64,000 bases of DNA from Pseudoxanthomonas sp. PXM01 (GTDB lineage Bacteria; Pseudomonadota; Gammaproteobacteria; Xanthomonadales; Xanthomonadaceae): contig NZ_JACVAJ010000001.1 in the NCBI RefSeq assembly GCF_014851815.1, positions 930,001 to 994,000 of the forward strand. Direction: 5' to 3'. The position numbers and the translations under genes were made by a program. Below the pieces are notes generated by a model. That model did no database searches. It saw only the letters and a list, made by a program, of their open reading frames with translations, and had not been told where the DNA came from. Below, one piece after another: positions 1 to 64,000 of the stretch (position 1 is its first letter; each line of letters starts with the position of its first letter).

Positions 1-567
1 GAGCAGGAAGCCGAAGTCGCCGACGCGGTTGACCAGGAACGCCTTCATGTTGGCGAAGATCGCCGTCGGGCGCTTGAACCAGAAGCCGATCAGCAGGTAA
101 GACACCAGGCCCACCGCTTCCCAGCCTAAGAACAGCTGCAGGAAGTTGTTGCTCATCACCAGCATCAGCATGCTGAAGGTGAACAGCGAGATGTAGCTGA
201 AGAAGCGCTGGTAACCCGGGTCCTCGGCCATGTAGCCGATCGTGTAGAGGTGGACCAGCAGCGAGACGAAGGTCACCACGACCATCATCATGGCCGTCAG
301 CTTGTCGATCATGAAACCGACGTGGCCGCTGATGTTGCCCACTTCGAAGAAGGTGTACAGGTTCTCGTTGAACGGCGACGCGCCCTGCGCCACCAGTTGG
401 TACAGCACCCAGCACGACAGCGCGCAACTGGTCGCCACGCCCAGGATCGTCGCCGTGTGGGCGCCGGCGCGGCCGACGAAGCGACCGAACAGGCCGGCGA
501 TGATGCTGCCCAGCAGCGGCGCCAGCACGATGGCCAGCAGCACGTTCTTGGAGAGGAGGACTTCCAT
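1..567 (-). CDS. nuoL: NADH-quinone oxidoreductase subunit L (partial, C-terminus outside window)
   Basis: Large proton-pumping membrane subunit of respiratory complex I, related to Mrp-type antiporters. Only the first 189 codons are in the window; the frame is open to base 1. The visible part shows hydrophobic helices and the family stretch FLGWEAVGLVSYLLIGFW near residues 140-160, typical of NuoL. I chose the ATG at 567 (MEVLLSKN); an in-frame ATG at 576 would add three residues. The gene follows nuoK by about 16 bases and is the last visible gene of the nuo operon. nuoM and nuoN presumably follow outside the window. Confidence 0.95.
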   Translation of the reverse strand, partial: MEVLLSKNVLLAIVLAPLLGSIIAGLFGRFVGRAGAHTATILGVATSCALSCWVLYQLVAQGASPFNENLYTFFEVGNISGHVGFMIDKLTAMMMVVVTFVSLLVHLYTIGYMAEDPGYQRFFSYISLFTFSMLMLVMSNNFLQLFLGWEAVGLVSYLLIGFWFKRPTAIFANMKAFLVNRVGDFGFLL

Positions 568-583
568 ACCGGTCATCGGTGCA

Positions 584-889
584 TCAGCCTTTGAGCGTAT
601 CGACTTCGGCCACGTTGATCGTGCGCCGGGTGCGGAACAGGGTGACCAGGATCGCCAGGCCGATGGCGGCCTCGGCCGCGGCCACGGTCAGGATGAAGAA
701 CACGAAGATCTGGCCGGCCGCATCACCCAGCTCGCGCGAGAACGCGACGAAGTTGATGTTCACCGACAGCAGCATCAGTTCGATCGACATCAGCAGCACG
801 ATGACGTTCTTCCGGTTGAGGAAGATGCCGGCCAGGCTGATGCAGAACAGCACGGCGCCCAGCGCCAGCAGATGACCCAGGGAAATCAT
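584..889 (-). CDS. nuoK: NADH-quinone oxidoreductase subunit K
   Basis: Small membrane subunit of complex I, homologous to MrpC, and part of the proton channel. The 101-residue product has the usual length and three transmembrane helices. It carries the [16 protein letters not shown] segment, with the conserved membrane glutamate of helix 2. The start ATG overlaps the nuoJ stop codon by four bases, a common sign of translational coupling. It is transcribed with the rest of the operon from the promoter upstream of nuoA. Confidence 0.97.
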
Positions 890-1539
890 GCCTTGCCCTC
901 CCCTTCCGCCGGCGCGCTGGCCGGCGTTTCGCGCACCGGCTTCTCGGCCGGCATCGACACCATGCGGATGCGGTCGCGCGCCTTGACCCGCGACTGCTCA
1001 CCCGGGTCCTGCGTCTTGATGCCGGTGCGCTTGCGCAGCGTCAGCATCACGGCGGCCACCACGGCCACGGTCAGGATGACGGCGGCGAACTCGAACGGCA
1101 GCAGGAACTCGGTGAACAGCGTGCGCGCCAGCCACGCCGTATTGGACACATCGGCGGCGGCAGACGCGGCGTTGTCCGGGAACGGCACCGCCATCTTCGC
1201 CTTGATGCCGATCAGCACCAGCATCTGCGCCAGCATGACGACCGCGACCAGCAGGCCGACCGGCAGGAACTTGACCCAGCCTTCGCGCATGGCGGCGACG
1301 TCGATGTCGAGCATCATCACCACGAACAGGAACAGCACCATCACCGCGCCCACGTAGACGAGGATCAGGGCCACGCCCAGGAACTCCGCGCCTACCAGCA
1401 GCCAGATGCAGGCCACCGAGAAGAACGTCAGGATGAGGCACAGCACGGCATGCACCGGGTTGCGCACGCTGATCACCGCGCCGGCGGCGACGACCGCGAC
1501 GGTGGCGAAAGCGTAGAAACTGATCAGGACCCAATCCAT
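886..1539 (-). CDS. nuoJ: NADH-quinone oxidoreductase subunit J
   Basis: Membrane subunit of complex I (217 residues) with five predicted helices. The conserved [16 protein letters not shown] segment lies near residues 65-80. The start at 1539 (MDWVLISF) is ten bases after the nuoI stop and gives the family-like N-terminus; an upstream in-frame extension has no matching sequence and overlaps nuoI. The last ~45 residues are charged and rich in Pro and Ala, a hydrophilic tail beyond the last helix. Confidence 0.95.
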
Positions 1540-1549
1540 TCTTCGGACC

Positions 1550-2038
1550 TCAGCGGAAAGCGGCGTCGGCGGCGCGGCGCTCGGCGATCTCGGCTTCCAG
1601 CCGGTCTCCGATCGCCAGCAGCTGCGGCTTGGTGACGATGTTCTGCCCGCGCTTGTCGAAGTGGTACTCCAGCACGTGCGTTTCCACGATCGAGTCCACC
1701 GGGCAGCTTTCCTCGCAGAAGCCGCAGTAGATGCACTTGAACAGATCGATGTCGTAGCGCGTGGTGCGGCGGGTGCCATCCTCGCGCGGGGCCGAGTCGA
1801 TGGTGATCGCCAGCGCGGGGCACACGGCCTCGCACAGCTTGCAGGCGATGCAGCGCTCCTCGCCGTTCGGATAGCGGCGCAGTGCGTGCAGGCCGCGGAA
1901 GCGCGGCGACTGCGGGAACTTCTCCATCGGGTACATCAGCGTGTACTTCGGCTTGAAGGTGTACTTCAGCGTCAGCCACAGGCCCTGGAGCAGCTCCAGC
2001 AGCATCAGGCTCTTGAAGTAGTGCACAACCTTGCTCAT
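1550..2038 (-). CDS. nuoI: NADH-quinone oxidoreductase subunit I
   Basis: Peripheral-arm subunit carrying Fe-S clusters N6a and N6b, which pass electrons from NuoG towards NuoB. Two ferredoxin-type [4Fe-4S] motifs are intact: Cys63/66/69/73 ([11 protein letters not shown]) and Cys102/105/108/112 ([11 protein letters not shown]). The 162-residue length is normal for the family. The gene lies three bases after nuoH and ten before nuoJ in the operon. Confidence 0.97.
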
Positions 2039-2041
2039 GTC

Positions 2042-3133
2042 TTACACACCCTTCTCGAACACGCCGAAGAACACCATCACTGCCGTCACCGCGATCCAGA
2101 AGATCGTGAGCGGAATGAACACCTTCCAGCCCAGTCGCATGATCTGGTCGTAGCGGTAGCGCGGGAAGCTGGCGCGGAACCAGATGTAGGCGCTGGCGAA
2201 GAACAGCACCTTCAGCAGCAGCCACGGCCAGCCGCCCACCCAGATCCAGTTGATCCACGGCGACACATCGGCGGTGATCCAGCCCTGCAGCGGGCTCAGC
2301 CAGCCGCCGAGGAAGAACAGCGACACCAGGAAGCTGACCAGGATCATGTTGGCGTATTCGGCCAGGAAGAACAGCGCGAACGCCGCACCCGAATACTCGA
2401 CCATGTGGCCGGCGACGATTTCCGATTCGCCTTCCACCACGTCGAACGGCGAGCGGTTGGTCTCGGCGACGCCGGATACCCAGTACACGATGAACAGCGG
2501 GAACAGCGGCAGCCAGAACCACTCGAGGAAGCCCGAGTCGCCCGCCTGCGCCATCACGATGTCGGTCAGGTTGAGGCTGCCGGCGGCGATCAGCACGCCG
2601 ACCAGGGCGAAGCCCATCGCGATTTCGTAGCTGACCACCTGCGCGGCCGAGCGCATGGCGCCCAGGAACGCGTACTTCGAGTTAGACGCCCAGCCGGCGA
2701 TGATGATGCCGTACACGCCCAGCGAGGTCATCGCCAGCAGGTACAGCAGGCCGGCGTTGGCGTTCGACAGCACCAGCTGGTAATCGAACGGCACCACCGC
2801 CCACGCGGCGAACGCCGGCGCCAGCGTGATCAGCGGCGCGAGGATGTACATCGTCTTCTGCGCGCTGCTGGGCTGGATGATTTCCTTGAACAGCAGTTTG
2901 AAGACGTCGGCGAAGGCCTGGAAAATGCCCATGCCCACGTACATCGGTCCGTGGCGCACGTGCATCCAGCCGATCAGCTTGCGCTCCCACACCACGTAGA
3001 ACGCGACCGAGATGATCACCGGCATGGCAATCACCAGGATCTTCAGCACGATCCACAGGATCATGCCGATGTCGCCCAGCCCGAAGAACCACTCGCGCAG
3101 GGGGCCGACCGCGTTGATCAACATCTCGTTCAT
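2042..3133 (-). CDS. nuoH: NADH-quinone oxidoreductase subunit H
   Basis: Membrane subunit next to the quinone-binding chamber of complex I. The 363-residue product has about eight helices. It contains the conserved [14 protein letters not shown] segment and the [15 protein letters not shown] segment with its acidic residues. The start MNEMLINAV at 3133 overlaps the nuoG stop by four bases. A longer frame opening at 3199 would run inside nuoG and was not used. Confidence 0.96.
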
Positions 3134-5364
3134 GCGCTCACCACCGTGACGCGTCCGGCACCCAGCGGCGCCGTGGCGCCGTAGCCACTTTCGATCCACG
3201 CGGCACCCGCGGCAACGCGGGCATCCACCACCACCGGCAGCGCGGCGGTGCCGATACCGTTACCGACCTTGGCCACCTGGCCCTCGGCAACACCGGCAGC
3301 CTGCGCATCGGCAGGATTCAGCACGATGCGGTCACCGACGTTCAGCGGATGCGCCTGCAGCGCCTCGGCGCGGCGGACGGTACCGTCGGTGCGGTAGATC
3401 GCCGCGGTGACGGCCAGTTCCAGGCCCTGTCCGTTGATGGCCGGCGCGGCGGACTTCACCACCGCAACCGTCTTGGCGTCGGCGATGGCCTCGCGCACAC
3501 CGGCGATATCGGTGAACTCGAAACCGGCCAGCTGCAGCTCGCCACCCAAGGCGCGCAGCACCTTCCAGCCGTCACGCGCCTCGCCCGGCAGCTTGCCGGC
3601 AGCCTGCGTGCGCTGGTCCTTGCCATCGAGATTGGTCAGCGTCGCATCGATTTCGGGCAACAGACCGATCGGCAGGATCACGTCCGCCACATCGCGCGTC
3701 GACTTGCAGGCGAAGTGGCTGAACGCCACGACCTTGGCCGAGGCGAGCGCACGGCTGGCAGCCGGCGTATCGGCAAAGTCCAGTCCCGGCTCGACGCCGT
3801 AGATCACGTAAGCACCGCGCGGCTCGGCGAACATACCGGCCACGTCGCGGCTACTCGGCAGCACGCCCTGGCGCGCCAGGCCGACGGCATTCGCACCCTG
3901 CGGAATGCGGCACAGCGACGCATCGGTCGCGCCTCCGAACGCCGCGGCAGCGGCGCGCAGCGCGGCGGCCTGCGGATGGTTCTCGACGATGCCACCGACG
4001 ATCACGACGGCGCGGTTCGCCGCCTTCGCGATGTCGCGCAGCGCAGCATCGTTCAGTGCGTCACCGAGCTTCGACGGCACGACGATGTGCTTGCCGGCGA
4101 TGCCGAAGGCAAAGTCGAAGTCGACCGGGTTGACCACGTGCACCTTGGCCCCCGTGCGGACGGCCTTGCGGATGCGCTGGTGCAGCAGCGGCAGTTCGTG
4201 GCGGAGGTTGGTGCCGAACAGCACGATGACATCCGCCTGCTCGATCTCGGCCAGCGGCAGCGCGAACGGTTCGGCCACGGCGCCATCGGAGAAGTCGCGG
4301 TTGTTGATGCGGTGGTCCAGGTTGCCGGTGCCGAGGCCGTCGGCGAGCTTGGCCAGCAGGCCGCCCTCCTCGTTCGACACCGCCGGATGCACCAGCACGC
4401 CGAGGCTGTCGCCGCGGTTCGCGCGCAGGATCTCGGCAGCCGCGGCCAGGCCTTCGGCCCAGGACACTTCGCGCCACTCGCCATTGACCTTCTGCAGCGG
4501 CTTCACCGCGCGGTCGTCGGCATACAGGCCCTGGTGCGAATAGCGGTCGCGGTCGGACAGCCAGCACTCGTTGACCGCCTCGTTCTCACGCGGCACGGTG
4601 CGCAGCACCTGGCCACGGCGCGAGTGGTAGAACACGTTGGAGCCCATCGCGTCATGGAAACCGACGGATTCGCGCGCGATCAGTTCCCACGGACGGGCGC
4701 GGAACTGGAACACCTTGTTTGTCAGCGCGCCGACCGGGCAGACGTCGATGACGTTGCCGGAAATTTCGGTGGTCAGCGGCTTGCCGTCGTAGGTGCCGAT
4801 CTGCAGGTTCTCGCCGCGGTACATGCCGCCCAGCTCGTAGGTGCCGGCGACGTCCGCGGTGAAGCGCACGCAGCGCGTGCACTGGATGCAGCGGGTCATC
4901 TCGGTGGCGACCAGCGGACCGATATCCTCGTCCGGCACCACGCGCTTGCGTTCCTGGAACCGGCTGACCGAACGGCCGTAACCCAGCGACAGGTCCTGCA
5001 GCTCGCACTCGCCGCCCTGATCGCAGATCGGGCAGTCCAGCGGATGGTTGATCAGCAGGAATTCCATCACGTTGCGCTGCGACTTCAACGCCTTGTCGCT
5101 GCGCGTGGCGATCTTCATGCCATCCATCACCGGCGTGGCGCAGGCCGGCGCCGGCTTCGGCATCTTCTCCACTTCGACCAGGCACATGCGGCAGTTGGCC
5201 GCGATCGGCAGCTTCTCGTGGTAGCAGAAGCGCGGGATCGGGATGCCGGCCTTGTCGGCGGCCTGGATGATCATCGAACCCTTGGGCGCGGCCAGCTCCT
5301 GCCCGTCGATGAAGACGGTGACGTGGTCCGGCGGCAGGTTGGGATTCACGGGCTGCGCACTCAC
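3130..5364 (-). CDS. nuoG: NADH-quinone oxidoreductase subunit G
   Basis: Large Fe-S subunit of the peripheral arm (744 residues). The N-terminal [2Fe-2S] domain has Cys47/58/61/75. It is followed by the His/Cys motif of cluster N5 ([14 protein letters not shown]), two further 4Fe-4S regions (CIQCTRC and a later Cys in VIDVCPVGA) and a molybdopterin-oxidoreductase-like domain that is catalytically silent in this family. The start is GTG at 5364 in a GTGA overlap with the nuoF stop. The C-terminal third is the least conserved part, as is usual. Confidence 0.95.
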
Positions 5365-6731
5365 GCGGCCACCTCCAGATTGGAACGGACCACCGTGCCG
5401 TCGCGCTCGTCGTCGACGAGGAACCGCTTGTTGACGATCGCGTATTCGAATTCGTGCCAGAAGTGGCGCAGCATGCCCTGCACCGGCCACGCGGCGGCTT
5501 CACCGAACGCGCAGATGGTGTGGCCTTCGATCTGGCCGGCGGCCGCGCGCAGCGTCTGCAGGTCTTCGATCGTGGCCTTGTGCTCGGCCACGCGGGTCAG
5601 CATGCGGTACATCCAGCCGGTGCCTTCTCGGCACGGCGTGCACTGGCCGCAGCTTTCCTTGTAGTAGAAACGGGCGATGCGCTGGCAGGCACGCACCATG
5701 CAGGTGGTGTCGTCCATCACCACGACGGCACCGGAACCCAGGCCGGAACCGGCCTTCTGGATGCTGTCGTAATCCATCGTCAAACCCATCATCACCTCGC
5801 CCGGCAGCACCGGCATCGAGGAGCCGCCCGGGATGACGGCCTTGAGCTTGCGGCCTTCGCGCATGCCGCCGCAGAGGTCCAGCAGGTCGGCGAACGACGT
5901 GCCCAGGCGGATCTCGTGGTTGCCGGGGCGCGCGACGTGGCCGGAGACCGAGAAGATCTTGCAGCCGCCGTTGTTGGGCTTGCCGAGGTTCATGAACCAC
6001 TCGGCGCCGTTGCGCACGATCGCCGGCACCGAGGCGTAGGTCTCGGTGTTGTTGATCGTGGTCGGCTTGCCGTACAGGCCGAAGTTGGCCGGGAACGGCG
6101 GCTTGAAGCGCGGCTGGCCCTTCTTGCCTTCCAGCGACTCCATCAAGGCGGTTTCCTCACCGCAGATGTAGGCACCCGCGCCCAGCGCGTTGTACAGGTC
6201 GATGTCGACACCGGAGCCGAGGATGTCCTTGCCCAGCCAGCCGTGCTTGTAGGCCTCGGCGGTGGCTTCTTCCAGGTGCTCGAACGGCTCGTGGTGGAAC
6301 TCGCCGCGCAGGTAGTTGTAGCCCACAGTGGAACCGGTGGCGTAGCAGGCGATCGCCATGCCCTCGATCACCGCATGCGGGTTGTAGCGCAGGATGTCGC
6401 GGTCCTTGGCGGTGCCCGGCTCGGATTCGTCCGAGTTGCAGAGGATGTACTTCTGCATGGCGCCCTTCGGCATGAAGCTCCACTTCAGGCCGGTGGGGAA
6501 GCCCGCGCCGCCGCGACCACGCAAGCCGGACTGCTTGACCATCTCGACGACGTCGGCCGGCGGGATCTTCTCTTCGATGATCCGGCGCAGCGCTGCGTAA
6601 CCGCCGGTCTTCAGGTAGTTCTCGTACGACCAGGGCTTGTCGAAGTGCAGCGTGGTGTAGACGGCCTGGTGCTCCTTGGGAGCGGGACCGACCGGGCCGT
6701 AGCCTTCTGAATAGTGGGAATGGCCTGCCAT
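5361..6731 (-). CDS. nuoF: NADH-quinone oxidoreductase subunit F
   Basis: NADH-binding flavoprotein of complex I that takes the hydride from NADH through FMN and passes electrons to cluster N3. Visible motifs are the glycine-rich [13 protein letters not shown] segment for NADH binding, [14 protein letters not shown] for FMN and NADH, and Cys361/364/367 in [11 protein letters not shown] plus a later Cys for the [4Fe-4S] cluster. The length of 456 residues is near the family norm. It starts four bases after nuoE. Confidence 0.97.
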
Positions 6732-6735
6732 GCGC

Positions 6736-7263
6736 TTACTCCAGCCCGTCCAGCAGCTCGTCGACCTTCGCCGGCGTCAGCTTCTCGTGGTAGTGGCCGT
6801 TGATCACGACCACCGGCGCGCCGCAGCACGCGGCCACGCACTCTTCTTCGCGCTTCAGGTACACGCGGCCGTCGGCGGTGGATTCGCCCAGCTTGCAGCC
6901 CAGCTTCTTCTCCGCGTGCGCGACAAGATCCTGCGCGCCGTTGAGCCAGCAGCTGATGTTGGTGCAGAACGCCACGTTGTTGCGGCCGACCTTCTCGGTC
7001 TCGAACATCGAGTAGAAGCTGGCGACTTCGTACGCCCACACCGGCGGCAGGTCCAGGTACTTGGCGACCGCGGCGATCAGCTCGTCGGTCAGCCAGCCCT
7101 CGTTCTGCTCCTGCGCGGCATGCAGGCCCTGCAGTACCGCAGACCGCTTGCGGTCCGGCGGAAACTTGGTCAGCCAATGATCGATGTGCGCGCGCGTCTT
7201 GTCGCTCAACGCCACCAGCGGATCGACGTTCTGCGCCGCTTCGAAATTACCCGTGGCCCTCAT
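6736..7263 (-). CDS. nuoE: NADH-quinone oxidoreductase subunit E
   Basis: Thioredoxin-fold subunit carrying [2Fe-2S] cluster N1a, which partners NuoF at the NADH site. Ligands are Cys100, Cys105, Cys142 and Cys146 (CTNISC and CVAACC). The length of 175 residues is typical. The start ATG overlaps the nuoD stop by four bases. Confidence 0.96.
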
Positions 7264-8564
7264 CGGTCCACCTCACCAAATACCAAGTCATAAGTACCGA
7301 TCATCGCGACGACGTCGGGGAGCATGTGGCCGCGCACGATCTCGTCCATCGAGGACAGGTGCGCGAAGCCCGGCGCGCGCAACTTCACGCGGAAAGGCTT
7401 GTTGGCGCCGTCGGACACCAGGTAGCAGCCGAACTCGCCCTTCGGCGCCTCGACCGCGGCGTAGGTTTCGCCGGCGGGCACGCAATAGCCTTCGCTGAAC
7501 AGCTTGAAGTGGTGGATCAGCGCTTCCATGTCGTCCTTCATCTCCTCGCGGGAGGGCGGCGCGACCTTGAAGTTCTGCACCATGACCGGGCCAGGGTTGG
7601 CCTTCAGCCACTTCACGCACTGCTGGATGATGCGGTTGGACTGGCGCATCTCGGCGACGCGGACCAGGTAACGGTCGTAGCAGTCGCCGTTGACACCGAC
7701 CGGGATGTCGAAATCGACCACGTCGTACTTCGCGTACGGCTGCTTCTTGCGCAGATCCCAGGCGATGCCCGAACCACGCAGCATCGCGCCGGTCATGCCC
7801 AGCGCACGCGCCTGTTCGGGCGACACCACACCGATACCGACGGTGCGCTGCTTCCAGATGCGGTTGTCGGTCAGCAGCGTCTCGTACTCGTCGACGCGCT
7901 TCGGGAATTCGTTGGTGAAGTCTTCCAGGAAATCGAGCAGCGAACCTTCGCGGGCCTGGTTGAAGTGCTTCAGCGCCTTGCCCTTTCGCCAGGGCGATTC
8001 CTTGTACTTCGGCATGTGGTCCGGCAGGTCGCGGTAGACGCCGCCCGGACGGTAGTACGCCGCGTGCATGCGTGCGCCGCTGACCGCTTCGTAGCAGTCC
8101 ATCAGCTCTTCGCGCTCGCGGAAGGCGTACAGCATGACCGCCATCGCGCCCAGGTCGAGCGCGTTGGAGCCGATCCACATCAGGTGGTTCAGGATGCGGG
8201 TGATCTCGTCGAACATCGTGCGGATGTACTGTGCACGCTCCGGCGCCTCGATGCCCATCAGGGTCTCGATGGCGCGCACGTAGGCGTGCTCGTTGCACAT
8301 CATCGACACGTAGTCGAGACGGTCCATGTAGCCGATCGACTGGTTGAACGGCTTCGACTCGGCCAGCTTCTCGGTGCCCCGGTGCAGCAGACCGACGTGC
8401 GGATCGGCACGGACGATGGTCTCGCCGTCCATTTCCAGGATCAGGCGCAGCACGCCGTGCGCGGCCGGATGCTGGGGACCGAAGTTCAGCGTGTAGTTGC
8501 GGATTTCCTGCTTGGCTTCGGCAGGATTGCTGGCGAACGCGGCGCCGGATTGCGGATTGCTCAT
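7260..8564 (-). CDS. nuoD: NADH-quinone oxidoreductase subunit D
   Basis: 49-kDa-type subunit that forms the quinone pocket with NuoB and derives from NiFe-hydrogenase large subunits. The 434-residue protein has the characteristic [15 protein letters not shown] and [12 protein letters not shown] segments near residues 30-75. The start MSNPQSG at 8564 overlaps the nuoC stop by four bases. A longer in-frame opening lies inside nuoC and is not credible. Separate nuoC and nuoD genes, not a nuoCD fusion, are seen here. Confidence 0.97.
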
Positions 8565-9286
8565 GCCTTGCCCTCGCGCACAGCCTGCTCGCCGGCGGCG
8601 GTCTGGTAGCGGGCGTCGTCGCGGATCACGCGCGGCACGCCGACACGCGGCTCGACCGACGTGACCGGCTCGTACACCACGCGCTTCTTTTCTTCGTCGT
8701 AACGCACTTCGACGTTGCCGATCAGCGGGAAATCCTTGCGGAACGGATGGCCGACGAATCCGTAGTCGGTCAGGATGCGGCGCAGGTCCGGATGGCCTTC
8801 GAAGATGATGCCGTACAGGTCGAACGCTTCGCGCTCGAACCAGTTCAGGCCCGGCCACACGTCGCACAGCGACGCGACCACCGGCAGGCCGTCGTCCGGC
8901 GCGAAACAGCGCACGCGCACGCGACGGTTGTGCTGGTACGACAGCAGGTGCAGCACGACGGCGAAACGGTTCGGACGGACGGCGTCGCGCGGACGCTGGT
9001 CCCAGTTGAAGCGGCCGGGACCGAAGCCCTCGACACCGCGACTGAAGCCTTCGGACGACACGTCGGCGGTATCCCACTCGGCGCTGCCGTAGCCCAGGTA
9101 GTCCACGCCGCTGACGTCGACGGCCTGTTCGAAACCGAACTCGTCGCGCAGTGCCAGGCAGACCGCATGCCAGGACGCAGACGGCACTTCCAGGGTGATT
9201 TCGCCGCGCGGCTCGGCCACGCTGACCGTGGCGTCCGCGAAGCGGGCGCGCAGCTGGTCGGTGAAGTTTGCAGCTTGCTCAGCCAT
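8561..9286 (-). CDS. nuoC: NADH-quinone oxidoreductase subunit C
   Basis: 30-kDa-type peripheral-arm subunit (241 residues) that supports NuoD and NuoB. The family signature is present as the [20 protein letters not shown] segment near residues 135-155, followed by [10 protein letters not shown]. It starts with MAEQAANF, 47 bases after the nuoB stop, one of the widest gaps in this operon. Confidence 0.96.
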
Positions 9287-9333
9287 GGGGCGTGGCGTGC
9301 TCTTGAAGGAAGGATGTCAGGGGAAAGCAGGGA

Positions 9334-9878
<545 letters not shown>

Positions 9879-9888
<10 letters not shown>

Positions 9889-10235
9889 TCGAGCGCTCCC
9901 TTCTTCCAAACGTAAACGAAACCGAGGAACAGCATGCCCACGAACAGGCCCATCGTGACCAGCGCACGCGGACCCAGTTCCTGGAACACCAGCGTCCACG
10001 GAACAATGAAGATGATTTCCAGATCGAACACGATGAACTGGATGGCGATCAGGTAGTAGCGCACGTCGAACTTCATGCGTGCGTCTTCGAAGGCCTCGAA
10101 GCCGCATTCGTACGGGGACAGCTTCTGGGCGTCGGGACGACGCGGGCCGAGGAAGCGACCGGCCACCATCAGCGCGATGCCGATGCCGGTGGCGACGATC
10201 AGGAACAACAGGGTGGGCAGGTAATTGGCCAGCAC
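9879..10235 (-). CDS. nuoA: NADH-quinone oxidoreductase subunit A
   Basis: Small membrane subunit at the junction of the two arms (118 residues, three helices). It contains the conserved [20 protein letters not shown] segment and the [15 protein letters not shown] segment. The best start is GTG at 10235 (VLANYLPT), preceded by a purine-rich AAGAAGAG stretch; no ATG fits. It is the first gene of the complex I operon, with a leader of about 170 nt behind the predicted promoter. Confidence 0.95.
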
Positions 10236-10409
10236 TCGCTTGTCTCTTCTTGTCCTATCCGCCGGCGCGCACGACGCGGCACGGCATGAATGGGGCTTGC
10301 ATCGCTCGCGCCTGGCCTGCGCCATGCGCGACCCGTGGCGCGACCACCGGGCCCATCTTCGGCGGGAGCCCTTCCGCAGCACGTACCGGGCGCCCGATGA
10401 ATCGGCGGG

Positions 10410-10439
10410 ATTGTAACGGTTTGTGAACTCGCTAGTAAA
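10410..10439 (-). promoter_or_regulatory. Predicted sigma-70 promoter of the nuo operon
   Basis: Read on the minus strand, TTTACT (10439-10434) lies 18 bases before TACAAT (10415-10410), a good housekeeping-type promoter. It sits between the tRNA-Leu terminator and nuoA, so the nuo operon can be transcribed on its own. The predicted RNA has a leader of about 170 nt. The remaining bases to nuoA (10236-10409) show no gene I can support. Confidence 0.6.
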
Positions 10440-10474
10440 CGATTACCGGCGCATATCACCGCAGTCGGCAAAAG

Positions 10475-10502
10475 AAAAAACCCGCCGGAAGGCGGGTTTT
10501 TT
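10475..10502. terminator. Rho-independent terminator, bidirectional shape
   Basis: Six A residues, the stem CCCGCC, loop GGAA, stem GGCGGG and six T residues. The symmetry allows function on both strands. In context it ends the secG/tRNA-Leu transcript on the minus strand, just before the nuo promoter. Confidence 0.85.
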
Positions 10503-10537
10503 CACTGCGGGAGCGACGTTGCCGCCGACCCGCCGAT

Positions 10538-10622
10538 TGGTGCCCAAGAGGGGACTCGAACCCCTACGACTTTCGCCGCTACCACCTCAAGGTAGTGCGT
10601 CTACCAATTCCGCCACCTGGGC
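10538..10622 (-). tRNA. tRNA-Leu (anticodon GAG)
   Basis: An 85-nt cloverleaf with a long variable arm, as in class II tRNAs. The acceptor stem GCCCAGG pairs with CTTGGGC (one G-U pair), and the D-arm contains AATTGGTAGAC. The anticodon stem CTACC/GGTAG encloses a 7-base loop with GAG in the middle. The T-arm contains GGTTCGAGTCC, and the 3' CCA is encoded. It lies between secG and the nuo operon in the same direction. Confidence 0.95.
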
Positions 10623-10669
10623 TTTGAAACCTGCGCGGCGCACCGCGCGCGCCGCCATTGTATCCGTGA

Positions 10670-11119
10670 TCAGCCGCCCTGCGGCGGCGTCACCGGCGGC
10701 GTTTCCGTCACCGGCGCGGTTTCCTGCGGTGCGGCGGGCGCATTGCCGGCCGGCGCAGCAGGGGTCTGCTGGATCGGCGTGCTCGGCACGGTCGACGGCT
10801 TCGGCAGTTCGCCTGCCGGCGCGGCCGGTGCCGCCGGAAGCTCTGACATCACGCCGAGGTTCTGCTGGGTGGTCGGGCGCGCGCTATGCGTCGCGTACCA
10901 CGCCATGAACAGGCTGATGCCGAAGAAGGCGATGGCCAGCCACTTGGTGCTCTTGGACAGGAAGTTGGACGCGCCGCGCGCACCGAACACCGTACCGGAA
11001 GCTCCGCCGCCACCGAAGCCCGAGCCGGCCTGCGCGCCGGAACCCCGCTGCATCAGCACCAGCGCGATGATGGCGATGGCCACCAGCACGTACACCACAT
11101 TCAGGATCAACATCCACAT
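10670..11119 (-). CDS. secG: Protein-export membrane protein SecG
   Basis: Third subunit of the SecYEG translocon. The 149-residue product begins with the classic MWMLILNVVYVLVAIAIIALV helix and then has LMQRGSGAQAGSGFGGG and the NFLSKSTKWLAIAFF segment leading into helix two, all diagnostic of SecG. After residue ~85 comes a long tail rich in Pro, Ala and Thr that E. coli SecG (about 110 residues) lacks. It follows tpiA by 57 bases, and the tRNA-Leu gene follows it. Confidence 0.93.
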   Translation of the reverse strand: MWMLILNVVYVLVAIAIIALVLMQRGSGAQAGSGFGGGGASGTVFGARGASNFLSKSTKWLAIAFFGISLFMAWYATHSARPTTQQNLGVMSELPAAPAAPAGELPKPSTVPSTPIQQTPAAPAGNAPAAPQETAPVTETPPVTPPQGG

Positions 11120-11176
11120 TTGGAATCAGTCTCAACCGGTTGAGTCGTCCAGCCCCTGGGGCCGGTCTTGCCGGGG

Positions 11177-11935
11177 TCACCCCCGACCGGCCGCCGCCTG
11201 CGCGATGGCCAGGAAATCCCGGGCGACCAGTGACGCGCCGCCCACGAGCCCTCCATCGACATCGGGCTGCGAGAACAGTTCCGCGGCGTTGTCGGGCTTC
11301 ACGCTGCCGCCGTACAGGAGAGGCAACGAGCCGGCGATTCTAGCATCGCGCGCGGCCACTTCGCCACGGATGAACGCATGCACCGCCTGGGCCTGGGCCG
11401 GCGTGGCCGTCAGGCCGGTGCCGATGGCCCAGACCGGCTCATAGGCTACGACGGCCCCCTCGAAGGCCTGCGGGCCGGCCAGATCGAACACGGCCTGCAG
11501 TTGCTTCTGGATGCGGAACTCGGTCTGCCCGTCCTTGCGCTGCTGCTCGGTCTCGCCCACGCAAAGGACCGGAATGAGGCCGGCGTTCTTGGCCGCGACG
11601 AACTTTTTCGCGACGAATTCGCTGCTTTCGTTATGGTACTGGCGACGCTCGGAGTGGCCGACCAAGCCGTAGCGTGCGCCCACGTCCACCAGCATCGCGG
11701 CGCACACTTCACCCGTGTAGGCACCCTTCTCGTTGCTGCTGACGTCCTGCGCGCCGAACGCCACGCCGCGGTCGCCATAGTCCTCGATCAGCTCGCCGAG
11801 GTAAGGCAGTGGCGGCAGGATCAGCAGGTCCACGCCCTCCAGCGGCAGGCCCGCGACCAGTTCATCCATCAGTGCCGTCGCGAAACCGCGGGTGCCATGA
11901 AGCTTCCAGTTGCCAGCCACGAGCTTGCGACGCAT
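11177..11935 (-). CDS. tpiA: Triosephosphate isomerase
   Basis: Interconverts dihydroxyacetone phosphate and glyceraldehyde 3-phosphate in glycolysis. The catalytic set is complete: Lys11 (NWK), His94 (GHSERR) and Glu166 (AYEPVWAIGTG); the phosphate-binding GGSVKPDN segment is also present. The 252-residue length is standard. The start ATG is at 11935. A frame opening upstream at 12058 lacks family sequence and crosses the intergenic region. Confidence 0.97.
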   Translation of the reverse strand: MRRKLVAGNWKLHGTRGFATALMDELVAGLPLEGVDLLILPPLPYLGELIEDYGDRGVAFGAQDVSSNEKGAYTGEVCAAMLVDVGARYGLVGHSERRQYHNESSEFVAKKFVAAKNAGLIPVLCVGETEQQRKDGQTEFRIQKQLQAVFDLAGPQAFEGAVVAYEPVWAIGTGLTATPAQAQAVHAFIRGEVAARDARIAGSLPLLYGGSVKPDNAAELFSQPDVDGGLVGGASLVARDFLAIAQAAAGRG

Positions 11936-11967
11936 AAGACCAATTCCTGTCCAGTTCGGGGGCGCGC

Positions 11968-11973
11968 AGTCTA
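11968..11973 (-). promoter_or_regulatory. Possible -10 element of tpiA-secG
   Basis: On the minus strand the sequence reads GGCTAGACTGC, giving a TAGACT hexamer 33 bases before the tpiA ATG. No convincing -35 is seen at 16-18 bases. The placement fits a short leader. Confidence 0.35.
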
Positions 11974-12044
11974 GCCGATGTTGGGCGGTACACCTATCTG
12001 CCGCGCTATCGTGCCGACATCCCATCGCCCGCTCTGGAGCCGCC

Positions 12045-12857
12045 ATGCCCGATGCCACCCCTGCCCCATCGACCGGCTACGTCTTGGTCACGGGTGCCTC
12101 CAGTGGTATCGGCGAGCAGATCGCACGCGAGTATGCGAAGCGCGGTGTCCCGCTGGTACTGACGGCCCGGCGCGCTGACCGACTGCAGGCATTGGCGGCG
12201 GACCTGCAGGCGCAGGTGCCGGTGGAGATCGTGGCGGCGGATCTGGCCGACCCCGGCGCACCTGCAGCACTGGTGACCGAACTGGAACGTCGGGGTCTGC
12301 AGATCCGGATCCTCGTCAACAACGCCGGCTACGGCGTACCGGGCCGCTACCGCAGCAGCGGCTGGGCCGACCATGCGGCGTTTCTCCAGGTGATGGTGAG
12401 CGCCGTCGGCGAACTGACGTGGCGACTGCTGCCGTCCATCCGCGCATCGGGCCAGGGCCGCATCCTCAACGTGGCGTCCTTCGCTGCGCTGATGCCCGCC
12501 GCCGACGGGCAGACGCTGTACGCGCCCGCCAAGAGTTTCCTGCTGAAGTTCAGCGAAGCACTGGCGCTCGAGAATGCCGATCGCGGCGTGCACGCCACTG
12601 CCCTGTGCCCGGGTTTCACCTACTCCGAGTTCCACGACGTCACCGGGACGCGCTCACGCATGCGGGTGTCGCCGACGATGTGGCTGGATGCCGCGGACGT
12701 GGCGCGCGCCGGCATCGACGGCAATGAGCGCGGCGATGTGCTCGTGGTGCCCGGCTGGCGATACCGGCTGCTGCACGCCATCGTGAAGCTGTTGCCGCAC
12801 CGTCTGGCGCTGGGGATGATGGCGCGCAACTCGCGCAAGGTGCGGCCGCTGGATTGA
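12045..12857 (+). CDS. SDR-family NAD(P)-dependent oxidoreductase
   Basis: Classical short-chain dehydrogenase of 270 residues. It has the cofactor motif TGASSGIG at residues 16-23, the NNAGYG segment and the active-site Tyr159-x3-Lys163 pair (YAPAK). This subfamily resembles DltE/YqjQ-like enzymes of unknown substrate. The start at 12045 (MPDATPAP) lies between the tpiA promoter region and the core fold; an earlier in-frame opening at 11910 would overlap tpiA. It is transcribed divergently from tpiA and is alone on this strand. The substrate cannot be read from sequence. Confidence 0.85.
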   Translation: MPDATPAPSTGYVLVTGASSGIGEQIAREYAKRGVPLVLTARRADRLQALAADLQAQVPVEIVAADLADPGAPAALVTELERRGLQIRILVNNAGYGVPGRYRSSGWADHAAFLQVMVSAVGELTWRLLPSIRASGQGRILNVASFAALMPAADGQTLYAPAKSFLLKFSEALALENADRGVHATALCPGFTYSEFHDVTGTRSRMRVSPTMWLDAADVARAGIDGNERGDVLVVPGWRYRLLHAIVKLLPHRLALGMMARNSRKVRPLD

Positions 12858-12874
12858 GGCGTCTGGAAACGTAC

Positions 12875-12896
12875 GACGCCGGGATATCCCGGCGTC
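12875..12896. terminator. Strong hairpin between convergent genes
   Basis: The arms GACGCCGGG and CCCGGCGTC form a perfect 9-bp stem with an ATAT loop, between the SDR gene and the convergent oxygenase gene. There is no T-run on either side, so it may be a weak or Rho-assisted terminator. Confidence 0.4.
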
Positions 12897-12929
12897 CTGG
12901 GGCGGCGCGACGGCGGGCCTGGGCCCGAC

Positions 12930-13868
12930 CTACTTCAGTTTGATTTCGCGCAGACGCTCTTCCAGGTAACCCTGTGCCGTGATCGGCTCGGGGTAACGCT
13001 TCGGGTTGTCCGGCGTGACCGTGGACGGCAGCACATCGATCAGGAAGTCCGGATTCGGATGCAGGAAGAACGGCACCGAATAGCGCGGCTGGCGCGCCTG
13101 CTCACCCGGCGGATTGGTCACGCGATGCGTGGTCGAGGGGTACACGTGGTTGGTCAGGCGCTGCAGCATGTCGCCGATGTTGACCACGATGGTGTCGGCG
13201 TCCGAGGTGAACGGCACCCACTCGCCCTGCTTCGAGCGCACTTCCAGGCCAGCGGCGCTGGCGCCCACCAGCAGCGTGATCAGGTTGATGTCCTCGTGCG
13301 CGCCGGCGCGCACGTTCGGGATGTCGTCGGCGGTGATCGGCGGATAGTGGATCGGGCGCAGGATCGAATTGCCGGAATCGGTCTTGTCGGCGAAATAGGT
13401 TTCCGGCAGGCCGATATGCAGGGCCAGCGCCGACAGCACGCGCGAACCCAGCTGGTCCAGCGCTTGGTACAGGCCGTAGCCGTGCTCGCGGAAACCGGGG
13501 ACTTCGTCGGGCCACAGGTTCGGCGGCATCACCTCCCGATATTTGGAGTCATCGGGAATCTCACGACCGATGTGCCAGAACTCCTTCAGGTCGAAATGCT
13601 TGGAGTCTTTCGCCGTTTCCACACCGAACGCAGTGTAGCCGCGCGCACCGCCGCTACCGGGCACGTGGTAACGCTTCTTGGTATCGTCGGGCAGCGCGAA
13701 GAAGCGCTTGAACACATCGTAGGCGGCATCGATCTGCGCCTGCGGGATGCCGTGGTTGCGGATGCCGGCGAAACCCCACTCGCGATAGGCCGCACCCAGC
13801 TCGGCGACGAAGGCCTCGCGGTCGGTATCGAAACGGGTGATGTCCAGCGTGGGGATTCGGGCACTCAT
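12930..13868 (-). CDS. 2-oxoglutarate/Fe(II)-dependent oxygenase, isopenicillin-N-synthase family
   Basis: A 312-residue member of the plant-type 2OG-Fe(II) dioxygenase family, with an N-terminal DIOX_N-like region and a C-terminal jelly roll. The iron ligands His191, Asp193 (HED) and His248 (THRV) and the 2-oxoglutarate-binding Arg262-x-Ser264 (RYS) are all present, so it should be active. Substrates of bacterial members are mostly unknown. It lies between glmM (same strand, 75 bases away) and the convergent SDR gene. Its own ATG at 13868 is followed by typical family sequence (IPTLDITRF). Confidence 0.88.
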   Translation of the reverse strand: MSARIPTLDITRFDTDREAFVAELGAAYREWGFAGIRNHGIPQAQIDAAYDVFKRFFALPDDTKKRYHVPGSGGARGYTAFGVETAKDSKHFDLKEFWHIGREIPDDSKYREVMPPNLWPDEVPGFREHGYGLYQALDQLGSRVLSALALHIGLPETYFADKTDSGNSILRPIHYPPITADDIPNVRAGAHEDINLITLLVGASAAGLEVRSKQGEWVPFTSDADTIVVNIGDMLQRLTNHVYPSTTHRVTNPPGEQARQPRYSVPFFLHPNPDFLIDVLPSTVTPDNPKRYPEPITAQGYLEERLREIKLK

Positions 13869-13942
13869 GCAATCTGCTCCAACAGGGGAAAGGCGCGGGA
13901 GGCGATTCGACCATCACCGCGCCGGACGTTCGTTGATCCGGC

Positions 13943-15292
13943 TCAGGCGGCGGCAGCCGCTCGCACGGCTTCTGCCAGCGTTTCCAGCGTGTTCTTCACC
14001 AGCGTGTCGTCGTCCGCCTCGACGGTGACCCGCACCACCGGTTCGGTGCCCGAGGGCCGCAGGAACGCGCGGCCGCGGCCGGAGACGGCCGCCTGCGCCT
14101 GCGCCAGCGCCGCTTGCACGCTGGCCGCTTCGGTCGGCTTGGCGCCGTTCGCGAGTTTCACGTTGATGGTCTTCTGCGGCAGCATCGTCAGGCCTTCCAG
14201 CGCTTCGCGCAGCGACTGCTTGCGGCGCTTCAGAGACTCCAGCACCTGCAGCGCCGCGATGATCGCGTCACCCGTGGTGGTCCGGTCCAGGCACAGCAGG
14301 TGGCCCGACGCCTCGCCGCCGAGCACCGCGTTGCCTTCGACCAGGGCCTGGTGCACGTAGCGGTCGCCGACCTTGGTGCGAACGAACGGAATCTCCAGCT
14401 TGGACAGCGCGCGTTCCAGGCCGTAGTTGGTCATCAGCGTGCCCACGACCGGACCCCGCAGGCGACCCACGGACTGCCAGTCGCGCGCCAGCAGGTAGAT
14501 CAGCTGGTCGCCGTCCACCGGCGCACCCTGCCCGTCCGCCATCAGTACGCGGTCGCCGTCGCCATCGAAGGCGATGCCCAGGTGTGCACCGGTCTCGCGG
14601 ACTTTCGCGGCCAGGTTGTCGATGTGCATGGAGCCCACGCCATCGTTGATGTTAAGGCCGTTCGGCTCCGCGCCAATGGTGACGACGTCGGCGCCCAGTT
14701 CGCGGAACAGCAGCGGCGCGATGTGGTAGGTCGCACCGTGCGCGCAGTCCAGCACCAGCTTCAACCCCTTCAGGTCGAAGCGGCGCGGCACGCTGGCCTT
14801 GCAGAACTCCATGTAGCGGCCGACCGCGTCGCGCGTGCGGATCGCCTTGCCGAGCTTTTCGGATTCCACGGTGACGAACTCGCCGTCCAGCGCGGCTTCG
14901 ATGGCCGCCTCGGTGGCGTCGTCCAGTTTCTCGCCTTCGGCGGAGAAGAACTTGATGCCGTTGTCGTAATGCGGATTGTGCGAGGCGCTGATCACGATGC
15001 CGGCATCGGCGCCCAGGGTGCGGGTCAGGAATGCGACGGCTGGCGTCGGCATCGGCCCCATCAGTTGCACGTCGGCACCGGCGGCCACCAGCCCGGCTTC
15101 CAGCGCCGCTTCGAACATGTAACCGGAAATGCGCGTGTCCTTGCCGATCACCACGACGGGACGAGCGCCGCTACTGTTCTCGCACAGCACGCGTCCCAGG
15201 GCATTGCCCAGGCGCAGGACGAAGTCTGCGGAGATCGGGCTGCTGCCGACGCGACCGCGGATGCCATCGGTACCGAAATACTTGCGGCTCAT
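13943..15292 (-). CDS. glmM: Phosphoglucosamine mutase
   Basis: Converts glucosamine 6-phosphate to glucosamine 1-phosphate on the way to UDP-GlcNAc for peptidoglycan and LPS. It has the phosphoserine loop with Ser104 (SASHNP), the metal loop DGDGDR near residue 245 and the sugar-phosphate-binding RPSGTEP near the C-terminus. The length of 449 residues matches the family. The start ATG overlaps the accD stop by four bases, so the two are probably co-translated. Confidence 0.97.
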
Positions 15293-16182
15293 GCGGTCAC
15301 CAGTTCGCTGTCCTCGGGTTTGGACTGTCGCATCATCAACGCCAGCAGGTCGGCCAGGCGGTCACGCATCTCGCGACGGTCGCAGATCTGGTCGATCGCA
15401 CCGTGCGCGACGAGGAACTCGGAACGCTGGAAGCCCTCCGGCAGCGTCTCGCGCACGGTCTGCTCGATCACGCGCGGACCTGCGAAGCCGATCAGCGCTT
15501 CGGGCTCGGCGAGGTTGATGTCGCCCAGCATGGCGAAGCTGGCCGACACGCCGCCGGTGGTGGGGTGCGTCATCACCGAGATGTACGGCAGACCGGCTTC
15601 GCGCAGGCGACCGAGTGCGGCCGAGGTCTTCGCCATCTGCATCAGCGAGAACAGGCTTTCCTGCATGCGCGCGCCACCGCTGGCAGAGAAACACACGAAC
15701 GGCGACCCGATCTCCAGCGCCTTCTCCGCGCCGAGCGAGAAGCGTTCACCAACCACCGAACCCATCGAGCCGCCCATGTAGGCGAAATCGAAGGAACTGG
15801 CGACCAGGTCGCGCCCCTTCAGCTGGCCCTGCAGGGTGATCAGCGCATCGCGCTCGCCGGTGCTCTTCTGCGCGGCCTTGATGCGGTCGGCGTATTTTTT
15901 CTGGTCCTTGAACTTCAGTACGTCGGTCGGGCCGAGCGCGGCACCGATCTCGCGGGTGCTGCCCGGGTCGAACAGCGCCGCCAGGCGGGCGCGGGCGCGG
16001 ATCGGCATGTGGAAGCTGCACTTCGGGCAGACCTCCAGGTTTTCCTCCAGCTCCGGCCGGTACAGCACCGCGCCGCAGCGGTCGCATTTTTCCCACAGCC
16101 CCTCGGGGACGCTGCGTTTGCTCTTGCCTGCGTTGCCTTCGGTGCGGATGCCCGACGGCATCAGTTTGCTGAGCCAGCTCAT
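15289..16182 (-). CDS. accD: Acetyl-CoA carboxylase carboxyltransferase subunit beta
   Basis: Beta subunit of the carboxyltransferase that makes malonyl-CoA for fatty acid synthesis. The N-terminal zinc ribbon is intact (Cys33, Cys36, Cys52, Cys55). It is followed by the crotonase-like carboxyltransferase fold with GARMQE and the [14 protein letters not shown] segment. The length of 297 residues is normal. It follows trpA after 87 bases and overlaps glmM. Confidence 0.97.
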
Positions 16183-16269
16183 GCGTGGTCTTGCTGCCTG
16201 CCCCTGGCGGGGCCTCGTGGATTAGCGCGGCAGTTTAGCTCAGTCGTCCATGCACAACCGTACGGAGGC

Positions 16270-17060
16270 TCAGCCGTCCAGCGCCGCCCGCAGCGGAGCG
16301 AGGAACGACGATGCCGCGGCGGGCGCATCCGCCACATCGGCCAAGGCCGCGACCAGGGCACTGCCGACCACCACGCCATCGGCGTCCCGGGCCATGGCCT
16401 GCGCGCTGGCGGCATCCTTGATGCCGAACCCCGCCATCACCGGTACGCGGGACGCCGTCCTCAGCTGCTTCAGCCGTTCGCCGGCCGCCGCGATGTCCAG
16501 CCGATCGGACGCGCCGGTCACCCCAGCGAAGCTGACGTAGTACAGATAACCCTGGGCGGTCTCGCACAGCGTCCGCAGGCGCTCGGGCGAGGTGGTCGGC
16601 GAGGCCAGCGCGATCAGGGCCAGCCCTTCCCGGTCGAACACCGCGCGCGTCTCCTCGGCCTCTTCCGGCGGCAGGTCGACCAGCAGCACGCCGTCCACGC
16701 CGGCGGCCACCGCTTCACGGGCGAAACGCTCGGCGCCGTGGATCTCGACCGGGTTCAGGTAGCCCATCAGCACGATCGGCGTGCCGTCATCCTGCTGGCG
16801 GAAGACCTCGACCGCCTCCAGCACGTAGCGCAGGCCGGCGCCGCGGGCCAGTGCGCGCTCGGAGCTGCGCTGGATGACCGGACCGTCCGCCATCGGGTCG
16901 GAGAACGGCACGCCCAGTTCGATGACGTCTGCACCGGCCGCGACCAGCGCGTGCATCACCGGCACCGTGGACTCCAGCGAGGGGTCGCCGGCGGTGATGA
17001 ACGGCACCAGGGCCTTGCGGCCGGCGGCCTTCAGCTCGGAGAACTTCGCTTCGAAACGGC

Positions 17061-17064
<4 letters not shown>
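16270..17064 (-). CDS. trpA: Tryptophan synthase alpha chain
   Basis: Cleaves indole-3-glycerol phosphate and channels indole to TrpB. Catalytic Glu49 ([10 protein letters not shown]) and Asp60 (ADGPVIQ) are present, and the phosphate-binding GFGIKD segment lies near residue 210. The length of 264 residues is typical. The start overlaps the trpB stop by four bases, as expected for a coupled trpBA pair. Confidence 0.97.
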
Positions 17065-18272
<1,208 letters not shown>

Positions 18273-18336
18273 CGGAATGCGATCGGTACGGAAGAGCCGT
18301 CACTCTAGCGCACAGGTCGTGGCCGGAAAATCCATG

Positions 18337-18358
18337 AAATCTGACGTATTCGTGATTT
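18337..18358. promoter_or_regulatory. Candidate LysR-type operator between trpB and its divergent regulator
   Basis: The 97-base gap between trpB and the LysR gene holds an inverted repeat, AAATC (18337-18341), 12 bases, GATTT (18354-18358), within an AT-rich patch in otherwise GC-rich DNA. The position fits a regulator that controls both itself and trpBA. The repeat does not match the T-N11-A rule exactly. Confidence 0.4.
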
Positions 18359-18369
18359 AAACTCACACC

Positions 18370-19254
18370 ATGACGCGCCCCCTGCCCCCACTCAATGCCT
18401 TGCGCGCCTTCGAGGCGGCGGCCCGTCTGGGCAGCGTCAGCCGGGCCGCCAGCGAACTGCACGTGACCCACGGTGCCGTCAGCCGGCATGTCCGCACGCT
18501 GGAAGAGGCACTCGGTCGCCCGTTGTTCGTCCGCGACGGCCGCGGCCTGGCCCTGACGGCCGATGGCATGCGCCTGCGGGACCTGGCCGGCGACACGTTC
18601 TCCACCCTGCAGAGCGGCTGGGCCAGCCTGCAGCGGGGCCAAAGACCGTCGGCGTTCGTGCTTGGGTGCCCCGGGAGCCTGCTGGCGCGCTGGGTGATCC
18701 CGCGCCTGGAGCGACTGGCGATCGATTTGCCCGCGCTGACGGTGCACTTGTCCGCCCAGGAAGGCGGTTTCGACGACGGCCTGAGCGGACTCGATGCCGC
18801 CTTGCTGGTCGGCGAAGCGCCCTGGCCGCGGGGCTGGGACGTGCATGCGTTGGCGCCCGAACGGATCGGCCCGGTCGTCAGCCCGCGCCATGCCGGTTTC
18901 GCGCGGCTGGAGCGGGCCCCGGCCGGCGCTTTGACCGGCGAAGGCGTCCTCCATACCACCTCCCGCCCGCAAGCCTGGCCACGGTGGTTCCAGACCCAGG
19001 GCGTGGACGTGGGCCACCTGCGCCTCGGCGCGGGCTTCGATCACCTGACCTATCTATTGGAAGCCGCCGTCGCCGGCCTGGGCGTCGCCATCGCGCCGCA
19101 GGAGCTGGTGCAGGCGGATATCGACAGTGGACGCCTGGTCGCGCCCTGGGGCTTCGTCGAAACGGGTGGCCAGTGGGCCCTGTGCGCCGCGCGCGGCAAT
19201 CCCGACCCCCGCATTCCGGCGCTGGCCGGCTGGCTGCGCGCCGCGCTGGCCTGA
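18370..19254 (+). CDS. LysR-family transcriptional regulator (TrpI/GcvA-like)
   Basis: A 294-residue LysR regulator. The N-terminal winged helix-turn-helix covers residues ~6-65 ([22 protein letters not shown] is its recognition region), and the effector-binding domain fills residues ~90-290. The sequence opening [18 protein letters not shown] is typical of the GcvA/TrpI branch. Divergence from trpBA suggests it activates these genes in response to indoleglycerol phosphate, as TrpI does in Pseudomonas; this is inferred from position only. The end is one base from the convergent trpF stop. Confidence 0.85.
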
Positions 19255-19255
19255 C

Positions 19256-19888
19256 TCAACCGCGGGCGTCGGCCTCGCGCACCGCTTCGACGAAGCGACG
19301 CATTTTCTCGCCATCCTTCACGCCGGGAGCGATCTCGATGCCACTGGACACGTCGACGCCGGTGGGCCGCGCAGTGCGCACCGCCAACGCGACGTTCTCC
19401 GGCGTCAAACCGCCTGCCAGCAGGAAGGGCTTGTCGGTCGCGCGCGGCATCTGCCGCCAGTCGAAACGCTGTCCGCTGCCGCCCTGCTCGCCCGCCGCAT
19501 GGCCATCGAACAGGAAACCGCTCGCGCTCGGGTAGTCCGCGAGACTGGTGAAGGCGCTGTCCTGCTGGCCGCCCATCGCGATCGCCTTCCAGAACGGGCG
19601 ACCGAACGAACCAGCGATGCCATCGTCCTCGGCACCGTGGAACTGCAGCAGGTCGGGCTGCAGCGATTCGACGATGTGTTCGATGTCGCTGCGTGTGTTG
19701 TCCATCACCAGCGCGACGACCGCGATCTCCTCCGGCACCAGCTCGCGCAGCATCCGCGCCTGGCCCAGCAGCAGCCGGCGCGGGCTGTGCGGCGCGAACA
19801 CCAGGCCCACATAGTCCACGCCCAGTTCGACCGCCAGGCGGACGTCCTCGGCGCGGGTCAGCCCGCAGAACTTGATGCGCGTATGCAT
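19256..19888 (-). CDS. trpF: Phosphoribosylanthranilate isomerase
   Basis: Third step of tryptophan synthesis: the Amadori rearrangement of PRA to CdRP. A TIM barrel of 210 residues with the catalytic Cys8 (KFCGLTR), the GVDYVGLVFAPHSPR segment and the catalytic Asp in the GVDVSSGIE segment near residue 180. It sits downstream of truA (22 bases) and is separated from trpBA by the opposing LysR gene. Confidence 0.96.
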   Translation of the reverse strand: MHTRIKFCGLTRAEDVRLAVELGVDYVGLVFAPHSPRRLLLGQARMLRELVPEEIAVVALVMDNTRSDIEHIVESLQPDLLQFHGAEDDGIAGSFGRPFWKAIAMGGQQDSAFTSLADYPSASGFLFDGHAAGEQGGSGQRFDWRQMPRATDKPFLLAGGLTPENVALAVRTARPTGVDVSSGIEIAPGVKDGEKMRRFVEAVREADARG

Positions 19889-19910
19889 GGCGGAAGGGTA
19901 ACCCGCCCGC

Positions 19911-20714
19911 TCAGCCGATGGCGGCAGGCAGGGTCACTTCCGACGGCAGATTCCATTCGGCCGGATACAGCGGGCTGACGAACACCAGGCCGTCCGGCGG
20001 CGCGGTCGGCCCGGCCACGGTACGGTCGCGACCCGCGAGCAGGTCGGCGATCCATGCCTCCGGCTGTTCGCCACGCCCCACCACCAGCAGCGAGCCGACG
20101 ATGTTGCGCACCATGTGGTGCAGGAAAGCATTGGCCTGCACGTCGACGATGACCTTCTCGCCCTGCCGCGTGACCGAAATGGCATGCAGGTTGCGCATCG
20201 CATGCGGCGACTGGCAGTGCACCGTGCGGAACGCGCTGAAGTCGTTCTCGCCCAGCAGCACCTGCGCGGCACGATGCATCGCGTCCGCATCGAGCGGCAT
20301 CCTCTCCCAGCTCAGGTACTGCCGTTCCAGCGCGGGACGCGCCAGCCGGTTGACCAGCGTGTAGCGGTAACGACGCGCGCGCGCGGAGAAACGTGCATGG
20401 AAGTCGTCGGCCACCGGCTGGCACCAGCGCACGCAGACCGCGGGCGGCAGGCGTGCGGTCGCCCCCAGCAGCCAGCTGCGCGGCGTGCGTGCGACGTCGC
20501 TGTCGAAGTGCACCACCTGGCATTGCGCGTGCACGCCGGCATCGGTGCGTCCCGCGCAGATCGTGTCGACCTGGGCATTGGCCACCGACGACAGCGCGAC
20601 TTCCAACGCCGCTTGCACGGTGGTGGTGTCGTCCGGCGTGCCGGACTTGCTCAGTCGCTGCCAGCCGAGGAATCCGCCGCCGTCGTACTCGACGCCCAGC
20701 GCGTAACGCGTCAC
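19911..20714 (-). CDS. truA: tRNA pseudouridine38-40 synthase
   Basis: Modifies uridines 38-40 in the tRNA anticodon arm. The catalytic Asp58 lies in the [11 protein letters not shown] motif. Other family segments are GWQRLSKSG near the start and [12 protein letters not shown] near residue 205. The length of 267 residues is standard. It lies between fimV (18 bases) and trpF in the order asd-fimV-truA-trpF, which is also found in Pseudomonas. Confidence 0.96.
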
Positions 20715-20732
20715 GACATCACTCCGCGTCCG

Positions 20733-22493
20733 TCATCCGATATCGCGCAGCAGCTGCAGCGCTTCGTCGCGCGCGATGGCGTCGTTGCCGGCCACAACCT
20801 CGTTCAGCAGATCGCGGGCGGTCGCTACATCGCCCAGGTCGAGGTAGGCCACGGCCAGTTCCAGCCGATCGCGTCCCGCGGGTGCCTGCGGCGCCGGCTG
20901 CGGTGTCACCGCGGCGGCTGCGCCGCCTCCGGCATGCCACGTGGGACCCGGCGCCGGTGCCGGTTTCGGCGTGGGCTTGGGTGCCACCGCCGCGGGCGGC
21001 ACGATGACTGCGGGCTCCAGCACGGGGCTCGGGGCTGGCGCGGGGTCCTTCTCCGCGGTTGCCGCCTGCGGCATCACCGCCGCGAGTTCGGCCGCCCGGC
21101 TGTCCGCCGGGGCCTTGCCGAACACCGGGTTGCGCGGCACCGGGGCCGGCGACAGGCGCTGGCGCCGCTGCGCGAACCCCCAAGCCAGCGCGCCGACGAA
21201 CAGCAGGCCGAAACCCGCCCACGCCCACACCGGCACGCCACCGTCGCTGCCATTGCTCTGCGCCAGCCGCTGCTGTGCGGCGGCGAGGTCGCTGTCCTTC
21301 ATGGCCAGCAGCTTCTCCTGCTGCGCCTTCAGCTTCTCCAGGTCCGCGACCTGCGAGCGCAGTTCCTGCACTTCGGCTTCGCGCGCGGCCAGGTCTTCCT
21401 TCGACTGCTGCAACTGTTCGTTCGCCAACATCTCGCCCTCACCGCCGGCGCTGACGCCGGACTGCGTTCCAGAACCCGACGTGCTCGTCGCCGCGGGTGC
21501 GATTTCCAACCGTGCGTCCGCGACCGCCGGTGCACGCGCCGGTGCAGCCGGCAGCGGGCGTGCCGCCGGCTCGACCACGGCCGCCGGCTGCGGGATCGGC
21601 GCACGCGCGCTCCGCCATTCGGCGATCTGGCTGCGCACCAGGGCAGCGGCTTCGCTCTCGAGGATCGTCTGCGCCTCGGCCGCTTCCGGCACACGCAACA
21701 CCGCGCCCTGCTTCAGCAGATTGAGGTTGCCGTTGATGAAGGCCTCGGGGTTGGCGCGCAGCAGCGCCACCATCGCCTGGTCCAGCGTGTAGCCCTGCTC
21801 GCGCGCCAGCGGCGCGGCGATCTGCGACAAGGCCTGTCCGCGTCGTACAGGCGCCAGCGTACCGCCCGGCACGACGGAAGGCGTTTGCGTCGCCGCCACG
21901 GCGGGCGTCGGGGCCGGCGCAGGACGCGCCGGGGGCGCTTCCGGCGGCGCCTGTGCCGCGGGGGCCGGTTCCGGCGACGCGGCGACGGCCGGCTCGACCG
22001 GGCGGCTGATGGTGTCGCTCGGCGCGGCCGTCGGCGCATCGATCACCGGCTGCCCGGCGGCCGCCAGCGTGCCCGGCGCACTGACCAGCGCCGAGTACTC
22101 GCGGACCAGCCGGCCCTGGCCCCAGTCCACTTCGATCAGGAAGTTCACCGCCGGCACGTCGACCGGCGTGCGGCTGGTGACGCGCACGACCGGGCGGCCG
22201 GCATCGTCCAGCGCGACCGCGAAATCCAGCTCGTTCACCAGGCCCTGCGGGCGCGGCAGGCCGACACGCTCGAACGTCACCGGCGACGCCAGCCGCGCGC
22301 GCAGTTGCTCGAGCTCGCCCGGCTCGCTGGAAATGATCGGAATCTCGGCCAGCAGCGGCTGGCCGGGTTGCGATTTGACCCTGATCTCCCCCAGGCCGAG
22401 CGCCAGGGCGACGTTGCTCAGCAACGCCAGCCCCAGCCCGAACATGCCGGCCAGGCGGAGTCTTGCCGTCCGAGGTCTGTGCTTCGGTTTCAC
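20733..22493 (-). CDS. fimV: FimV/HubP-like polar assembly protein, short form
   Basis: Inner-membrane protein that recruits polar machinery and supports type IV pili in relatives. A signal segment (residues ~13-32) is followed by the FimV N-terminal domain (LGLGEIRVKSQPGQPLLAEI), a Pro/Ala-rich linker, a LysM-like domain at ~215-270, a coiled coil near 375-410, one membrane helix at ~418-438 and a C-terminal TPR-like FimV domain at ~535-586. The start is GTG at 22493. At 586 residues it is much shorter than P. aeruginosa FimV (over 900), mainly in the acidic cytoplasmic region. Confidence 0.9.
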   Translation of the reverse strand: MKPKHRPRTARLRLAGMFGLGLALLSNVALALGLGEIRVKSQPGQPLLAEIPIISSEPGELEQLRARLASPVTFERVGLPRPQGLVNELDFAVALDDAGRPVVRVTSRTPVDVPAVNFLIEVDWGQGRLVREYSALVSAPGTLAAAGQPVIDAPTAAPSDTISRPVEPAVAASPEPAPAAQAPPEAPPARPAPAPTPAVAATQTPSVVPGGTLAPVRRGQALSQIAAPLAREQGYTLDQAMVALLRANPEAFINGNLNLLKQGAVLRVPEAAEAQTILESEAAALVRSQIAEWRSARAPIPQPAAVVEPAARPLPAAPARAPAVADARLEIAPAATSTSGSGTQSGVSAGGEGEMLANEQLQQSKEDLAAREAEVQELRSQVADLEKLKAQQEKLLAMKDSDLAAAQQRLAQSNGSDGGVPVWAWAGFGLLFVGALAWGFAQRRQRLSPAPVPRNPVFGKAPADSRAAELAAVMPQAATAEKDPAPAPSPVLEPAVIVPPAAVAPKPTPKPAPAPGPTWHAGGGAAAAVTPQPAPQAPAGRDRLELAVAYLDLGDVATARDLLNEVVAGNDAIARDEALQLLRDIG

Positions 22494-22531
22494 GGCCCTT
22501 CCCCAAGTTTCCCGGCCACGACTATAGCCGC

Positions 22532-23557
22532 TCAGCCGTTTTTCGCCACCAGCTCCGCCACCTGCACCGCGTTCAGGGCGGCGCCCTTGCGGATGTTGTC
22601 GGACACGATCCACAGGTTCAGGCCGCGCGGATGCGAGATGTCCTCGCGGATGCGGCCGACGTAGACCGGATCGGTACCGGAGGCATGCGTTACCGGCGTC
22701 GGATACCCACCCGGCGCGCGGTCGTCGACGACTTCCACGCCCGGCGCCGCTTCCAGCAGCGCGCGCGCGTCGGCGGCGGTGACCTTCTCGCGCGTCTCGA
22801 TGGCGACGGCTTCAGAGTGACCGTAGAACACCGGCACGCGCACCGCGGTGGGGTTCACCTGGATGCTGTCGTCGCCGAGGATCTTGCGGGTTTCCCACAC
22901 CAGCTTCATTTCTTCCTTGGTGAAGCCGTTGTCGAGGAAGTCGTCGATCTGCGGGATCAGGTTGAAGGCGATCTGCACCGGGAAGCGCTGCGGATCCGGA
23001 TCCTGGAAATTCAGCAGCGCGCCGGTCTGGCGGCCGAGTTCCTCCAGCGCCGACCGGCCTGCGCCGGATACCGACTGATAGGTCGCCACGTTGATGCGTT
23101 CGATGCCGTACTTGCGGTGCAGCGGCGCCAGCGCCACCAGCATCTGCATGGTCGAGCAGTTCGGATTGGCGATGATGCCGCGCGGACGGTTCTGCACCTG
23201 CTCCGGGTTCACCTCGCTGACCACCAGCGGGATGTCGGCGTCGTAGCGGAAGGCCGAGGAGTTGTCGATGACGACGGCGCCGGCCGCGGCGAACTTCGGC
23301 GCGAACTCCTTGGAGATGCCGCCACCCGCGGAAAACAGGGCGATATCGATGCCGGTCGGATCGAACGTGGCGAGATCCTGCACGGTGATCTTCTCGCCCT
23401 TGAACTCGACGCTGCTGCCGGCGGAGCGCTCGGACGCCAGCGCGACGAGCTTGCCGATCGGGAAGTCGCGCTCGGCGAGGATGGACAGCATGGTTTCGCC
23501 GACGGCGCCGGTGGCGCCCACGACAGCGACGTTGAAGCTACGGTTCTGGTTGCTCAT
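22532..23557 (-). CDS. asd: Aspartate-semialdehyde dehydrogenase
   Basis: Reduces aspartyl phosphate to aspartate semialdehyde, the branch point to lysine, DAP, methionine and threonine. NADP binding is through GATGAVG (residues 14-20). The catalytic Cys134 is in NPNCSTMQM, and a His follows in the substrate domain. The length of 341 residues fits the Gram-negative/Usg-type subgroup. It is directly upstream of fimV in the same direction. Confidence 0.96.
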   Translation of the reverse strand: MSNQNRSFNVAVVGATGAVGETMLSILAERDFPIGKLVALASERSAGSSVEFKGEKITVQDLATFDPTGIDIALFSAGGGISKEFAPKFAAAGAVVIDNSSAFRYDADIPLVVSEVNPEQVQNRPRGIIANPNCSTMQMLVALAPLHRKYGIERINVATYQSVSGAGRSALEELGRQTGALLNFQDPDPQRFPVQIAFNLIPQIDDFLDNGFTKEEMKLVWETRKILGDDSIQVNPTAVRVPVFYGHSEAVAIETREKVTAADARALLEAAPGVEVVDDRAPGGYPTPVTHASGTDPVYVGRIREDISHPRGLNLWIVSDNIRKGAALNAVQVAELVAKNG

Positions 23558-23632
23558 GGATGGGTTTCGCGGATAGAGGGTTGAAGACAGCAGACAGGAG
23601 AAGGCTGTGTTCGGGGAACCTGCGGGCGTGCC

Positions 23633-24670
23633 TCAGGCTCCCTGTCGTTTGGCGGTGATGGTTTTGATGGTGGCGGCGGCCAGCACGTCCGGGTTCACCG
23701 GCGTCGGCGGGTTGCCCGCATCCGGCCCTTCGCCCAGCGCGGCGATCAGGTTGTCCACCGCCAGCGACACCATCGCGCGGCGCGTGGCCAGGCTCGCGCT
23801 GGCGATATGCGGGGTCAGCACCACGTTGCGCAGCGCCAGCAGTTCCGGACGCACGGCGGGTTCGCCCTCGTAGACGTCCAGGCCCGCCGCGGCGAGACGG
23901 CCATTCGCGAGCGCATCGGCCAGCGCGATCTCATCGACGATGCCGCCGCGGGCGATGTTCACCAGCGTGGCGGTCGGCTTCATCTTCGCCAGCGCGGCGG
24001 CATCGACCAGGTGATGCACCTGCGGCGAGTACGGCAGCACCAGCACCACGTGATCGGCCTGCGCGAACACCTCGTCGAAGCCGGCATAGCGCGCGCCGCA
24101 CTCCTGCTCCACCGCGTCCGGCAACCGGCTGCGGTTGTGGTACAGCACGCGCATGTCGAAACCGCGCGCGCGGCGCGCGATGCCCTGCCCGATCCGGCCC
24201 ATGCCGACGATGCCCAGCGTGCTGCCGTGCAGGTCGGCGCCCAGCAGCGTGCTGAACGACCACTGCTGCCACTGGCCCTCGCGCAGCCAGCGCTCGGCTT
24301 CGGTCACACGACGGGCCGTCGCCATCAGCAGCGCGAAACCGAAGTCCGCCGTCGTCTCGGTCAACACGTCCGGTGTGTTGGTGGCGACGATGCCGGCCTG
24401 CGTCAACGCGGCGACATCGAGGTTGTTGTAGCCCACGCCGACGTTGGCGATGGCACGCAGCGACGCGGCAGCGGCGATCTCCCGCGCGCCGATGCGCTCA
24501 TTCAGCGTAATGAGCGCACCCGCGCATTCGCGCAGGGCGTCGGCGATGGCTTGCGGCGAGTGCTCGGTGACCTCGCCCGTCGAGCGCACGTCGAAATGCG
24601 CCGCCAGCCGTCCGACGATGTCGTCGAACAGCGGCTGCGACACCCAGACGCGCGGTCGCGACTCAGCCAT
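23633..24670 (-). CDS. 2-hydroxyacid dehydrogenase (glyoxylate/2-ketogluconate reductase-like)
   Basis: NAD(P)-dependent D-2-hydroxyacid dehydrogenase of about 345 residues. The Rossmann motif [15 protein letters not shown] lies near residues 160-175. The catalytic Arg is in the [10 protein letters not shown] segment and the catalytic His in the LTPHIASAS segment near 290. It resembles GhrB/TkrA reductases of glyoxylate or 2-ketogluconate. The start ATG at 24670 overlaps the aroC stop by eight bases; an ATG at 24688 is also in frame. The exact substrate is not determined by sequence. Confidence 0.85.
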
Positions 24671-25766
24671 CGACACGGCCGGGAACATGCGGCGGCACTT
24701 CGCCTACATCGCCGCACTGCGCGCGATGGCGCAGCGCCTGGTCCATCAGCACCAGCGCCATCATCGCCTCAGCGATAGGGGTCGCGCGGATGCCGACGCA
24801 GGGATCGTGGCGGCCGGTGGTGATGACGTCGACGGTGTTGCCGTCCACGTCCACCGTCGCGCCCGGCAGGCGCAGGCTGGAGGTCGGCTTCAGCACGATG
24901 GAGGCCGTGACCTGCTGCCCGGTGGAGATGCCGCCGAGGATGCCGCCGGCATGATTGGACAGGAAGCCGTCCGGCGTCATCAGGTCGCGGTGTTCGGTGC
25001 CCTTCTGGGTGACCGCCGCGAAGCCGTCGCCGATCTCCACGCCCTTCACCGCATTGATGCTCATCAGCGCGGCGGCGAGGTCGCCGTCGAGCTTGCCGTA
25101 GATCGGTTCGCCCCAGCCGGCCGGCACGCCGTCGGCGACGACATTGACGCGCGCACCGACGGAATCGCCCGACTTGCGCAGCGCGTCCATGTAAGTTTCC
25201 AGGGCCGGCACCTGCTCCGCGCACGGCCAGAAGAACGGGTTGTCTTCCACCGCGCTCCAGTCGAATCCTTCCGGCGTGATCGGGCCCAGCTGCGACAGAT
25301 AACCGCGAACGATCACGCCATGGCGCTGCTGCAGCCACTTCTTGGCGATCACGCCGGCGGCCACGCGCATGGTGGTCTCGCGCGCGGACGAGCGCCCGCC
25401 GCCGCGCGGATCGCGGATGCCGTACTTCTGCCAGTAGGTGTAGTCGGCATGGCCGGGGCGGAACTGCCGCGCGATATCGGCGTAGTCCTTGCTGCGCTGG
25501 TCGGTGTTGCGGATCAGCAGCGCGATCGGCGTGCCGGTGGTGCGGCCTTCGTACACGCCACTGAGGATCTCGACCTCGTCGGCCTCGCGGCGCGCGGACG
25601 TGTGCCGCGACTTGCCGGTGGCGCGGCGCTCCAGGTCGTGGCGGAACGCCTCGGGCGCGATCTCCAGGCCCGGCGGACAGCCATCCACGACGCAGCCGAT
25701 GGCCGGCCCGTGCGATTCGCCGAACGTGGTGACCGTCAGGAGTTTTCCGAAACTGTTGCTGCTCAA
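24663..25766 (-). CDS. aroC: Chorismate synthase
   Basis: Last step of the shikimate pathway, an FMN-dependent elimination from EPSP. The family signatures are clear: [14 protein letters not shown] near residue 17, [14 protein letters not shown] near 125 and [16 protein letters not shown] near the C-terminus. The length of 367 residues is normal. It starts [11 protein letters not shown]. The upstream 139-base gap to prmB (25767-25905) contains no gene I can support. Confidence 0.97.
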
Positions 25767-25905
25767 GCGCCGCTCCGCGGGTGGAACTACCGGTGCCGGG
25801 TCTTGGAGGATCGCATACCGGCCGCCCTATTGTGCAGTGCGCCAACGTCCGCCGCGACGGTTGCAGTCGCAACCGCCGCCGACATCGCGCACGACGGGCG
25901 CGGCC

Positions 25906-26835
25906 TTATTTTCGCGCGGCGGCGAGTGCGGTGATGTGCGCGTTGTGGCGGATCAGTTCGGCGCATTCGACCGCGAAGATGCCCATCTGCCCGACCTTGA
26001 ACTCGATCCAGGCGAACTCGACGTCTGGCAGCAGCTTGACCAGCGCGCGCTCGGACTCGCCGACCTCGCAGATCAGCAGGCCGTCCTGGCTCAGGCGCAG
26101 CGGCGCGTCGCGCAGGATCTTCAGCACCAGGTCCAGACCGTCGTCGCCCGCGCGCAGGCCGAGCTCCGGCTCGAAGGAATATTCCTTCGGCAGCGCGTCG
26201 GTTTCGTCGTTGGTGACGTAGGGCGGATTGGTGACGATCAGGTCGTAGTGGCGGCCGGTGAGCCCGGCGAACAGGTCCGACTTGAGGAACTGCACGTTGT
26301 CGGCCAGCAGGCGCGCCTTGTTCTCGGCCGACAGCGCCAGCGCGTCGTCACTGATGTCGACGCCGTCGACCTGCCAGTCCGGGTTGTAGTGGCCCATCGC
26401 GATGGCGATGCAGCCCGAGCCCGTGCACAGGTCCAGCGCGCGGTTGACCTCGCGGCCGCCCAGCCACGGCTCGAACCCGGCCTCGATCAGCTCGGCGATC
26501 GGCGAACGCGGCACCAGCGCGCGGGCGTCGCTCTTGAAGCTCAGGCCGGCGAACCAGGCCTCGCCGGTCAGGTAGGCGACCGGGATGCGCTCGTTGACGC
26601 GGCGCTCGAACAGCGCCAGCACCTGCGCCTTCTCGGCGCCGGTTACACGCGCCTGGCCATAAGCCGGGCCGAGGTCCGGCGGCAGGTGCAGCGTGTGCAG
26701 GACCAGGTGCGAGGCCTCGTCCAGCGCGTTGTCGTAGCTGTGGCCAAAGGTCAGGCCCGCCCCGTTGAAGCGGCTGGCGCCGTAGCGGATCAGGTCGATG
26801 ATGGTGTGCAGCTCGGCGGCGACGTCGGCGGTCAT
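25906..26835 (-). CDS. prmB: Ribosomal protein uL3 glutamine N5-methyltransferase
   Basis: SAM-dependent methyltransferase that modifies a Gln of ribosomal protein L3. It has the DLCTGSGCIAIAM motif I for SAM near residue 145 and the catalytic NPPY (TNPPYVTND) near 210. The N-terminal helical domain is typical of PrmB rather than PrmC. The start MTADVAAEL at 26835 gives 309 residues. The open frame reaches 27507, but that stretch is antisense to the sco gene and has no family sequence. Confidence 0.95.
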   Translation of the reverse strand: MTADVAAELHTIIDLIRYGASRFNGAGLTFGHSYDNALDEASHLVLHTLHLPPDLGPAYGQARVTGAEKAQVLALFERRVNERIPVAYLTGEAWFAGLSFKSDARALVPRSPIAELIEAGFEPWLGGREVNRALDLCTGSGCIAIAMGHYNPDWQVDGVDISDDALALSAENKARLLADNVQFLKSDLFAGLTGRHYDLIVTNPPYVTNDETDALPKEYSFEPELGLRAGDDGLDLVLKILRDAPLRLSQDGLLICEVGESERALVKLLPDVEFAWIEFKVGQMGIFAVECAELIRHNAHITALAAARK

Positions 26836-26875
26836 GGCAAGGCTTGTGAAGACGCCGGAACGGCGAGGGCCGCCG

Positions 26876-26881
26876 ATTATA
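26876..26881 (-). promoter_or_regulatory. -10 element of prmB promoter
   Basis: On the minus strand GCCCCTATAATCGG contains a perfect TATAAT, 41 bases before the prmB ATG, in the 138-base divergent gap with the sco gene. No clear -35 is present. On the plus strand TATCAT at 26895-26900 could serve sco. Confidence 0.5.
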
Positions 26882-26973
26882 GGGGCTGCCCCGGTATCAT
26901 GGCGGCCTTCCCGCCGCGCCCATGCGGCCCCGGCCCGCTCGCCGTGCCCTCCTTTTCGTGGGAATTCCAACGC

Positions 26974-27627
26974 ATGTTCAACAAGAAGATCGGCCTCATC
27001 CTCGTCCTGGCGCTGGCCGCCGGGCTGGGCCTGCTGGCCGCGCAGAAGTTCTTCGGCCCGGTCACGCCCGCCACGCAGTGGCCGGCCACCCAGACCGTCA
27101 CCCTGTTCCCGCAGGCGCGCCCGCTGCCGCCGTTCTCGCTGCGCCAGTCCGACGGCACCCAACTGGCCGACGGCGAACTGAAAGGCCACTGGACGCTGGT
27201 CTTCCTCGGCTTCACCTTCTGCCCCGACGTCTGCCCGACCACGCTGGCCGAACTGGCGCAGGCGCAGAACCAGTGGAAGGACCTGCCCGACTCCACCCGC
27301 CCGCGCGTGCTGTTCGTGTCGGTGGATCCGGAGCGCGACACGCCAACCCGCATCGGCGAGTACGCGCATGCCTTCCACGCCGACACGATGGCGGCCACGG
27401 CCGACGTCCCGACGCTGGAGAACTTCGCCAAGTCGCTGGGCTTCGTCTTCATGAAGGTGGAAGGCGACAGCTTCGAGCAGAACCCGAACGACTACAGCAT
27501 GGACCACTCCTCGGCGATCGGCGTGCTCGACCCGCAGGGCCGCCTGGCTGGCCTGATCCGCCCGCCGTTCCAGCCGAAGGCGATCGCCGCCGACCTGCGC
27601 GCGTTGACCGAGGCGTCCTCGAAATGA
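26974..27627 (+). CDS. Sco1/SenC-family copper chaperone
   Basis: Membrane-anchored thioredoxin-fold protein that delivers copper to the CuA site of cytochrome oxidase or acts in redox defence. An N-terminal membrane anchor (residues ~5-23) is followed by the copper-binding Cys83-x3-Cys87 (FCPDVCP) and His178 (SMDHSS), all three metal ligands. The length of 217 residues is usual. Its stop overlaps the psd start (ATGA), so the two form an operon. Confidence 0.92.
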
Positions 27628-28466
27628 GCCTGCTGACCTCGCTGACCTACGTCCTGCCGCACCGCTTCCTGTCGTCGCTGGCGCGCCGGCTGGCTTATTC
27701 GACCTCGCCGGGTACCAGCCGCTGGCTGATCGATACGGTGACGAAGAAGTTCAATGTCGACCTCGGCGAGGCTGCGAATCCCGATCCGCGCTCCTACCCC
27801 AGTTTCAATGCCTTCTTCACCCGCGCGCTGAAGCCCGGCGCCCGCGTCACCGACGCGGACCCGCGCGCGCTGCTGATGCCGGCCGATGGCCATATCAGCC
27901 AGTGCGGCCCCATCGAGGACGGCCGCATCTTCCAGGCCAAGGGGCAGTCGTTCACCGCCGCCGAACTGCTGGGCGATGCCGAGGCCGCGAAGCCGTTCCA
28001 CAACGGCCTTTTCGCGACGGTGTATCTGTCGCCGCGCGACTACCACCGCGTGCACATGCCGTGGACCGGCACGCTGCGCGAGACCGTGCACGTGCCCGGC
28101 CGCCTCTTCAGTGTGGGCACCGACGCCGTGGCCAACGTGCCGCGCCTGTTCGCGCGCAACGAACGCCTGGTCTGCCACTTCGACACCGACTTCGGCCCGA
28201 TGGTCTCGGTCATGGTCGGCGCGCTGCTGGTATCCGGTGTGGAGACGGTGTGGAGCGGTGAGGAGATTCCCGCTTACGGCACCGCGATCACCCGCAAGGA
28301 CTACCGCGGCAAGGGCATCACGCTGGAGCGGTTCGCGGAAATGGCACGCTTCAATTACGGATCGACCGTGATCGTGCTGCTGCCGCCGGACGTGGCGACG
28401 TTGTCGCCGGAGCTGACGTCGGAATCGCCGGTGCGGTTGGGTCAGCGACTGGCGACGCTGGGCTGA
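27624..28466 (+). CDS. psd: Phosphatidylserine decarboxylase proenzyme
   Basis: Makes phosphatidylethanolamine at the inner membrane. The proenzyme cleaves itself at the GST site; here it reads YGST with Ser247, giving a beta chain of 246 residues and a small pyruvoyl alpha chain of 34. The Asp and His of the autocleavage triad are in MPADGHISQ near residue 90 and HRVHMPW near 147. The protein has 280 residues. The end overlaps the convergent M50 gene by 25 bases. Confidence 0.96.
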
Positions 28467-29644
28467 ATCAGCTGGACGACGTCGTCGGGCGTCGGATCAA
28501 GCAGTCCTTCGATATGCGCGGCGATCCGGTCTTCGCTCTCGTGCAGGGCGAGATCGAGACTGGTCTGCGCCGCCGCACGCGCCAACGCGAGATGCGCCAC
28601 ACAACCGGCGCGGTCGCCGTCCAGCGCGCAGGCAAGCGCGGCGAACCGGTGCGACAGGTGCGGCGCGCGCCAGTGCATTTCACGTCCAAGCGGCAACGCC
28701 AGAAGCGCTCGTGCGTCACGCTGGATCAAGGCGCGGGAGAACGTTGATTCCACCTTCAGCCAAGCGAGGATCCATTTGAAGCCCGGCTGCTCTTCAGGAG
28801 GAACGTGAGCCATCACTTCCGTGGTAGTCCTGTCGACCTCCTCGACGACCGCCCAATCGCCGACGTTCTGCGATGCCTTCAGCCGTGTCCACGCGACCAG
28901 CAGCACGCCTCCCGGGCCCAGCGACTCGATCTGGCGCAGCAGCGGACCGGGTATCCGCTCCGCGGTGACGCCCCACACCGACAAGGAGGTGAACTTGAGC
29001 ACGCTGACCTCACGCGCGCCCTCCGACCACACATGCCGCCATTGCAGCCACTGCCATCCGTCGCTGACATGGTGTCGTCCCCAGAAGGGAACAAGGTTGG
29101 CGAGGAAGCACCCCAGATTGATCAGCAGGAAGGCGGTCATGTAGTTCGACCAGGGCGAAGCACCCCACACCGCGGGAGGTAGGCACACCAGGCTCGCCAC
29201 GAGATTTGCCAGCGGTCCACCGAGCATCAGCCAGAGCATGGCGGGCTTTAGCGGCCGTGACGGGTCGGGGACCGAATTGACCAAGCCCCCCACGCCTTTG
29301 GGTGGCGACGCGAGCCGCCAACGAAATCCCCGGCTCAACGGCATGATATTCAGCAGCCAGACGTGAATCTCGATCACGCGCATGCCGTGCCAGCGTGCCG
29401 CCAGTGCATGGCCGGCCTCGTGGATGGCAGTGGCCGGCACGACCATCATCAGGCACGTCAAGAGGGGGAGCGGATGCGAACTCGGCAACGCACCAGCGGC
29501 CACAAGCAGCGCTGCGATCCCGACCACCAGCGCCAACGCGCGCAAGGCGCCGTTGAGCAAACGCCCTCCGATCCATCGTGGCAATCCGTCCGACCATAGG
29601 CGCGACGGCACGGGAGCGTCGACGTCCACGTCTTCCCTGATCAT
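28442..29644 (-). CDS. M50-like membrane metallopeptidase of unknown role
   Basis: A 400-residue membrane protein with the zinc motif HEAGH at residues 75-79 in a hydrophobic segment and a GGPLAN segment near 155, both typical of site-2-protease-like M50 peptidases. A candidate for the second metal motif is NLVPF followed by SDGWQWL near 190-205, which has a longer spacing than the usual N-x2-P-x4-DG. About five membrane helices fill residues 1-185. The C-terminal ~200 residues are soluble and I do not recognise them. The gene is coupled to the lysoplasmalogenase gene upstream (ATGA overlap) and overlaps psd convergently. The substrate is unknown. Confidence 0.75.
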
Positions 29645-30324
29645 GATCTTTCCCGGGCTGACACCCGCTCATCGCCAACCGAACGCGCGATGCACCACTG
29701 CGCGATCCAGTAAGTCGTCAGCACCCAAACACTCGCCATCGGGATCGACGCACTGAAGCGATCCAGCGCCAGCAGCGCATCGGATGCGACGAAGAACGCG
29801 CCACCGATCGCCGCGACGCATGTCGCACGACCCGGATGTTCCCGCCATACGCTTGCCGCCTGCGCGGCCATCCCGGCCAGCGCGATGACGTAGACGATCA
29901 CCGGCACCTTCAATTCACCCGGCAGTCCTGGCCACAACCGCGCAAACACCAGCGCCGCGACCACCGCATAGGCGAGCAGCGGCCAACGTACGCGCCACCA
30001 TCCACCACGCTGCCGCAGCGCGACCAGGTAGGCGATGTGCGCCAGCAGGAAGCTGCCTAGGCCGAACACGAAGCCATCGAACGGGAGCATCAGGAATACA
30101 TCGCCCAACGTGGACAACAGCAGGCCGATCACGCTCAGGCGCCGGTAGCCTGCCGGCTCGGCCGACGACAGCCGGAGCGCCATCGCCAGGATCAACAGCG
30201 TCGTCAGCGGCTTGAAGACATAGTGCAGCGCAAGCAGGCCGGCGATTTCCGCGCCGACGATCGCCAGCGCTGCATTGGCGACGATCGCGATAGTCCAGAG
30301 ATGTCGGCTGCCGTCCATGGCCAT
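29641..30324 (-). CDS. YhhN/TMEM86-family lysoplasmalogenase
   Basis: Eight-helix membrane protein of 227 residues. The family segment LLSTLGDVFLMLP (near 70) and the late ASDALLALDRF segment carry the two conserved aspartates. TMEM86-type enzymes hydrolyse lysoplasmalogens; the bacterial substrate is less certain. The ATG at 30324 has a GGAAGTAGGG stretch upstream; the ATG at 30318 is also possible. It lies 8 bases after mltD and overlaps the M50 gene. Confidence 0.82.
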   Translation of the reverse strand: MAMDGSRHLWTIAIVANAALAIVGAEIAGLLALHYVFKPLTTLLILAMALRLSSAEPAGYRRLSVIGLLLSTLGDVFLMLPFDGFVFGLGSFLLAHIAYLVALRQRGGWWRVRWPLLAYAVVAALVFARLWPGLPGELKVPVIVYVIALAGMAAQAASVWREHPGRATCVAAIGGAFFVASDALLALDRFSASIPMASVWVLTTYWIAQWCIARSVGDERVSARERS

Positions 30325-30332
30325 GATTCGCC

Positions 30333-31913
30333 CTACTTCCTGCAGCTTTCCAGCTTCAGCTCCTGGCCCGGCCGCACCGCGTACGCCGGTGCCTTCAGCT
30401 TGTTGGCCTGTGCCAGCTTCTTCAGGTCGCACTGGAAGCGCTGCGAAATGCGGCCCAGCGTATCGCCCTTGGCGACCCGGTACTCGCGCGCCTGCTTGGC
30501 TTTCGGTTCGGCGGGCTGCGGCTCGCCGGAGGCGACGGTGGTGGGCACGCCGGCGATCGGGGTCACGTCGCCGACGGCGACATTGCCTGCCCGCGACGCG
30601 CGACGGATGGCGGCGGCGGGATCGGCGCTCACCAAGGTGCGCGCCAGCTCCGCGCGCGGCCCGTTGACGCAGTAGCGCGTGTACAGACCCGCGATGCGCG
30701 CATTCGCCTTCAGCGTGGTGCCGGCGGGGATCCACGCCTCGGGCTGGTAGCGCGGATTGAGGTTGCGCAGCGTGCGCATGTAACCCTCGCGCGTGCCGCC
30801 GTTGCCCAGGCAGATGGTCAGCTCGTAGATCGACGCGTCGCGCGCAAGCTTCAGCGACGCCGGCTGCGCCGTGACCTTCGGGAACTCCAGTCCGTACTGG
30901 CGCGGATGCAGGAACAACCACGCCGCCGCGATCACCATCGGCACATAGTCGCGCGTCTCGCCGGGGAACTGGCTGTAGACCACGTCGTCCCAGAAGCCCA
31001 GACCGCTGTTCTCGCGGTACACGCGGGCCGCCCGGCCTTCACCGCCGTTGTACGCCGCCAGCGCCAGCTCGATGTTGTTGTTGAGGCCGCGCATGCGCTC
31101 GTTCATGTATTCCGCGCTGGCCTGCCCGGAGGCATACGGGTCGTAACGCGTGTCGAATCCGCTCGCGTCGCGCCCCAGCCCGAAGCGGGCACCGGTGTGG
31201 AACATGAACTGCATCGGACCCGCCGCGCCAGCGCGCGACGTGGAATGCACGCGGCCGTTGGACTCCTTCGCCATGATGCCGAACAGCAGCGCTTCCGGCA
31301 GACCGCTGCGCTCCCACGCCGGATACAGCTCGGCGCGCATGTTCTGGTAATTCTCATAACTGTTGATCAGCGCCGGGCGCATATCGGTGAGCCAGCGGCG
31401 GATGCCTGCCTGGATGGCCGGGTTGTACTCGACCATGCGGTCGAACGCGTGCCGCTGGTCGTTCAGCAACGCCGCGGTGCGGGCCGTCTCGGGGATCGCA
31501 GCGCCACTGGGGACCGAATGGTCGGTACCGTCGTCCAGTGCGTCGATGACGTCGCCCTCGCCGTCAACGTCCTCGCCCTGCGCATCGGCATTGCCCTTCA
31601 GCAAGCGCTTGTAGGTGGCCAGCAACGTGGCGACCTGGCAGCCGCGCTGCTGGGTGCAGGCCGCCAGCGCGTCCTCCATGTCCTCCAGCGCCGCATCGCT
31701 CTCGGTCGCACCGCGCGGGTCGCTGTTGGCGACCAGCACCAGGCCATCGCGGTAACGCTTCTCGGCAGCAGCCATCCGCTGTTCCAGCGCTTCCGAAGCG
31801 GCGCGGTCTTTCGCGGAGACACGCTGGGCCAGCGACACCGGCGAGACCAGCAAGAGGGACAGGGCGGCCGCAACAGGCCACAGACGCAGACAGACAGGAA
31901 CCGCAAACGACAT
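30333..31913 (-). CDS. mltD: Membrane-bound lytic murein transglycosylase D
   Basis: Cleaves peptidoglycan glycan strands. It has a signal peptide (residues ~1-29, no lipobox Cys) and a helical insert. The SLT domain has catalytic Glu217 in AKES, followed by the SRAGAAGPMQFM segment and the AYNGGEG segment. One LysM repeat lies at the extreme C-terminus (YRVAKGDTLGRISQRF). The length is 526 residues. E. coli MltD has two LysM repeats and a lipid anchor; here I see one LysM and no lipobox. Start ATG at 31913. Confidence 0.9.
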   Translation of the reverse strand: MSFAVPVCLRLWPVAAALSLLLVSPVSLAQRVSAKDRAASEALEQRMAAAEKRYRDGLVLVANSDPRGATESDAALEDMEDALAACTQQRGCQVATLLATYKRLLKGNADAQGEDVDGEGDVIDALDDGTDHSVPSGAAIPETARTAALLNDQRHAFDRMVEYNPAIQAGIRRWLTDMRPALINSYENYQNMRAELYPAWERSGLPEALLFGIMAKESNGRVHSTSRAGAAGPMQFMFHTGARFGLGRDASGFDTRYDPYASGQASAEYMNERMRGLNNNIELALAAYNGGEGRAARVYRENSGLGFWDDVVYSQFPGETRDYVPMVIAAAWLFLHPRQYGLEFPKVTAQPASLKLARDASIYELTICLGNGGTREGYMRTLRNLNPRYQPEAWIPAGTTLKANARIAGLYTRYCVNGPRAELARTLVSADPAAAIRRASRAGNVAVGDVTPIAGVPTTVASGEPQPAEPKAKQAREYRVAKGDTLGRISQRFQCDLKKLAQANKLKAPAYAVRPGQELKLESCRK

Positions 31914-32016
31914 CAGGTGGGCATCCAGAGTGTGAGCCGGGAGGGTAGCCCCGGCCGCGCGACCGGGGCAAGGTCGCACGTCGCGGTCCTTTATCCCGGA
32001 GGCAGTTTCCAGCCGC

Positions 32017-32022
32017 TAGAAT
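32017..32022 (+). promoter_or_regulatory. Possible -10 element upstream of the HerA-like gene
   Basis: The sequence CCGCTAGAATCGCG holds a TAGAAT hexamer 27 bases before the ATG at 32049. The -35 is poor. It lies in the 135-base divergent gap with mltD. Confidence 0.4.
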
Positions 32023-32048
32023 CGCGCCATCACCACGCGAGGTTGCAC

Positions 32049-33551
32049 ATGGATCCGATCCTGCTGGGCAAGGGCATCACGGACGATATTCCGGTCACGC
32101 TGCAGCCGAAGTTCGGCAACCGCCACGGCCTGATAGCCGGCGCCACCGGCACCGGCAAGACGGTCACGCTGATGACGTTGGCCGAAGGCTTCTCGCGCAT
32201 GGGCGTACCCGTGTTCATGGCCGACGTGAAGGGCGACGTGGCCGGCCTGGCCGCGGCCGGCGACGGCAGCGAGCGCGTCATGCAGCGGGCGCAGGACATC
32301 GGCATCGCCGGCTACGCCCCCATCGCCAGCCCGGTGGTGTTCTGGGACCTGTACGGCAAGCTGGGCCACCCGGTCCGCACCACCGTCAGCGAGATGGGCC
32401 CCACCCTGCTCTCGCGCATCCTCGAATTGAACGATACCCAGAGTGGCGTGCTGGACATCGTGTTCAAGCTCGCCGACGACCGCGGCCTGCTGCTGCTCGA
32501 CCTGGAAGACCTGCGGGCGCTGCTGGGCCTGGTGGCTGCCGAACGCAAGGACATTTCCACCAGTTACGGGCTGGTCAGCACGCAGTCGGTGGGCGCCATC
32601 CAACGCGCGCTGCTGCGGCTGGAGCAGGAAGGCGGCGAGATGTTCTTCGGCGAACCGGCGCTGGAACTGACCGACCTGATGCGCACGAACATCGACGGTC
32701 GCGGCGTCATCGGCATCCTCGCCGCCGACCAGCTGATCCTGAAGCCGCGCCTGTACTCCAGCTTCCTGCTGTGGCTGCTGTCGGAGCTGTTCGAGACGCT
32801 GCCGGAAGTGGGTGACCTGGACAAGCCGAAGCTGGTGTTCGTGTTCGACGAGGCGCACCTGCTGTTCGACGACGCGCCGCCTGCCCTTCAGCAGCGCATC
32901 GAACAGGTCGTGCGACTGATCCGTTCCAAGGGCGTAGGCGTGTACTTCTGTTCGCAATTTCCCGACGACGTGCCCGACAACATCCTCGGCCAGCTGGGCA
33001 ACCGCGTGCAGCACGCGCTGCGTGCCTTCACCCCGCGCGACCAGAAGGCGGTGAAGACAGCGGCACAGACGTTCGTGCCGAACCCGAAGCTGGACGTGGC
33101 GCAGGCCATTTCCACGCTGGGTACCGGCGAAGCACTGGTATCGACGCTGCAGGACAAGGGCATTCCGTCGCCTGTGCAGCAGACGCTGGTCTCGCCGCCG
33201 CGCTGCCGCATGGGCGCGATCACCGAGGCCGAACGCCAGCAGGTGCGCAACGGCAGTCCGGTGGGCGGCAAGTACGACACGGCCGTGAACCGCGAATCGG
33301 CGGCCGAGATGCTGGCCAAGCGGGCGGAAACCGCCGTGCAGGCGGCCAACGCGCCGGCCGCGAAGACAGAGAAGGACGATCCCGATGCCGGCGGCTTCGG
33401 GCAGGCCGTCAAGGACGCGGTGTTCGGCACGAAGCGTCGCCAGGGCATGATCGAGACGATGGCCAAGCAGACCACGCGCACGGTGGGCACCAAGCTGGGC
33501 AACCAGATCGTGCGCGGCATCCTGGGCAGCATCTTCGGCGGCAAGCGTTGA
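32049..33551 (+). CDS. HerA-like P-loop ATPase (DUF853)
   Basis: A 500-residue ATPase of the HerA/FtsK superfamily, DUF853 branch (YjgR in E. coli). Walker A GATGTGKT is at residues 31-38, Walker B with Asp267-Glu268 (VFVFDEAHLLF), and a sensor-like region is in the FCSQFPDDVPDNILGQLGNR segment near 305. The Ala/Lys-rich C-terminal tail ends in a Gly-rich helix ([14 protein letters not shown]). The cellular role of this branch is unknown. Its stop overlaps the TTG start of the next gene. Confidence 0.88.
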   Translation: MDPILLGKGITDDIPVTLQPKFGNRHGLIAGATGTGKTVTLMTLAEGFSRMGVPVFMADVKGDVAGLAAAGDGSERVMQRAQDIGIAGYAPIASPVVFWDLYGKLGHPVRTTVSEMGPTLLSRILELNDTQSGVLDIVFKLADDRGLLLLDLEDLRALLGLVAAERKDISTSYGLVSTQSVGAIQRALLRLEQEGGEMFFGEPALELTDLMRTNIDGRGVIGILAADQLILKPRLYSSFLLWLLSELFETLPEVGDLDKPKLVFVFDEAHLLFDDAPPALQQRIEQVVRLIRSKGVGVYFCSQFPDDVPDNILGQLGNRVQHALRAFTPRDQKAVKTAAQTFVPNPKLDVAQAISTLGTGEALVSTLQDKGIPSPVQQTLVSPPRCRMGAITEAERQQVRNGSPVGGKYDTAVNRESAAEMLAKRAETAVQAANAPAAKTEKDDPDAGGFGQAVKDAVFGTKRRQGMIETMAKQTTRTVGTKLGNQIVRGILGSIFGGKR

Positions 33552-33982
33552 CTTCGCGCAGCAGCATCGTCCTGTCAGCGCTGCTGCTTGCGGCTGCACT
33601 GGTGGCCCCGGGTGCCTCGGCCGACGTCGTGTCGGACTCCGGTGCCACGGAAAGAGCGCTGGCAGGCCGCTACTTCGGCACCCTGCCCTCCGACGCCTGC
33701 GCTTCGCTGGATGTACTGCTCACGCTGCATGCCGGTGGACACTACGTCCTGCAGTCGTACTGCCAGGACGACCTGGCGTCTTCGACGACCCGCGGCACCT
33801 GGACGGTAACCTGGAACGAGACCTGCATCGACCTCGCGCCCGTGGACGACGCGCAGCCGCGACGCGAGTTCGCCCTCCACGACGATACGTTGCTGGTGCT
33901 GACCACCGGCAGTTGCGTCGAGCCGGCCGAGGATCCGCGCGGGCGCATGTTGCGGCGCGCGGACACCGCCGGAGAGCGCTGA
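33548..33982 (+). CDS. Secreted NlpE-like small protein
   Basis: A 144-residue exported protein. A signal peptide (residues ~1-25, ending ASA) precedes a domain beginning [19 protein letters not shown], which matches the YxGxLPxxDC opening of NlpE N-terminal domains, here with a shifted Cys. Four Cys are present in the mature part. The start is a TTG in a TTGA overlap with the stop of the ATPase gene, so it depends on translational coupling. No lipobox is seen, unlike E. coli NlpE. Function is inferred only by similarity. Confidence 0.65.
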
Positions 33983-33983
33983 G

Positions 33984-34487
33984 ATGTCGCGTTGGCGCCC
34001 GCCGGGCGAAAAAAGCACCGCCCTGATCACCCGCGAAGGCCACGACCGGCTCAAGTCGGAGCTGGACGATCTGTGGCGCGTCCGCCGTCCCGAGGTGGTG
34101 AAAGCCCTGGCCGCGGCGGCAGCCGAAGGCGACCGCTCGGAGAACGCGGAATACACCTACCGCAAGAAACAGCTCGGGGACATTGATCGTCGCGTGCGTT
34201 ACCTGAGCAAGCGCCTGGAAGCACTGCGCGTAGTCGACACCGCGCCCAGCGATCCGGAAGCCGTGTTCTTCGGCGCGACCGTCGAACTGGAGAACCTCGC
34301 CAGCGGCGAGATGTCGCGCTACCGCATCGTCGGGCCGGACGAAACGGACGCGACCCGTGGCTGGATCAGCATCGATTCGCCACTGGCACGCGCACTGTTG
34401 AAGAAGCGCATCGACGACGAGTTTTCCGTGGAGCTTCCCGGCGGCATCACCGGTTTCGTGCTGGTGGACGTCAGCTACACGAGCTGA
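33984..34487 (+). CDS. greB: Transcription elongation factor GreB
   Basis: Rescues backtracked RNA polymerase by stimulating transcript cleavage. The N-terminal coiled coil contains the loop [10 protein letters not shown] with the acidic tip residues and the following [21 protein letters not shown], typical of GreB. The C-terminal FKBP-like domain ends near residue 160. The length of 167 residues and the RRPEVVKAL segment fit GreB better than GreA. It lies one base after the NlpE-like gene and is convergent with the DUF3025 gene 3 bases away. Confidence 0.93.
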
Positions 34488-34490
34488 TCC

Positions 34491-35318
34491 TCAGAGCGGT
34501 TGCGGGTACACGCGACCATCGCGCAGCGGCCGGAAGTAGTCCGCCTGCATGTAGAAGGCCGCTTCCTGCCCTGCGTGCCACCCCGGGATGCCAGCCAGTG
34601 GCAGCGGACGCAACTCGGCCGACGCGGCAAGGCAAGTACCCGCCGAAATCGATTCGGCAACACGCGCGACCGCATCGACCGCATCGCCGAGTACCACCAG
34701 GCACTTGCCGACCAGCAGGCGTCCCGGCACCAGCCTCTGTTCCATCAACGCATGCCCCACCACGGCCGCGACGGCGATGTCGCCATTGCGCCAGCACTCG
34801 GCGTTCGCATGGAACAGCGCCGTCCAGTCGTGACGGTCCCACAGCTCCAGCAGCGTCGCGTCGCGCACCTGCACGATGACGCCGCTTTCATCGAACTGGG
34901 TCAGCGCCTGCTGTGCGGGACTGCGTTCGTGTGTACCGATCAGGTCGATATGTCGGCACTGCGCTCGGTTGAGGGCGTGCTTGAGATCCGGATGACGCAT
35001 CCAGACCAGCGCGTTGAACAGGTCATGCCAGTTCTCCGGCCGCGTGGCGATTCGGCCCTGCGCAATGCGGGCTTCGTAGTGCAGACCGTCGGCGAGCAAG
35101 GCGGCGTCCTGAGCAACGAAACGAGGTCCCGGCGACGGCGTCCACGCATTGAGGGTATCGATATCCGGCCAGCGTGCGGCCGTCAGCAGATCGAGATACT
35201 CCCCGTAACCCTCGAACAGCGGATGCCGGAAGCACGCGGCATCCACCTGATCGCGCAGGGGCGCAATGAAACGACGCCGGCGTTGGCCGGCAAGGGCTTC
35301 TGCCGCTGTCGCGGTCAC
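34491..35318 (-). CDS. DUF3025 domain-containing protein
   Basis: A soluble 275-residue protein of the DUF3025 family. The core contains the [19 protein letters not shown] segment (near 93-112) followed by N and H residues, a pattern that recurs in the family, and later DDAVDAVA-type helical stretches. No enzymatic activity is established. The start overlaps the rimO stop by four bases, so it is translated with rimO. No signal peptide is visible. Confidence 0.8.
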
Positions 35319-36676
35319 AGCACCTTGAGATCGAGCGGCGCACCTGCCGTTTCGACGATGGCATCACCGAACAGGTCGTGCTCGTCACTCTCGGTGATTT
35401 CGACATCGACGAACTGGCCGACGCGCAACCCCAGCTCGCCACCGTTCTGGATGTGCACCAGGCCGTCGATCTCCGGCGCATCCGACTTGGAGCGCGCGAC
35501 CGCGATGTCGTCTTCGATCAGATCGACCAGGCACTGCTGCACCGTACCGATCTTCGCGTCCAGGCGCGCGGCGGAAATCTCCGCCTGCTTCTGCATGAAG
35601 CGCGCTAGGCGCTCCTGCTTGACCTCTTCAGGTACCGGATCGGGCAGCAGGTTGGCGGCGGCGCCTTCGACCGGCGAATAGGCGAACGCACCGACACGGT
35701 CCAGCTGTGCCTCGTCGAGGAACTGCAGCAGTTCCTCGAACTCCTGGTCCGTCTCGCCGGGAAAACCGACGATGAACGTCGAGCGCAGGGTGATGTCCGG
35801 GCAGATGGAACGCCAGCGCTTCACGCGTTCCAGCGTCTTGTCGACGGCACCCGGACGCTTCATCAGCTTGAGGATGCGCGGGCTGGCGTGCTGGAACGGG
35901 ATGTCCAGGTACGGCAGCACCTTGCCTTCGGCCATCAGCGGGACGACATCGTCGACGTGCGGATACGGGTACACGTAGTGCAGTCGCACCCAGGCGTCGA
36001 GTTCGCCCAGGCCTTCGCACAGCGCCTTCATCCGCGTCTGGTAGGCCCTGCCACGCCATTCGCGCTCGGCGTACTTCACGTCCACGCCGTACGCGGAGGT
36101 GTCCTGCGAGACGACGAGCAGTTCCTTCACGCCGCCGCGCACCAGCCGCTCGGCCTCGCGCAGCACGTCATCGACCGGACGCGACACCAGGTCGCCACGC
36201 ATCGACGGGATGATGCAGAAGCTGCAGCGGTGGTTGCAGCCTTCGGAAATCTTCAGATAGGCGTAGTGGCGCGGCGTCAGCTTGATGCCGTAATCCGGCA
36301 CCAGGTCGACGAACGGATCGTGCTTCGGCGGCAGCGCTTCGTGCAGCGCCTCCATCACGCTCTGGTAGTCCTGCGGGCCGCTGATGGCCAGCACGTCGGG
36401 ATACTGCTCGCGGATCTGTTCCGGGCGCTTGCCCAGGCAGCCGGTGACGATGACCTTTCCGTTCGCATTCATCGCCTCGCCGATGGCGTCCAGCGACTCG
36501 GCCACCGCAGAATCGATGAAGCCGCAGGTGTTCACCACCACCACGTCCGCCGCATCGTAGGTCGGCACGATGTCGTATCCCTCCACGCGGAGCTGGGTGA
36601 GGATGCGTTCGGAATCGACCAGGGCCTTCGGGCAGCCGAGGCTGACGAAGCCGACTTTGGGGTTCTGCAGGGACAT
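35315..36676 (-). CDS. rimO: Ribosomal protein uS12 methylthiotransferase
   Basis: Radical-SAM enzyme that adds a methylthio group to Asp88 of ribosomal protein S12. The N-terminal UPF0004 domain ([13 protein letters not shown]) has three cluster Cys. The radical-SAM motif is Cys147-x3-Cys151-x2-Cys154 (CNHRCSFC), and the C-terminal part is a TRAM domain. The length of 453 residues and the [12 protein letters not shown] wording identify RimO rather than MiaB. Confidence 0.96.
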
Positions 36677-36711
36677 GGAGACAGTACGGCGGCGGCGTGT
36701 ACGGGGCGCGG

Positions 36712-36717
36712 ATTATA
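36712..36717 (-). promoter_or_regulatory. -10 element of rimO promoter
   Basis: The minus strand reads GGCTATAATCCGC, a perfect TATAAT, 36 bases before the rimO ATG in the divergent gap with the dienelactone hydrolase gene. No clear -35 is present. Confidence 0.5.
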
Positions 36718-36814
36718 GCCTCCCGGCTCCGCCAGGCCCGGAATGCGCGTTCAGGCGGGCGGATGGGCGCATGCCGTCCTTGGGCCGCTCCCCGTGCCGG
36801 CATACACTGCCCGC

Positions 36815-37477
36815 ATGGGCCACTGGACCACCCTCGATACCCCGCACGGCCGCGTCGCCGCCTGGCACGCCGATCCGGCTGGCGCACCGCGCGGCGCACT
36901 CGTCGTGGTGCAGGAGATCTTCGGCGTGAACGCGCACATCCGCAGCGTCGCCGAAGGCTTCGCGCTTGAGGGGTATGCGGTGCTGGCACCGGCTTACTTC
37001 GACGTCGTCGAACCTGGCGTAGAGCTCGGCTATGACGCGGACGGCGTCGAACGGGGACGTGCGCTCAGGACCGCCGTCGGCCTGGACCGCGCCAACGACA
37101 TCACCCGCACCGCTGCCGACGCGCTGGCGGCCTCGCATCACCGCGTCGGCACCGTCGGCTACTGTTGGGGCGGCACCGTCGCCCTGCTGGCTGCGCTACG
37201 CCTGGGTCTGCCCTCGGCCAGCTATTACGGTGCACGCAACCTGCCCTTCCTGGACGAGGTGCCACACGCGCCGGTGATGTTCCATTTCGGCGAACAGGAC
37301 GACTCGATCCCACCCGACATGGTGCAGGCGCATCGCGACAAGCTGCCGCAGATGGAGGTCTTCACCTACCCCGCCGGCCACGGTTTCAACTGCGACCTGC
37401 GCGCGGACTACGAGCCGTCCAGCGCACGGTTGGCACGCGAACGCACGCTCGACTTCTTCGCCCGGAACCTCGCATGA
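36815..37477 (+). CDS. Dienelactone hydrolase family protein
   Basis: Alpha/beta hydrolase of 220 residues. The nucleophile is Cys117 (GYCWGGT), with an acid near 163 (QDDSIPP) and His189 (AGHGF), the Cys-Asp-His triad of dienelactone hydrolases. The oxyanion-side VVVQEIFGVN segment is near 30. True dienelactone hydrolases act in chlorocatechol breakdown, but most genomic homologues have unknown substrates. It overlaps the HIT gene (ATGA) and heads a run that leads into the oxoprolinase genes. Confidence 0.88.
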   Translation: MGHWTTLDTPHGRVAAWHADPAGAPRGALVVVQEIFGVNAHIRSVAEGFALEGYAVLAPAYFDVVEPGVELGYDADGVERGRALRTAVGLDRANDITRTAADALAASHHRVGTVGYCWGGTVALLAALRLGLPSASYYGARNLPFLDEVPHAPVMFHFGEQDDSIPPDMVQAHRDKLPQMEVFTYPAGHGFNCDLRADYEPSSARLARERTLDFFARNLA

Positions 37478-37881
37478 CCGATTTCACGCTCGACCCGCGA
37501 CTGGCCGCCGACAGTGTCTTCATCGCGGATGGTCCTCTGTCCCAGGTGCGTCTGATCGACGACACGCGTTTCCCGTGGCTGGTGCTGGTGCCCCGCGTCA
37601 ACGGGGCCAGCGAATGGCTGGAACTGGATGGCGGACAGCAGCGCCTGCTGCTCGCCGAGATCAACCAGGCGGGCCAACTGATCCGTTCGCAACCCGGCGT
37701 GCAGAAACTCAACATCGGCGCGCTTGGGAACATCGTGCGCCAGTTGCATATCCATCTGGTCGGACGCCATGACGGCGACGCCGCCTGGCCAGGGCCCGTG
37801 TGGGGCAACGGCCACATGATCCGGCACGCCCCCGCCGCGCTGGCCGAAGAAGTCGAACGCTGGCGCCAGCGACTGGCATGA
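37474..37881 (+). CDS. HIT-family protein
   Basis: A 135-residue histidine-triad protein with the QLHIHLVGRH motif (His92 and His94), a variant of H-x-H-x-H. This family includes nucleotide hydrolases and transferases such as Hint. The motif lies in the usual place about 40 residues from the C-terminus. Overlaps of four bases with both neighbours mark it as the second gene of an operon. The partner substrate is unknown. Confidence 0.87.
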   Translation: MTDFTLDPRLAADSVFIADGPLSQVRLIDDTRFPWLVLVPRVNGASEWLELDGGQQRLLLAEINQAGQLIRSQPGVQKLNIGALGNIVRQLHIHLVGRHDGDAAWPGPVWGNGHMIRHAPAALAEEVERWRQRLA

Positions 37882-38573
37882 GTGCGCCGCGCATCGAGCG
37901 CCTGGGCGACGATGCCCTGCTGGTACGGCTTGGCGACGCCATCGATGCGTCGGTCAATGCACGCGTCCACGCGCTGGCCGCGCGCGTCCGCGAGGCCTCG
38001 CCATCGTGGCTGCAAGACCTGGTGCCGGCTTACGCCAGTCTTGCCGTGTTCTTCGATGCCGAACGCACGGCGACCGGCGATCCGCATGCCTTCGTCGGTG
38101 AATTCGTCACGCAGCTACTGGATGACGACACCGCACCGGCCGGCCACGCCACGCTGCACGAGATCCCGGTTTGCTACGGCGGCACCCATGGCGAAGACCT
38201 GGTCGCCGCGGCACGCGAACTCGGTCTCGACGCGGCGACGCTGATCGCGCGTCACAGTGCACCGCTCTATACGGTGGCGATGATCGGATTCGCCCCGGGC
38301 TTTCCTTACCTGCTCGGCCTGGACTCCGCACTGGCGCTGCCCCGTCTCGCCACGCCGCGCACCCACGTACCGGCAGGCTCCGTGGCGATCGGCGGCGCGC
38401 AGGCCGGCATCTATCCGCGCCAGAGTCCCGGTGGTTGGCGCTTGCTGGGGCGCACGCCGCGTGTGTTGTTCGACACCGCACGTGCGCAGCCTGCGTTGCT
38501 GCAGCCCGGTGATCACGTGCGGTTCCTGCCGATCGATGCCGCCACATTCGATCGCCTTGGAGCCTCGGCATGA
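37878..38573 (+). CDS. pxpB: 5-oxoprolinase subunit PxpB
   Basis: Part of the ATP-dependent 5-oxoprolinase PxpABC, formerly called KipI/allophanate hydrolase subunit 1. The 231-residue product shows the family segments IPVCYGG near 98, FAPGFPYLLG near 140 and the RVPAGSVAIGGAQAGIYP-like stretch (here THVPAGSVAIGGAQAGIYP) near 160. The start ATG overlaps the HIT stop and its end overlaps pxpC. Older annotations assign it to urea metabolism; adjacency to pxpA and pcp argues for 5-oxoproline. Confidence 0.93.
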   Translation: MSAPRIERLGDDALLVRLGDAIDASVNARVHALAARVREASPSWLQDLVPAYASLAVFFDAERTATGDPHAFVGEFVTQLLDDDTAPAGHATLHEIPVCYGGTHGEDLVAAARELGLDAATLIARHSAPLYTVAMIGFAPGFPYLLGLDSALALPRLATPRTHVPAGSVAIGGAQAGIYPRQSPGGWRLLGRTPRVLFDTARAQPALLQPGDHVRFLPIDAATFDRLGASA

Positions 38574-39514
38574 CCGCATGGCAGGTGCTGTCGCCGGGCC
38601 TGCAGACCACCGTGCAGGACCAGGGCCGCCATGGCTGGCGCCATCTGGGGATCGCGCGCGCGGGCGCCATGGATCCCACCGCGCTGGCGATGGCGAACCG
38701 TCTGGTCGGCAACGACGAACAGGCCGCGGGGCTCGAGATCGCCGTGCGGGGGCCGCGCATCCGACTGTCGCGCGCTTGCCGCATCGCACTCACCGGGACC
38801 GAGATCCAGGCCACATGGAACGGCGAAACCTTGCCGATGGGCCGTCCGCTGGACCTGCCTGCGGGCGAGCTGTCGCTCGGACCGCTGCGCGACGGCCTGC
38901 GCGCATGGTTGGCGGTGGCGGGCGGCCTCGATGCACCGGTCGTACTGGACAGCCGCAGCACCGACCTGCGTGGCGGCTTCGGTGGGTACGACGGGCGTGC
39001 ACTGGTGGCCGGCGATCTTCTTTCCATCGGCGACGCCGCGCCGGTCAAGACGTCGCGACGGCCTGCGTTTCCCGCGTGGTGGATCGATGTGGATGATCCC
39101 TGGACAGTGGACCGGCATGTACTCCGCTACCTGCCCTCCCTCCATCCGTCCGCGCGGGAACTCGCGGGCGCCGTCTGGCATGCACATGCCAACAGCAACC
39201 GACAAGGCGTACGGCTCGACGGTGCCGGACTTTCTGGCGGTGGTGGCGACGGCGTCTCCGAACCGGTCGCCGTCGGTACGCTGCAACTGCCGCCCGACGG
39301 TCAGCCCATCCTGCTGTTGGCCGATGCGCAGACCGTGGGCGGCTATCCGCGACTGGGCCACGTCATCGCGTGCGATCTTGGGCGGGCGGCGCAGCTGCGG
39401 CCCGGCGAACCGGTGCATTTCGAGCCGGTCATACCAGCGCAGGCGCGCGCACTGGCCCACGAGCATGCGCATCGGCTGGCACGGCTGCGCATCGCCATCG
39501 CGCAACACCTGTAA
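38570..39514 (+). CDS. pxpC: 5-oxoprolinase subunit PxpC
   Basis: Carboxyltransferase-like subunit of PxpABC (KipA, 'biotin-dependent carboxyltransferase' family). The 314-residue product contains TTVQDQGRHGWRHLGIARAG near 15-35, GAMDPTALAMANRLVGN near 35-50 and the QTVGGYPRLGHVIACDL segment near 255. It works with PxpB to phosphorylate 5-oxoproline before ring opening by PxpA. It overlaps pxpB by four bases. Confidence 0.93.
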   Translation: MTAWQVLSPGLQTTVQDQGRHGWRHLGIARAGAMDPTALAMANRLVGNDEQAAGLEIAVRGPRIRLSRACRIALTGTEIQATWNGETLPMGRPLDLPAGELSLGPLRDGLRAWLAVAGGLDAPVVLDSRSTDLRGGFGGYDGRALVAGDLLSIGDAAPVKTSRRPAFPAWWIDVDDPWTVDRHVLRYLPSLHPSARELAGAVWHAHANSNRQGVRLDGAGLSGGGGDGVSEPVAVGTLQLPPDGQPILLLADAQTVGGYPRLGHVIACDLGRAAQLRPGEPVHFEPVIPAQARALAHEHAHRLARLRIAIAQHL

Positions 39515-39534
39515 GGCGCGGTAGGCTCGCGATC

Positions 39535-40287
39535 ATGCGCACCATCGATTTCAACTGCGATCTGGGCGAGGACTGCGGCGACGACGCCGCGATCCTGCCC
39601 TACATCAGTTCGGCCAGCATCGCCTGCGGCTTCCATGCCGGGTCACCGGACACCATGCGGCGCACCGTCGCGCTGTGTCTCGCGCACGGCGTCGCCATCG
39701 GTGCACACCCCTCGCATGCGGACCGCGAGCATTTCGGCCGCATCGCGCATGCCCTTTCTCCCGAAGAGGCGTATGCGCTGACGCTGTACCAGGTGGCCGC
39801 ACTGAACGGGTTCGTCAGGGCCGCGGGCGGGCGCCTCCACCACGTCAAACCACACGGCGCGCTGTACAACCAGGCGGCGCGCGACGCCGGCCTCGCCGAT
39901 GCCATCGCGCGCGCCGTGCGCGACCACGATGCGGGCCTGGTGCTGTACGGCTTGTCGGGCAGCGCGTTGACGACCGCCGGGGAACAGCTCGGCCTGCAGG
40001 TGGCGCACGAAGCCTTCGCCGAGCGTCGCTACGAAGCCGATGCCACGCTGACGCCGCGTTCGCAGGCGGATGCCAGCATCGAGGACCTGCCCACCGCCGC
40101 TGCGCAGGTCACGCAGATGCTGGACGCAGGCATCGTGGTCGCACGCACGGGTGAACCAGTACCGCTGCGCGCGGACAGCATCTGCCTGCATGGCGACCGG
40201 GCCGACGCCGCCGCGTTCGCGCGGGGACTGCGGCAGGCCATCGAGTCCAGCGGATTCGCCATCCGTCCCATGGAGCGTCTCGCATGA
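39535..40287 (+). CDS. pxpA: 5-oxoprolinase subunit PxpA
   Basis: LamB/YcsF-family subunit that opens the ring to give glutamate. The 250-residue product has the opening FNCDLGEDCGDD, the SIACGFHAGSP segment and the VKPHGALYN segment, all diagnostic. It starts 20 bases after pxpC and overlaps the DUF969 gene by four bases. Together with pxpB and pxpC it makes a complete ATP-driven 5-oxoprolinase (5-oxoproline + ATP to glutamate). Confidence 0.95.
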   Translation: MRTIDFNCDLGEDCGDDAAILPYISSASIACGFHAGSPDTMRRTVALCLAHGVAIGAHPSHADREHFGRIAHALSPEEAYALTLYQVAALNGFVRAAGGRLHHVKPHGALYNQAARDAGLADAIARAVRDHDAGLVLYGLSGSALTTAGEQLGLQVAHEAFAERRYEADATLTPRSQADASIEDLPTAAAQVTQMLDAGIVVARTGEPVPLRADSICLHGDRADAAAFARGLRQAIESSGFAIRPMERLA

Positions 40288-40985
40288 GCTACTGGCCCCT
40301 GCTGGGCATCGTGGTGGTGGTGGTGGGTTTCGTCCTGCGCTTCAACCCGGTCATCGTGGTGGTCTGCGCTGGTCTGGTCAGCGGCCTTGCGGCTGGCAAG
40401 TCGATCCCCGACCTGCTCGCGCTGCTGGGCGAGAGCTTCGTGTCCAACCGCGCCCTGCTGATGTTCGCGCTGACGCTGCCGACCATCGGCCTGCTGGAGC
40501 GTGCCGGTCTGCGCGAGCACGCGCTGCGCTGGATCGCGCGGCTGCACGGGCTGACGCTGTCGCGCCTGCTGGCGGGCTATCTGCTGGTGCGGCAAGGACT
40601 GAGCATGGTGGGCCTGATCGATATCGCCGGTCATGCGCAGACCGTGCGGCCGCTGCTGGCGCCGATGGCTGAGTCCGCCGCGGGCAAGACACGCGCCCCG
40701 CTGTCGAGGGAGGAAACGCAGCGTGTGCATGCGATGTCGGCCGCGACCGACAACATCGGACGCTTCTTCGGCGAAGACGTATTCCTCGCCTTCGGCGCGG
40801 TGCTGCTGATCCAGGGCTTCTATGCCCAGCACGGCATCCACCTGGAGCCCCTGCAGATCGCGTTGTGGGCGCTGCCGACCGCGATCGCGGCCTTCATCAT
40901 CCATGCGGTCCGCATCGTGCTGCTCCAGCGCCGGCTGGACCGCGCGGCGCCCGGAACCGGGGAGAAGGCCGATGCTGACGATTGA
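40284..40985 (+). CDS. DUF969-family 5-oxoproline transporter subunit
   Basis: Membrane protein of 233 residues with about six helices, DUF969 family. DUF969 and DUF979 proteins almost always occur as a pair next to oxoprolinase genes. They are proposed as the two halves of a 5-oxoproline permease, resembling split anion transporters. A conserved MSAATDNIGRFFGEDVFLAFG segment lies near 150-170. Transport direction and substrate are inferred from gene context. Confidence 0.85.
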   Translation: MSYWPLLGIVVVVVGFVLRFNPVIVVVCAGLVSGLAAGKSIPDLLALLGESFVSNRALLMFALTLPTIGLLERAGLREHALRWIARLHGLTLSRLLAGYLLVRQGLSMVGLIDIAGHAQTVRPLLAPMAESAAGKTRAPLSREETQRVHAMSAATDNIGRFFGEDVFLAFGAVLLIQGFYAQHGIHLEPLQIALWALPTAIAAFIIHAVRIVLLQRRLDRAAPGTGEKADADD

Positions 40986-41937
40986 GCACTTCTATCTGCT
41001 GCTCGCCGCCTTTCTGGCCTACGCGGGCTGGAAGAACCTGCGCCAGCGGCGCTATGCGCACGCGGCGTTCTGGGGCCTGATCGCACTGCTGTTCGCGGGT
41101 GGCGATGTCGTCCTGCGAGCAAGCAAGGCAGGCGATGCGCTGCCGTCGCAGATCGCCGGTGCCGCCGTGCTGATCCTCGCCCTGCTGGCGACCCGCATGC
41201 GTCGCGAACCGTTGGAGGAAGCCTCGGAATCGGAACGACTGACATCCGCATTGCGGCTTGGCCACCGGCTTTTCCTTCCGGCCCTGCTGATCCCGATATT
41301 GACGATCGCCGTCGTCCTGGCGGGCCCTCACCTAAAAATGGGCGACACGATGGTGTTCGGCCAGACCGGGCTGACGCTGACCGGTCTCGCGCTGGCCTGC
41401 GTGGTATCCGCGATGGTGGCGGTGGTCGTGACCCGGCAACCCGCGCTGCGGGCGCCCGACGAAGGCAGGCGACTGTTGGACACGATGGGCTGGGCGGCGC
41501 TGCTGCCGCTGGTGCTGGCGACGCTGGGCGGCGTGTTCGCGGCCAGCGGTGTTGGCGAATCCATTGCATCGCTGGTGTCCATGGTGATTCCCGCCGACAA
41601 CCGCATGGCCTGCCTGCTGGCGTTCGCGGCAGGCATGGTGGTGTTCACCGTCATCATGGGCAACGCGTTCGCCGCCTTCCCGGTGATGATGGCGGGCATA
41701 GGACTGCCGCTGCTGGTGCAGCGCCACGGCGCCGATCCGGCCAGCCTCGGCGCCATCGGCATGCTGACCGGCTACTGCGGCACGCTGCTCACGCCGATGG
41801 CGGCGAACTTCAACATCGTGCCCGCGGTACTGCTGGAGCTGGACGACCAGTACGGCGTGATCCGCGCGCAAGCCGCGACCGGCCTGTGGTTGATGGGCAC
41901 GAACGTGCTGCTGATGGCGTGGCTGTGCTTCCGCTGA
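40972..41937 (+). CDS. DUF979-family 5-oxoproline transporter subunit
   Basis: Membrane protein of 321 residues with about nine helices, DUF979 family, partner of the preceding DUF969 protein. The genes overlap by 14 bases. The late segments VIMGNAFAAFPVMMAGIGLP and MLTGYCGTLLTPMAANFN are conserved. It starts MLTIEHFYLL at 40972. As for its partner, a role in 5-oxoproline uptake is inferred from the surrounding pxpBCA and pcp genes. Confidence 0.85.
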   Translation: MLTIEHFYLLLAAFLAYAGWKNLRQRRYAHAAFWGLIALLFAGGDVVLRASKAGDALPSQIAGAAVLILALLATRMRREPLEEASESERLTSALRLGHRLFLPALLIPILTIAVVLAGPHLKMGDTMVFGQTGLTLTGLALACVVSAMVAVVVTRQPALRAPDEGRRLLDTMGWAALLPLVLATLGGVFAASGVGESIASLVSMVIPADNRMACLLAFAAGMVVFTVIMGNAFAAFPVMMAGIGLPLLVQRHGADPASLGAIGMLTGYCGTLLTPMAANFNIVPAVLLELDDQYGVIRAQAATGLWLMGTNVLLMAWLCFR

Positions 41938-41959
41938 TCCCTTTCTACCGAGACCTGTG

Positions 41960-42613
41960 ATGCCCACGACGCGCACCATCCTGTTGACCGGCTTCCAGCC
42001 CTTCGGCGGCGAGCAGGTCAATCCCAGCTGGCAGGCGGTCTCTGCCCTTCAGGGTGCGCGTATCGCCGGCCATCGCGTGGTCGCACGGGAGTTGCCGGTG
42101 GCTTTCGGCGCATCATTGAAGGTGCTGCGTGCTGCGCTGAAGGAGACCCAGCCGGCCCGTGTGATTTGCGTGGGTCAGGCAGGCGGCCGCGCGCAACTAT
42201 CGCTTGAACGCGTCGCGATCAATGTCGACGACGCGCGCATTCCCGACAACACCGGCCAGCAGCCGATCGATGTCCCGGTGATCGCGGACGGTCCGACCGC
42301 GTACTTCTCGACGCTGCCGATCAAGGCGATGCGCCAGGCATTGAACGCGGCGGGATTTCCCACCGAAATCTCGCAGACGGCCGGCACCTACGTCTGCAAC
42401 CACGTCTTCTACGGCCTGATGCATGCACTGCGGCGCCAGCCCAAGGTGCGGGCGGGCTTCATCCACATCCCCTATTCGCCTGCGCAGGCGTCGATGTATC
42501 CCGGCGCACCCAGCCTGGCGGTGGACACGGTGACGGAAGCGCTTCGGTTGGCGGTACAGGTATCGCTCAAGATACGCATGGATGCCCGCCTTGCCGCGGG
42601 CGCGGAGCACTGA
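41960..42613 (+). CDS. pcp: Pyrrolidone-carboxylate peptidase (pyroglutamyl-peptidase I)
   Basis: Cysteine peptidase (C15 family) that removes pyroglutamate from peptide N-termini, providing substrate for PxpABC. It shows the opening LLTGFQPFGGEQVNPSWQ, the active-site Cys146 (TYVCNHVFY) and His169 (FIHIPY); the catalytic Glu is in the LSLERVAIN region near 80. The length of 217 residues is normal. Start ATG at 41960 (a GTG lies directly before it). Its last base is 15 from the convergent RDD gene. Confidence 0.94.
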   Translation: MPTTRTILLTGFQPFGGEQVNPSWQAVSALQGARIAGHRVVARELPVAFGASLKVLRAALKETQPARVICVGQAGGRAQLSLERVAINVDDARIPDNTGQQPIDVPVIADGPTAYFSTLPIKAMRQALNAAGFPTEISQTAGTYVCNHVFYGLMHALRRQPKVRAGFIHIPYSPAQASMYPGAPSLAVDTVTEALRLAVQVSLKIRMDARLAAGAEH

Positions 42614-42628
42614 CCCGAACGTGTTCGA

Positions 42629-43168
42629 TCAGTTGGCGCGGACGACGCGCGTGCCCGCGATCAGATCGTGCAGACAGCGCCGGTCCTGGCGGAAGATCAT
42701 CAGCGCGTCGACCAGGGCGTACAGACCGCCCACGCAAGGAACATTGACGATGGCATGCGTGGGCAGGTACCGCTTCAACAGCAAGTCCATCAGCGGCAGC
42801 TTGTCGCCTTGCAGGTCCACGATCTTGATCGACAGCAGCTTCTTGCCCCACGTCTGTCCGCTTTCATGCAACGGATACCCCTGGATCAGCACGAAGAGCA
42901 CGAAGCCTATGGCCGCCCACAGCATCGTCGTTCCCAGCGGCATGAAACCGAAGCCGCCAGCCTGGCCGGCCTCGAATGCGGCCTGCCAGTAGCCGCCCAC
43001 CCACATCAGCGGCGCCATGACGATCATGGCGATGACGACGTCGATCAGAACTGCGGCCAACCTGGCCCACCGGTCGGCCAGGTCATGATCCTCGGTGGGT
43101 GGCGGCGCCAAGTGCGCGGCCGGCGTACTGTAGGGATCGTGCTCCGGCATGGAGGGCGGCGTCTGCAT
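42629..43168 (-). CDS. RDD-family membrane protein
   Basis: A 179-residue protein with a Pro-rich cytoplasmic N-terminus (residues 1-25) and three helices. The RDD family signature is spread over RWARLAAVLIDVVIAMIV (near 33-50), the GQTWGKKLLSIKIVD segment (near 107-120) and RCLHDLIAGTRVV at the end. Family function is poorly known; some members are implicated in ion or drug transport. Start ATG at 43168, with AAGGAAG six bases upstream. Confidence 0.85.
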   Translation of the reverse strand: MQTPPSMPEHDPYSTPAAHLAPPPTEDHDLADRWARLAAVLIDVVIAMIVMAPLMWVGGYWQAAFEAGQAGGFGFMPLGTTMLWAAIGFVLFVLIQGYPLHESGQTWGKKLLSIKIVDLQGDKLPLMDLLLKRYLPTHAIVNVPCVGGLYALVDALMIFRQDRRCLHDLIAGTRVVRAN

Positions 43169-43202
43169 CGGTCGCTTCCTTTCGTTGGATATCCGGATGG
43201 AA

Positions 43203-43775
43203 TCAGGTACGCGGCAACGTCACGCCGGTCTGACCCTGGTACTTGCCGCCGCGGTCCTTGTAGCTGGTTTCGCAGACATCGTCGGCATCGGACTGGAAGA
43301 ACAGCATCTGCGCCACGCCTTCATTGGCGTAGATGCGCGCCGGCAGCGGCGTGGTGTTGCTGAACTCCAGCGTCACGTGGCCTTCCCATTCCGGCTCCAG
43401 CGGCGTCACGTTGACGATGATGCCGCAGCGCGCGTACGTGCTCTTGCCGAGGCAGACCACCAGCGTGTCGCGTGGAATGCGGAAGAACTCCACCGTGCGC
43501 GCCAGCGCGAAGCTGTTCGGCGGAATGATGCATTCGTCGGCCTCGATGTCCACGAAGCTCTTCGGGTCGAAGTGCTTGGGGTCGACGATGGTGGAGTTGA
43601 TGTTGGTGAACACCTTGAACTCGCGCGAGCAGCGCACGTCGTAGCCGTAGCTCGAGGTGCCGTAGCTGACGATGCGCTGGCCGTTGGCCTGCTTGACCTG
43701 TCCCGGCTCGAACGGCTCGATCATGCCCTGCTGCTCGGCCATGCGGCGGATCCAACGGTCGCTCTTGATGCTCAT
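43203..43775 (-). CDS. dcd: dCTP deaminase
   Basis: Converts dCTP to dUTP for thymidylate synthesis. The 190-residue product has the family opening [20 protein letters not shown], the central [16 protein letters not shown] segment and the active-site [24 protein letters not shown] region (two parts, near 110-130). The length is standard for the trimeric Gram-negative enzyme. It lies in the same direction after apbC, a common neighbour in Xanthomonadaceae. Confidence 0.96.
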
Positions 43776-43866
43776 GCAAATCCTGGTCTGGGGAACGGAA
43801 CCGCGCCGGACGCGCGGCAGGCGGGGATTGTAGGGCGGGCCCCGGCCCGCCGTCTGCGTAGACCGG

Positions 43867-44727
43867 TCAGACCAGCGACGAAGCGATCGGTACGCTGGCC
43901 CGCGGCCGTTGCGCCAGCGTCGCCGCCATGACCCGTGCGGTCTGCCGGTAGGCCTGCGCCACGGCCGAATCCGGCGCCGCGACCACTACCGGCCGGCCAG
44001 CGTCGCCCTGTTCTCGGATCGCGATGTCCAGCGGCAGCGACCCCAGCAGCGGCACGCCGTACTGCGCCGCCATCCGCTCGCCGCCCCCCTGGCCGAACAG
44101 ATGTTCGACATGGCCGCAGCTGGAACAGGTATGGACCGCCATGTTCTCGACGATGCCCAGCACCGGCACCTCGACCTTCTCGAACATCTTCAGCGCCTTC
44201 TTTGCGTCCAGCGTGGCGATGTCCTGCGGCGTGGTGACGATGACCGCGCCCGCCACCGGGATCTTCTGCGCCAGGGTCAGCTGGATGTCGCCGGTGCCGG
44301 GCGGCAGGTCCACCAGCAGGTAGTCCAGGTCACCCCACACGGTGTCGGTGAACAGCTGCATCAGGGCGGACGTGGCCATCGGCCCCCGCCAGATCATCGG
44401 CGTGTCCTGGTCGACCAGCAGTCCGATCGACATGGCCTCCACCCCGAACGCCCGCATCGGCTCGATCGACTTGTTGTCGTGGCTCTCGGGCCGGCCCGAC
44501 AGACCCAGCATGGCCGGCACGCTGGGCCCGTAGACGTCGGCGTCCAGCACCCCCACCCGTGCGCCCTCGGCCGCCAGCGCCAGCGCCAGGTTCACCGACG
44601 TGGTCGACTTCCCCACCCCGCCCTTACCCGAGCCGACCGCGATGACGTTGCGGACGCGGGGGTGGGGGGAAAGCGTGCCCTGGACGGCGTGGGAGGCGAT
44701 GCGCTCCACAAGGGTCAAGTCCACCAT
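43867..44727 (-). CDS. apbC: Iron-sulfur cluster carrier protein ApbC/Mrp
   Basis: P-loop ATPase that binds and hands over [4Fe-4S] clusters. The deviant Walker [11 protein letters not shown] is at residues 32-41, the DVYGPS segment near 75, and the CxxC at Cys201/Cys204 (CSSCGH), the cluster ligands at the dimer interface. I chose ATG/Met at 44727 ([18 protein letters not shown] upstream), giving 286 residues. The open frame extends to 44934, but the extra 69 residues do not resemble the DUF59/MIP18 domain some Mrp proteins carry. Confidence 0.93.
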
Positions 44728-45108
44728 CTGCTCACCCTGCTGGGCGAGGCGATCCCCAACAGCCTCCGTTATGGCCGCTTTGCACCCCCTCACAGGAAAC
44801 CCCGTTGTCACGGATATCGACCACCCGCCGGTGCCTTTCGCTGCCTCCCAATGCGCCCGGCTCCCCCATCCGCTGGGCAATCCAGGGACGTCAATGTGAG
44901 ATAGCGGTTCCAGATTCACGCCCTGCTCCATCAAATTTTGCGACTTTGGTCACATTTTCACCCGTAACCTCAGTAACATTTTCATGTGGTATGGATCGTC
45001 CGTTAATCGCGTGTTAACGTCCGGTTGACAGGACGATTACGTGCGGTTGGGACGAAGGACACGTCCGCTGGGGGCCGCATCACTTCGATAGTTTAGGGGA
45101 TTCACCAC
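44728..45108 (+). promoter_or_regulatory. Divergent intergenic region apbC / TonB receptor 1
   Basis: About 380 bases without a gene I can support. The right half is AT-richer than its surroundings. It contains the 20-base element GTTAATCGCGTGTTAACGTC at 45002-45021, an inverted repeat CGTCC-N8-GGACG at 45018-45035, and a second conserved block ACGTGCGGTTGGG at 45039-45051. The first element and the ACGTGCGG block recur upstream of the second receptor at nearly the same distance from the ATG. The sequence is likely the promoter and leader of the receptor gene; the exact start site is not clear. Confidence 0.6.
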
Positions 45109-47979
45109 ATGTCAGTTCGTTACACGAATGCGCTGAAGCGCAGCCGCCTGAGTGCGGCATTGTTCGCTGCCATCGTCGTACCGGTCGCCGGCGCCGCCAT
45201 GGCCCAGGACGCCGCACCGTCTTCCTCCTCGGGCGAAACCGCCACGCTGGACAAGGTGACGGTCGTCGGCTCGCGCATCAAGCGCACGGAGCTCGAAGGT
45301 CCCGCACCGGTTACCGTCATCTCGCGTGAAGACATCGACCGCGAGGGCTTCCAGACCGTCGGCGACATGCTGCAGAGCCTGACGCAGCAGGCCGTCGGCA
45401 ACTTCACGGGTGACCTGGCCGTCAGCGGCTTCACCCCGAACGCCCAGGTCGTGAACCTGCGCGGCATGGGCCCGGGCTACACCCTGACCCTGATCAACGG
45501 CCGTCGTCCGGCCCAGTACCCGCAGCCGTACAACCGCGACAACAACGTGGTGAACATCAAGGCGATCCCGACCTCGATCGTCGAGCGCATCGAAGTGCTG
45601 AGCGGCGGCGCGTCGGCCATCTACGGCTCCGACGCCGTGGCCGGCGTGGTGAACATCGTCCTGCGCAAGAACTATGAAGGCCAGCAGATCCGCGGCACCG
45701 TCGGCACCACCGAAGACGGCGGCGGCGACAGCGTCAACCTGGAGTACACCGGCGGCACCAGCGGCGACAACTGGAGCGCGGTGTGGGCCTTCCAGTACAG
45801 CGAGAACGAGCCGGTCTTCGGTACGCAGCGCGACTACATGGCCGACCGTCGCAACAATCCCTACGGCCTGGCCGTCAACCCGGGCCTGTCGCTCATCGCG
45901 ATCAGCGGTGTCGGCCTGACCGTACCGGTCAATCACGATGCCGCCTTCGACCAGGCGACCTGTGACCGCTTCGGCTATGCCACCGTCGTCCGCGCCGACC
46001 GCGGCCGCGTCTGCGGATCCTGGACCCAGGACGGCTCGCGCAGCATCTGGAACAAGAACCGCAGCTACAACGGTTACGTCTACACCACGTTCGACGTCTC
46101 CGACAATGTCCAGCTGTTCGGCAGCGCCAATTTCTACACCACGGATGCGATCGCCAGCAGCGGCACCGAGTACTGGAGCACCAGCGGCGACCGTTTCACG
46201 TCCAGCCCGACGGGTGCCGCGACCGGTTACTACTTCGACCGCGGCCTGGGCGACCTGGTCCAGTTGCAGCGCGTCTTCAATCCGTGGGAGCTCGGCGGCA
46301 ACGAGGCCGCCAGCACCGTGTTCGACGAGAAGAGCTACGACGTCTCGTTCGGCGCAAGCGGCAACCTCGGCGAGCGCTTCATCTGGGAAGCCAGCGGTAC
46401 CTATGGCAAGTATGAGTATGTCCAGGACCGCCCGCGCCTGCTGGCCAAGGGCATCCACGACTACTTCCTCGGCCCGCAACAGGGCTTCACCAACTCCACC
46501 GGCACCGCTGCCACCGGCACGTACCCGGTCTACACGCTGAATCTGGACCGTTGGCGCAGCCCGATCACGCCCGAGATCTACCGTTCGTTCTCGACCCGCG
46601 TGAAGAACGTTGCAGAGGCCACCTCGGCCACCGCCAACTTCAACATCAGCGGCGACCTGTTCGAACTGCCGGCGGGCCCACTGGGTTTCGCGGCCGTCCT
46701 GGAAGGCACGCGCCAGACCAGCGACCTGACCAGCGATCCGCGCACCAACCAGCTGCGTCCGCTGGACGATCAGACGATCTACAACCTGACCAGCTCGGGT
46801 GAGACGCACGGCGAACGCGACCGCTACGCCTTCGGTGTCGAGTTCCGCGTGCCGATCTTCAGCCAGCTGACCGCACAGCTTGCCGCGCGCTACGACAAGT
46901 ACGACGACATCACCGCGGTGGATGCCGCGACGACGTACAACCTGGGCCTCGAGTACCGTCCGTTCAGCAACTTCCTGCTGCGCGGCAGCTACGCGACCAG
47001 CTTCCGTGCGCCCGACATGCAGATGGTCTATGCGGAAGGTGCAGCGGCCTACTCGGCCATCTTCGACGAGTACAGCTGCCGCTCGGGCACCGGTCTCGGC
47101 CAGCCCGCCGGTACCCCTCCCCGCACCGTGTCCCAGTGCCCGACCGGCCACATCACGCGCTACACCGGCCAGACGCTCACTGCAGGCAACCCCAACCTGA
47201 AGGAAGAAGAGGGTGAGTCCTTCGGCGTCGGCTTCGTGTGGGACGTCATCGACAACATGTCGGTGTCCGTCGACTACTACAAGATCAAGCTGGAAGACCG
47301 GGCACGCGTGCTTGATGCGGCCTACATCATGCAGAACGAAGCCAATTGCCGCCTGGGCGTGAACCGCGATGGATCGCCGTTCGACTATGCCATCGGCTCC
47401 CCGTTCTGCCAGAACATCCTCGGCCTGATCACCCGTACGTCGGCCCCCGGCACTGCCCTCGACCAGCAGGTCGCTCGCCTGAACACCGCGTACATCAACC
47501 AGGCGTCGCAGGAAGTGAGCGGCATCGACGCCACGTTCAAGTACCGTCTGGACACCGACCGTGCCGGCGATTTCTCGTTCGACCTGGGCTACAGCCTGCG
47601 CCTCACCGACAAGTCGCAGCGTTTCCCGGGCGACGTCGAAGTCGACTACCGCGACATGTGGGACTACGATCCCCGCAGCCGTGTGCGTGGTTCGGTAGGC
47701 TGGGCACGTGACGACTGGTCGGTCACCCTGTTCGGCAGCCGCATGGGTGCGAACATGAACTGGGACGAGACCGCGCGCCTGAAGCCGTACATCCTGTACA
47801 ACCTGCAGGTGGGCAAGAAGTTCACCGACAAGATCAAGGTGGATTTCACCGTGGTCAACCTGACGGACAACCAGTTCCGCGAGGATCCGACCTACACCGC
47901 CTATCCGTACTTCTACAACTACATCGGCGCGGACCCGCTGGGTCGTCGTTACTACGTGAGCGCCACCTACCGCTTCTGA
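45109..47979 (+). CDS. TonB-dependent outer membrane receptor (paralogue 1)
   Basis: A 956-residue receptor. A signal peptide (residues 1-32, ending AMAQ) is followed by a TonB-box-like LDKVTVVGSR at ~47-56, a plug domain to ~190 (the YGSDAVAGVVNIV segment at 172-184) and a 22-strand-type barrel ending in TYRF. No STN domain, so it is not a sigma-regulating transducer. Three cysteine pairs, 285/302, 657/677 and 747/767, lie in predicted extracellular loops and are conserved in the neighbour receptor, pointing to disulfides. The substrate is unknown; peptide-rich context suggests oligopeptides. A strong terminator follows it. Confidence 0.92.
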   Translation: MSVRYTNALKRSRLSAALFAAIVVPVAGAAMAQDAAPSSSSGETATLDKVTVVGSRIKRTELEGPAPVTVISREDIDREGFQTVGDMLQSLTQQAVGNFTGDLAVSGFTPNAQVVNLRGMGPGYTLTLINGRRPAQYPQPYNRDNNVVNIKAIPTSIVERIEVLSGGASAIYGSDAVAGVVNIVLRKNYEGQQIRGTVGTTEDGGGDSVNLEYTGGTSGDNWSAVWAFQYSENEPVFGTQRDYMADRRNNPYGLAVNPGLSLIAISGVGLTVPVNHDAAFDQATCDRFGYATVVRADRGRVCGSWTQDGSRSIWNKNRSYNGYVYTTFDVSDNVQLFGSANFYTTDAIASSGTEYWSTSGDRFTSSPTGAATGYYFDRGLGDLVQLQRVFNPWELGGNEAASTVFDEKSYDVSFGASGNLGERFIWEASGTYGKYEYVQDRPRLLAKGIHDYFLGPQQGFTNSTGTAATGTYPVYTLNLDRWRSPITPEIYRSFSTRVKNVAEATSATANFNISGDLFELPAGPLGFAAVLEGTRQTSDLTSDPRTNQLRPLDDQTIYNLTSSGETHGERDRYAFGVEFRVPIFSQLTAQLAARYDKYDDITAVDAATTYNLGLEYRPFSNFLLRGSYATSFRAPDMQMVYAEGAAAYSAIFDEYSCRSGTGLGQPAGTPPRTVSQCPTGHITRYTGQTLTAGNPNLKEEEGESFGVGFVWDVIDNMSVSVDYYKIKLEDRARVLDAAYIMQNEANCRLGVNRDGSPFDYAIGSPFCQNILGLITRTSAPGTALDQQVARLNTAYINQASQEVSGIDATFKYRLDTDRAGDFSFDLGYSLRLTDKSQRFPGDVEVDYRDMWDYDPRSRVRGSVGWARDDWSVTLFGSRMGANMNWDETARLKPYILYNLQVGKKFTDKIKVDFTVVNLTDNQFREDPTYTAYPYFYNYIGADPLGRRYYVSATYRF

Positions 47980-48005
47980 TAGCGCGCTATCGGCAGCACT
48001 TGGAG

Positions 48006-48033
48006 AGCCCGGCGAAAGCCGGGCTTTTCTTTT
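48006..48033 (+). terminator. Rho-independent terminator after receptor 1
   Basis: Stem AGCCCGGC / GCCGGGCT with a GAAA tetraloop, followed by TTTTCTTTT. It separates receptor 1 from receptor 2, so the two are probably separate transcripts. Confidence 0.88.
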
Positions 48034-48059
48034 GCCTGGACGCCGGATTTAGGCAATAT

Positions 48060-48075
48060 TGTGATGAATATCACT
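48060..48075 (+). promoter_or_regulatory. Candidate Clp/CRP-family operator
   Basis: TGTGA-TGAATA-TCACT matches the CRP/Clp consensus TGTGA-N6-TCACA in nine of ten conserved bases. It lies about 150 bases before the ATG of receptor 2 and about 60 bases before the shared GTTAA element. Clp is the CRP-like global regulator of Xanthomonadaceae and is answerable to cyclic di-GMP. Confidence 0.6.
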
Positions 48076-48122
48076 CTTTGAATCGCAACATGTGTCACGC
48101 CCGGGGATGGCACTTCCCTCCT

Positions 48123-48172
48123 GTTAACCACGTGTTAATGTCGAGTCACGAGGAGCCTGACGTGCGGCTGGG
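48123..48172 (+). promoter_or_regulatory. Shared leader element upstream of receptor 2
   Basis: GTTAACCACGTGTTAATGTC (48123-48142) matches 17 of 20 bases of the element at 45002 upstream of receptor 1, and ACGTGCGGCTGGG (48160-48172) matches 12 of 13 of the block at 45039. The two GTTAA copies are 11 bases apart, one helical turn. Distance to the start codon is 105 bases here and 107 there. Confidence 0.6.
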
Positions 48173-48227
48173 CCAACGGATTGGTCGAGCGTCTGCCGCA
48201 CCACATTGACCGCCAAGGAGCAACCAC

Positions 48228-51062
48228 ATGTCAGTTCGCAAGAAGACCGCGCTACAACGCAGCCGCCTCGCCGCCGCCCTGGTCGCTGCGCTGTTCGTTC
48301 CTGTCATCGGCACGGCCACTGCCCAGGAAGCGCAGGATGAGGACGATGACACCCCGACTTCGCAGACAGCCACGCTCGACAAGGTGACCGTCACCGGCTC
48401 GCGCATCAAGCGCGCGGAAGTCGAGGGTCCTGCGCCCGTCACCGTGATCACGGCCGCCGAGATCGAGCGCGAAGGCTTCGCCACCGTCTATGACGCGCTG
48501 AACTCGCTCACCCAGAACACCGCATCGATCCAGAACGAACTGAACCAGAACGGATTCACTCCCAACGCGAGCTTCCTCAATCTCCGCGGTCTCGGCCCGG
48601 GTTACCAACTCATCCTGATCAACGGCCGCCGCGCAGCCGACTATCCCCTTCCGTACAACTCCCAATCCAATGCGGTGAACCTGGCCAACATCCCGGCCGC
48701 CGCACTGGAACGCGTCGAAGTCCTGACCGGCGGCGCATCGGCGATCTACGGTTCCGACGCTGTGGCCGGCGTCGTCAACCTGATCATGAAGACGAACTAC
48801 GAGGGCGATCAGTTCAGCTTGCGCGCCGGCACGACCACGCAGGGCGGCGGAGATTCGGGGCGCTTCCAATGGATCGGCGGCAAGACCGGCGACAACTGGA
48901 GCGTCATCTACGCATTCGAAGCCGTCGAGCGCGAGGCGATCTTCGCATCGCAGCGCAAGTTCATGGACTCCTACTTCGACGAGCCCGGCGTGAATCCGGA
49001 TGACGTCAATGCGGTCGAAGGCCTGCTTGTATTCGACATCGCCAACAGCAACCGTGTCTTCCCGGACGGAGGCGAAGCAACCTGCGCCCGGTTCAGCGAG
49101 TTCCAAGCGTATTATTTCGAAACCTCATCGGTGTACACCGGGCCGCGCTGCGGCTACTTCGGCTACCCCGCAACCCAAGCGATCCGGAACTCCGACAGCA
49201 ACCAGTCCGGCTATCTGTACGGTACTTTCGACTTCGACGGCGGATTGCAGGGCTGGGCGCAGCTGAGCGCGTCACGCTCAAAGGCCACCTTCGCAAGTGC
49301 CACACAGTTCTGGTCCAGCTCCGATTTCTTCGACCCGAACCTGGAGTCGGATTTCACCGGTCCCGGCGGCGGTGCCTTCGTCAATCTGCAGCGCATCTTC
49401 ACGCCTGCTGAAGTCGGCGGCGCAGGCGCGCAGAACGCGACATCCGACGAGCGCGCCTTCGACGTCGCGTTCGGACTGCGCGGCACCATGCTCTCGGATC
49501 GCTTCGACTGGGATGCGACGGTGTCCCGCGCGGAGTACAAAATCGAATCGCGGCGCCCGCGCTTTCTGGCCAACAGGCTCACCGAGTATTTCCTGGGCGA
49601 GCAGCAGGGCTTCGACCCGTACTTCGATGCCTACCCGGTATACGAGCTGAATCAGGCACGCTTCTTCAACCCGATCGATGCCGCGACGTTCCAGTCGTTG
49701 AACACCACGCTGATCGGCAAGGCCGAATCCGACGTTACCCAGGCGAACTTCACCGTTTCAGGCGACCTGTTCGAACTGCCAGCGGGTGCATTCGGCGCCG
49801 CAGCCGTCATCGAAGCGGCCCGCCAGAGCTATGAACTGACGCCCGATCCGCGCACGTTGCCTGGCTACACCGGCAACGAACCCATCTACAACTATTCCGA
49901 TACGGGCGGCGGTGGCGAGCGTGACCGTTACGCGCTGGGCCTGGAGTTCAGCATTCCGATTCTCGACAGCCTGAAGGCGAGCGTGGCCGGCCGCTACGAC
50001 AAGTACGACGACGTCACCAACGTGGATGATGCGGTCACCTGGCAGGTCGGCCTCGAATGGCGGCCTGTCGAAAGCCTGCTGTTCCGTGGCAGCCATGGCA
50101 CGAGCTTCCGCGCCCCCGACATGCACTATGTGTATGCGGGCGAGTCGGGCTTCTTCACTTCGATCGTCGACGAGTACCGCTGCCGGCGCGATGGCTTGAA
50201 TCCGCAGGGCACCGCCTGCTCGAGCGACGCCGACTACAACTACCAGGTGCAGGGCATCCGTCGCGGCAGCACCGATCTGGAGGAAGAGGAAGGCAAGTCC
50301 ACCACGTTCGGCGTGGTTTGGGACATCACCGACCAGATGTCGATCAGCGCGGACTGGTACGACATCGAACTCACCGGCGGTGTGGATGACATCTTCACGT
50401 CCTACCTGTTCCGCGAAGAGGCGTCCTGCCTGCTGGGCACCGACCGCGCCGGCAACAGCGTCGATCAGAACTCCGCAGCCTGCCAGTTCTTCACAGGGCT
50501 GGTGACCCGTACCGATTCGCCTTTCCGCGACAACCAAGTGGACGAGTACAGGTCCTTCCCGGTCAACCAGTCGCTTAGCCGTACCAGCGGCATCGACGTG
50601 AACTTCAAGTACGGGCTCGATACGGACCGTCTGGGCGATTTCGATTTCGACCTCGCCTGGACTCACGTCCTCAAGAAGGAAATCGAGCTGTTCCCCGGCG
50701 ACGGCATCATCGATGACCGTGACGATCTGGTGAACCAGCGCACCTTGAACTTCCGTAGCCGTTTCAACTGGAGCGCTAGCTGGCAGTTGGACGACTGGGC
50801 CGCCAACGTCAATGGCTACCGTCTGGGCTCCCTGCCCCTCGGCGATCCCGACAAGGGCCGCGGCGGCAGCTTCGTGATCTGGAATGCCGGTGTGTCGAAG
50901 GAGATCACGGAGAAGGCGACGGTGTCGTTCCAGGTCCAGAACCTGCTCGACAAGAAGCCGTTGTTCGATGAGGACCTGGCGTATCCCTTCTTCTGGAGCA
51001 CGTACTACTCCGGCGTCATCGGCCGCGAGGTCTTCCTCCAGTTCAGCTACAAGCTGCGCTGA
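48228..51062 (+). CDS. TonB-dependent outer membrane receptor (paralogue 2)
   Basis: A 944-residue paralogue of the preceding receptor, beginning with the same 11 bases of coding sequence (ATGTCAGTTCG). It has a signal peptide (residues 1-34), a TonB-box-like LDKVTVTGSR near 48-57, a plug with the YGSDAVAGVVNLI segment and a barrel. It shares the Cys pairs 286/308, 652/664 and 734/752 in matching loops. It ends FSYKLR rather than the terminal Phe most outer membrane barrels have. The N-terminal half is more alike between the two than the surface loops, as expected for duplicates with different ligands. Confidence 0.92.
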   Translation: MSVRKKTALQRSRLAAALVAALFVPVIGTATAQEAQDEDDDTPTSQTATLDKVTVTGSRIKRAEVEGPAPVTVITAAEIEREGFATVYDALNSLTQNTASIQNELNQNGFTPNASFLNLRGLGPGYQLILINGRRAADYPLPYNSQSNAVNLANIPAAALERVEVLTGGASAIYGSDAVAGVVNLIMKTNYEGDQFSLRAGTTTQGGGDSGRFQWIGGKTGDNWSVIYAFEAVEREAIFASQRKFMDSYFDEPGVNPDDVNAVEGLLVFDIANSNRVFPDGGEATCARFSEFQAYYFETSSVYTGPRCGYFGYPATQAIRNSDSNQSGYLYGTFDFDGGLQGWAQLSASRSKATFASATQFWSSSDFFDPNLESDFTGPGGGAFVNLQRIFTPAEVGGAGAQNATSDERAFDVAFGLRGTMLSDRFDWDATVSRAEYKIESRRPRFLANRLTEYFLGEQQGFDPYFDAYPVYELNQARFFNPIDAATFQSLNTTLIGKAESDVTQANFTVSGDLFELPAGAFGAAAVIEAARQSYELTPDPRTLPGYTGNEPIYNYSDTGGGGERDRYALGLEFSIPILDSLKASVAGRYDKYDDVTNVDDAVTWQVGLEWRPVESLLFRGSHGTSFRAPDMHYVYAGESGFFTSIVDEYRCRRDGLNPQGTACSSDADYNYQVQGIRRGSTDLEEEEGKSTTFGVVWDITDQMSISADWYDIELTGGVDDIFTSYLFREEASCLLGTDRAGNSVDQNSAACQFFTGLVTRTDSPFRDNQVDEYRSFPVNQSLSRTSGIDVNFKYGLDTDRLGDFDFDLAWTHVLKKEIELFPGDGIIDDRDDLVNQRTLNFRSRFNWSASWQLDDWAANVNGYRLGSLPLGDPDKGRGGSFVIWNAGVSKEITEKATVSFQVQNLLDKKPLFDEDLAYPFFWSTYYSGVIGREVFLQFSYKLR

Positions 51063-51085
51063 GGCCTGTTCCACGATGCGATGCG

Positions 51086-51115
51086 AAGGAGCCCGGGAAA
51101 CCGGGCTCCTTTTTT
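51086..51115 (+). terminator. Rho-independent terminator after receptor 2
   Basis: An 11-bp perfect stem AAGGAGCCCGG / CCGGGCTCCTT with a GAAA tetraloop, whose last pairs run into six T residues. It lies four bases before the stop of the convergent sulfotransferase gene. Confidence 0.92.
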
Positions 51116-51118
51116 GTA

Positions 51119-52729
51119 TCAGGCCCCTTGCGGTACGCTCACGCCTTCGGCATGGAGCAACGCAAGCAGAGGCTGAAGTTCCCGGCGGTAGCGGTGCCAC
51201 CGGCCCTGTGCGTCACCGTGCAACTTGCCCCGGACCTGCGCCGCGCTGGCAGTCGCGACCGGCGCGTCGTTGAGTTCGAACCGAAGGCATTGCGGCTGCC
51301 AATCGAGTCCGCAGAAGTCGAGGAGTCGGCGGGTCTGGCGCTCCTGATCCGCTATGAGGTCTTCGTAGTCGATCCAGAGGATGCGTTCGCCGAGAAGGCG
51401 CTCGAAATGCCGCATCAGTCGGTCGAATCGCACAAAGTACCGCCCCGTCTCCAGAAGATCGAACGAGTATCCGTGGTACGGCGACGCCGGAGAGAAGAGC
51501 TGGCGGAAGTTGGACAGGCAGGTGTCCATCGGATTGCGTCGCACCCCGATGATCCGCGCATCCGGAAGCGCGCGCGCGATCATCTCCAGATAGAGGAAGT
51601 TGTGCGGGTGCTTGTCGACGAACCGGGGGAAACTGCCGGTCAACGGCCTTGTACTGCCGATGTAGTCCGCACCAAGGGCCTCCCAGTCGATGGCCTTCGC
51701 TGCCATGACGGTATCCGCGTCGATCAGGCGTCGCGTCCGCGTGCCCCCCGCGCGCTTGACCAGCGACGGGAAGTTGAGCACCTCGCCGATGGACTGGACG
51801 GACGCATGACTCGAGAGGATGCGATCGACCAGCGTCGTGCCGGAGCGGGGCATGCCGATGACGAAGATGGGCTCACCGCTCTGATGTCCGGTCGTCCCAT
51901 CCACGCGACCGGACTCGACCTCAAGGGCATCGAAGCAGGCGTGGTCGACGTTCGTCCCGAAGCGCACGAGCGCCTTACCCTCCCGTTTTCCCGCACTGAA
52001 ATGATGGAAGGCGCCCGGGTGATTGCCGACATCCTCGTATTCCTTTCCCAGTGCCAGATGCATGTACATTCTGTCTGCAGGATCACGGATCCGGTCGAGA
52101 CTCGATGTAAGGCGATCGATATGGTTCACCTCCGCCGTCCACTTCCTCAGTTGCGCAAGGCCAAGATGTGCCTGCGCGTGAGTGGGTTCGCGGGCGATGA
52201 CCTGCAGGTAGGCTGCCTCGGCCGCATCCAAGTCGCCGTTGAACAACGACGTGGTCGCGTGGTTGAAGACGTTGCGCGTGTCTGCCGGCAAGAGCTCGAG
52301 TGCCCTGCCACTCAGGCGGCTCGCGGATTCGTAGGCATTGGCCCTGGCGAAGATCGCCGAGAGCTGCTGACAGATCGCACCATTGTTCCATGCCAGGGGC
52401 ACGGCTTCATGCGCAAGTATCAGTGCCTGCTGGGGAGAGTGGGCCTGCGAGATGACACGTGCAGCCTGGAGGATGAAGTCGACGTCACCCGGTTTGAGGT
52501 CCATGGCAGCCTGCGAATGGGCAAGCGCCTCGTCCAGAGCGCCGGTCGCCAAGGCGGCAACGGAGAGCAGGTGATGGACATGCGGCAGCGAGGGATTCGC
52601 AGCTACCAGCGCCCTCAGGACGGGTAACGCGCGCTGCCAGTCCCCCCTGTTCGATGCCTCGATCGCGACGAGGTACTGGCGGGCAGCCCACGTTCTTGCC
52701 GCTCCGGCCGAGTCGGTGGTTTCGGACAT
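51119..52729 (-). CDS. Tetratricopeptide-repeat sulfotransferase
   Basis: A 536-residue protein with an N-terminal TPR array (residues ~20-230) fused to a PAPS-dependent sulfotransferase domain. The 5'-phosphosulfate loop GMPRSGTT is at 292-299, and the 3'-phosphate motif with RRNPMDTCLSN near 395-405; both look intact. No signal peptide, so it acts in the cytoplasm. Start ATG at 52729 is my choice; an ATG at 52747 is in frame. It opposes the receptors and the S9 peptidase gene. Substrate is unknown: candidates are a peptide, protein tyrosine or small molecule. Confidence 0.85.
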   Translation of the reverse strand: MSETTDSAGAARTWAARQYLVAIEASNRGDWQRALPVLRALVAANPSLPHVHHLLSVAALATGALDEALAHSQAAMDLKPGDVDFILQAARVISQAHSPQQALILAHEAVPLAWNNGAICQQLSAIFARANAYESASRLSGRALELLPADTRNVFNHATTSLFNGDLDAAEAAYLQVIAREPTHAQAHLGLAQLRKWTAEVNHIDRLTSSLDRIRDPADRMYMHLALGKEYEDVGNHPGAFHHFSAGKREGKALVRFGTNVDHACFDALEVESGRVDGTTGHQSGEPIFVIGMPRSGTTLVDRILSSHASVQSIGEVLNFPSLVKRAGGTRTRRLIDADTVMAAKAIDWEALGADYIGSTRPLTGSFPRFVDKHPHNFLYLEMIARALPDARIIGVRRNPMDTCLSNFRQLFSPASPYHGYSFDLLETGRYFVRFDRLMRHFERLLGERILWIDYEDLIADQERQTRRLLDFCGLDWQPQCLRFELNDAPVATASAAQVRGKLHGDAQGRWHRYRRELQPLLALLHAEGVSVPQGA

Positions 52730-52865
52730 GGGATAGGCGGCCAACATCCAAGGACGTGTAAGTCGTCATCTTACAGTTCCCGCATACCGCGTGGCGCCGC
52801 TGATACGCCATCAGCGCCCGGCACCCGGCATGTGCGGATGAGCTGTCAAGGCCCTAAATTTTCCT

Positions 52866-52902
52866 GTTAAAGTCGGTATCCAGTCACGCCCCACGGGGCG
52901 TG
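52866..52902 (+). promoter_or_regulatory. Leader element and hairpin upstream of the S9 peptidase gene
   Basis: GTTAAAGTCG at 52866-52875 with AGTCACG at 52882-52888 echoes GTTAATGTCGAGTCACG before receptor 2. It is followed by a perfect inverted repeat CACGCCC-CACG-GGGCGTG (52885-52902), a 7-bp stem with four-base loop, in the presumed 5' leader of the gene about 70 bases before the ATG. Confidence 0.45.
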
Positions 52903-52970
52903 CCGCGACGGTCGGAAATCACTGTCGCCGGGCAATTTCATTCGGGGCGATTCCTAAATTCGGGGGACTA

Positions 52971-54974
52971 ATGAAGAATTCCTTACTTGCGACATCGATG
53001 CTTGCGGTGGCGAGCGTGCTGGCAGTGCCTGGGCATGCGGCACCGTCCCCTCAGCCAATCGTCGATTTCGTAAGCCATGCGGCCTACAGTACGGTCAAGA
53101 TCTCGCCGAATGGCGAGTACTTGGCGATGACCGTGGACAAGGGTGAGCAGGATGTGCTCGCGGTGCTCCGCACCAGCGACCTTTCACTCGTCAAAGTGAA
53201 CCAGCTTCCAGACCAGAAGAGCGTGGGCAGCTTCTACTGGGTCAGTCCCACCCGGCTGATGTTCAACTCGGTCAAGAAACTTGGCGGCTACGCCCAGCCG
53301 TTCAACACTGGTGAGTGGTTTGCGGTCAACGCCGACGGCAGCCAGGCGCGCCCGCTCATCTTCTACGGCACCCGCGACGCGACGCAGCGCGGCAAGACCG
53401 TCAGCACCGAAAGATTCTCGCTGCTCGATACACTGAAGGACGACGACCAGTACGTCATCATGTCCGCCATCACGCCACGCTCCTCCGAAGGCGTCGGAAC
53501 CGAAGTGTTCCGCATGGACACGCTCAGCGGACGTCGCGTCTCCATGGGCCGTGCTCCCAAGGAGAACTGCGGCATCGTGCTGGATGCGGCCAAGGAACCC
53601 CGGTTCGCGGTGTGTTCGTCCAGCCGCGACGAAGAGGGCGAGTACGACGAACGCACGGAATTGTACCGTCGTGACGGAAAGAGCTGGACGCTGGTCAATG
53701 CATCCAAGTCGGAGGGCAAGCACCTGTATGTCGTTCGGACATCGTCCAACGGCACCGTCTACGCCGAACAGGACGACGGCAAGGCACCCGCAGCCATTGG
53801 CACTTTGAATACCTCCTCCGGTGAGTTCACCCCCTTGTTCCAGGACAAGGTGGCCGAGGTCTCTGACTACATCTGGTCGACCGACGATGCCTCGCTGATC
53901 GGCGTGGTTACCGAGGCGGGGGCGCCCGCGGTGAAGCTCATCGACGAGAACCATCCGGATGCAGAAATCTACGGCTCCCTAGCGGGTGCCTTCGAGGGTC
54001 AGATGGTCGATCTGGCCAGCCACACACAGGATGGCAAGAAGATCATCGTCAGCGTCTATAGCGACAACAATCCGGGCGAGCTCTATCTTTATGATCGAGT
54101 CACCGGTAAGGCACGCTTCCTGATGCAGCGCAAGCCGCAACTGGACAAGAAAAAGATGGCCTCGGTGAAGCCCTTCAGCTTCACCTCGCAGGACGGCAAG
54201 CAGATCCACGGCTACCTCACGCTTCCGCAGGGCTCTACGGGCAAGAACTTGCCGCTGATCGTCAATCCGCATGGCGGCCCGATCGGTCCCCGCGACAACT
54301 GGGGCTTCAATTGGGAAACCCAACTGCTCGCCAGCCGCGGCTACGCGGTGCTCCAGGTCAATTACCGCGGTTCCGGCGGCTACGGCAAGGCTTTCCAGGA
54401 CGCCGGACACCAGCAGTGGGGTCAGGGCATCCAGAACGACATCATCGACGCGACGAAGTGGGCCATCAGCCATGGGTACGCCGACAAGGATCGCATCTGC
54501 ATCTATGGTGGCAGCTTCGGTGGGTACTCCTCGCTGATGGCGCCCATCCGCGCACCCGGACTGTTCAAGTGCACGTTCGGCTATGTCGGCGTCTACGACG
54601 TCGACATGATGTTCAAGAAGGGCGATATCCCGGAACGTGAATCCGGACAGCGCTACCTGCGCCGCACGCACGGGACGGACACGAAGTCCTGGGCCGAGAA
54701 CTCGCCCGCGCGCCGCGCTGCCGAAGTGAAGATTCCGGTCTATCTGGCTGCTGGTGCCCGTGACGTGCGCACGCCCCCGGAGCAGACGGAGTTGATGAAC
54801 AAGGCGCTGATCGCTGCAGGCAATCCGCCCGAGGGCATGATCATCCAGTCGGGTGAGATGCACGGCTTCTACGACGTCGAGAACCGGGTGAAGCTCTACA
54901 CCACCATGCTGGGCTTCTTCGCCCGCCATATCGGCGGACATGTCGAAGTGGGTGCGCCCGCGAAGGCCGATTGA
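52971..54974 (+). CDS. Secreted S9-family prolyl-oligopeptidase-like peptidase
   Basis: A 667-residue exported serine peptidase. A signal peptide (residues 1-23, GHAA) precedes a beta-propeller-like region (~30-390) and a C-terminal alpha/beta hydrolase domain. The triad is Ser515 (GGSFGGY), Asp598 (GARDVRTPP) and His631 (GEMHGFY), all intact. The oxyanion region is NPHGGPIG near 424. The gene has a GGGGGA ribosome-binding site. Periplasmic or surface location and the adjacent receptors suggest it trims imported peptides. A strong terminator follows. Confidence 0.92.
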   Translation: MKNSLLATSMLAVASVLAVPGHAAPSPQPIVDFVSHAAYSTVKISPNGEYLAMTVDKGEQDVLAVLRTSDLSLVKVNQLPDQKSVGSFYWVSPTRLMFNSVKKLGGYAQPFNTGEWFAVNADGSQARPLIFYGTRDATQRGKTVSTERFSLLDTLKDDDQYVIMSAITPRSSEGVGTEVFRMDTLSGRRVSMGRAPKENCGIVLDAAKEPRFAVCSSSRDEEGEYDERTELYRRDGKSWTLVNASKSEGKHLYVVRTSSNGTVYAEQDDGKAPAAIGTLNTSSGEFTPLFQDKVAEVSDYIWSTDDASLIGVVTEAGAPAVKLIDENHPDAEIYGSLAGAFEGQMVDLASHTQDGKKIIVSVYSDNNPGELYLYDRVTGKARFLMQRKPQLDKKKMASVKPFSFTSQDGKQIHGYLTLPQGSTGKNLPLIVNPHGGPIGPRDNWGFNWETQLLASRGYAVLQVNYRGSGGYGKAFQDAGHQQWGQGIQNDIIDATKWAISHGYADKDRICIYGGSFGGYSSLMAPIRAPGLFKCTFGYVGVYDVDMMFKKGDIPERESGQRYLRRTHGTDTKSWAENSPARRAAEVKIPVYLAAGARDVRTPPEQTELMNKALIAAGNPPEGMIIQSGEMHGFYDVENRVKLYTTMLGFFARHIGGHVEVGAPAKAD

Positions 54975-54993
54975 TCCACCCGCACACGGAAAT

Positions 54994-55019
54994 GGCCGGC
55001 TTCGGCCGGCCTTTTCTTT
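54994..55019 (+). terminator. Rho-independent terminator after the S9 peptidase gene
   Basis: Stem GGCCGGC / GCCGGCC with a stable TTCG tetraloop, followed by TTTTCTTT, twenty bases after the stop codon. Confidence 0.9.
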
Positions 55020-55126
55020 GGTACAACCGGGTCACGACACTCCCGCATGACTTCCGGTAGGTGCCATTTGCACCGCAAGGCCGCAGCATGGACGCGTCAC
55101 AACGAGCAGGAAGTCAAAGGAAGATG

Positions 55127-55939
55127 ATGAAGATCAAGTCTCGGCACTTCGTTCTTGCCGCCGCATTGCTGGCACCCTGCCTGGCATCTACCCAGGCATT
55201 CGGCGCCCCCCCACCGGACCCCACCGAAGATCGCCTGATGATGTCGGCAGGCTTCCTGACGTCGCATCCCGACCTTCGCTATCGCCTGCTCGGCCTCGAG
55301 GAGTTCAAAGCCACCCGCCATGAAGACGCGCTCCGCTTCTTCCAGCGCGCGTCCTACTACGGCGACAAGCCGTCCCAGGGCATGGTCGCCGAGATGTACT
55401 GGAGCGGCCAGGGCACTGCCAAGGACCCCGTGCTCGGCTACATCTGGATGGACCTGGCAGCCGAGCGCGGCTACGAAGGATTCCTGCTGCTCCGGGAACG
55501 CTACTGGCGACAACTGACGGAAGAGCAGCGCTCGCGTGCGCTCGAAGAAGGGCAGAACATCTACGCCAAGTACGGTGACGCGGCAGCGCAACCGCGCCTT
55601 GCCGGGGTGTTGCGGCGCGAGCGCCGCAACGTGACCGGCAGTCGCACCGGGTTCGCGGGCAACGTGAAGATCTACGTTCCAGGGCCTGGCGGATTCGAGC
55701 AGATCGATGGCACCAAGTTCTACGACGAGCGCTTCTGGGATCCCAAGCTGTACCAGGCGTGGCATGACAGCGTCTGGATGAAGCCTCGCGTAGGCCGCGT
55801 CAGCGTCGGCGAAGTCGAGCAGATCCAGCGGGACTCGCCCGGCTCCCGCATCCCCGCTACGGCACCCCGCGTCGATGCGGAGGAACCGCAGACGCCGGAA
55901 CGCGACGAGTCCGACCTCGGAACGCAGAAGGACGGCTGA
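55127..55939 (+). CDS. Exported Sel1-like repeat protein of unknown function
   Basis: A 270-residue exported protein. A signal peptide (residues ~1-25, AFGA) is followed by two Sel1/TPR-like helical repeats (ALRFFQRASYYGDKPSQGM, then YWSGQGTAKDPVLGYIWMDLA), about 60 residues of linker, and a Trp/Tyr-rich segment (FYDERFWDPKLYQAWHDSVW near 212-231). The tail is acidic. I chose ATG 55127 because AGGA lies five bases before it; ATG 55124 is adjacent. Function is unknown. It stands alone between the S9 terminator and the DUF2147 gene. Confidence 0.7.
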   Translation: MKIKSRHFVLAAALLAPCLASTQAFGAPPPDPTEDRLMMSAGFLTSHPDLRYRLLGLEEFKATRHEDALRFFQRASYYGDKPSQGMVAEMYWSGQGTAKDPVLGYIWMDLAAERGYEGFLLLRERYWRQLTEEQRSRALEEGQNIYAKYGDAAAQPRLAGVLRRERRNVTGSRTGFAGNVKIYVPGPGGFEQIDGTKFYDERFWDPKLYQAWHDSVWMKPRVGRVSVGEVEQIQRDSPGSRIPATAPRVDAEEPQTPERDESDLGTQKDG

Positions 55940-56042
55940 ACCACGCCCCCGCGACCCTTCCATACGCCAGCGGATGCGGTATAACAGCGTCATCCCGCCG
56001 GTCCTCGCCGGCGGGGCTGACCTACATCCCTGGGAGGGGAAC

Positions 56043-56483
56043 ATGCGCAAGACCCTGATGGCCGCGATGCTGGCCGCTCCGCTGATGGCCCTGTCGATGG
56101 TGGCATCTGCCGCCGATCCGGTGGTCGGTCGCTGGAAGACCATCGACAACGACACCGGCAAGCCGAAGTCGTTCGTCGAGATCACCCAGGCGGCCAACGG
56201 CACCATCACCGGCCGCATCGTCGAGCTGATCAACCCGAGCAAGCCGAACCCGACCTGCGACAAGTGCAAGGATGATCGCAGGAACAAGCCGATCACCGGC
56301 ATGGAGATCATCCGCGGCATGAAGGCCGAGGGCGGTGGCCAGTACGCCGGCGGCACCATCCTCAAGCCCGACGAGGGCAAGGTGTACAAGTCGAAGATGG
56401 AACTGCTCGAGGGCGGCAAGAAGCTGGAGGTGTCCGGCTGCATCGCCTTCATGTGCAAGTCGCAGACCTGGCTCCGCCAGTAA
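56043..56483 (+). CDS. DUF2147 family exported protein
   Basis: A 146-residue exported protein. A signal peptide (residues 1-23, ASAA) leads into DPVVGRWKTIDNDTGKPKSFVEI, the lipocalin-like opening of the DUF2147 family. Cys72 and Cys75 (TCDKCKDD) and two later Cys (GCIAFMCKSQTWLR) are a family pattern and may form disulfides. A strong GGGAGGGG ribosome-binding site precedes the ATG. Family function is unknown. A hairpin with little T-run follows. Confidence 0.85.
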   Translation: MRKTLMAAMLAAPLMALSMVASAADPVVGRWKTIDNDTGKPKSFVEITQAANGTITGRIVELINPSKPNPTCDKCKDDRRNKPITGMEIIRGMKAEGGGQYAGGTILKPDEGKVYKSKMELLEGGKKLEVSGCIAFMCKSQTWLRQ

Positions 56484-56510
56484 TTCCTGCGCAAGCCGCC
56501 ACGCCACACC

Positions 56511-56535
56511 ACGGGCCCGGCATCGCCGGGCCCGT
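56511..56535 (+). terminator. GC-rich hairpin between the DUF2147 gene and metG
   Basis: Arms ACGGGCCCGGC and GCCGGGCCCGT form an 11-bp perfect stem with a three-base loop. The following bases CGCGTTCTGG give no T-run, so termination is weak or Rho-assisted. Confidence 0.4.
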
Positions 56536-56572
56536 CGCGTTCTGGCCGCAGGAAAAGGCATTCACCCCGCCG

Positions 56573-56581
56573 TGCGATAAT
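56573..56581 (+). promoter_or_regulatory. Extended -10 promoter of metG
   Basis: TGCGATAAT is an extended -10 (TG-N-GATAAT) about 27 bases before the metG ATG. No -35 is obvious. The expected leader is about 20 nt. Confidence 0.5.
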
Positions 56582-56607
56582 CGCCGCCCCCCGTCTCGAA
56601 GCCCGTC

Positions 56608-58671
56608 ATGAGCCGTACTGCCCTCGTCACCAATGCCCTGCCCTACGCCAACGGTCCGCTGCACCTGGGCCACCTGGTGGGCTACATCCAGGGAGACATC
56701 TGGGTGCGGGCACGACGGATGCACGGCGACACGGTGCACTTCGTCTGCGCCGACGACACCCATGGCACGCCGATCATGCTGGCGGCGGAGAAGGCCGGCG
56801 TCACGCCGGAAGCCTTCATCGCCGGCATCCAGGCCAGCCACGAGCGCGACTTCGCCGCGTTCGGCGTGGCTTTCGACCACTACGACTCGACCAACTCCGC
56901 CGCCAACCGCGCGCTGACCGAGCAGTTCTACCAGCGCCTGGATGCGGGTGGACACATCAGTCGACGCACCGTCGCGCAGTTCTACGACCCGGCCAAGGGC
57001 ATGTTCCTGCCCGACCGTTACATCAAGGGCATTTGTCCCAACTGCGGCTCCGCAGACCAGTACGGCGACAACTGCGAGGTCTGCGGCGCGACGTACGCAC
57101 CGACGGACCTGAAAGAGCCCAAATCGATCCTGTCCGGCAGCACGCCAGAGATCCGCGATTCGGAACACTACTTCTTCGAAGTCGGCCGCTTCGATGCCTT
57201 CCTGCGCGAATGGCTGGCCGGCGATGTCGCGCTGCCCGGCGTCAAGGCGAAGCTGCGCGAATGGCTGGATGCCGAGGGCGGCCTGCGCGCGTGGGACATC
57301 TCGCGCGATGCGCCGTACTTCGGTTTCGAGATTCCCGGTGCGCCCGGCAAGTACTTCTATGTCTGGCTGGATGCACCGATCGGCTACCTGAGCAGCTTCC
57401 GCAACCTGTGCGCCGAGCGCGGCCTCGAGTTCGCCCCGCACCTGGAAGCCGGCACCGACGTCGAACTGCACCACTTCATCGGCAAGGACATCGTCAACTT
57501 CCATGGCCTGTTCTGGCCGGCGGTGCTGCATGGCACCGGCCATCGCGCCCCCACGCGCTTGCACGTCAACGGCTACCTGACCGTCAATGGCGCCAAGATG
57601 TCGAAAGGCCGTGGCACTTTCATCATGGCGCGCACTTACCTTGATGTGGGTCTGGAGCCTGAGGCACTGCGCTACTACTTCGCGGCCAAGGGCAATGGCC
57701 AAGTTGAAGACCTCGACCTGAACCTCAGCGACTTCATCGCCCGTGTCAACGCGGATCTGGTGGGCAAGTTCGTCAACCTCGCCAGCCGCTGCGCCGGGTT
57801 CATCGACAAGCGCTTCGGTGGTCGTCTCGCCGACACGCTGCCGGATGCGGCCATGTACCAGCGTTTCGTCGACGCACTTACGCCGATCGCCGCCGCCTAC
57901 GAGCGCAATGAACCGGCCACGGCCCTGCGCCTGACGATGGCACTGGCCGACGAAGCCAACAAGTACGTCGACGAGACCAAGCCGTGGGTGATCGCCAAGC
58001 AGGAAGGCGCGGACGCCGAACTGCAGGCTGTCTGCTCGCAAGGACTGAATCTGTTCCGTGTGCTTGCCGCGGCGCTGAAGCCGGTGCTGCCGCGCACGAC
58101 CGCGGAGGCCGAGGCGTTCCTCGGTGCGCCGGTCGAGACCTGGGCCGACGTTGCGGCGCCACTGCAGGCGCACGTCATCCAGCCGTATTCCCCGCTCTTC
58201 ACCCGTATCGACCCGAAACTGATCGACGCCATGACCGACGCTTCCAAAGACACCCTCGCCGCCGTGCCCGCGCCTGCCGCCCCCGAGAAGAGGACGGAAG
58301 CCAAGTCCTCCGCACCCGCGGAATCGAAGGACGCGACGGGCATCATCGGCATCGAGGATTTCGCCAGACTCGACCTGCGCGTCGGCAAGGTGCTGGAATG
58401 CGGATTCGTGGACGGCTCCGACAAGCTGCTGCGCTTCCTGCTGGATGCCGGTGATCTGGGCCAGCGGCAGATCTTCTCCGGCATCCGCGCCAGTTACGGC
58501 GAGCCGGACAAGCTGATCGGCCGCAACGTGGTGTTCATCGCCAACCTCGCCCCCCGCAAGATGCGCTTCGGTCTGAGCGAAGGCATGATCCTGTCGGCCG
58601 GTTTCGATGGCGGCGCGCTGGCGCTGCTGGACGCGGATGCCGGCGCCCTGCCCGGCATGCCGGTGCGCTGA
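56608..58671 (+). CDS. metG: Methionyl-tRNA synthetase
   Basis: Class I aminoacyl-tRNA synthetase of 687 residues. The HIGH motif is HLGH at 19-22, the zinc knuckle has Cys143, Cys146, Cys156 and Cys159, and the KMSK motif is at 330-333. The anticodon-binding helical domain follows. A Pro/Ala/Glu linker leads to a C-terminal EMAPII/Trbp111-like tRNA-binding domain (near 585-680) that makes the enzyme dimeric, as in E. coli. The start ATG at 56608 follows a short leader. Confidence 0.97.
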
Positions 58672-58693
58672 TACCGCCAGCCGCGCCACGGCG

Positions 58694-59101
58694 ATGAACG
58701 CCGATCTCGTCGAACGCCTCGATCGCCTGCTGCCGCAGACTCAATGCGGCCAGTGCGGGTTCGACGGCTGCCTCCCGTACGCGCAGGCGATGGCACGCGG
58801 CGATGCCGGCGTGGACCACTGCCCGCCTGGTGGCGACGAGGGTGCGCGGATGCTGGCCCGTGTGCTGGATGTACCGCCGCTCCCGTACGACCGTGCGCGC
58901 GGCACCCACAAGCCCGCCATCGTCGCCGTCGTGGTAGAAGCCGACTGCATCGGCTGCACGAAGTGCATCCAGGCGTGCCCGGTGGACGCCATCATCGGCG
59001 GCGCAAAACACATGCACGTGGTGATCGAGCCGCTCTGCACGGGCTGCGAGCTCTGCGTGCCCGCCTGTCCGGTGGATTGCATCGTGATGCAACCGGCCTG
59101 A
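58694..59101 (+). CDS. RnfB-like soluble ferredoxin
   Basis: A 135-residue Fe-S protein. The N-terminal four-Cys motif (Cys18, 21, 26, 43; CGQCGFDGC) is that of RnfB, and two [4Fe-4S] ferredoxin motifs follow (Cys85/88/91/95 and Cys115/118/121/125, plus an extra Cys129). It lacks the N-terminal membrane helix of RnfB/RsxB (about 190 residues in E. coli), so it should be cytoplasmic. No rnfACDGE genes are near it. It follows metG by 22 bases and may be co-transcribed. Confidence 0.8.
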
Positions 59102-59140
59102 GCGCGACGACCGCGCCCGCGACTCATCCCTCGAACAGGC

Positions 59141-60100
59141 TTACCGGCGACCGCCGGCCTTGCATGCCGAACACACGCGCTCGACGGTATATCCGTGCGC
59201 CCGCAATTTTTCCACCACGCCGTCCTCACCCAACAGGTGCAGCGCGCCGACCACGACCAGCGCATCGTCGTCGCCCGGCTGATCGAGGAGCTGCCGGATC
59301 TTGGGTACCCAGGCGTCGTTGCGCTCCACATTGATGCGCCGGTACAGGCGCGGATAGCGATCACGCATATCCAGGGCCATGGTGGTCCACAGGCCCTCGG
59401 CATCGCCGCGACGCCAGGCGTCGTGCACGCGTCGGGTTTCCGCTGCCCCCTTGTCGGCGTCGTCCAGTGCTTCGGCAATGAACTGCCGCTGCTCGGTCGC
59501 GTCCATGCCATCCAGCACTGCGATCTGCTCCTGCACGCGCTCGAGCCCACCGGTAGGCTTGCCGGCGGCGAGCGCCTTGTCCATGAAGTGGTTGTCCAGG
59601 CCCAGCTTGGGATCCAGCCCCTGCTTGGTCATCTCGACGATGCTGATGGTCACGGCGACGAACCAGGGCTCGAACATCGAGAGGACCTGCGGCGGCATCT
59701 GCATCTGCTGCAGCGTGGCCTGGTTGGCCGTTCCCCAGGCCTCGAACTTCGCCCATGTCGCTTCGTCCAGGTCTTGCTGCAACGTCTTGCCATCGGTCCG
59801 CAGCGCGGCCTGCACCATCAGCTGCCCCAACGCCGGCGACCGCATGTCCTCCGGCGACAACTCGAACATCAGGCGCTCGGCATCATCGAAGGCAGCAGCC
59901 ACATCGCGGGAAAGCGGGTAGTCGCTCGGACGCAGCAGGTGGAACGAGCCGAGCAGGTAGACGGCGTTGTCCTTATCCGACACCTTCCACAGCAACGGCA
60001 CCGGCGCACCGGCGGGCTTCGGCGCGTCTGCCGCAAGGACGGACGCACTGCCGAGCAGCGCGGTGACGACAAGGGCTTTCAGTGAGCGGCGCAGCAGCAT
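59141..60100 (-). CDS. TraB/GumN-family exported protein
   Basis: A 319-residue protein with a signal peptide (residues 1-24, VLAA). The two conserved GxxH motifs are GSFH at 51-54 and GALH at 285-288, typical of the TraB/TIKI metalloprotease-like superfamily that includes Xanthomonas GumN. Two Cys near the end (CSACK) may form a disulfide. Molecular function in bacteria is not established. It lies 12 bases after the DUF1684 gene on the same strand. Confidence 0.85.
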   Translation of the reverse strand: MLLRRSLKALVVTALLGSASVLAADAPKPAGAPVPLLWKVSDKDNAVYLLGSFHLLRPSDYPLSRDVAAAFDDAERLMFELSPEDMRSPALGQLMVQAALRTDGKTLQQDLDEATWAKFEAWGTANQATLQQMQMPPQVLSMFEPWFVAVTISIVEMTKQGLDPKLGLDNHFMDKALAAGKPTGGLERVQEQIAVLDGMDATEQRQFIAEALDDADKGAAETRRVHDAWRRGDAEGLWTTMALDMRDRYPRLYRRINVERNDAWVPKIRQLLDQPGDDDALVVVGALHLLGEDGVVEKLRAHGYTVERVCSACKAGGRR

Positions 60101-60112
60101 CGGCGACTTCCT

Positions 60113-61048
60113 TCAGAGCACTTTGATCGGTTTCGCGTAGGCCTTCTCGCCCGCATCCACGAGCAGGTCTAGGCGGTTCTCCGCGGGCGGCAGCGGGCAG
60201 GTCGCATACGGTGTGAAGGCGCAGGGCGGGTTGTAGGCGCGGTTGAAGTCCAGCACCACCTTGCCCGCCTGCGGCGCGTCGGCATCCAGGAAGCGACCGG
60301 CCGGGTAACTGCCATGGCCACTGGTGCGGTCTGCCAGCACAAAGAACAGCGGTCCGCCCGCCTGGCCAAGCGCCTCCAGCCGGAAGGTCTTGCCATCACG
60401 CTCGAACTCCACCACGCCCGGATTCGGCGACTCGTTGGCGACGCCGATCACGTCGACGATGGTAAGCGTCTTGCCCGGTGGATGCGGAATGAAGCGCCCG
60501 TCGACACGCCACGCCTCCTGCACAGGCCAATAGTCGAGCCCGATGAACTGCGTCCGCGATTCGGCATCCGCATGCTTCACGCGCAACGCATGGCGGCCGC
60601 CGCGCTCGATCACCGTCAGCAGACCCTTGCCGTCGTCGAAGCCGATCATGGACGGATTCGGATCCCGGTCGCTTTCGAGTTCCACGCGCCCCTTCAACGG
60701 TTCGCCGTTGTAGGTCAGCGCGGTGCCGCCCTCGGGCGTGAGGTACACGCGCTTGTCCTGCTGCGTGATCATGCCCAGCTTGGCGGGACCGACGGCAAGC
60801 TTGATGCCGCTACCCGGCCCGCTGCCGATGAAGTGCGATTTCAGCTCGATCCAGTGCAGGCCGACCAGGCTGGTCCAGCCATCGGGCGCAATCAGCTCGT
60901 TCTTGCGCTGCTCGCGCCAGGCTGCGTTGTCGGCCAGGAAACGGGCGTCGGCCACCTTGCCGGTGGCCGCGGTCTTGTCCTCGCCTCCGCAGCCGGCCAG
61001 CAATCCCACCAGCATGGCCATCCCCAGCCATCCCCTGTTCTTCCCCAT
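60113..61048 (-). CDS. DUF1684 lipoprotein
   Basis: A 311-residue predicted lipoprotein with a lipobox LLAGC around Cys20. The DUF1684 core is recognised by WREQRKNELIAPDGWTSLVG near 45-63 and the late HGSYPAGRF and FNRAYNPPCAFTPYATCPLPP regions. The stop of mutL is one base before its start. Function is unknown. The two C-terminal Cys may be structural. Confidence 0.83.
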   Translation of the reverse strand: MGKNRGWLGMAMLVGLLAGCGGEDKTAATGKVADARFLADNAAWREQRKNELIAPDGWTSLVGLHWIELKSHFIGSGPGSGIKLAVGPAKLGMITQQDKRVYLTPEGGTALTYNGEPLKGRVELESDRDPNPSMIGFDDGKGLLTVIERGGRHALRVKHADAESRTQFIGLDYWPVQEAWRVDGRFIPHPPGKTLTIVDVIGVANESPNPGVVEFERDGKTFRLEALGQAGGPLFFVLADRTSGHGSYPAGRFLDADAPQAGKVVLDFNRAYNPPCAFTPYATCPLPPAENRLDLLVDAGEKAYAKPIKVL

Positions 61049-61049
61049 G

Positions 61050-62852
61050 TCAGCGTCCTCGCAGGAACCAGCGATCGATCTCGTTCAAGGAAAAGCGCGC
61101 CCAGGTCGGGCGGCCGTGGTTGCATTGCCCGGAGCGCTCGGTGGCTTCCATCTCGCGCAGCAGGGCGTTCATTTCCGGCAGCGTAAGCCGACGGTTGGCG
61201 CGTACGGCGCCGTGGCAGGCCATCGTCGCCAGCAGTTCGTCACGCGCGGCGGCCACGCGCCTGCTCTCGCCATGCTCGCGCAGGTCGGCCAGCACGTCGC
61301 GCAGCAGCGCCTCGGGCTCGGCGTTCGACAGCAGGGCGGGAATGCTGCGCACGTTCAACGACTGCGGGCCGCTGCGGGTGACATCGAAACCGAGGGTCGC
61401 CAGCGTAGCGGCTTCGCGCTCGGCCACGTCCGCCTCGCGTTCGGCCACCGCCAGCGCCATCGGCACCAGCAGCGGTTGCGAGCGCAGACCGATGCTGTCG
61501 TGCGCGCCTTTCAGCTTCTCGTAGCCGATGCGCTCATGGGCGGCATGCATGTCGACCACGATCAGGCCATCGGCGTTCTCCGCCAGGATGTAGATGCCGT
61601 GCAGCTGCGCGATGGCGAAACCCAGCGGCGGTACGCCGTCGACGTCGTCGGCCGGCATCGCATGCGCGGACGGCGGCGCCATCGTGCCGGTCGACATCGC
61701 AGCGGCCGTCGGAGCCGCATAGAGGGCGGCATACGCAGCCGGCGCCTCCGCCACATTCAGTCCCAGTGGCGACTGCTGCGTGGGCATCCAGGCGGACGGT
61801 ACGGGCATGGAGGGTCGCGCCGCGAACGGCGACGGAGCGATGTCCTGCGGCAGTGCACCGGCGCGCGTTTCCGCCAGCGCTTCATGCAACGTGCGGTAGA
61901 CGAAATCGTGGATCAGCCGCGTATCGCGGAAGCGTACTTCGTGCTTGGCCGGATGGACGTTGACGTCGACACGGGTGGGATCGAGCTCTAGGAACAGCAC
62001 GTAGGCCGGCTGGCGACCGTGGAAGAGGACGTCCTGATACGCCATCTTCACCGCATGCGCGATGTTGCGGTCACGCACCGAACGGCCGTTGACGTAGACG
62101 TACTGCTGGTCGGCGCTCGCGCGCGAATAACTGGGCTGCGCGATCCAGCCGTGCAGGCGCAGGCCGGCGGCGGCGTGGTCGACGCGCAGCGCGCTTCGGG
62201 AAAAGTCGTCACCCAGCGTTTCGCTGAGGCGGGCGAGCGATTCCAGTTCGTCCGCCTTGTAGCGCCGCGATGGCCGGCCGTTGTGCGAGACACGCAGCTC
62301 GATGTCAGGACGCGCCAGCGCCAGCGAACGGAGCCACTCTTCGATGTGGCCCATCTCGGTACGCTCGGCGCGCAGGAACTTGCGCCGTGCCGGCACGTTG
62401 TAGAACAGCTCGCGCACTTCCACGGTGGTGCCGACGGCATGCGGCTTCGGAGCCACCTCGCCGACCCTGCCGCCTTCCACCTGCAGCGACGCGCCGTGTT
62501 CGTCCTGCGCGCGGCGCGACGTCAGCGCGAAGCGGCTGACCGAGGCGATTGATGGCAGCGCCTCGCCGCGAAAACCCAGTGTGGCGACCGCCTCCAGGTC
62601 GTCGAGCGAGGCGATCTTGCTGGTCGCGTGGCGCGATACGGCCAGCGGCAGTTCTTCCGGCGCGATGCCGCCACCGTCGTCGCGGATGCGGATCAGGCGG
62701 ACGCCGCCTTCCTCGAGATCGATGTCGACGCGGCGCGCGCCGGCATCGAGGGCGTTTTCGACCAGCTCCTTGACCACGGACGCGGGGCGTTCGACGACTT
62801 CGCCCGCGGCGATCTGGTTGATAAGGGTGTCGGGAAGCTGGCGGATCGGCAC
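61050..62852 (-). CDS. mutL: DNA mismatch repair protein MutL (endonuclease type)
   Basis: A 600-residue mismatch repair ATPase. The GHKL N-terminal domain contains the catalytic Glu in VENALDAGA and the DDGGGI and GFRGEAL motifs. The C-terminal domain keeps the endonuclease metal motif at 434-445 ([12 protein letters not shown], with Met where Gln is usual), an ACHGAVRA segment near 560 and a QCNHGRP segment near the end, so it is the nicking type that E. coli MutL is not. The start is GTG at 62852 ([10 protein letters not shown]). Confidence 0.94.
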
Positions 62853-62916
62853 GTGCTGGCGGCGCAGGGCGCCGTCTCGGGGAGTCAGCCGTGATGATAG
62901 CCGAGCGGGTGCGCGA

Positions 62917-64000
62917 TCAGGGCGCGCCTGCAGCTCCGCCAGCCGCGACCGTACGCGCGTCGGCCTCAGCCTGCGCGCGGGCGGCGAACAGCGTGCCCGG
63001 TGGTGGCTGGCGGGTGAAGTAGGACTGGATGCCCTCCAGCACCGCGCCCGCGACCTTGCGCTGGTGCGACGGATCGAACAGGCGCTTCTCTTCGTCCGCA
63101 TTGGAGATGAAGCCCGTCTCCACCAGCATGGCCGGCATGTCGGAGTTGCGCAGGACTTCGAAATTGGCGAACTCGATCTGCGGCTTGTGGGTCTTGCCCA
63201 GGCCCTTCAGCGAGGTCAGCACATGGCCGGCGGCGTCCTGCGACGCCTTCATATGACCGCTCTGGGCCAGATCCAGCAGCACGTTGGACAGCGTGTCCTT
63301 GGTCAGGCGCACACCGCCGACCAGGTCGGAGGCGTTTTCCTTGTCGGCCAGCCAGCGGGCGTGCTGCGAAGACGCGCCACGCAGCGACAACACGTAGACG
63401 GATGAGCCCCAGGCACTGCGGTTCTCCGCGGCGTCGGCATGGATCGAGACGAACATGTCGGCTTTCGCGCTACGCGCCTTGCGGGCGCGCTGCGGGCGCT
63501 CGACATACACATCGGTGTCGCGGACCAGGTACGCCTTCATGCCCGGCGTGGCGTTGATCTGGCGCGCGAGCTCCTTGGAGATCGCCAGCACCGCGTGCTT
63601 CTCATAGCGACCGCTGGGGCCGATAGCGCCGGGGTCCTGGCCGCCATGACCGGGGTCGATGGCGATGACCAGCGGGCGCGTGCCGGCGGCGATGGCTGCC
63701 GGCGGTCTGGGCGTTTCTGCAGGAGGTGCTGCCTCGGTCGTCGTGGCGGTCGCGCCCGGCATCGGCGTGGGCTGGCCGGTGGCGATGGTGTAGGTGGGTC
63801 GCTCGCCCGCCGCCGTCTGCGCCGGCACCGCGGCCGTCGTCGCCTGGCCATTGAGGATGGCCTGCGGCGAGGGCGAGGTCGGCGTCGGCTGCACGGTGGC
63901 GGGTGTCGTGCCGGCCTGGACCACTTGGGCGGTCAGCAGCGCGGTGGCACGGGCGGCATCCGCCTGCGTGGACGCCGACGGAGGCGTCGCCGCCGGCGGA
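62917..64000 (-). CDS. N-acetylmuramoyl-L-alanine amidase (partial, N-terminus outside window)
   Basis: Periplasmic zinc amidase (Amidase_3, AmiC-like) that removes stem peptides during cell separation. The visible 361 residues begin with a Pro/Ala/Thr-rich linker. They then show zinc ligands His in DPGHGG, Glu in GRYEKH and His in SIHADA, and a late METGFISN-like segment (here [13 protein letters not shown]) with the catalytic Glu. The frame stays open to the window edge, where an AMIN domain and signal peptide are expected. It precedes mutL by 64 bases. Confidence 0.93.

Follow-up and report, generated by a model that had tools for sequence, protein, structure and literature searches.

In AtxE2-type lasso isopeptidase loci, the gene of an S9-fold peptidase adjoins that of a TonB receptor. 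The animal protein-tyrosine sulfotransferases TPST1/2 are Golgi enzymes and are not known to carry a TPR; the O-GlcNAc and O-fucose transferases OGT and SPINDLY have a TPR array fused to a protein-modifying domain. In Xanthomonas, the sux TonB-receptor locus serves sucrose and includes an amylosucrase (PMC1790865), and RaxST is a tyrosylprotein sulfotransferase acting on a 60-residue peptide precursor, with exchange of the RaxX-RaxST gene cluster via recombination in flanking genes having been proposed (PMC6637879).

We analyzed the interval between mrp and metG in a window (the whole stretch of DNA examined, 64,000 nucleotides) from Pseudoxanthomonas sp. PXM01. The locus resembles sux, where a receptor from a large family stands together with an enzyme that acts on what it imports, but sux is a sucrose system, and sulfotransferase, peptidase and metG each have no mention in the text of PMC1790865. 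With RaxX-RaxST it shares a bacterial tyrosylprotein-type sulfotransferase and a proposed exchange via the flanks, whereas the substrate of RaxST is a peptide precursor, and neither TPR nor tetratricopeptide is mentioned in the text of PMC6637879. No description of a receptor-sulfotransferase pairing or of a receptor site between mrp and metG was found in the portion of the open-licence PMC literature covered.

Gene content of the mrp-metG interval

The gene set that the sequence-only reading had noticed between mrp and metG is real, and its gene order and domains were confirmed, as listed below.

43867..44934, minus strand: mrp/apbC iron-sulfur carrier, left border (NF008669, 400 bits, cut-off 348)
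45002..45021, plus strand: GTTAA-N6-GTTAANGTC element ahead of receptor 1; relatives have similar leaders
45109..47979, plus strand: TonB-dependent receptor 1, 956 aa, clade T1, Plug and beta-barrel Pfam domains
48002..48029, plus strand: terminator-like hairpin 3' of receptor 1
48123..48142, plus strand: second GTTAA-N6-GTTAANGTC element, ahead of receptor 2
48228..51062, plus strand: TonB-dependent receptor 2, 944 aa, clade T2, Plug and beta-barrel domains
51085..51112, no strand assigned: terminator-like hairpin where the receptor 2 and sulfotransferase genes converge
51119..52747, minus strand: TPR-sulfotransferase, 542 aa (TPR at ~28-200, Sulfotransfer_3 at 293-485)
52865..52874, plus strand: third TGTTAANGTC copy, ahead of the S9 gene
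52971..54974, plus strand: secreted S9 serine peptidase (PF00326, 167.4 bits; signal peptide read by eye)
55124..55939, plus strand: secreted Sel1-like protein, a weak match that stays with S9 in relatives
56043..56483, plus strand: DUF2147 secreted protein (PF09917, 106 bits), adjoining metG across the family
56608..58671, plus strand: metG, right border (NF001100, 885 bits)

The mrp/apbC ORF was taken from the first TTG, its real start being probably closer to 44728; the starts at ~55124 and ~56043 are likely ones judged by eye, and the ORF list of the window had a minimum length of 100 residues. Both receptors pass as TonB-dependent receptors, with Plug/barrel scores of 79.7/108 and 85.7/100 bits against Pfam cut-offs of 23.9/27, and they are paralogues as proposed (43% identity across 980 aligned columns). 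Six of the seven direct-repeat families found in the block link receptor 1 to receptor 2, and the seventh, of 23 nt, likewise lies between them. The Sel1-like protein is present, but its Sel1 match falls under the Pfam cut-off (25.8 vs 30.7 bits). DUF2147 does lie in the interval, but it was assigned to the metG side rather than to the block because it stays upstream of metG in 22 of the 23 metG loci whose stretch shows no mrp (our own tally). A receptor stands between DUF2147 and metG in L031 and L034.

The site in relatives

A receptor lies between mrp and metG in 27/32 genus loci with mrp near metG. Such a make-up is not due to chance; matches to the receptor plug domain number just 50 in the 4.18-Mb genome of the window. 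Among the 65 family loci fetched in which mrp is near metG, a receptor is present in 50, an S9 peptidase in 18 and a sulfotransferase in 15, with 10 of the 65 having been picked because a sulfotransferase was nearby; all three occur together in five, and none of the three in 15. The receptor counts include Oar-like and iron-type receptors, added by clustering 31 large neighbors that were identified by their sequences and a Pfam tally not broken down per protein. The metG stretches came from 60/149 family genomes, 14 of them taken for a sulfotransferase near metG. They end ~14 kb upstream of metG, which leaves 23/88 loci without mrp in the stretch and cuts off wider intervals. Receptor and sulfotransferase also adjoin mrp in L063, L064, L065, L068, L070 and L108, loci whose stretch does not span both mrp and metG; the first five of these were fetched for holding a sulfotransferase.

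The content of the interval thus differs between relatives, as had been claimed, but the proposal that the block was acquired as a single unit was not borne out: receptors occupy the site in most of the family loci fetched, and the gene sets differ. That the whole block is a recent genomic island serving one substrate is very unlikely. It would fit the gap of 11,674 bp, the widest among the 65 measured (a ranking limited by the end of the stretches, so that wider gaps may exist, e.g., in L012 and L014), and the block GC of 63.2% against 66.8% for the window. However, the codon scores are unremarkable, with z from -0.95 to +1.06 and so no more than about one standard deviation off; neither a tRNA nor inverted repeats turned up; and receptor and S9-SEL1 also stand here in seven genomes closely related to the window's (G155, G158, G159, G160, G172, G174 and G176). 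Orthologous S9-SEL1-DUF2147 at this place in relatives weakens the island reading, and receptors occupy the site throughout the family. The foreign island was set aside on codon use, the lack of tRNA or inverted repeats and the synteny in relatives. No integrase or transposase was found among the six block proteins in a Pfam and NCBIfam scan. A receptor followed by S9 occurs in several relatives, and among the fetched loci of the genus, G172 alone comes close to the full block, with receptor 1 missing.

Probable exchange of receptors under a conserved leader

Three species pairs, all with G117, showed a conserved leader and DUF2147-metG together with a differing receptor body. The values below give the receptor gene after its first 75 bases as three figures.

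L127 vs L003: leader 0.85; receptor 0.54/0.44/0.38; DUF2147 0.92; metG 0.90
L125 vs L003: leader 0.82; receptor 0.51/0.49/0.41; DUF2147 0.93; metG 0.90
L135 vs L003: leader 0.83; receptor 0.55/0.46/0.41

The clearest mosaic pairs have L003 in common. The leaders ranged from 0.68 to 0.92 among six of the eight compared loci, and those of L124 and L129 were at 0.52-0.60 to these six; the mrp column was left unused, as its entries for L124 and L129 (0.42-0.47) are not in register.

Because the position is shared, the content variable and, in some species pairs, the receptor bodies sharply different under a conserved leader, the mrp-metG interval is probably an old family site where TonB receptor genes and optional partners are exchanged. 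The most likely route of exchange would be homologous recombination, with mrp and the leader as one conserved flank and DUF2147-metG as the other. Differential duplication and loss would likewise yield variable content, and recombination is read here from pair comparisons. A fixed spot with receptor turnover under a conserved leader would show re-tooling of nutrient uptake without regulatory rewiring.

A shared upstream motif

Both receptors and the S9 gene share the upstream motif TGTTAANGTC at near-equal distance: -97 from the start codon for receptor 1 (core at 45012), -95 for receptor 2 (core at 48133) and -106 for S9. The window holds three copies against 0.04 expected. These are three of the four exact copies in the genome, and the reversed control pattern also occurs four times, so that the clustering is rare and the genome count is not. 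The motif was picked out visually in the sequences upstream of the three genes; such a pattern was common to 17/20,000 random triples. With up to one mismatch it precedes 47/74 receptors in mrp-holding loci vs 8/39 in mrp-less loci. The exact motif stands ahead of 1/24 S9 genes, the window's own, and with one mismatch it lies ~104 bp ahead of the S9 gene of G172.

The fourth genome copy lies 210 bp ahead of a secreted M28 peptidase gene. A peptide regulon including this peptidase looked plausible and was dropped; the copy was taken as chance because the motif was within one mismatch in none of 11 M28 orthologues.

The shared motif bears on the reading of the genes as unrelated neighbors at a tolerant intergenic spot. 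Content varies freely among loci, as that reading would have it, and a terminator-like hairpin follows each of receptor 1, receptor 2/sulfotransferase and S9 (nine such sites in the region vs 7.1 in shuffles). Against it stand the motif common to receptors and S9 and the receptor-sulfotransferase neighborhood at many other loci, and we regard it as rather unlikely. Under exchange at an old site, receptors 1 and 2 and S9 may be expressed together; consensus sigma-70 promoters were looked for in the region and none was found.

The S9 peptidase and a possible peptide substrate

The peptidase belongs to the S9 serine peptidase superfamily by its PF00326 score and GxSxGG nucleophile motif, with Ser515 in GGSFGGY as the presumed nucleophile. 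With 99.1 bits it stayed far below the cut-off of 900 of NF053518, the model of the dipeptidyl-peptidase Dpp5. Away from this site, three S9 homologues in other genomes of the genus lack a TBDR1/2-like receptor in the 9-kb stretch of each.

The pairing of S9 peptidase and TonB receptor resembles lasso isopeptidase loci, a comparison that had been drawn from the sequence. A locus in which the receptors import a lasso or other RiPP peptide, S9 opens it and the sulfotransferase modifies it would agree with the weak match of S9 to the AtxE2 isopeptidase model NF033523 (65.3 bits), and a table in PMC10040529 places sulfotransferases, an aspartyl hydroxylase and a lasso B2 protein of another group under adjacent cluster numbers. 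But the cut-off of NF033523 is 400, the best match to the B2 maturation protease PF13471 in the whole genome was 23.2 against a cut-off of 26, and no listed gap between genes of the block exceeds 248 bp, in an ORF list with the floor given above. On these model scores the comparison was rejected and the lasso/RiPP locus set aside as highly improbable.

As to the suggested peptide-like substrate, the receptor-peptidase pair fits it, the substrate being drawn from family knowledge. By the same knowledge, the receptors may import a peptide or peptide-like ligand, which the periplasmic S9 peptidase would cleave.

The TPR-sulfotransferase

The nearest solved relatives of the sulfotransferase are the protein-tyrosine sulfotransferases TPST1/2 (E 1.1e-5 to TPST1), with ~204 residues of the catalytic domain aligned, including the PAPS loop, and Glu322 on the second Glu of GEE. 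The similarity is weak, and the window's enzyme differs in having TPR. By sequence comparison, the TPST-like domain, catalytic Glu and PAPS-binding loop make it a putative TPST-type enzyme; the mycobacterial-type sulfotransferase chain 2z6v matched over a part (E 1.3e-5). R301, E322, K379, R404 and S501, presumably catalytic or PAPS-binding, are conserved in 97-98% of 102 paralogues (E322 in 98%). The TPR part resembles the TPR of OGT and SPINDLY; the match runs via this part, and their chemistry is different. No signal peptide was seen by eye. The structure model (mean pLDDT 71, catalytic half weaker, built on four sequences only) was uninformative on the catalytic domain, since no sulfotransferase appeared among its best 50 Foldseek matches.

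A receptor is the next gene in 28/40 family paralogue loci, chosen by hand among the matches listed and with tandem sulfotransferases skipped for adjacency. Clade T3 receptors co-occur with this sulfotransferase class (17/4/4/39), and the genome has an APS kinase. The enzyme would serve certain receptor clades as a cytoplasmic accessory, its target being the receptor itself or a molecule handled by the receptor. A more specific proposal, which we consider unlikely, is that TPR-linked tyrosine-type sulfotransferases form a cytosolic family that is dedicated, within this family of bacteria, to TonB receptors, sulfating the partner receptor, or a protein ligand, ahead of export. The TPR would recognize the nascent receptor or ligand, and sulfation would set ligand specificity. 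If true, sulfation of bacterial surface receptors would be routine; the neighborhood itself raises the testable question of whether outer-membrane receptors or their ligands are sulfated in bacteria.

The kinship with TPST1/2, the conserved E322, the OGT- and SPINDLY-like TPR, the adjacency and co-occurrence, and the APS kinase favor this proposal. Outside the family, however, a flanking receptor was found at only 6/28 loci (87/109 flank ORFs scanned). Receptor and sulfotransferase distances, given metG, correlated at 0.52 over 17 loci (0/2000 shuffles), at 0.74 for eight loci with adjacent genes (4/2000) and, not significantly, at 0.28 for nine with separated genes (366/2000); the correlation may merely reflect neighbors inherited jointly. 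No tyrosine cleanly divides the four linked from the nine unlinked T2 receptors. In T3, Y442 is kept in 27/27 sulfotransferase-linked vs 1/5 unlinked receptors, a candidate based on just five unlinked sequences. Both of the window's receptors, as judged by eye, have W near the place of Y442.

Genes of the mrp–metG block

The window (G000:C4:930001-994000) comes from a 4.18-Mb genome in 12 contigs. All genes that the sequence-only reading had placed between mrp and metG were recovered at their positions by ORF and domain/family model searches.

Gene order of the block, left to right, with strand
mrp, −
receptor 1, TonB-dependent receptor of clade T1, +, 43% identical to receptor 2
receptor 2, TonB-dependent receptor of clade T2, +, 43% identical to receptor 1
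TPR-sulfotransferase, −
S9 peptidase, secreted, +
Sel1-like protein (SEL1), +, score under the Pfam cut-off
DUF2147 protein, +
metG, +

The S9 peptidase matched PF00326 strongly, a signal peptide was seen by eye, and its closest solved chains were aminoacyl and prolyl peptidases. From family knowledge, it would cleave peptides in the periplasm. It scored below the cut-offs of both the Dpp5 and the lasso isopeptidase models, and the suggested comparison with lasso isopeptidase was dropped. Three S9 homologues (64–66% identity) elsewhere in other genomes of the genus had no receptor like receptor 1 or 2 in 9-kb stretches.

The mrp–metG interval among relatives

metG and the sulfotransferase were searched for in 149 Xanthomonadaceae genomes and in 38 genomes of the genus. 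The family sample supplied 60 of the 87 metG neighbourhoods that we fetched (14 of the 60 picked for a sulfotransferase close to metG) and the genus set the other 27; the window brings the total to 88 loci. mrp lay upstream of metG inside the stretch (~14 kb) in 65 of these, and not in 23. Between mrp and metG in these 65 loci, at least one receptor was found in 50, an S9 peptidase in 18, a sulfotransferase in 15, and all three in five; 15 intervals had none of them. A receptor occupied the interval in 27 of the 32 genus loci, which were selected regardless of content, and metG kept DUF2147 beside it across loci. At 11,674 bp, the gap in the window exceeded all others measured, but stretches of ~14 kb would have missed any wider ones.

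Genome G172 carries the window's block minus receptor 1, with identities to the window of 92% (receptor 2), 64% (sulfotransferase) and 91% (S9). Receptor(s), S9 peptidase and SEL1 occur without a sulfotransferase in the interval of G155, G158, G159, G160, G174 and G176, a different sulfotransferase–receptor–S9 set occurs in G162, G163 and G164, and G117 has one receptor of another clade, its sulfotransferase lying beyond rnfB. Since relatives share parts of the block in differing sets, it is not a universal feature, and it is not a unique insertion either; of the earlier proposal of an acquired or expanded unit, the variable content stood, but a one-off insertion did not.

A receptor and a sulfotransferase adjoined mrp, with metG outside the stretch, in L108 and in five loci fetched on account of their sulfotransferase (L063, L064, L065, L068, L070). 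In loci L012 and L014 the stretch upstream of metG contains genes for a sulfotransferase, an S9 peptidase, a receptor and a SEL1-like protein, and no mrp; their intervals may be wider than the window's. In L003 (the locus of G117), L015, L018, L019, L020, L138, L141, L143, L145, L147 and L148, a sulfotransferase and the receptor lay on different sides of metG, the sulfotransferase beyond rnfB.

Proposed receptor exchange beneath a leader

DNA identity was compared pairwise among eight loci (28 pairs), and in some pairs it dropped at the receptor body. Between L127 and L003, identity was 0.85 in the leader, 0.92 in DUF2147 and 0.90 in metG, and within the receptor it fell from 0.71 over the initial 75 bases to 0.54, 0.44 and 0.38 in the successive parts beyond; L125 and L135 showed a similar pattern against L003. 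The leader of L124 and L129 differed (0.52–0.60 to the remaining six loci), which argues against one single resident leader. These profiles suggest that receptor bodies may have been replaced via homologous recombination in the flanks. We consider it reasonably probable that the mrp–metG interval is an exchangeable receptor site, of which this species has a peptide-uptake version with the sulfotransferase as a predicted receptor-linked accessory; our confidence was lowered slightly because the clearest mosaic pairs have one genome in common.

The sulfotransferase and its pairing with receptors

The TPR repeats of the sulfotransferase matched designed TPR proteins and OGT, and the best solved relatives of its catalytic part were TPST1 and TPST2 (E ~1e-5), Glu322 aligning with the second Glu in TPST's GEE. 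R301, E322, K379, R404 and S501 were conserved at 97–98% among 102 paralogues, and the genome has an APS kinase. The sulfotransferases of two species (window:51119-52747 and L125:8488-10086) were just 64% identical (TPR half 59%, catalytic half 69%), and the flanking receptor 2 and S9 peptidase of the same pair 91–92%.

Forty paralogue loci were hand-picked among the matches listed, below the best class and ignoring neighbours. The next gene to the sulfotransferase was a receptor in 28 of the 40 (window-class 13, Oar-like nine, iron-type six), and in four further loci (L099, L111, L117, L120) a receptor was one gene away. Given 50 plug-domain matches in the window's genome, adjacency of ~3% would be expected, a rough estimate with the gene number assumed. 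In L087, L090, L095, L100, L101, L104, L107, L110 and L118, a TPR-sulfotransferase gene comes after an Oar-like receptor gene in the same orientation.

At the mrp–metG site, a receptor of clade T3 and a window-class sulfotransferase occurred together in 17 loci, singly in four and four, and neither in 39 (Fisher 1.8e-8, ignoring kinship and content-based locus choice). The genus alone, with loci selected regardless of content, gave nine, two and two, and 18, respectively. Each of the four sulfotransferase loci without T3, including the window, has a T2 receptor. Outside the family, only 6 of 28 loci had a receptor in the short flank examined; taken as a whole, the enzyme family is therefore not specific to receptors. 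Neither the mrp–metG receptor site nor the receptor–sulfotransferase pairing was found described in the accessible portions of open-licence papers, including PMC10932419, PMC1790865, PMC6637879, PMC4110880, PMC10040529 and PMC11732741.

A shared upstream motif

The intergenic sequences upstream of receptor 1, receptor 2 and the S9 peptidase each contain TGTTAANGTC, giving three copies in the window against 0.04 expected. Genome-wide there are four copies, likewise four of a reversed control pattern; the unusual feature is clustering, not copy number. As the motif was picked after being seen, random triples were simulated, and 17 of 20,000 had any such common pattern at similar offsets.

An exact scan of the fetched loci from −350 to +120 around ORF starts found the motif at 22 of 114 receptors and one of 24 S9 genes, and at none of 1,192 unclassified, 88 metG and 104 sulfotransferase genes. 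With at most one mismatch, it preceded 47 of 74 receptors in mrp-holding loci (part of which sit outside the interval) versus 8 of 39 in loci without mrp, two of the eight being from metG loci (L008, L139). Receptors 1 and 2 additionally have a GTTAA-N6-GTTAA repeat, which we take to resemble an OmpR/PhoP-type box. The one remaining genome copy of TGTTAANGTC, at L156:1501 (G000:C5:1009733), has a secreted M28 peptidase gene 210 bp downstream and was conserved in none of 11 orthologues. Another element, TGTTAACGACACTTTAATTT, stands upstream of four receptors at other loci (L099, L111, L114, L120), its position being −51 or −52 for three of them and −96 for the fourth.
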